A stretch of 20,386 nt of DNA. It comes from a virus. Within the stretch, counting starts at the first letter, position 1, and each line of letters begins with the position of its first letter. Of this stretch, positions 1 to 20,386 are shown one piece after another. The notes below the pieces were generated by a model. It was not told the DNA's origin, did no database searches, and worked only from the letters and a program-made list of their open reading frames with translations. Location of the stretch: the IMG/VR virus record IMGVR_UViG_3300021093_000455, positions 1-20,386 of that record; one strand, given 5' to 3'. The translations under genes and the position numbers were made by a program.

Positions 1-542
1 CCTATCCAATCAAATATAGTAAATAACAGTTCTTTATTTTTATCGTCTTGCAACCACTTAAATGCTGCATTATAAACAATACCAGTTAAAATTAATCCAA
101 AAAATTCTTTTATCTTATCAAAAACATTTTTAATTGGTGCAGCAACTTTGGCTATCGCACCACCGAGAGCACCACCTATTTTTTTAGTTGACTCTACTTC
201 TGCTTCTTTTGCTGCAAATTTTCTTTTTGATTCTGCTGCTTTTATTTTTTTAATTGTCTCTTTCTCTTCTGCAATCCTCATTGCAAAGTCAAGAGAAAGT
301 TGTTTCTGTATTTCTACAAGAATTCTATTAGTCTCAACAAGTGTTTCTGACACTTGTATTGGTGACGCTTCACCTTTTAAGGTCTCTGCTGAGATCTTTG
401 GTTTTACAAAACTAAATTTTGTTGTTTTTAATTTTGGCACTGCAGCAGTGGTCGCAGCAGCACCACGCAATACCGAAGAAGATATAGTCTTCTTACCAAG
501 TTTAGGTATCGATGGTGCTCTGTAAACCTGATTAATGTCCAC
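1..542 (-). CDS. Tail tape-measure / baseplate-hub-like structural protein, N-terminal part
   Basis: This frame is open from a GTG at 542 to the window edge, giving 180 codons with the 3' end missing. It begins VDINQVYRAPSIPKLGKK, followed by an Ala/Lys-rich stretch and a helical charged segment (about residues 75-125) that looks like coiled coil. A hydrophobic stretch follows (FFGLILTGIVYNAAFKWL, about 147-164). The GTG lies inside the last codons of the gp51-like gene (11-nt overlap), and no ATG occurs for nearly 90 codons, so GTG is the likely start. In T4 the 26-51 genes lie beside other hub genes and the tape measure (gp29), and in many phages the tape measure follows small tail chaperones. 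Position, coiled coil and hydrophobic patch fit a tape-measure or hub protein, but I recognise no decisive motif. The family name is inference; the reading frame is solid. Confidence 0.62.
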   Translation of the reverse strand, partial: MDINQVYRAPSIPKLGKKTISSSVLRGAAATTAAVPKLKTTKFSFVKPKISAETLKGEASPIQVSETLVETNRILVEIQKQLSLDFAMRIAEEKETIKKIKAAESKRKFAAKEAEVESTKKIGGALGGAIAKVAAPIKNVFDKIKEFFGLILTGIVYNAAFKWLQDDKNKELLFTIFDWI

Positions 543-711
543 TCTGCTGTTGTGCCTTTAGATTTTCCTCTTCAACGTGTTGTTCGAGTAAAGTAAGATA
601 TACTTCCCTCTCCCAAGGAATCATATTTTCGAGCTCTGTTAATGAATATTTATGGTGCTGCATCAAGGCAAAATTAATTTTATAGTATGACTCAAGGTTA
701 GTATGAGCCAT
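532..711 (-). CDS. 51: gp51-like baseplate hub assembly protein (59 aa)
   Basis: A short 59-residue protein starts with ATG 2 nt after the gp26 stop. It opens MAHTNLESYYKINFALMQHH and contains the segment SLTELENMIPWEREVYLTLL at about residues 23-42, then a Glu/Gln-rich tail. In T4, gp51 catalyses baseplate hub assembly and is encoded directly after gp26. Small proteins in this slot of cyanomyoviruses are annotated as gp51, though this one is far shorter than T4 gp51 (about 250 aa). The IPWEREVY motif also resembles the small tail-assembly chaperones found before tape-measure genes in other phages. It sits between gp26 and the tape-measure-like gene and overlaps the latter by 11 nt, consistent with translational coupling. 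The frame is clear; the gp51 name rests on position and general resemblance. Confidence 0.68.
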   Translation of the reverse strand: MAHTNLESYYKINFALMQHHKYSLTELENMIPWEREVYLTLLEQHVEEENLKAQQQSGH

Positions 712-713
712 AC

Positions 714-1436
714 TTAACTGAAAAAACTTGCGAGTCCCTCCAGCACAATTTCACTTTCAACTTTTGTATTTGGATTCTTAACTTTTAACGTATGAGAAAG
801 TTTGGGCATAGTCACAAAGAAAGTTTCAATTTCTTTAAACTGCTTTGTATTCAACTGATCTACAAATTCTTCTAGTTCTTTTTTACTGCAGTCAGAAGCA
901 CTCCAAGACTCTTCAGAATCATAAATCATATCAATACAAGAAGTAATCATACTAAGAGACTTATTTACATCACTAACATCTTCGTTGGTCTCAAAATTAT
1001 TTTCAACAAACTGATCTAATGAAGGATACCTCAACTTCATTGAAAGATTATCATCTAACTTGATTGTTTCTTTATGATCTTTGTTCTTCTGAACCTTAAT
1101 GTCATCAATGGCGATTTCAACTTGAACTGTTGTCTCACCATCATCTGGACATGTGACATTAACTTCGACGGTTTCACCTACAGACTTAGCACGAACATTT
1201 AAGAACAAGTATTCGATATCAAAAGTTGATAGATCAGAAACTTTGATTCCCTTAGTCAGAATACAATCAGAAAGAATTTGAACAATAGCATCAGTAATCT
1301 GTTTCATGTTCTCAGATTCTAGTGCCATGATGAGGATTTTTTCTTCTCTTACTAGAAAGGGGCGATACTTAATTTTCTTTCCAGTAGAAGGCAATTCCAA
1401 CTCATATGTTGGAGTATTAATCTTTGGTAAAGGCAT
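714..1436 (-). CDS. 26: gp26-like baseplate hub subunit / hub assembly protein
   Basis: This 240-aa protein has the N-terminus MPLPKINTPTYELELPSTGK followed by KIKYRPFLVREEKILIMALE, which I recognise as the conserved start of the T4 gp26 baseplate family (T4 gp26 is about 208 aa). gp26 is needed to build the baseplate hub, which caps the tail tube and carries the membrane-penetrating machinery. A CPDDGE segment near the middle (about residue 95) could be a small turn motif; no membrane segment or signal peptide is present. ATG at 1436 is the first start and is preceded by TAGG about 7 nt upstream. The gene follows the gp54-like gene by 31 nt and precedes the gp51-like gene by 2 nt, the T4 26-51 order. 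A late-promoter-like AATAAATA lies just upstream (1465-1472). Confidence 0.86.
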   Translation of the reverse strand: MPLPKINTPTYELELPSTGKKIKYRPFLVREEKILIMALESENMKQITDAIVQILSDCILTKGIKVSDLSTFDIEYLFLNVRAKSVGETVEVNVTCPDDGETTVQVEIAIDDIKVQKNKDHKETIKLDDNLSMKLRYPSLDQFVENNFETNEDVSDVNKSLSMITSCIDMIYDSEESWSASDCSKKELEEFVDQLNTKQFKEIETFFVTMPKLSHTLKVKNPNTKVESEIVLEGLASFFS

Positions 1437-1464
1437 AATAACCTATAAAAACTTCAGTTGTGAT

Positions 1465-1472
1465 TATTTATT
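1465..1472 (-). promoter_or_regulatory. Probable T4-type late promoter before gp26
   Basis: On the minus strand this reads AATAAATA, one base from the T4 late consensus TATAAATA and matching the NATAAATA form reported for cyanophages. It overlaps the TAA stop of the gp54-like gene and lies 29 nt upstream of the gp26 ATG, the right distance for a short late leader. Late genes in T4-like phages use such an extended -10 element with the gp55/gp33/gp45 system, and gp33 is encoded in this window. Assigned by motif and position only. Confidence 0.55.
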
Positions 1473-2316
1473 CACCTCCCTGAGGTAAATCAGATGGTCT
1501 TTTTATTTTACCTTGACGGGCAGCCCAATACAATTCATCTAAAGATGCTTGAGAGTTCCCCAAACTTCTTGATTTTGGAGGTCCTAAAAATCTTCCATTT
1601 TGAGTATCAAATTCTTCTGCCGAAGAATTTCCGTCTGAAACAACCCCTCCTGTTTCTCCTCGTTGAGCATTACCACCTGTTGAGGTTAATTTATTTTTAG
1701 TTGCAATATAACGATCAAAATTAAATGTGACTGTTACCTTTAATAATTCTGCTGGACCATAAGAGACTGGTATAGAAGTTAAACCCTTTGGAAAAGCATT
1801 TATGAAGTTATAAATTAATTCAGTATTGAATGATTTTTCAAATTTTGTAATTGTTAAATTATCAATCTTATAATGATCCGGAAATTGAAATCTTCTATAG
1901 TAATGTTTACCACCATTAACTTGAGATAGTTCTCCTGCACCAGAAATAAAATCCATCCACCCTTCAAAAAATCTTAATAACTCATAATTATCATCAACAT
2001 AAAAAGTCATGTCCATATCAGTGTAAAGACGAGTGTGAGCAAACTCTTGTGTTACGCCCATATAATTATCTTTTACCTCAGCAGTCGCATATGATGAAAC
2101 TGGAAGAGTAGCTTCTGAGCAAAAGAATCCTAGTTTACTGTTTACAAATGCAACGATACTAGCACCAACATCTTCTCTCTTATAAACTTTATCAAAATAG
2201 TCTTTTAGTGTTAGTGGAACTGGAATATTAACAAAATATTGATTCGTTTGAGCCAAATTGCCAATGAGGTATTTGGCCTCCTTCATACTAAGTGATCTAA
2301 GAAGGGAATTGGACAC
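1468..2316 (-). CDS. 54: gp54-like baseplate tail-tube initiator
   Basis: A 282-aa structural protein. The central part (about residues 100-210) has features I associate with the T4 tube-like fold family gp19/gp48/gp54: MTFYVDDNYELLRFFEGWMD, then a YRRFQFPDHY segment and ITKFEKS, ending in a strand reading LKVTVTFNFDRYI. In T4, gp54 and gp48 sit on top of the baseplate and start polymerisation of the gp19 tube. The C-terminal 65 residues are Ser/Gly/Gln-rich and probably flexible. Translation likely starts at GTG 2316 with AAGG upstream; an ATG ten codons in (MKEAKYL) is the alternative. It runs divergently from gp4, and a late-promoter motif lies about 34 nt upstream (2350-2357). gp54 is preferred over gp19 because of length and because the other tube-cap protein, gp48, is encoded nearby; the distinction is not certain. 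Confidence 0.7.
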   Translation of the reverse strand: MSNSLLRSLSMKEAKYLIGNLAQTNQYFVNIPVPLTLKDYFDKVYKREDVGASIVAFVNSKLGFFCSEATLPVSSYATAEVKDNYMGVTQEFAHTRLYTDMDMTFYVDDNYELLRFFEGWMDFISGAGELSQVNGGKHYYRRFQFPDHYKIDNLTITKFEKSFNTELIYNFINAFPKGLTSIPVSYGPAELLKVTVTFNFDRYIATKNKLTSTGGNAQRGETGGVVSDGNSSAEEFDTQNGRFLGPPKSRSLGNSQASLDELYWAARQGKIKRPSDLPQGGE

Positions 2317-2317
2317 T

Positions 2318-2325
2318 CTAAATAC
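2318..2325 (+). promoter_or_regulatory. Late promoter (CTAAATA) for the gp4-gp48 arm
   Basis: CTAAATAC on the plus strand, 32 nt before the gp4 ATG. CTAAATA/NATAAATA is the late-promoter motif described for T4-like cyanophages. It pairs exactly with GTATTTAG at 2350-2357, so the intergenic region carries one late -10 element facing each way. Confidence 0.62.
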
Positions 2326-2349
2326 CTTATACGATTCTTATATTATTAA

Positions 2350-2357
2350 GTATTTAG
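2350..2357 (-). promoter_or_regulatory. Late promoter (CTAAATA) for the gp54-gp26-gp51 arm
   Basis: Reads CTAAATAC on the minus strand and ends 33 nt before the GTG start of the gp54-like gene. It directly abuts the gp4 ATG (2358) on the other strand. It is the mirror copy of 2318-2325; together they form a back-to-back late promoter for the two structural arms. Confidence 0.62.
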
Positions 2358-2795
2358 ATGTCATATAAGGGAAAATTTCAACCATCATATCCAAAAAAAT
2401 ACAAGGGTGACCCAACAAACATAATTTATCGTTCTCTATGGGAGCGTAAGTTTATGGTGTATTGTGACACGAACCAGAACATCCTTGAGTGGGGTAGTGA
2501 AGAAATCGCTCTTCCCTATCGTTCACCAATCGATAATAAAATTCACAGATACTTTCCCGACTTTTATATTAAAGTCCGAGAAGCAACTGGACAGATTAAG
2601 AAATACATTATTGAAATCAAACCCAAAAAGCAAACTGTTGAACCAAAAGTTCAAAAGAGAAAAACGAAAGGATATATTTACGAAGTCTACGAGTATGCCA
2701 AGAACCAGGCAAAGTGGAAAGCAGCACGAGAATTCTGTAAAGATAGATTATGGGAGTTCAAAGTTATTACAGAAGACGAACTAGGTATTAAGTAA
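2358..2795 (+). CDS. 4: gp4 head-completion protein (nuclease-like)
   Basis: A 145-aa protein close to the length of T4 gp4 (about 150 aa), which acts after packaging to prepare filled heads for tail joining. The sequence carries a TnsA/VSR-like PD-(D/E)XK pattern: RSLWERKF (Glu29), an ILEWGSEEIALPY strand, RYFPDFYI with Asp68, and YIIEIKPKK with Glu86 and Lys88. A basic C-terminal helix follows. Start is the ATG at 2358, right after the divergent late promoter; no clear Shine-Dalgarno site is seen. Its TAA overlaps the ATG of the next gene (TAATG), so the two are coupled. Placement beside baseplate genes is common in cyanomyoviruses. Confidence in gp4 is high; that it cuts DNA here is inferred from the motif. 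Confidence 0.87.
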   Translation: MSYKGKFQPSYPKKYKGDPTNIIYRSLWERKFMVYCDTNQNILEWGSEEIALPYRSPIDNKIHRYFPDFYIKVREATGQIKKYIIEIKPKKQTVEPKVQKRKTKGYIYEVYEYAKNQAKWKAAREFCKDRLWEFKVITEDELGIK

Positions 2796-3196
2796 TGCCA
2801 AGAAAGACTCTCAAACAAAGAAAAGAAAAATATCCAACAGAGAATCAATATAATCGCATTCGTTCTGTGATGGATAATCTCAATGGAAAAGAAAGTTCAA
2901 GTGATGTAATGAGTGAACTTAGAAGTGCTTTGACTGGAAGTGGTAAAGTTCCAAGTGCTGGGAAGTATTATGTCTTTGTTTATAATCCCAAGACACCAAA
3001 CATCACGTATGATCAGCACCCTCTAGTTGCGGTCACTGAAGTCTTTGATTGGGGATTTCGTGGTATTAACTATCATTGGGGAGAAGTTCGTCAATATACT
3101 TGGAATGAAGTTGCTGACCAACTATATGAGATCTACCCAGAAGAACTTGCTGATGCCAGAGAACTGCCAATTAAGAAACTGCGTCTAAATAGTTAA
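2795..3196 (+). CDS. Conserved T4-like cyanophage protein of unknown function
   Basis: A 133-aa protein coupled to gp4 by a TAATG overlap. The N-terminal 20 residues are very basic (MPRKTLKQRKEKY), followed by a Ser/Gly linker. From about residue 52 a compact beta-rich domain appears: YYVFVYNPKTP, YDQHPLVAVTEVF, WGFRGINYHWGE and a final helix. The YDxxPLV...GxxGxNYHxG pattern recalls small SH3-like barrel proteins in several marine phages, but no function is attached to it that I know. Lying between head completion and tail-tube cap genes, it is probably a minor virion or assembly protein. The last codons contain the late-promoter motif of the next gene (CTAAATA, 3185-3191). I do not assign a T4 number. 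Confidence 0.72.
   Translation: MPRKTLKQRKEKYPTENQYNRIRSVMDNLNGKESSSDVMSELRSALTGSGKVPSAGKYYVFVYNPKTPNITYDQHPLVAVTEVFDWGFRGINYHWGEVRQYTWNEVADQLYEIYPEELADARELPIKKLRLNS
3185..3191 (+). promoter_or_regulatory. Late promoter (CTAAATA) before gp48
   Basis: CTAAATA lies within the last codons of the preceding gene and 19 nt upstream of the gp48 ATG. A GTAGG ribosome site (3201-3205) lies between. Expected initiation about 6 nt downstream would give a short leader, as usual for T4-type late messages. Confidence 0.58.
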
Positions 3197-3210
3197 AAAA
3201 GTAGGCAAAA

Positions 3211-4188
3211 ATGCCAATTTATAGATATCCTTTCACAGAAATAAATGAAAACTCCGATTTTTTAAAGATTGAAATAGCTAAATATACAGCTAATAGTTTG
3301 ACACGAGAAAGCGGAACATCCACCCCTTCAGTAACGACTAGAACTCAAGGAGCTCAAGGAGTTCAGTCAACTATAAGTACTCTTAAAGCTGGAAAACCTT
3401 TCACAGTAAAAAAAAGGACAAACGCAACAGTAATCGATGATACAATATATTTACCAATACCTTCAAATATACAGGATGGAAATTCTGTAAAATATACAGA
3501 AGGAAGTCTTGATGGTTTAACTGCTGGTGCTTTGGGAGTTGTTTTAGATGCTTTCTATAATAAAGAAGATAATCCTGGCCAGGTTCTTCAAACAATGCTA
3601 AAAGAAGCTACAGATCTTGGATTAGATCCCGCTGCTCGACAGTATTTTTTAAATAATCTAGCGGCTAGTGCGGCAAACATGCCATTTGGTGGAAATTTAA
3701 CACCATCTCAGTTATTAGCAAGACAAACTGGGAATATTTTGAATCCAAATATGGAGTTATTATTTGATGGTGTTACTTTAAGGTCTTTTAAATTTTCTTT
3801 TAAATTAACACCAAGAAATGAAGGTGAAGCAAAGCAAGTAAAAAATATTATAAAAACACTAAAACAAAGTATGGCACCTGGAACTAGCAACTTAGGATTT
3901 AGTGGAGAAGCAAGCGGTATTAACGGATTATACTTATCAACTCCAAAAATATTTAAACTTAACTATATGAGAGGAAGTCGAAATCATCCGTTCTTACATA
4001 AGTTTAAAGAATGTTTTCTTACAGATATGTCTGTGAATTATACTGGTGAGGGGACATATGCTACTTATGGAGGAGCTGATGAAGATGGTGGTGGAACTCC
4101 AGTTTCTATGATTATGGATTTGTCATTTAAGGAACTTGAACCAATTTATGCTGGTGATTATAATGGATTAACAGGAGTAGGATTCTAA
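3211..4188 (+). CDS. 48: gp48-like baseplate tail-tube cap
   Basis: A 325-aa protein beginning MPIYRYPFTEINENSDFLKI, the start I recognise from cyanomyovirus gp48. gp48 binds the top of the baseplate with gp54 and begins tube polymerisation. Residues about 185-210 (LFDGVTLRSFKFSFKLTPRN) and the C-terminal stretch with FLTDMSVNYTGEGTYATY fit the beta-sandwich of tube-like proteins; this second motif is shared with other tube and cap proteins. Residues 25-90 are low-complexity Thr/Ser/Gln linker. It is preceded by GTAGG and a CTAAATA motif, and it ends 1 nt before gp53, so the two are co-translated. No odd features. Length is slightly shorter than T4 gp48 (364 aa). Confidence 0.82.
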   Translation: MPIYRYPFTEINENSDFLKIEIAKYTANSLTRESGTSTPSVTTRTQGAQGVQSTISTLKAGKPFTVKKRTNATVIDDTIYLPIPSNIQDGNSVKYTEGSLDGLTAGALGVVLDAFYNKEDNPGQVLQTMLKEATDLGLDPAARQYFLNNLAASAANMPFGGNLTPSQLLARQTGNILNPNMELLFDGVTLRSFKFSFKLTPRNEGEAKQVKNIIKTLKQSMAPGTSNLGFSGEASGINGLYLSTPKIFKLNYMRGSRNHPFLHKFKECFLTDMSVNYTGEGTYATYGGADEDGGGTPVSMIMDLSFKELEPIYAGDYNGLTGVGF

Positions 4189-4189
4189 A

Positions 4190-4837
4190 ATGGGATACTT
4201 TAGAGAACTTCCAAATTTACTTTATCCTTCTTATCTGTCTGATAAGAACTCATCTCTTAACTATATCGAGGTCAAAAATCTCTTCCGTAGAGTTAAATTA
4301 AGAGATGATCTTCAGAATGTTTTTACTATCTTCAATAAATATGAGATCCCAGAAGGATCAAGACCAGAACTTGTTGCCGAAGAATTTTATGGTGATGCCC
4401 AACTAGATTGGGTGGTCCTTCTAACCGCAGGAATTATCAATGTGCGAGATGAATGGCCATTGTCAGATCGAGATCTCTACAGATATTGCTACGAGAAATA
4501 TGATACTGATCTAAACGAAACTCGTCACTATGAAACCACTCAAGTAAAAGATTCGAATGGTCGTTTAATTCTTCCAGCAGGTAAAGTTGTTGATGGTAAT
4601 TTCACAATTCCAAATCCTGCTAATCCTTTACTAAGTCTAAATCCAGTTATTGGTATTAGTAACTATGAATATGAAGTTCGTAAGAATGATAAAAAGAGAA
4701 GCATTTATCTATTAAAACCATCATATCTCCAACAGTTCTTAAATGATATGAGACAAATTATGATTTATGATGAGTCTTCTCAATACATCAACGAAAAGTA
4801 TATTCAAACTGAGAATCTAAACATCACTCTTCCATAA
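4190..4837 (+). CDS. 53: gp53 baseplate wedge protein
   Basis: A 215-aa protein of the T4 gp53 baseplate wedge family. Diagnostic segments are MGYFRELPNLLYPS, LRDDLQNVFTIFNKYEIPEG and the block EEFYGDAQLDWVVLLTAGII followed by NVRDEWPLS at about residues 64-93. gp53 is the last protein to join a wedge and promotes association of six wedges around the hub. The C-terminal half (about 160-205) contains NYEYEVRKNDKKRSIYLLKP, resembling the small C-terminal module of the family. The gene starts 1 nt after gp48, and its 3' end overlaps the 3' end of the minus-strand Mom-like gene by 21 nt, so no intergenic terminator is possible there. Confidence 0.9.
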   Translation: MGYFRELPNLLYPSYLSDKNSSLNYIEVKNLFRRVKLRDDLQNVFTIFNKYEIPEGSRPELVAEEFYGDAQLDWVVLLTAGIINVRDEWPLSDRDLYRYCYEKYDTDLNETRHYETTQVKDSNGRLILPAGKVVDGNFTIPNPANPLLSLNPVIGISNYEYEVRKNDKKRSIYLLKPSYLQQFLNDMRQIMIYDESSQYINEKYIQTENLNITLP

Positions 4838-5416
4838 GAGTTCTAGTTTCTTATCAAACACCATTACATATCGGTGCTTGCGCGAGCGATCTTTCCATTC
4901 ACCTTCAAATCCCTTAATTTTGCCTCTAGAGTGTTTAGTTCCGTCTGCATAGTAGAAATCTTTCTTTGGGTCTGAAAGTCCGCAATATTTAAAATTACAA
5001 GCGCGATAGATTGTACCATTATGGAAATCACTATCAGCGTAAGAGATGATTGCTTTAACTTCAGTATCCTTCCGTAACTGTCTAATCGCTCTTGAAACAA
5101 ACCAAGAAGTGATATTATATTCTGCTCGTTGGGTTTCAGGGTGTACGCAAAGGCGTGAAAGTTCAAAGAGTCCTTCTTGCTCATTTCTTTCTAGTCCAAA
5201 TGCTCCTTGTGCTACTTCTGGGACAGGGAGTCCAGTAAAGATACAGACTCCCTTAATGCCACCAATATTCAGTGGACTAAAATCATTGCTCTCATAGAGA
5301 CCGTAGTTATATCCACTCTTAAATCCTTTAGAAAAGTCCTTAAGATAATGAAACCGCAGAAGTAACTCTGCGGCTTCGGATTTACTTACACGGTCAATGT
5401 AGTAATCAGACTTCAC
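4817..5416 (-). CDS. Mom-like DNA adenine-modification protein (GNAT-related)
   Basis: A 199-aa protein resembling phage Mu Mom, which converts adenine in phage DNA to a carbamoylmethyl derivative that blocks restriction enzymes. Matching features are the N-terminal RFHYLKDF with His23-Tyr24, a GNAT-like core FELSRLCVHPETQR (84-97) followed by a helix, and the block ISYADSDFHNGTIYRACNFK (124-143), then FYYADGTKHSRGKIKG. From memory, studies of Mu Mom implicate a His-Tyr pair, an Asp and a Tyr; His23, Tyr24, Asp128 and Tyr137 are counterparts here. Translation starts at GTG 5416, overlapping the gp32 TGA (GTGA), so it is coupled to gp32 and probably made early with replication proteins. It converges on gp53. 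A generic acetyltransferase is the alternative, but the YAD...GTIYRA block favours Mom. Confidence 0.8.
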   Translation of the reverse strand: MKSDYYIDRVSKSEAAELLLRFHYLKDFSKGFKSGYNYGLYESNDFSPLNIGGIKGVCIFTGLPVPEVAQGAFGLERNEQEGLFELSRLCVHPETQRAEYNITSWFVSRAIRQLRKDTEVKAIISYADSDFHNGTIYRACNFKYCGLSDPKKDFYYADGTKHSRGKIKGFEGEWKDRSRKHRYVMVFDKKLELLWKSDV

Positions 5417-6342
5417 TCTTCGGCAAGGCGGGCGAAGTAGGACATGGCATCATCATCCTCATCTTCATCAGTAGAGGCAACGGTGCGAGTAGGTTTCAGT
5501 GAACTCAGTTCATCACGGAGATCTTCGGTGAGTTCGCGGGTAGAACCACGAGTGGTATCTTCTTCATCATACTCTTCGGAATCCTGGTAACGGGGAGTGC
5601 CTTTGTTGCCAAGCACATAGTCCAGGCGCTTCTTCAGTTCATCATAGGTTTTGAACTGATCAGCAGCAACGAGTTCGGAGAGAGAATACTGCTTCTTCCA
5701 TACTGCCTCCATGGCATCATCATCGTCAAGGAGAGGTTCTTGGCGAGCAAACTCAGAAGAGTCGTAGTTGCGATAACCAGCAACGTTCTTTGCCTTCAGT
5801 TTGAAGTTAGCACCCTGCCAGAAGTCAAACGGATCGATTGCCTCCTCATCTTCAAACTCAGGTTGCATAGCAGCGGTGAGTTTGTCGAAGATCTTCTTAC
5901 CAAACTTATACAGGAAAACTTTACCTTCATTGGTAGGATTAGCAGGATCCTTGACCACATAGATGTTGGCAACATAGGTCAGTTTGCGCTTTTGCTTACG
6001 TGCCTGCTCCTTACCAGCATCAGTGCCGTTGTTCCACAGCATCGTGTTGTGCTCAGACACAGGATCCTTCTGACCCAGAGTGGTCAGGGAGTTCTCAATA
6101 TACCAACCACCAGGACCTTGGAATGCGTGACTGTAGAGTTTCACAAACGGAAGATCCTCACCGTTTGGAGCAGGCAGGAAACGGATAACGGCATAACCAT
6201 TGCCGCTCTTATCACACTCCAGTTTCCATAGACGGTCATCACCAGAAGATGAACCGTTAGTATTCATTTTTTCGACTTCCTTGACCAGTTTTGCGGTCAG
6301 GTTGCCAAGTTTTGATTGCTTTTTAAGGTCTGCGAAAGACAT
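5413..6342 (-). CDS. 32: gp32 single-stranded DNA-binding protein
   Basis: This 309-aa protein has the T4 gp32 plan. A basic N-terminal B domain (MSFADLKKQSKLG) supports cooperativity. An OB-fold core includes WKLECDKSGNGYAVIRFLPA, FVKLYSHAFQGPGGWYIENS and the KRKLTYVANIYVVKDP strand. The C-terminal domain is very acidic, ending DEDEDDDAMSYFARLAEE, the part that recruits gp59, polymerase and others. gp32 coats single-stranded DNA in replication and recombination. T4 gp32 has a zinc ribbon using three Cys and one His; here the corresponding region (about 70-105) has no Cys and the only Cys is residue 43, so zinc binding appears lost. GAGG precedes the ATG by about 8 nt, a strong promoter lies at 6387-6415, and the leader has a regular ATCC repeat. 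The gene is coupled to the Mom-like gene by GTGA. Confidence 0.93.
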   Translation of the reverse strand: MSFADLKKQSKLGNLTAKLVKEVEKMNTNGSSSGDDRLWKLECDKSGNGYAVIRFLPAPNGEDLPFVKLYSHAFQGPGGWYIENSLTTLGQKDPVSEHNTMLWNNGTDAGKEQARKQKRKLTYVANIYVVKDPANPTNEGKVFLYKFGKKIFDKLTAAMQPEFEDEEAIDPFDFWQGANFKLKAKNVAGYRNYDSSEFARQEPLLDDDDAMEAVWKKQYSLSELVAADQFKTYDELKKRLDYVLGNKGTPRYQDSEEYDEEDTTRGSTRELTEDLRDELSSLKPTRTVASTDEDEDDDAMSYFARLAEE

Positions 6343-6386
6343 TTGGATTACCTCGGATTAATTGGATTCGGGGGATTTACTCGGAT
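6343..6386 (-). promoter_or_regulatory. gp32 leader with five phased ATCC repeats, possible autoregulatory operator
   Basis: On the message the tetramer ATCC (GGAT on the plus strand) occurs at 6345, 6355, 6364, 6373 and 6383, so spacing is 10, 9, 9 and 10 nt. The longer words ATCCGAGTAA and ATCCGAGGTAA repeat within it, and the ribosome site GAGG lies between the first two copies. T4 gp32 represses its own translation by binding cooperatively to an unstructured leader containing short repeats. The same role here is inferred from the spacing and location. Confidence 0.45.
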
Positions 6387-6415
6387 AGTATAACAGGGAT
6401 GCCCTCAGGCGTCAA
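6387..6415 (-). promoter_or_regulatory. Sigma70-type promoter for gp32
   Basis: TTGACG (6410-6415 reversed) and TATACT (6387-6392 reversed) on the minus strand are separated by exactly 17 nt, a near-consensus host promoter. It overlaps the final codons of the DUF1825-like gene and would start a leader of roughly 37 nt before the gp32 ATG. This suggests early or middle transcription of gp32 and the Mom-like gene independent of the phoH operon. Confidence 0.72.
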
Positions 6416-6737
6416 GGTAGTTTTTGAGGGATTCGATGGTCTGATTCATACTATTGAATAAAATTGACATATCGGTTTCTGGTGGGAATCCCATCAATGC
6501 CACCGATTTGCGTAGGTTCTCTTTCATTTCAACCGCTAAAGGATCGTCTGAGAGAGATAATCTAGTATACATCACTCTTTGCTTTTGTAGCAAGTTTTGA
6601 AGTTTTTCAATGTGTTCTATTTTGGTTTCACGACTCATCGCACCAAAAGACAAAATACTTCCGTAAATTTCTTCTTGGAGTCTATTGATTTCTTTTAGTT
6701 CGTCTTGAATAATGTCAGATTTGAAAAATTCACTCAT
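6405..6737 (-). CDS. DUF1825-like protein (110 aa)
   Basis: An all-helical 110-aa protein beginning MSEFFKSDIIQDELKEINRL. Further recognisable blocks are MSRETKIEHIEKLQNLLQKQ, RVMYTRLSLSDDPLAVEMKE and GFPPETDMSILFNSM. These features resemble DUF1825, a family found in cyanobacteria and their phages, whose function is unknown to me. No Cys, signal peptide or membrane segment is seen. It starts with ATG 8 nt inside the end of gp59, and its end contains the gp32 promoter. Its fixed place between gp59 and gp32 suggests a role with replication proteins or host takeover, but this is positional inference only. Confidence 0.75.
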   Translation of the reverse strand: MSEFFKSDIIQDELKEINRLQEEIYGSILSFGAMSRETKIEHIEKLQNLLQKQRVMYTRLSLSDDPLAVEMKENLRKSVALMGFPPETDMSILFNSMNQTIESLKNYLDA

Positions 6738-7326
6738 TGACTATAGACCGTAGGATTTTTTTGAATTGGAACACATCAATATTTAGAAATGGATTATACT
6801 TCTTAATTTTCAGACTGACGGTTTCCCACACCGGGTCCAGAAGTTTCTTATCAAAATCTGCGGAGAAACGGAATATTTTGTCGTAGATTGTTAATGTTTC
6901 TAAGGACAACTGCCCGCTTAGAAACTTTTTGAGAACTGGTGGATGTCCTTTGGAACAGTTGAATAGATTCTCTAATTCGCTCTCCAAGAATAATTCGTTG
7001 CTTTGCTCTTTGAACAAGTAAGTCAAACTCTGTTGGCGTTTTTTCCACTCGGAATAAACTTGCTCTCCGCCATTTATTAAAGAACCAATCCATAAATTTT
7101 GTGGGTTATCGGATGCTACAAAGTTTGATACTAGAAAATCTACGACTTCTTTATCGTTATACTTGCGACTTGTCTTTTCGAACCAGTATTTGTCCTTGCG
7201 TTTATTAAAAGAAGTTACACTAGCACGAGTCTTCGCACCATATTTAAAGAAGTCGTATTTTGGATTTGTGAAATGATTTTTGAGTGACAGATAATGTTGA
7301 TAAGTTTCAAAGGGTGTCACGGTCAT
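6730..7326 (-). CDS. 59: gp59 helicase loader
   Basis: Starting at ATG 7326 the protein has 198 residues (T4 gp59 has 217). It begins MTVTPFETYQHYLSLKNHF, then YDFFKYGAKTRASVTSFNKR, KDKYWFEKTSRKY, and FLVSNFVASDNPQNLWIGSL, matching the T4 gp59 pattern of YDVIKYNW...KRRDKYFF...KL and SNLVAN...WIGD. gp59 binds gp32-coated forks and loads the gp41 helicase, switching origin to recombination-dependent replication. An upstream in-frame ATG at 7383 would add 19 residues but lies deep in gp33; the 7326 ATG overlaps the gp33 TGA as ATGA, the junction style used throughout this operon. The order 33-59-32 is as in T4, with a DUF1825-like gene added between 59 and 32. Confidence 0.86.
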   Translation of the reverse strand: MTVTPFETYQHYLSLKNHFTNPKYDFFKYGAKTRASVTSFNKRKDKYWFEKTSRKYNDKEVVDFLVSNFVASDNPQNLWIGSLINGGEQVYSEWKKRQQSLTYLFKEQSNELFLESELENLFNCSKGHPPVLKKFLSGQLSLETLTIYDKIFRFSADFDKKLLDPVWETVSLKIKKYNPFLNIDVFQFKKILRSIVNE

Positions 7327-7583
7327 AGAGGCAGTTTTGCTTTCGAAGTTCGCTTCATAAAGTTCAAACGGGTTGCATCCCATTTGAGTCTCTCTTTTAG
7401 AGGTTTTGAAATGAGTTTTGTTACTGATTCTACTTCAAGACTATTGATTTCGCAATAGTGACAAATAGCATCAATATAGTTGAAGTTTTCTTCGGCAACA
7501 ATCTTTTCAATTTCCAAAGCAAACTTGGAAGGTGTTAAAAACTTGCTTTCTATTGCCTGTTCTAATTCCTTATTTGGTTCCAT
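7323..7583 (-). CDS. 33: gp33 late-transcription co-activator
   Basis: From ATG 7583 the protein has 86 residues: MEPNKELEQAIESKFLTPSK, then FALEIEKIVAEENFNYIDAI, CHYCEINSLEVESVTKLISK and a basic end. This matches cyanophage gp33, the counterpart of T4 gp33 (112 aa), with its FxxxIEKxVxExxxxYxDAxxxxCExNxxExxxxxKLI core. gp33 bridges the RNA polymerase flap and the gp45 sliding clamp to activate late promoters and represses unassisted transcription. The frame is open further upstream to 7688, but those codons overlap the nuclease gene; the chosen start overlaps the nuclease end by only 14 nt. Its presence supports reading the CTAAATA motifs as late promoters. Confidence 0.83.
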   Translation of the reverse strand: MEPNKELEQAIESKFLTPSKFALEIEKIVAEENFNYIDAICHYCEINSLEVESVTKLISKPLKERLKWDATRLNFMKRTSKAKLPL

Positions 7584-8250
7584 AGAGTTCCAGTTTATCT
7601 CTAACAAACTTTCTAACGTATTGGGTGAGAAGTTTGATGTACTTTGATTTGTCTCTTTCTTCATAGACGACGCATTCTCCATTTTCACAAGCCATAATGA
7701 TTACAAGTTTTTTAACTGATATTCCAGTCAGTTCGTATAGCATACAACCATATGCCATACATTGAACAAAATAGTGTTCGATCCACTCGCGTGGTTTTGG
7801 TTTTTTAGAAGTCTTAAAGTCGATTATTGCTAACTCGCCGTCATATTCAGCGATACAGTCAACAGTCCCAGCAATGCCTAGTTGCTTACTATATAGGGAC
7901 CCTTCAAGGGCGTAAATATTATTTATACGCTTTAAGTCCGTTTTTGCAATCTTAAATAAGAAATCCGACATTGGTTGAACCTTTGGCAAACTCTCATTCT
8001 TCAGATGATGCTCTACCAATGTGTGCATATCGGTTCCACGACTTGTTGCCGCTTTTGTAATGCGATCTGCCTCTTCATCACCAACTTTCTTACGCCAATT
8101 AATAAAAATCTCTTTATTAAAATGACTGGTAATAGAAGTAATAGAGACCAACTTTAGAAGTTGGTCTTCATCTGGAACTTTATAATAACGAACACCATCT
8201 ATAGTCTCCCTTTCAAGTTCGGGGAGAGTCACATCAACATGATTGAACAT
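7570..8250 (-). CDS. PD-(D/E)XK (RecB/Cas4-like) exonuclease
   Basis: A 226-aa nuclease with the ordered motifs of the RecB-like branch: RGTDMHTLVEHHL (His76), GIAGTVDCIAEYDGELAIID with Asp131 and Asp144, FKTSKKPK with Lys146, and QCMAYGCML (Gln163 and Tyr167). Together these form the metal site and the downstream QxxxY helix seen in Cas4 and lambda-type exonucleases, so DNA end processing is likely. In T4 the gene upstream of 33-59-32 includes rnh, the 5' nuclease that removes primers; here a nuclease of a different fold occupies a similar slot. It starts at ATG 8250 overlapping the phoH TAA (TAATG) and overlaps gp33 by 14 nt. All expected catalytic residues appear present. Confidence 0.84.
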   Translation of the reverse strand: MFNHVDVTLPELERETIDGVRYYKVPDEDQLLKLVSITSITSHFNKEIFINWRKKVGDEEADRITKAATSRGTDMHTLVEHHLKNESLPKVQPMSDFLFKIAKTDLKRINNIYALEGSLYSKQLGIAGTVDCIAEYDGELAIIDFKTSKKPKPREWIEHYFVQCMAYGCMLYELTGISVKKLVIIMACENGECVVYEERDKSKYIKLLTQYVRKFVRDKLELYGTK

Positions 8251-9008
8251 TAAAAACCTGCTTCCATTTTTGCAATAATGTACTCCTTAACAAGACCAGA
8301 ACGTACAATATCATCAACTCCAAATTCAATTAAATCGAAGGATGGCATTGCTCGCAGGATCTTCATAAAATCAATAATACCGTTACGCTCATTTGTTTTT
8401 TGTAGATCTGACTGAGTAGCATCACCACAGAAACAAATTTTCGTATTTTCACCAACACGAGTAATTATACTGTCTAATTCATGAAAATTCAAGTTTTGAA
8501 ATTCATCAACGATAACAATCGAATTATCAAGTGTGGTTCCACGAAGGAATGAAGTAGACCAGAACTTAATCGTTTCTTGTGATTTAAGATTTCCGTAGAG
8601 CATCTCAAAGTCTGCATCAGAAGGCATCTGGAACATATACTTCACCATATTCTTATAAGGAATCTGGTAAATATCTGCTTTATCTTCATGCGAACCAGGA
8701 AGGAAACCAATCTCTCTAGTAGCAACTAGAGAACGAACAAGATAAACTCTTTCATATGGTGTTTTTTCGTCTAGAACATCTAGTAAAGCATTATAGAGAG
8801 TGATAAAGGTTTTACCAGTACCAGCACACCCATAAGCAACAATGTGTTTTCCATCTTGATATGACTCAAACAGAGTTTTTTGGTTTTCTGTAAGAGGTTC
8901 AATGTCGACCAGATACTCAGCATTAAGAGGTTTTCTTCTCTTCATCTGCTTTGATGTGAGTCCAACCCCGATGGGTTGCTCTGCAGATGATCTTTTTCTT
9001 CTTGCCAT
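8250..9008 (-). CDS. phoH: PhoH-like P-loop ATPase
   Basis: A 252-aa member of the PhoH family common in marine phages. Walker A is GCAGTGKT (60-67), Walker B is SIVIVDEFQNL (163-173), and the sensor-like FCGDATQSDL lies at 193-202, with LVRSLVATREIGFLPG between. The first 30 residues are basic and low complexity. Bacterial PhoH is induced by phosphate starvation and has been linked to RNA metabolism; what the phage version does is not settled. I saw no Pho box near it. ATG 9008 overlaps the upstream gene's TAA and its own TAA overlaps the nuclease ATG, making it the second gene of a tightly coupled replication operon. Confidence 0.93.
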   Translation of the reverse strand: MARRKRSSAEQPIGVGLTSKQMKRRKPLNAEYLVDIEPLTENQKTLFESYQDGKHIVAYGCAGTGKTFITLYNALLDVLDEKTPYERVYLVRSLVATREIGFLPGSHEDKADIYQIPYKNMVKYMFQMPSDADFEMLYGNLKSQETIKFWSTSFLRGTTLDNSIVIVDEFQNLNFHELDSIITRVGENTKICFCGDATQSDLQKTNERNGIIDFMKILRAMPSFDLIEFGVDDIVRSGLVKEYIIAKMEAGF

Positions 9009-9256
9009 TAGATTTTCTTTACACGTGAACCAGGTGCTTTAGATGCTTTTGCCAGGACGTCATTCCATCCAGGATTTTTGTTGACGAGTTTATCTCGCCA
9101 TTCACCCACTTCCCCAGGTTGTGGGCAAGTAGAAGGATCTGACCAATCACGAATCCATTCGGGATTCTCATTCTTCCACTGGTCCCAGTCGTGGATGCTC
9201 ATTTCCACTTCTTTCTGTTCGCCAGTTTGCGTATTCACTACAGGGTATACTGCCAT
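9008..9256 (-). CDS. Small conserved cyanophage protein (82 aa)
   Basis: An 82-aa hydrophilic protein, rich in Trp (seven). The N-terminus MAVYPVVNTQTGEQKEVEMS resembles the first strands of FmdB-like zinc-ribbon proteins, but the Cys pairs of that family are missing (one Cys only). The middle has NPEWIRDWSDPSTCPQPGE and the end is basic. It looks like a cyanophage relative of that small fold with the metal site lost; function unknown. It leads the phoH operon by a TAATG junction and lies 24 nt downstream of thyX, with a CTAAATA motif just upstream. Confidence 0.72.
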   Translation of the reverse strand: MAVYPVVNTQTGEQKEVEMSIHDWDQWKNENPEWIRDWSDPSTCPQPGEVGEWRDKLVNKNPGWNDVLAKASKAPGSRVKKI

Positions 9257-9277
9257 TGTTATGAATTCAATATAATT

Positions 9278-9284
9278 TATTTAG
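9278..9284 (-). promoter_or_regulatory. Late-promoter-like CTAAATA after thyX
   Basis: CTAAATA on the minus strand contains the thyX stop codon and lies 21 nt upstream of the 82-aa gene. TATATT nearby could also serve as a -10 box. The genes downstream are replication functions, so late expression would be unexpected; the motif may provide read-through late expression of phoH or may be chance. Confidence 0.35.
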
Positions 9285-9916
9285 ACCCACTCAAGGGCTT
9301 CCGCGACTGATGGAAACTGCTCCTTAAACACATCTTTGCAAGCAAGTGCAATGTCCATGTGCTCTTGTTGAGTACCATTAGCAGAACGAAGAGTGATATA
9401 GTGAATCCAACTGCGGCAAGATCCACTCATATAAATGCGTGTAGGCGTTGCTAGAGGCAGTACAAAACGAGCACACTCTTTTGCCACCCCATGAGATAGA
9501 AGTTCCTTGTAGAGTTGCATAGAGTGTGCAAAATGATCCTGAATCTTACTCTGTAAAGTCAGTTTTTCATATTCGCCAATATCATCAATAGAGTTTTGAC
9601 GATTCTTGGTATCTTGACGACGAAGATCGGGTACAGGAATATAATCACTCAAAAGAGATGAATCAGCATAACGTTGTGAAAACTCTTGATAGGTGAAAGA
9701 ACGATGACGCAAAATCTGTGCTGCAATGCCACGATTCGTTTCAATCTCAAGAGTCATAAAAGACTGCTCAAAAACAGACCAATGATTATGCTTAATACAA
9801 TAAGCAAGCAACTTGGCATAGTTTTCGTTGTCCTGATTCGCAGGATTACTAACTCTCGCAACAAATGCCATTGTTTGTTCTGCATCGGGAGTTACACTAA
9901 TCAGTTTTACACTCAT
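9281..9916 (-). CDS. thyX: FAD-dependent thymidylate synthase ThyX
   Basis: A 211-aa ThyX, which methylates dUMP to dTMP using methylene-tetrahydrofolate and reduced FAD and so supplies thymidine for phage replication. The signature RHRSFTYQEFSQRY at 70-83 contains Arg70-His71-Arg72, Ser80 and Arg82, the ThyX motif RHRxxSxxExSxRY with minor change. HNHWSVFEQ (43-51) and the C-terminal SGSCRSWIHYITLRSANGTQ with QQEHMDIA also match. Length is typical (about 210-230). ATG 9916 overlaps the TGA of the small coiled-coil gene (ATGA). Unlike the fused or flavin-independent ThyA of T4 (td), this is the form usual in cyanophages and many cyanobacteria. Confidence 0.95.
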   Translation of the reverse strand: MSVKLISVTPDAEQTMAFVARVSNPANQDNENYAKLLAYCIKHNHWSVFEQSFMTLEIETNRGIAAQILRHRSFTYQEFSQRYADSSLLSDYIPVPDLRRQDTKNRQNSIDDIGEYEKLTLQSKIQDHFAHSMQLYKELLSHGVAKECARFVLPLATPTRIYMSGSCRSWIHYITLRSANGTQQEHMDIALACKDVFKEQFPSVAEALEWV

Positions 9917-10080
9917 TTCTTTCCAAATCCTTTTGATGTTTTTGCTTCCAATTCTGCGAGTTCTTCTTTAACAACTCGCAATTGAGATTTCATTTCAATG
10001 ATCTTTTCGGTCGTATAAAGATGCTCTTGCTTTACAAGACGTTCAAGTAGTTTTACAAGTTTTCTTGCTCTATTAATCAT
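9913..10080 (-). CDS. Small coiled-coil protein (55 aa) upstream of thyX
   Basis: A 55-aa, strongly charged and almost entirely helical protein, starting MINRARKLVKLLERLVKQEH and ending in a KTSKGFGKK tail. The Leu/Val spacing (LVKLLERLV, then LRVVKEELAELEAK) suggests a short two-helix coiled coil. Similar small proteins occur near thyX in other cyanomyoviruses as far as I recall, with no known function. Its TGA overlaps the thyX ATG, and its start lies inside the last 8 nt of the HNH endonuclease gene. Confidence 0.68.
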   Translation of the reverse strand: MINRARKLVKLLERLVKQEHLYTTEKIIEMKSQLRVVKEELAELEAKTSKGFGKK

Positions 10081-10585
10081 TTAACATTCCAATAATAACA
10101 TAGTTTTTGTGATGCTGCCTATCACCTTTGTACGTTTTGTGAAGATTTTGTTTTGTAAGATTATTGTCCAAACAAAATTTTGTTAGATTATTAACTCTTA
10201 CAATTTTTCCATCTGGTTTTTTAATCAACCATTTTTTTGAATTATCTGGAATTATGAAGACATTATTTCTAATGGCGTCTTCAATGTTTTCTTGCATTGT
10301 TCCCCATTTTAAATTTGATAACGAATTGTTATCTTTATTATCATCCAAATGCCTAACAACCTCATGATTGTTAGGGTTGGGAATGAATGCTAGGGCAAGA
10401 AGTTGATGCAATCCTTTATGTTTTCTTTCGCCATTAATATTATATAATGTAAAAGAATAATATCCCCTTTTATTTTTATGCCCAGAAATATATTTTTTAA
10501 GTTTAGTTGAATAAACTCTTCCATCTGAGTATATTTTGTAATTGGGATATTCTTTAAGAATTTTACAATCCGTCTCCATCATCAT
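10073..10585 (-). mobile_element. HNH homing endonuclease (NUMOD4-HNH_3 type), free-standing
   Basis: A 170-aa protein with three modules. Residues 9-34 (KEYPNYKIYSDGRVYSTK) form a NUMOD4-type DNA-binding start. The HNH core covers about 60-96: HQLLALAFIPNP with His60, then VVRHLDDNKDNNSLSNLKWG with His79 and the paired Asn residues. A C-terminal module (about 118-164) with IKKPDGKIVRVNNLTKFCLD and KTYKGDRQHHKNY is a NUMOD1-like helix-turn-helix. Such free-standing enzymes cut unoccupied sites and spread by repair. Its first ATGs lie within the end of the preceding gene (23-nt overlap), and its stop overlaps the next start by 8 nt, showing precise insertion between two conserved small genes. 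Composition is more AT-rich than its neighbours. Confidence 0.88.
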
Positions 10586-10787
10586 CGTTGTATAACCTAT
10601 ATTGGTTATTTATATGATTAGTCACATCATCATCATCGTCCTCAAAGATTTCATCGTAGTCGTGTAGTCCACTCTTTACCTCATCATAGTTGAGATAACT
10701 TTGAGTGTCGGAGTAGACTTCTGCTTTAAGAGAATCTACGAGTAATTCAAGGTTACGGACGATCAGTTTTAGTTTTTCCTTGTCCAT
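10563..10787 (-). CDS. Small acidic conserved protein (74 aa)
   Basis: From ATG 10787 the 74-aa protein reads MDKEKLKLIVRNLELLVDSL, then KAEVYSDTQSYLNYDEVKSG, then an extremely acidic half with runs of Asp and a YNDDDGDGL end. A helix first and a disordered acidic tail second suggest a protein-binding or DNA-mimic role, but no function is known to me. An upstream ATG (10805, six codons earlier) is possible; the second is preferred because GAGAG lies before it. The final 23 nt overlap the HNH endonuclease start, so the last residues may have been altered by insertion. A terminator stands just upstream (10818-10848). Confidence 0.66.
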   Translation of the reverse strand: MDKEKLKLIVRNLELLVDSLKAEVYSDTQSYLNYDEVKSGLHDYDEIFEDDDDDVTNHINNQYRLYNDDDGDGL

Positions 10788-10817
10788 AAGATACAGTTCT
10801 CTCATGCCATTTTACAC

Positions 10818-10848
10818 AAAAAAGGGGAGATCGTCAAGACCTCCCCTT
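10818..10848 (-). terminator. Intrinsic terminator after the 57-aa Cys protein gene
   Basis: On the minus strand AAGGGGAG pairs perfectly with CTCCCCTT around an 11-nt loop and runs into TTTTTT. It starts 4 nt after a triple stop TAATAATAA closing the upstream gene. This separates the tiny-gene cluster from the acidic-protein/thyX group. Confidence 0.8.
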
Positions 10849-10852
10849 ATTA

Positions 10853-11026
10853 TTACTCACTCAGTATATTTCTACATATCCGTTTACAAGTTTGTTGGTC
10901 ATCATCACATTCTATTAGACAGTTAAAATAATCATTAATTAACTCCATTTCATCATTACATCGGTCAACTGCTTCTTCAAAGTGTCGCCATTCAGCAAGT
11001 TGATTGTAAGAGACAAGGTTGTGCAT
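10853..11026 (-). CDS. Small Cys-containing conserved protein (57 aa)
   Basis: A 57-aa protein beginning MHNLVSYNQLAEWRHFEEAV. Four Cys lie at about residues 23, 36, 46 and 50 in the second half (DRCNDEME, YFNCLIECDDDQQTCKRICR), spaced like a small metal-binding or disulfide-stapled helical hairpin. The start is well decided: GGAGG at 11032-11036 lies 5 nt before the ATG at 11026. A TTG 18 nt further upstream would bury the ribosome site. Its end is TAATAATAA, followed directly by a terminator. Function unknown; similar proteins are recalled from other cyanophages. Confidence 0.74.
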   Translation of the reverse strand: MHNLVSYNQLAEWRHFEEAVDRCNDEMELINDYFNCLIECDDDQQTCKRICRNILSE

Positions 11027-11174
11027 AATGTCCTCCACGCACAAGGATAATCATAACAAAGAATTTTCGCTCATTTGTATGACCTCATTATTCTATCATT
11101 ATCTATACAATAGTGTTCAATTTTATACATTTCCGCAATAAAAATTTATGCCTATTAAAAAAACTTATAGACAT

Positions 11175-11201
11175 AAAAAAGAGGGAGAGTCAATCTCCCT
11201 C
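11175..11201 (-). terminator. Intrinsic terminator overlapping a gene's stop codon
   Basis: On the minus strand GAGGGAGA pairs perfectly with TCTCCCTC around the 5-nt loop TTGAC and runs into TTTTTT. The TGA stop of the preceding 51-aa gene lies in the loop, so the stem's left arm is coding (Glu-Gly-Asp). Confidence 0.82.
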
Positions 11202-11345
11202 AAACTTAAGCATTTTTTCAAACCACTCATCCAAATGAACGATATAACAAGACCAATAATTACAACCTCTATATGTTAGTTGATAACAAGCAGGAGGTCG
11301 GTTGTCCTTGTCCATATCATCATAATGATATGTGTAGTTTTCCAC
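11190..11345 (-). CDS. Small aromatic/Cys-rich protein (51 aa)
   Basis: A 51-codon frame starting at GTG 11345, which overlaps the preceding TAG stop (TAGTG). It reads VENYTYHYDDMDKDNRPPAC, then YQLTYRGCNYWSCYIVHLDE and WFEKMLKFEGD. Aromatic residues and three Cys dominate the middle, and it includes a YRG tripeptide similar to the nearby DUF4278-like protein. An internal ATG at 11315 would give 41 aa; GTG is preferred because of the overlap. It ends inside its own terminator hairpin. No family assignment; codon pattern and position in an overlapping string of small genes support it as real. Confidence 0.62.
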   Translation of the reverse strand: MENYTYHYDDMDKDNRPPACYQLTYRGCNYWSCYIVHLDEWFEKMLKFEGD

Positions 11346-11431
11346 TATCTATCCAACCACTGAACATACATTGATAAAAATACGGTTGTTAAGGCAATTG
11401 CGGCAGTGGATGAGACTATGAACTGTGCCAT
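11345..11431 (-). CDS. Tiny single-pass membrane protein (28 aa)
   Basis: A 28-aa peptide, MAQFIVSSTAAIALTTVFLS then MYVQWLDR. Residues 4-25 form one hydrophobic helix with a charged end, the pattern of a phage micro-membrane protein. AGGAG sits 7 nt before the ATG, a good ribosome site, and the ATG overlaps the previous stop as TAATG. Its TAG overlaps the next start. Too short for family comparison, but ribosome site, hydrophobicity and coupling together support translation. A role at the thylakoid or inner membrane of the host is possible but inferred. Confidence 0.6.
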   Translation of the reverse strand: MAQFIVSSTAAIALTTVFLSMYVQWLDR

Positions 11432-11529
11432 TACTTTGCTCCTACTAATTGTGCTAGTTGGGCTTGATGACGACGCTGTTCTTTTTGTTTTTGTTCTTTA
11501 ATGAGTTGTAGGAAGTTAAGTTTTTTCAC
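11431..11529 (-). CDS. Tiny basic helical protein (32 aa)
   Basis: A 32-codon frame starting at GTG 11529: MKKLNFLQLIKEQKQKEQRR, then HQAQLAQLVGAK. It would form a single Lys/Gln-rich helix. GGAGG lies 8 nt before the GTG, and the GTG overlaps the previous gene's TGA (GTGA). Its TAA overlaps the next ATG (TAATG). No relatives are recognised. Good ribosome site and double coupling argue for translation. Confidence 0.57.
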   Translation of the reverse strand: MKKLNFLQLIKEQKQKEQRRHQAQLAQLVGAK

Positions 11530-11663
11530 TTATGCCCCTCCTTTACAAAACGAACACCACGATAGGTCTCGTTGTACTGTTGGGGTTCTTGCTGTTGCTG
11601 TTGTTGTGCCTGCTTACGAACTTCTGTGTCGTATGCTTGACCGCGATAAACTACTTTCGACAT
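11526..11663 (-). CDS. DUF4278-like YRG protein with poly-Gln (45 aa)
   Basis: A 45-aa protein with two YRG motifs: VVYRGQAYD near the N-terminus and ETYRGVRFV near the C-terminus. This pairing is typical of DUF4278, a short domain common in cyanobacteria, where YRGxxY is followed by a later YRG. A Gln-rich linker (KQAQQQQQQEPQQY) separates them. TAGGAG lies 6 nt before the ATG. The cyanobacterial family link suggests a host-derived gene. Function is unknown. It heads a chain of overlapping small genes. Confidence 0.66.
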   Translation of the reverse strand: MSKVVYRGQAYDTEVRKQAQQQQQQEPQQYNETYRGVRFVKEGHK

Positions 11664-11681
11664 TGGTTTTCTCCTAAAGAA

Positions 11682-11722
11682 ATGAGATGGTTAGTCCCGT
11701 TCCTTCAGTCGGCTTTTGCGTC
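11682..11722 (-). repeat. Imperfect direct repeat, copy B
   Basis: On the minus strand this reads GACGCAAAAGCCGACTGAAG then GAACGGGACTAACCATCT. It closely matches copy A (11862-11898), sharing GACGCAA, AGCCGACT, GGAACGG and CATCT. Copy B begins inside the last codons of the 51-aa gene and ends just before the ribosome site of the DUF4278-like gene. Confidence 0.6.
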
Positions 11723-11860
11723 TATGAAACAACTTTTCTTTGTTAACTGTTTGATTTCATATACAAGATCATTTTTTTGATAATCTGTAACAAAATTACT
11801 AGCATTAACTCTGCTAATAAGAAGTTGTGCTTGTAAACAGGTTAAGAATAGTTGTTCCAT
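11705..11860 (-). CDS. Small conserved cyanophage protein (51 aa)
   Basis: A 51-aa protein: MEQLFLTCLQAQLLISRVNA, then SNFVTDYQKNDLVYEIKQLT and KKSCFIDAKAD. It looks like a helical protein with two Cys. I recall similar MEQxxLTCxQAxLLIxRV proteins with a later VxEIxQxT in other cyanophages, function unknown. No strong Shine-Dalgarno site precedes the ATG; copy A of the direct repeat occupies that position. Its last codons lie in copy B, so the repeat overlaps both ends of this gene's neighbourhood. Confidence 0.66.
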   Translation of the reverse strand: MEQLFLTCLQAQLLISRVNASNFVTDYQKNDLVYEIKQLTKKSCFIDAKAD

Positions 11861-11861
11861 A

Positions 11862-11898
11862 GATGAACGATTCCGTTCCGAGTCGGCTTACTTGCGTC
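11862..11898 (-). repeat. Imperfect direct repeat, copy A
   Basis: On the minus strand this reads GACGCAAGTAAGCCGACTC then GGAACGGAATCGTTCATC. It fills most of the 49-nt gap before the 51-aa gene. GAACGGAATCGTTC inside it is a small inverted repeat (5-bp stem). Relation to copy B is described there. Confidence 0.6.
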
Positions 11899-11909
11899 CT
11901 ATTCAGTTT

Positions 11910-12110
11910 TTAGCACCTTTGAATCACATCCTTTCGGAGTTCTAATAGCAATCGGTCTTCTACTCTTTGGTGGACTACATCGTCGTTTTTAACGATGTCC
12001 ATTAGTTCCCACGCGGCGTCACAACTTATGGTCACAGGATATGATTTGAGTTGTGGCGTTGAAACAGAAAGAAGTGGAACCCATGCTAAAAGCAAAAGTG
12101 CTTTAGTCAT
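11910..12110 (-). CDS. Small protein with signal-like N-terminus (66 aa)
   Basis: A 66-aa protein starting MTKALLLLAWVPLLSVSTPQ, a short basic start, a hydrophobic core of about 13 residues and a polar end, so a signal peptide or membrane anchor is likely. The mature part is YPVTISCDAAWELMDIVK then DDVVHQRVEDRLLLELRKDV, with one Cys at 30 and a second as the very last residue (66), which could pair in the periplasm. I recall similar CDxAWELMDIVK proteins in cyanophages without function. No clear ribosome site. It is the first gene after two host-like promoters. Confidence 0.68.
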   Translation of the reverse strand: MTKALLLLAWVPLLSVSTPQLKSYPVTISCDAAWELMDIVKNDDVVHQRVEDRLLLELRKDVIQRC

Positions 12111-12130
12111 AGGATGAACGTTAGGAGGTT

Positions 12131-12160
12131 ATTATACTCCTATTCCCTCTATATAGGCAA
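12131..12160 (-). promoter_or_regulatory. Sigma70-type promoter for the small-gene cluster
   Basis: TTGCCT (12155-12160 reversed) and a perfect TATAAT (12131-12136 reversed) are separated by 18 nt on the minus strand. It lies 20 nt upstream of the 66-aa gene, giving a very short leader. It probably drives the tiny-gene cluster early in infection. Confidence 0.66.
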
Positions 12161-12204
12161 CCTTTGTGTGAAAACTGTAACAATAAATACGAAACTGTAT
12201 CTTT

Positions 12205-12234
12205 ATTATACTAAAAAGCGTGAAGATTTGTGAA
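12205..12234 (-). promoter_or_regulatory. Second sigma70-type promoter, inside a terminator
   Basis: TTCACA (12229-12234 reversed) and TATAAT (12205-12210 reversed) are 18 nt apart on the minus strand. The -35 box sits in the loop of the terminator at 12213-12245, so termination of the upstream unit and start of the next one share the same DNA. Confidence 0.5.
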
Positions 12235-12245
12235 AACCCTCACGC
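12213..12245 (-). terminator. Intrinsic terminator after the 119-aa gene
   Basis: On the minus strand GCGTGAGG pairs with CTTCACGC (8 bp, one G-T wobble) around a 12-nt loop and runs into TTTTT. It closes the unit containing the DUF6433-like and 119-aa genes, about 40 nt after the last stop. Confidence 0.72.
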
Positions 12246-12285
12246 GAGAAAAATTTGCCGGGAAAATTTCCACCGATATGGGGAA

Positions 12286-12645
12286 TCACTTTCGCTTTTT
12301 CTTTTCGGGTGACTTATATCCCCAGAGTTTGGGACTGATTCTACCGTGTCCAAACTCTATTGACTTAACACCTTCACGGAATTTGTCCCAATACATATCG
12401 AAGATATCAACTTGTTTATTTGCTCTCGTTAGATCGTAACAAATCTGCCCATCAACCTCATACTTTACAATCCGTGCATCATTGGGTGCTTCTTTAGTAC
12501 ACACCTGCTCCCAAGTTCCATTCTCGACGAGAATTTCACATCCATATTTCTGTTTGGAATTTTCCTTTTCGGCAGGTGTCCAGTTGTACATAAGATCTTC
12601 CTTTGTAGATATCTCCTCGGACATCTTTGCTGTATTTCTTGACAT
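12286..12645 (-). CDS. Conserved cyanophage protein, unknown function (119 aa)
   Basis: A 119-aa protein beginning MSRNTAKMSEEISTKEDLMY. Recognisable blocks are YNWTPAEKENSKQKYGCEIL, APNDARIVKYEVDGQICYDL, TRANKQVDIFDMYWDKFREG and IEFGHGRISPKLWGYKSPEK, ending in a basic KKKRK tail. I recall the central TRANKQVDIFDMYWDKF block in many cyanomyoviruses, but no function. No membrane segment or signal. GGAG lies 8 nt before the first ATG; a second ATG seven codons later is possible. It follows the DUF6433-like gene by 27 nt and is followed by a terminator. Confidence 0.72.
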   Translation of the reverse strand: MSRNTAKMSEEISTKEDLMYNWTPAEKENSKQKYGCEILVENGTWEQVCTKEAPNDARIVKYEVDGQICYDLTRANKQVDIFDMYWDKFREGVKSIEFGHGRISPKLWGYKSPEKKKRK

Positions 12646-12672
12646 TACAAATACTCCAATTGGTATTATATA

Positions 12673-13299
12673 TTACGAGCGCCCTCCCCATTTGATCTCT
12701 GGGTAAGCTTCCGCAACAATTTCTTTTGTAATCTTATACTTATCTCCAAGTCTTTTATCTTTGGTTAAGATAAGAATCTCTGCCTCAAGTGGATGAAGTC
12801 CTTGAAGAATATTAATAAACATAGTCTCTCTACGAAGAGAACTCAACCCATCGTTACCACCTTTAACAAAGTTATAAAAACGTTGGAACTCTTTACGAAT
12901 AGAAGACTTGCCTTGATCCTGTGATCCAAGAGAGTTAGATCCCAACTCATTCATCTTAGAAACAGCATCATTCACTTTCTCAGACAGAGTTCCACTGAAA
13001 GAATTCTGTTCGTCTGTTCCAGCATATGGAACATCACCAGGTGGCAGCAGACTAACTACGCTCTCATCAAAGTTCCAAATAAGAACAACCTTAGTGGCAG
13101 AATCATTAAACTTACGCAATGCCTCAACCTTTCGTGCAGTAGTCTTTTCGTTAGAAACAATATTCAAGATCTCGTATACAAAAGGATTGTTGGGGAGATC
13201 TGGAATAGGTTTCTCTACTGCCTTTGGTTTTGCTGAAGTCTTAGGAGCAGCCTTTGCTTTACTCGTCGTTGTCTTCGTCGTCGTTGATTTCGTTGTCAT
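12673..13299 (-). CDS. DUF6433-like conserved phage protein (208 aa)
   Basis: Starting at ATG 13299 the protein has 208 residues. The first 30 are a Thr/Lys/Ala low-complexity tail. The folded part starts at PNNPFVYEILNIV and includes VVLIWNFDESVVSLLPPGDV, SIRKEFQRFYNFVKGGNDGL, SSLRRETMFINILQGLHPLE and AEILILTKDK, ending YPEIKWGGRS. I recognise these blocks from the DUF6433 family of T4-like phages; function unknown. A TTG four codons upstream could extend it, but ATG is preferred. The first 41 nt overlap the end of the small membrane-protein gene in another frame, more than the usual junction here. Confidence 0.78.
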   Translation of the reverse strand: MTTKSTTTKTTTSKAKAAPKTSAKPKAVEKPIPDLPNNPFVYEILNIVSNEKTTARKVEALRKFNDSATKVVLIWNFDESVVSLLPPGDVPYAGTDEQNSFSGTLSEKVNDAVSKMNELGSNSLGSQDQGKSSIRKEFQRFYNFVKGGNDGLSSLRRETMFINILQGLHPLEAEILILTKDKRLGDKYKITKEIVAEAYPEIKWGGRS

Positions 13300-13492
13300 A
13301 ATAGTTTTCAAAATTAAATGCGATTACTTCGTCAGGTATAAGATTACCTTGCTCATCGAACATCTCAGGATGAGGTCTTGGAATTTCCCGATAGTTCATC
13401 ATATATTCTCTTGCTACCCAACCCACCATTACTCCCACTATAAGAAACAAAACGGTTAGAAAGGAACCGAAAACTAAACTAACTGCGAGCAT
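13259..13492 (-). CDS. Small membrane protein with acidic tail (77 aa)
   Basis: A 77-aa protein with one strong transmembrane helix at about residues 4-26 (VSLVFGSFLTVLFLIVGVMV), then GWVAREYMMNYREIPRPHPE, a turn MFDEQGNLIPDE and an acidic end rich in Asp and Asn. It probably inserts in the host membrane with the acidic tail in the cytoplasm. GAGG lies 9 nt before the ATG, within the end of a possible upstream ORF. I recall close relatives in other cyanophages (GWVxREYMMNYRE), function unknown. Confidence 0.74.
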   Translation of the reverse strand: MLAVSLVFGSFLTVLFLIVGVMVGWVAREYMMNYREIPRPHPEMFDEQGNLIPDEVIAFNFENYYDNEINDDEDNDE

Positions 13493-13730
13493 TTCTTTTA
13501 CCTCGGGAAACTACTTTTCTTTTCCTGGACTTAAAGGAAAATTCAAAATAGATGGTTACTTCCCGATTGAGAAAGCAAACCATCTTCTCAAAGATGATGT
13601 GGAACGGTTGAGTCTGCTTTCTTTTGCCTCCATGAAGAATAAGTTCAACTCCGCGATTAATGCGGATCTTATTTTTATTTATGTTATTATCAGACGAGTC
13701 GTTGTTCTTTGAGGAATTGGATTGTGTCAA
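13479..13730 (-). CDS. Possible basic protein with non-ATG start
   Basis: The frame is open for 83 codons from a TTG at 13730 and has no ATG until residue 50. It fills the 197-nt interval between the glutaredoxin and the small membrane-protein gene. The plausible coding part is KIRINRGVELILHGGKRKQT, then FEKMVCFLNREVTIYFEFSF and a basic end RKRKVVSRGKRNARS. It ends 14 nt into the next gene, the overlap style of real genes here. Against it: no clear start or ribosome site, and the first 13 codons overlap the glutaredoxin gene. A start at ATA or ATT near codons 17-24 is conceivable. Uncertain. Confidence 0.38.
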   Translation of the reverse strand: MTQSNSSKNNDSSDNNINKNKIRINRGVELILHGGKRKQTQPFHIIFEKMVCFLNREVTIYFEFSFKSRKRKVVSRGKRNARS

Positions 13731-13926
13731 CTGACCCTCCTAATTTTTTATCATCACAAATTACCTGAGGAAAAGTTGATCCTTCTCCAAACTCGGCATA
13801 GAACTCATCTTTGGTAAAGTCCGTACCAAGAGTATACACTACAAAGTTACTGCCTGTCAACTCTAATACTTGTTTGACTTTACTGCAATAAGGACAATCA
13901 TCCTTGGAATAAACTGCGAAATTCAT
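13690..13926 (-). CDS. Glutaredoxin
   Basis: A 78-aa glutaredoxin with the dithiol active site CPYC at 11-14 (YSKDDCPYCSKVKQVLEL), the cis-Pro motif STFPQV (Pro53) and the glutathione-contact GGSVD at 63-67. Length matches small bacterial glutaredoxins. It reduces disulfides with glutathione and in T4-like phages can feed electrons to the phage ribonucleotide reductase (the NrdC role). No reductase gene is in this window. A TATATAAT-like stretch and TTAAATA lie between it and the upstream oxygenase gene. Confident. Confidence 0.93.
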   Translation of the reverse strand: MNFAVYSKDDCPYCSKVKQVLELTGSNFVVYTLGTDFTKDEFYAEFGEGSTFPQVICDDKKLGGSVDTIQFLKEQRLV

Positions 13927-13947
13927 AATTGGTTATAAAATTATATA

Positions 13948-14481
13948 CTATTTAACATCCATATCCCAGGAAGTAATCATACGAAGTTTGTTTGTTTTCA
14001 TGGCATCGGCATAATGTATCGTTGAACTTGGCCAAGTATACATTACACCTTCTTTGGGATTTGGAATAGAAGCAAGTTGAGTTGTATCATTTACTGGATC
14101 ATTCCATGGTCCAATAAACTTAGTCGGTTCATGGACTTTATCATTATATTCAAGGTAAAGTAATCCAGTATATCCAATCGAACGATGGTTATGTGGGCAA
14201 TGATTTTCGTTCCTTTTTGTATATTTTAAGGTCCAGATATCAGTCACTCTTAGGTGCTTTAGTTCTGCTTCTGTCTTAAACTGTTCTAGTTCCTCTGCAA
14301 AAATATTTTCAAAATCAAGGGCATATCTATTCTTTTTAGAATGGCGATCTGTTTGAAAAGTATTTGCTCCGTAATAATCAAATTTGTTTTGATTTATCCT
14401 AGACAATAGTGCTTTCTTTTTACGATCCCATTCATTGACTTCATAAGAAAAAAGAGGAACATAAAATAGAATATTAATCAT
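13948..14481 (-). CDS. 2OG-Fe(II) oxygenase-like protein 1 (177 aa)
   Basis: A 177-aa protein with a double-stranded beta-helix pattern. The first metal segment is NENHCPHNHRSIGYTGLLYL, with His97 and His99 in an HxH rather than HxD arrangement. The second is MYTWPSSTIHYADA with His156, and Arg167 (KLRMITSWDM) would hold 2-oxoglutarate. The layout resembles the TIGR02466-like branch seen in phages. Such enzymes use oxygen and 2-oxoglutarate to hydroxylate a substrate; the target is unknown. It overlaps oxygenase 2 as ATGA. HxH may still bind iron or may mark a shifted activity. Confidence 0.7.
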   Translation of the reverse strand: MINILFYVPLFSYEVNEWDRKKKALLSRINQNKFDYYGANTFQTDRHSKKNRYALDFENIFAEELEQFKTEAELKHLRVTDIWTLKYTKRNENHCPHNHRSIGYTGLLYLEYNDKVHEPTKFIGPWNDPVNDTTQLASIPNPKEGVMYTWPSSTIHYADAMKTNKLRMITSWDMDVK

Positions 14482-15188
14482 CTGTCATTAGCATGATGAA
14501 CAAATGGTCCTTGTGCGTTTACATAATGAAGGAAGATTTGGTGATGGTAGGTGTCATCTTCTTTCTTACGGAATGTGCGCCACAGGTTTTCCAATTTACT
14601 ATACTTGGATTCTAGTGGATCACGCCAGTGCTCACGCTCACATCCTTTATAGACAGCAGCATCACCATTCTTCATAAGAACATAAGACTCGCTACCATCA
14701 GGACGCTCAAACCAAATTGGCCAAGGATTGGAAGAGTTAGTGCTAATTTGAAGAGTCACACTGACTTCACACGCAGGGCGATCACTATGACGCTTCAGTT
14801 GCTGACCGACATAATAGAAACGGTCATAGAAGTAGGTAGGAAGCAAGTCAATACCAAGACGCTTCTCTACTTCCTTACGAACAAGATAGTGAAGTTCCTT
14901 ATACATTGGAACATTATATCGTGCCAGTGATCCATTTACCTGCTTCTCATCTGGGACATAAGTAAACTTATCCTTACGGATATAATTCATTTGTCCAGTA
15001 ATACGATTACCATTCTCGTCCAGTGGAGGAGCACAGTAAAGATTTTCTGGGTCGGCAATGAGTCCAGGCATGAAAAGATATCCATTCTTCTCAAAGGACT
15101 CATTCTTCGTCATGTTAGTGGTGGTTTGGGTAGCACAACGCTGATACCCATCTTCATAGACACCACCAGTTGATACAAACTCTCTCAT
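14478..15188 (-). CDS. 2OG-Fe(II) oxygenase-like protein 2 (236 aa)
   Basis: From ATG 15188 (GGAGG 10 nt upstream; a TTG further upstream is unlikely) the protein has 236 residues. The metal motif is LKRHSDRPACEVSVTLQIST with His134 and Asp136; the distal part MKNGDAAVYKGCEREHWRDP supplies His187 and a nearby Arg. A third segment, HHQIFLHYVNAQGPFVHHAN, is conserved in this cyanophage subfamily. The N-terminal 50 residues (FEKNGYLFMPGL) resemble the start of phytanoyl-type oxygenases. Likely a hydroxylase of unknown substrate. It lies 15 nt after oxygenase 3 and overlaps oxygenase 1 by 4 nt. Confidence 0.84.
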   Translation of the reverse strand: MREFVSTGGVYEDGYQRCATQTTTNMTKNESFEKNGYLFMPGLIADPENLYCAPPLDENGNRITGQMNYIRKDKFTYVPDEKQVNGSLARYNVPMYKELHYLVRKEVEKRLGIDLLPTYFYDRFYYVGQQLKRHSDRPACEVSVTLQISTNSSNPWPIWFERPDGSESYVLMKNGDAAVYKGCEREHWRDPLESKYSKLENLWRTFRKKEDDTYHHQIFLHYVNAQGPFVHHANDR

Positions 15189-15203
15189 AATACTTACCTC
15201 CAA

Positions 15204-15821
15204 CTATCGCCATCTCGGGCCAACCACCCAACCTACAAGACTCTTACGCAAACCAGATTTCACCTTACGAACTCGGTGTGGAGTGCGAGAATCAAATAGC
15301 ATTAGAGTTCCGCGTTGCTTTGGAGCAAAATAAGATTTACCACTATTATCAAGGAACTGAACTTCTCCACCAGTATAATCATTAGGATCGGACAGTTGAA
15401 GAGCAAAAGAAAGTTTTCTTATATACTCACCATTCAAAGTGATTTGATCTTGAGCTATATTTGTTCCAGATCCAACAACTAATTGTGGTTTATAAAAGGT
15501 GTCAAGATCACCGTCTTTGTGCCAATTATAAAACTGCCCTTCACCATATTGTGTGTACTGAACACTACCACCATCAATATCAGTCAGATCGTAGCAGAAG
15601 TTCTCACGGTTTACCTTATCAATATAATACCACAACCAACCACCGATCCAGTGCGAAGTAGGAATCCAAGCATTCTTACTATTGCGGATAACCTTATCCA
15701 CTTGCGCTCCCATGATCTGGGAGTCTGCCGCAATAGAGTCGAATGTTTGAAGGTCTTTCTCTACGATTTCCACAATTTCAGTTGGCAAATTAGTCATGTG
15801 CCAACAAGTTAAAAAAGCCAT
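15204..15821 (-). CDS. PKHD-type 2OG-Fe(II) oxygenase (oxygenase 3)
   Basis: A 205-aa enzyme with the full prolyl/lysyl-hydroxylase-like site: QYTQYGEGQFYNWHKDGD gives His101 and Asp103, KLSFALQLSDPNDYTGGEVQ is the following strand, RGTLMLFDSRTPHRVRKV gives His182, and SGLRKSLVGWVVGP gives Arg192. This is the YbiX/PKHD pattern. It should hydroxylate protein or small-molecule substrates using 2-oxoglutarate. It is the first gene after a perfect-consensus promoter (15846-15874), so it and oxygenases 2 and 1 probably form an early unit. All catalytic residues are present. Confidence 0.92.
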   Translation of the reverse strand: MAFLTCWHMTNLPTEIVEIVEKDLQTFDSIAADSQIMGAQVDKVIRNSKNAWIPTSHWIGGWLWYYIDKVNRENFCYDLTDIDGGSVQYTQYGEGQFYNWHKDGDLDTFYKPQLVVGSGTNIAQDQITLNGEYIRKLSFALQLSDPNDYTGGEVQFLDNSGKSYFAPKQRGTLMLFDSRTPHRVRKVKSGLRKSLVGWVVGPRWR

Positions 15822-15845
15822 AATTGAATAATATTCCTCAGTCTG

Positions 15846-15874
15846 ATTATATATGAAAGTATCAAAGATGTCAA
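15846..15874 (-). promoter_or_regulatory. Perfect-consensus sigma70 promoter within the oxygenase cluster
   Basis: TTGACA (15869-15874 reversed) and TATAAT (15846-15851 reversed) on the minus strand are exactly 17 nt apart. It overlaps the stop codon of the 168-aa gene and lies 25 nt upstream of oxygenase 3. An ideal host-type promoter such as this should fire early without phage factors. Confidence 0.82.
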
Positions 15875-16377
15875 ATTCTCATGTCAATAAAAACTTCTCC
15901 CCTTACCAATATTTCATCAATTTCATCCTTGACTCTAAGGTGATCGATGATATCTTTTTCTCTAGCAACATTGACAAGAGATTTATTAACGTGATATACC
16001 CTATCAATAATTGATTCTACATTTTCATTTGGATTCCAATGCTTATAAACCATTTCACATCTTTGTTTGAAATAATTTACTGTCTTTTTTGTGTCCAGAA
16101 CGTATGTTTCATCAGATACTTCTAGAAAATCATTTAGGGAAACAACGTTACTTATTTCTTTATATTTGTTTTCGCACCATCTGCATCCAAGAAAAAAATC
16201 GTCCTCTGATACACCAAAAAATCTTAATCTATCAATAAATGTTTTATTAATTTCAAAGTACGTATCAATTTCCTGATCAGAATATACAACAAATGTGCAT
16301 ATATTAGGAGAGATGTATTTAATTTGATAGGCAATCATCCAACAGAGTGCTGGATTTCCAAAAATAACATACTTCAT
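15871..16377 (-). CDS. Unknown protein, weakly flavin-halogenase-like N-terminus (168 aa)
   Basis: From ATG 16377 the protein has 168 residues. It starts MKYVIFGNPALCWMIAYQIK, resembling the opening of tryptophan-halogenase-like flavoproteins (VIVGGGTAGWMAA) but with the Gly-rich dinucleotide loop lost. FFGVSEDDFFLGCRWCENKY at about 54-73 recalls the halogenase segment LGIDEADF...FKLGI. The second half (about 90-168) is helical and charged. At 168 residues it is about one third of a halogenase, so a functional flavin enzyme is unlikely; a shrunken relative or unrelated protein is possible. The frame extends 13 codons further upstream to 16416 into oxygenase 4. No ribosome site is evident. Function unknown. 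Confidence 0.55.
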   Translation of the reverse strand: MKYVIFGNPALCWMIAYQIKYISPNICTFVVYSDQEIDTYFEINKTFIDRLRFFGVSEDDFFLGCRWCENKYKEISNVVSLNDFLEVSDETYVLDTKKTVNYFKQRCEMVYKHWNPNENVESIIDRVYHVNKSLVNVAREKDIIDHLRVKDEIDEILVRGEVFIDMRI

Positions 16378-16388
16378 AATAGAATAAT

Positions 16389-16961
16389 TTAATCGTTTGG
16401 TCTGTAAATGAACCATCCAGTTGCTACATATTTAGTTTTTGTTTTTGATATCTGCCCGTAATGATTCCACATCCAATACGCAGGCCAAATAATTAAATTT
16501 CCTCTTTTTGCTCTTAAAGTTCTTCCTACTGTTGGAAATATAGTTCCACCATCTTTAACATCATTTAGGTAAAACATCCATACTAAAATTCTATTAGAAC
16601 TTTGTATAGAAGACGATTCGCAGTGTTTGTAGAAATAACCCTCACCCGGTTCATATTTTTGAAGATTCCAAGTAAAATCTATCACATATTCCTGAACACA
16701 ATCCAATCCATTCCTATAGTATTTTTTGTCATATAATCTGGCATAATGATCGAGTTTTGGTTTGATGATAGATGATGCCCAGTCTGTTGGATCATAATAA
16801 TCGAACCCACAATCTATAGACTTTTTTTTACCATTAGATATTCCACCACCTGTCCTACCAGGCATTTTTGGCAGTTTATTATTTCTCTCAAAATAATATA
16901 TTAAATTTTCTGTCTCTTCCTTTGAAAGGGCATTTGGATATATTTCAATAAAATCTTTCAT
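16389..16961 (-). CDS. P4H-like 2OG-Fe(II) oxygenase with HxE site (oxygenase 4)
   Basis: A 190-aa protein with the prolyl-4-hydroxylase fold. NLQKYEPGEGYFYKHCESSS contains His113 and Glu115, an HxE in place of HxD. ILVWMFYLNDVKDGGTIFPT is a typical core strand and GGT turn, RAKRGNLIIWPAYWMWNHYG supplies His167, and Lys177 (KTKYVATGWF) sits where P4H enzymes bind 2-oxoglutarate through Lys. The Lys is as in true prolyl hydroxylases. It overlaps oxygenase 5 by 17 nt. The start MKDFIEIYPNALSKEE is normal for the family. Substrate unknown; a Pro/Gly-rich fibre protein is encoded nearby. Confidence 0.85.
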   Translation of the reverse strand: MKDFIEIYPNALSKEETENLIYYFERNNKLPKMPGRTGGGISNGKKKSIDCGFDYYDPTDWASSIIKPKLDHYARLYDKKYYRNGLDCVQEYVIDFTWNLQKYEPGEGYFYKHCESSSIQSSNRILVWMFYLNDVKDGGTIFPTVGRTLRAKRGNLIIWPAYWMWNHYGQISKTKTKYVATGWFIYRPND

Positions 16962-17580
16962 GCTTAAAATTTAAGTATCCAGAACTAACATTATATTCAC
17001 CAGTCAGAACATAATTAAAGGCGATACAATATCTCTCTTCATCTGATTCAGATGTTTCCACTTCATGCAAAAGATGTGAGGGAAACAAAAACAAGTCTCC
17101 TGGTTCAGGTTTTTTATACCAAGTTTTTGAATTTAAGATGTTATTATCCTTTACAAAGTTTTGAATATTTATTGTAGATGTACAATATGTAGGAATCATG
17201 GGTGGTATTGAAAATTCAACTCCTCCGCTCTTCTCGTCACACTGAAGATACAAAATTCCACTGAACATAGAGTTCGAGTGCAAATGCTGCTGTGATTTAT
17301 TGCCTTTAAGATGCTTACATGTCCAAGAACTAGTATGAGTTAGTTTTAAAACTTCACTAACTTGAAGTTCAGTGTATATAAATTTTTTAAGTTCTTGTTC
17401 AACACATTCTCTTACTTCAAAAAAGTAAGAATTGTCAAAGATAAATTGATTTTTACTTATCCATGCCCAAGAACCCTCTTCATATTCTAATTTTTTTACA
17501 TTAGCAATAGTCCTTGATAGATCTACACTCAGTTTTTCATAGTATAGAGGAATGGAGAATAAAGGAAATACGACACTCAT
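16945..17580 (-). CDS. 2OG-Fe(II) oxygenase-like protein 5 (TIGR02466-like)
   Basis: A 211-aa protein. KGNKSQQHLHSNSMFSGILY carries His99 and His101 (HxH, with the NSxxSGILYL pattern of the TIGR02466-like group). EPGDLFLFPSHLLHEVETSE carries His172, and Arg183 (EERYCIAFNYVLTGEY) would bind the co-substrate. The N-terminus VFPLFSIPLYYEKL is typical of this group. Same HxH arrangement as oxygenase 1, so the two probably share an ancestor. ATG 17580 overlaps the oxygenase 6 TGA (ATGA). Confidence 0.82.
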   Translation of the reverse strand: MSVVFPLFSIPLYYEKLSVDLSRTIANVKKLEYEEGSWAWISKNQFIFDNSYFFEVRECVEQELKKFIYTELQVSEVLKLTHTSSWTCKHLKGNKSQQHLHSNSMFSGILYLQCDEKSGGVEFSIPPMIPTYCTSTINIQNFVKDNNILNSKTWYKKPEPGDLFLFPSHLLHEVETSESDEERYCIAFNYVLTGEYNVSSGYLNFKHERFY

Positions 17581-18179
17581 ACTTTGACAAAGTTAAAATT
17601 AATCACGCATCTCATCTCACCTGATGGTACACTATCATACCATTTTGTATTTGTCAATGAACTTCTTCTCTTTGGAATCTCTGCTCCATGAAGCATACTA
17701 CCATCAAAAATAACACATCTTCCTTGCTTTGGTTTTACACTTTTGCCATTTTTGAATAGTGTCTTAGCATCATGATCGACAACATAATAAATCATTACAA
17801 CATGTTCATCATTTTCATTGTCTTGGTGCCATGGTGTATGCCTAAACTCAAACTTGCTTGCCTGGGGTGGTATCAGGTTTGCTTGAACTCTATCTAAAAT
17901 ATATCCTTCTTTGGGACCATATGCCATTAGAGGGATAATAAAATTATCTTTAATAAGATCAAAATAAGGCGATTTTATTTCACCCCTGTCAACAAATTTA
18001 TGTCCAAACCAATGGATTTCTTTTGATGTAAGTGGGTTGTACTTTCTTATTTTTTCCCTTCCATCATTCTCATCAAATACTGTTCCATACTTATAGTACC
18101 AGGGAAAAGTATCTTTAAACAAAGAATTTATCACCTCTCTTTGACAGAGTGGTGGAATCATAGTATCACTGACATTCAT
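17577..18179 (-). CDS. 2OG-Fe(II) oxygenase-like protein 6 (200 aa)
   Basis: A 200-aa oxygenase with an intact site: FRHTPWHQDNENDEHVVMIY gives His118 and Asp120, QGRCVIFDGSMLHGAEIP gives His164, and Arg190 (GEMRCVINFNFVKV) is placed for 2-oxoglutarate. The core strand DHDAKTLFKNGKSVKPKQGR is typical of small phage and cyanobacterial hydroxylases. It starts 6 nt after the fibre-associated gene, with no terminator between, so it is likely co-transcribed with the fibre genes. It overlaps oxygenase 5 by 4 nt. Confidence 0.87.
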   Translation of the reverse strand: MNVSDTMIPPLCQREVINSLFKDTFPWYYKYGTVFDENDGREKIRKYNPLTSKEIHWFGHKFVDRGEIKSPYFDLIKDNFIIPLMAYGPKEGYILDRVQANLIPPQASKFEFRHTPWHQDNENDEHVVMIYYVVDHDAKTLFKNGKSVKPKQGRCVIFDGSMLHGAEIPKRRSSLTNTKWYDSVPSGEMRCVINFNFVKV

Positions 18180-18185
18180 ATTACT

Positions 18186-18557
18186 TTAGTTCGTTGCCCA
18201 GGCTAAGTTATCTTCGTCCCAATCATAGCGTATTGTGCCGCCATTTTCAATAGCATCTGCAGGAATATTAACGGGAGCAGACCATTGATACGTTGTAGTG
18301 CTCAATATCCATGAAGGATATGGTTGAGGATCAATAAATGCATTATTTACACTATCCCAAGTTCCACCAATAGATGGACAATTATAAAATTTATCTGCTG
18401 GATATGGAAAATTTCCTTCTAAATCATCATCAGAAACAAATCCAACAACCCACTCTGATGGGTTTGGTAATATAGATCTCTTATCTTCCGAAGCAATAAT
18501 AACATTTAGAATATTTCCAGATTCATCGATCTTAGCTAGTCTAGTTTGGTATCCCAT
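18186..18557 (-). CDS. Tail-fibre-associated small protein (123 aa)
   Basis: A 123-aa protein beginning MGYQTRLAKIDESGNILNVI. The C-terminal half holds GTWDSVNNAFIDPQPYPSW, then STTTYQWSAPVNIPADAI and YDWDEDNLAWATN. I know this QPYPSWxLxxTTxxWxAP...YxWDEDxxxW pattern from many cyanophage proteins encoded beside fibre genes; it may be a fibre tip, cap or chaperone module. No enzymatic motif. It starts 8 nt after the Gly-rich adhesin gene. Confidence 0.74.
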   Translation of the reverse strand: MGYQTRLAKIDESGNILNVIIASEDKRSILPNPSEWVVGFVSDDDLEGNFPYPADKFYNCPSIGGTWDSVNNAFIDPQPYPSWILSTTTYQWSAPVNIPADAIENGGTIRYDWDEDNLAWATN

Positions 18558-18565
18558 GTTTTACC

Positions 18566-19459
18566 TCAAGGTGTTGTGTATCGAATGTAAATTCCGCCAG
18601 ATCCGCCAGAACGGTAATTGTTTCCTGCACCTCCACCACCAGATCCTGCAACTGAAGCATTTCCATTAGGATCTGTTCCACCATCTGCCTGTCCACCTTT
18701 ACCACCTCCGCCCCAGCCACCGGGCCCGCCAGGGCCGCCGAGGTTGTTTCTAACATTTCCACCTCCTCCACCTCCGGAGAAGTGTCCATAAGTTCCACTA
18801 GGACCAGGAGCACCAAAACCTGCCGGAGCCCATACCGAGGATCTATCAGATCCATTTCCACCATTTCCACCACCATTTCCAGGAGACCCAGAGTTACCGG
18901 AACCACCACCACCACCGCTTCTTGCTGGGTTTGGTGGGAAGTAAATTGGTGAACCTGATCCACCAGGTTGTCCTTGTGGACCACCACTTCCACCACCACC
19001 AGGTGGTCCAGACCAACCAACACCTCCACCACCACCAGAAGCATTGGCAGGATTTCCTGGAACAGTTCCATCACCACCACCGCCTCCACCATAAGCGGTG
19101 ATAGGATTTGGTCCACCATCATCATATATACTAGTGCCACCGGTGTTTCCTCTGGGATTACTACCACTCCCACCAGTGCCGACAGTCATTATCAATATTC
19201 GACCAGGAGAAACTGGTGTGGCAGGAGAGTAAACATTTCCACCTGCTCCACCGCCACCACCACTTCCACCACCACCACCACCAACTACTAAAACATCTAG
19301 AGATGTAACTGAAGAAAGGCCAGGAATTTTTAGAGAATCTGTTGTGGCAAAGTAATGGAATGTATACCCACCCACTTCGGAAACAGTTCCTCCTGTAATC
19401 TCCGCTGATCCAGAAAATAAGATTCCAAGATTGTCTGTAATATAAGTTAGAAAAGGCAT
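18566..19459 (-). CDS. Gly-rich tail-fibre adhesin-like protein (297 aa)
   Basis: A 297-aa protein. The first 60 residues (MPFLTYITDNLGILFSGSAE, then YTFHYFATTDSLKI) form a small beta domain. From LDVLVVGGGGGGSGGGGGAG onward it is almost continuous Gly-rich sequence with runs such as YGGGGGGDG, SGGGGGVGWSGPPGGGG and SPGNGGGNGGNG, ending SGGIYIRYTTP. Such sequence folds as packed polyglycine-II helices in T-even gp38 and Gly-rich fibre tips, which determine receptor choice. Hypervariable residues between Gly runs are the likely receptor contacts. Many Pro-Gly pairs occur. ATG 19459 lies 3 nt after the larger fibre gene. Confidence 0.84.
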   Translation of the reverse strand: MPFLTYITDNLGILFSGSAEITGGTVSEVGGYTFHYFATTDSLKIPGLSSVTSLDVLVVGGGGGGSGGGGGAGGNVYSPATPVSPGRILIMTVGTGGSGSNPRGNTGGTSIYDDGGPNPITAYGGGGGGDGTVPGNPANASGGGGGVGWSGPPGGGGSGGPQGQPGGSGSPIYFPPNPARSGGGGGSGNSGSPGNGGGNGGNGSDRSSVWAPAGFGAPGPSGTYGHFSGGGGGGNVRNNLGGPGGPGGWGGGGKGGQADGGTDPNGNASVAGSGGGGAGNNYRSGGSGGIYIRYTTP

Positions 19460-19462
19460 AGA

Positions 19463-20386
19463 TTATACTCCATAATCTCCGTTCATGTTTCCAATAACCA
19501 TGTAGCTTGCGATAGCACCATCGCCAACAGTATCTATACCAACAAAGTTAAAGATATCTATCTTGTTTGCCGTTCCCGTGGGTGCTGCTGATCCTTGCCA
19601 ATGAATTGTTTTTCCTGTTCCATTATAAGAAACGGCATTCACAATTCTTGCCGTAGCTTTTTGTCTAATCACAACCGAATGTGTTAGAACATGATTGGGA
19701 AGATTAGTTGGAATGTTTGTGATAGCAAGTGTTACATTACCACTAAGAGTATGATCCGCATAAGCAACGTTTCCATTACCAGCAGCGAAATCTAGTGTAG
19801 CAGTTTCACCTGAAGTCCACTTAGTTGATTTCTGTGCCATCGAAGCAGTGGCAGTGGCAACAAAAGTAGAAATACCCGATGCTTCAACACCACCAGTAAC
19901 AGTAACACCAGCACCAGTAGTTGCTAGTTTTTGAGAAGCATCATAATAAAGACTTACAGAACCATTTGGCGTAAAGATGCCCATGGGTTCTCCGCCACTA
20001 CTATGTCTTATTTCAATGGGACTTCCAGTAGCGGTATCAATAATAAATGAACCAGATGTATTTTTATTTCTAATTAGTGAATTGTTTGTAGATGATAGAT
20101 GAGTAATTACAAGATCACCACCACTCAATGCTCCTAATTGAATTTCATCATCATCACCTAATTTTATATCATTTTGGAATGTGGCAACACCAACAACATC
20201 TAGTCCACCACCAGTGATTCTTAAACCTGCTCTTGCAGTGGCAATACCAATTGAATCTTGGTTGGTAACGTTCTCATAAGTAAGGTCGCCAAGAACCGTT
20301 ACGTTTCCACTGAAGTTAGCGGAAGAACCAGATAGAACTCCACCAACCGTAGCAGCACCAGAAACGTTAACACTGGTTGCACCAAT
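19463..20386 (-). CDS. Tail-fibre protein, C-terminal part
   Basis: This frame is open from the window edge to the stop at 19463, giving 307 codons with the N-terminus missing. The sequence is repetitive and beta-rich: GATSVNVSGAATVGGVLSGS, SGNVTVLGDLTYENVTNQDS, IGIATARAGLRITGGGLDVV and later ITHLSSTNNSLIRN. The C-terminal 120 residues (WTSGETATLDFAAGNGNVAY onward) form a compact domain ending NMNGDYGV. This is the usual build of long cyanophage fibres made of triple-stranded beta repeats. A TTG at 20128 is only an internal codon. It probably forms a trimeric fibre with the Gly-rich protein at its tip. Confidence 0.82.
   Translation of the reverse strand: MGATSVNVSGAATVGGVLSGSSANFSGNVTVLGDLTYENVTNQDSIGIATARAGLRITGGGLDVVGVATFQNDIKLGDDDEIQLGALSGGDLVITHLSSTNNSLIRNKNTSGSFIIDTATGSPIEIRHSSGGEPMGIFTPNGSVSLYYDASQKLATTGAGVTVTGGVEASGISTFVATATASMAQKSTKWTSGETATLDFAAGNGNVAYADHTLSGNVTLAITNIPTNLPNHVLTHSVVIRQKATARIVNAVSYNGTGKTIHWQGSAAPTGTANKIDIFNFVGIDTVGDGAIASYMVIGNMNGDYGV

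Follow-up and report, generated by a model that had tools for sequence, protein, structure and literature searches.

How are two sets of virion genes that diverge from a common junction, with start codons only 41 nt apart on opposite strands, each supplied with a promoter? The question is raised by a 20,386-nt stretch of DNA (here called the window), a piece of about 20 kb from a marine T4-like genome of the cyanophage type, whose closest named records include S-SKS1, S-SRM01, and P-SSM2. Inspection of the sequence between a gp54-like gene (minus strand) and gp4 (plus strand) reveals an inverted repeat in which CTAAATAC is present at 2318–2325 on the plus strand and again at 2350–2357 on the minus strand, with 24 nt (2326–2349) between the two copies. 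The preliminary description of this DNA had reported a perfect 8-mer repeat with this spacer between genes that it named gp54-like and gp4. The repeat is present as described, the perfect match being one base longer than the 8-mer (TCTAAATAC, 2317–2325 and 2350–2358), and both gene names hold by PHROG profile. The features needed for what follows are these:

714–1436, minus strand: baseplate hub protein, gp26-like, second in the left arm (phrog_150)
1468–2316, minus strand: tail tube family protein, gp54-like, heading the left arm from a GTG start (phrog_45, E 1e-37)
2317–2324, plus strand: putative late promoter −10 box TCTAAATA of the gp4 arm (from the sequence; placement at −13 to −6 after the excerpted PMC1524935)
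2325–2328, minus strand: AAGG, Shine–Dalgarno-like, of gp54 (from the sequence)
2326–2349, no strand: 24-nt spacer between the 8-mers, with both predicted start sites inside; its length varies in relatives
2330 (within about 2 nt), plus strand: predicted transcription start of the gp4 arm (−12 to −6 rule, from the same excerpt)
2345 (within about 2 nt), minus strand: predicted transcription start of the gp54 arm (same rule)
2351–2358, minus strand: putative late promoter −10 box TCTAAATA of the gp54 arm (from the sequence)
2358–2795, plus strand: head completion/head closure protein gp4, heading the right arm (phrog_218, E 1e-60)
2795–3196, plus strand: gp2-like (DNA end protector family) protein (phrog_429)
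3185–3191, plus strand: additional CTAAATA box, 26 nt ahead of the start of gp48 and at the end of the gp2-like gene (from the sequence)
3211–4188, plus strand: gp48 baseplate tail tube cap (phrog_230)
4190–4837, plus strand: gp53 baseplate wedge subunit (phrog_232)
7323–7688, minus strand: ORF for gp33, late promoter coactivator (phrog_254, E 9e-29, residues 45–121)

The two exact copies of CTAAATAC at the junction are the only ones in the window, for which dinucleotide shuffles predict 0.89 copies on average. A facing pair of 8-mers was found in none of 400 shuffled windows, and a facing pair of 7-mers 12–32 nt apart in two of 400. Taken singly, CTAAATA occurs seven times in the window as compared to 4.7 expected, with no clear over-representation. 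The 8-mers lie 32 nt from the ATG of gp4 (2358) and 33 nt from the GTG of gp54 (2316), in agreement with the earlier figure of about 33 nt for each. The left box reads rightward into gp4 and the right box reads leftward into gp54, that is, the boxes face each other, and each adjoins the start codon of the opposite gene. The gp4-arm box occupies exactly the 8 nt between the AAGG and the GTG of gp54, and the gp54-arm box has one base in common with the ATG of gp4. Immediately past the forward box, CCT or TCC is found in 34 of the 78 distinct window-like loci that have the pair.

T4 late promoters have long been a classic object of study, and lists of T4 promoters presumably include sites for genes 53 and 4. 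The T4 box is TATAAATA at −13 to −6 and that of Aeh1 is CTAAATA from −12 (PMC1524935, in excerpt), whereas the form published for S-PM2 is NATAAATA (PMC2984593, in excerpt). T4 late promoters, the CTAAATA form, and overlapping promoters are thus known already. Upstream signals were counted in the 60 nt before predicted genes, obtained by simple ORF picking, of P-SSM2, S-SRM01, and S-SKS1. CTAAATA was found 44 times in the sense and six times in the antisense orientation (2.9 expected for each), and ATAAATA 124 and six times (6.6 expected); thus, both are sense-strand upstream signals. Sense CTAAATA in the three genomes lies mostly 20–50 nt before starts, a range that includes the gp4 and gp54 boxes, and the antisense copies at starts are largely those of the gp4 junction itself. 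No σ70-type promoter or terminator overlaps the site of the facing boxes, and either one was rejected as an explanation of the junction; the single σ70-like match between 2150 and 2550 (2264–2235) is inside gp54, a number below the shuffled count.

The junction has the properties of T4-type late promoters: a variant of the box on the sense strand, virion genes downstream, and the distance of a late promoter. As in T4, the cyanophages, and Aeh1, there is an 8-bp −10-type box with no −35 element, AT-rich sequence downstream, and late virion genes; the difference is that here two boxes face over 40 bp, each at the other's start codon. The best interpretation of the two motifs is that they are −10 boxes of T4-type late promoters, and the late-promoter identity proposed previously is borne out by the motif, by its position relative to both genes, and by conservation in relatives. 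The sequence likewise supports the proposal that the promoters serve both divergent structural arms. Given the CTAAATA box at 3185–3191 before gp48, the plus-strand arm may possess two late promoters. The true start of gp33 is probably some 40 codons inside its ORF; genes for gp55 and gp45 are absent from the 20-kb fragment.

To what extent is the arrangement kept in relatives? Locus sets were drawn from several scans (80 of 597, 80 of 600, and 80 of 282 confirmed loci, with 9, 41, and 17 from others), the first set comprising 80 environmental loci and three named records and the extension using gp4 of T4, S-RIM12, Melnitz-2, ACG-2014f, and Vibrio K352 as queries. The total of 318 loci, including 11 named records, became 311 on removal of four with short upstream sequence and three with no usable start; some contigs were present twice from different scans, and removal of copies left 216 distinct upstreams. 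Both boxes were present in 77 of the 81 loci of the first set with enough upstream sequence. Among all loci listed, a facing pair was found just upstream of gp4 in 265 of 311 (186 of 216 distinct), as compared to 45 of 43,200 shuffled versions of the same upstreams. When the loci listed were sorted by nearest gp4 query, the pair was present in 77/77 S-RIM12-like, 9/9 T4-like, 74/86 Melnitz-like, 97/110 window-like, 8/10 ACG-like, and 0/19 K352-like loci. T4 itself carries a facing pair, between gp53 and gp4. Columns free of motif selection show the right box, just before gp4, to be the best-conserved part of the leader among window-like and S-RIM12-like loci; information content calculated on motif-selected loci is circular and was set aside in favor of these unfiltered columns. 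Conservation of the symmetric element had been proposed as a check, and its outcome is divided: most relatives keep the facing boxes, but not the exact match between the arms or the 24-nt spacing.

Searches of whole records gave a similar picture. The pattern CTAAATA-N12..32-TATTTAG occurs once in six of the seven records tested, and S-SKS1, P-SSM2, and S-SRM01, the three complete named genomes, each have a single CTAAATA-type facing pair, always between gp54 and gp4. The shorter TAAATA-N3..30-TATTTA occurs once in S-RIM12, MC09, and ACG-2014f, adjoining gp4; as two overlapping copies at gp4 in S-RIM44; twice in Melnitz-2, once at gp4; twice in K352, away from gp4; and not at all in S-T4. Control counts for this pattern were 0–11 across records, and T4 has six matches (one at gp4) versus 11 in its reversed control. 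The shorter pattern is thus unspecific in AT-rich T4, and the T4 case rests on position and on the nine of nine T4-type loci.

Of the 46 loci scored as misses, four (L002, L026, L104, and L306) still have the pair, 0.3–0.5 kb upstream of gp4 and separated from it by inserted sequence. In S-SKS1 (L002) an ORF between the pair and gp4 (3842–4180) starts with gp4's own first residues (MSYKG) and then runs into unrelated sequence that resembles a homing endonuclease by eye; in L026, L306, and L104 additional sequence likewise lies between the promoter pair and gp4. Judging from these loci, the inserted sequence seems to have captured gp4's late promoter. In the Ackermann-like/Vibrio K352-like loci L100 and L345–L354, TATTTAGG is kept for the gp48 side and the gp4 side has only TAATTA or TTAAATA; either the late consensus of these phages differs or their junction is one-sided.

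Other exceptions bear on the possibility that only one of the boxes is a working late promoter and that the other is a relic or a by-product of start-codon context. L038, L042, and S-T4 keep the gp4-side box, with the partner-side box missing or unclear and the gene order unchanged, and several loci of the Vibrio K352/Ackermann-like group keep the partner-side box with no good gp4-side box. We nevertheless consider a single working promoter very unlikely: the two boxes occur together in 186 of the 216 distinct upstreams, across different partner genes, and in the window both genes begin opposite transcription units from a 41-nt gap that has no σ70-type promoter.

Indeed, the facing boxes persist while the partner gene and the gene order vary (gp54 with gp4, gp48 with gp4, and gp53 with gp4). 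Among the loci listed, the pair is present in 80 of 87 with the order of the window (gp54 and gp26 to the left; gp4, gp48, and gp53 to the right), in 158 of 193 with gp48 and gp53 to the left of gp4, in eight of nine with gp54 and gp48 to the left (the sole miss has the pair behind an insert), and in nine of nine of the T4 type, with gp53 to the left and gp4, gp2, and gp3 to the right. Ten of 13 loci without an assignable gene order also have it. Thus gp4, frequently accompanied by the gp2-like gene, is the leading gene of one arm or the other (gp54 or gp48–gp53), and the pair remains at the head. On a gp4 tree built from few alignment columns, four changes are needed to separate "gp4 with the gp48 arm" from the rest, and a test of one clade on that tree did not reject a single origin (p-AU 0.669). 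In light of this value and the few columns, repeated arm switching by gp4 was dropped and our claim is limited to the presence of the pair in different gene orders. Sullivan et al. reported that cyanophages differ from other T4-likes by a large inversion (PMC3037559), an account that in its excerpted portions does not name the gp4 junction.

The position of each box at the opposite start codon suggests a second alternative, namely that TATTTAG(A) is the sense-strand translation-start context of each gene and that its resemblance to a promoter is coincidental. In the first set the right box overlaps the gp4 start by 1–3 nt in 77 of 77 pairs, and with a spacer of 15–28 nt the boxes are pinned to the start of the opposite gene and not to that of their own. 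A general start context is, however, at odds with the rarity of antisense CTAAATA upstream of genes in the three genomes (six versus 44 sense), and of the five antisense copies within about 10 nt of a start at least four are at the gp4 junction. Moreover, a distance of 5–18 nt separates the partner-side box from the gp4 start in T4-like loci and in most Melnitz-like ones, with a Shine–Dalgarno sequence between box and start in five of five T4-like and 19 of 38 Melnitz-like distinct loci. The alternative was largely rejected on the sense and antisense counts, and we regard it as highly improbable.

Action of the repeat through its symmetry, as a palindromic operator, a cruciform, or an RNA hairpin, is exceedingly improbable and was rejected, as fixed spacing and matched half-sites were not found: although RNA from 2317–2358 can fold with 12 outer pairs (−6.4 kcal/mol, z −2.3), the spacer of 7–31 nt across relatives (7–15 in T4-likes, 12–28 in window-likes, and 8–31 in Melnitz-likes) exceeds the tolerance of a dimer with fixed half-sites, a C in one arm against an A in the other at −12 disrupts pairing in 83 of the 186 distinct pairs, and the predicted plus-strand start lies downstream of the left arm, so that initiated mRNAs would have one arm only. 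The variable spacing and unequal arms argue, rather, for two independent, sterically competing promoters. As judged by these comparisons, the symmetry is a by-product of the same signal occurring twice and is not itself what is conserved. The earlier notion of one symmetric element is not supported, in that relatives differ widely in the match between the arms and in the spacing, and the boxes would act as separate promoters.

Thus, the gp54 and gp4 arms very probably have between them two T4-type late promoters, separate and facing, within about 40 bp. Each element would consist of nothing more than a −10-type box recognized by the gp55 holoenzyme, the plus-strand box (2317–2324) driving gp4, the gp2-like gene, gp48, and gp53 and the minus-strand box (2351–2358) driving gp54 and gp26. 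Initiation dependent on gp55, gp33, and gp45 would occur near 2330 and 2345, respectively, giving leaders of about 28 and 29 nt, and the box of each promoter would sit within the other gene's leader, at its start codon. The predicted +1 base is T on both strands, and hence the actual starts may be one or two bases off. Since the predicted starts cross, the two mRNAs would have about 16 complementary 5′ bases in common. The promoters had been described as back-to-back; in fact the motifs point at each other and the predicted transcripts cross, as they do in 181 of the 186 distinct pairs. By motif orientation and spacing alone, these are overlapping convergent promoters.

The suggestion that the polymerase sites overlap is supported geometrically. 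The size of the polymerase footprint is the basis for expecting both mutual exclusion and overlap of polymerase bodies. With the boxes about 33 bp apart, center to center, a polymerase at either promoter would cover the start site of the opposite one, and binding at the two gp55-type promoters, which would compete for the same stretch, would therefore be mutually exclusive. Only one of the two virion gene sets could probably be started at the junction at any time, and a polymerase leaving one promoter would have to traverse the other. According to the excerpted PMC7892883 the melted region of the T4 late complex extends from −12 to +2, which would place the bubbles at about 2318–2331 and 2344–2357; the polymerase bodies would overlap though the bubbles would not.

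The junction may be compared with two known systems. In the bacterial bidirectional promoters of Warman, Grainger, and colleagues (PMC12825309, in excerpt) one short stretch likewise gives two divergent mRNAs, opposing polymerases are unable to bind together, and competition matters once the promoters are strong. Those promoters, however, share a −10 element and have diverging starts 18, 10, or 23 bp apart, whereas the late pair has separate boxes with crossing predicted starts, and we rejected the assignment to that class. The pR–pL pair of phage 186, a lysis–lysogeny switch (PMC7498355, in excerpt), similarly consists of face-to-face promoters that fire through each other; unlike it, the late pair belongs to one late class, with near-complete overlap.

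Economy probably accounts for the layout: with facing boxes, two late promoters and two ribosome sites can be packed into 31–50 nt, the gap seen in named records where the pair stands directly between annotated starts. A back-to-back pair in a relative needs 63 nt. This true back-to-back late pair is located in S-SKS1 (HQ633071.1, about 54332–54396), where the boxes, about 2 nt apart, precede the starts of their own genes by 30 and 31 nt.

We also note several other features of the window. A gene for a Mom-family DNA modification protein (PF25680; 4817–5416, minus strand) overlaps the end of gp53 and lies between gp53 and gp32, a position at which P-SSM2 and S-SKS1 have no annotated gene. An HNH endonuclease gene (phrog_59; 10073–10585, minus strand) is located upstream of an ORF (9281–9916) that resembles thyX by eye. 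Five of the seven small ORFs in a run at 13948–18179 (minus strand) match 2OG-Fe(II) oxygenase Pfam models, three of them above the curated cut-off.

Finally, we consider what the junction means for the T4-like phages. Searches of an open-licence library, which includes few subscription papers, yielded no description of facing late boxes conserved at gp4 throughout their lineages. The crossed pair precedes gp4 in T4, methylophages, and cyanophages despite changes of partner gene, and in many cyanophages one box or even both may go unnoticed when late-promoter searches start from TATAAAT alone (PMC3037559 and PMC9004378, as excerpted). The T4 sliding clamp activates a late promoter only in one loading orientation, set by the broken strand (PMC2988020, in excerpt). 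The junction is a natural template for asking whether two clamp-dependent promoters on the same DNA are mutually exclusive and whether the orientation of the clamp selects one of them. It is conceivable, if unlikely, that the junction is a replication-direction switch in which clamp orientation decides which structural arm fires. If so, fork direction and the lagging strand would select the arm by way of clamp orientation, and the element would partition late transcription between two virion gene sets according to replication. Its two-sidedness would also let gp4 switch arms in evolution with no arm losing its promoter.
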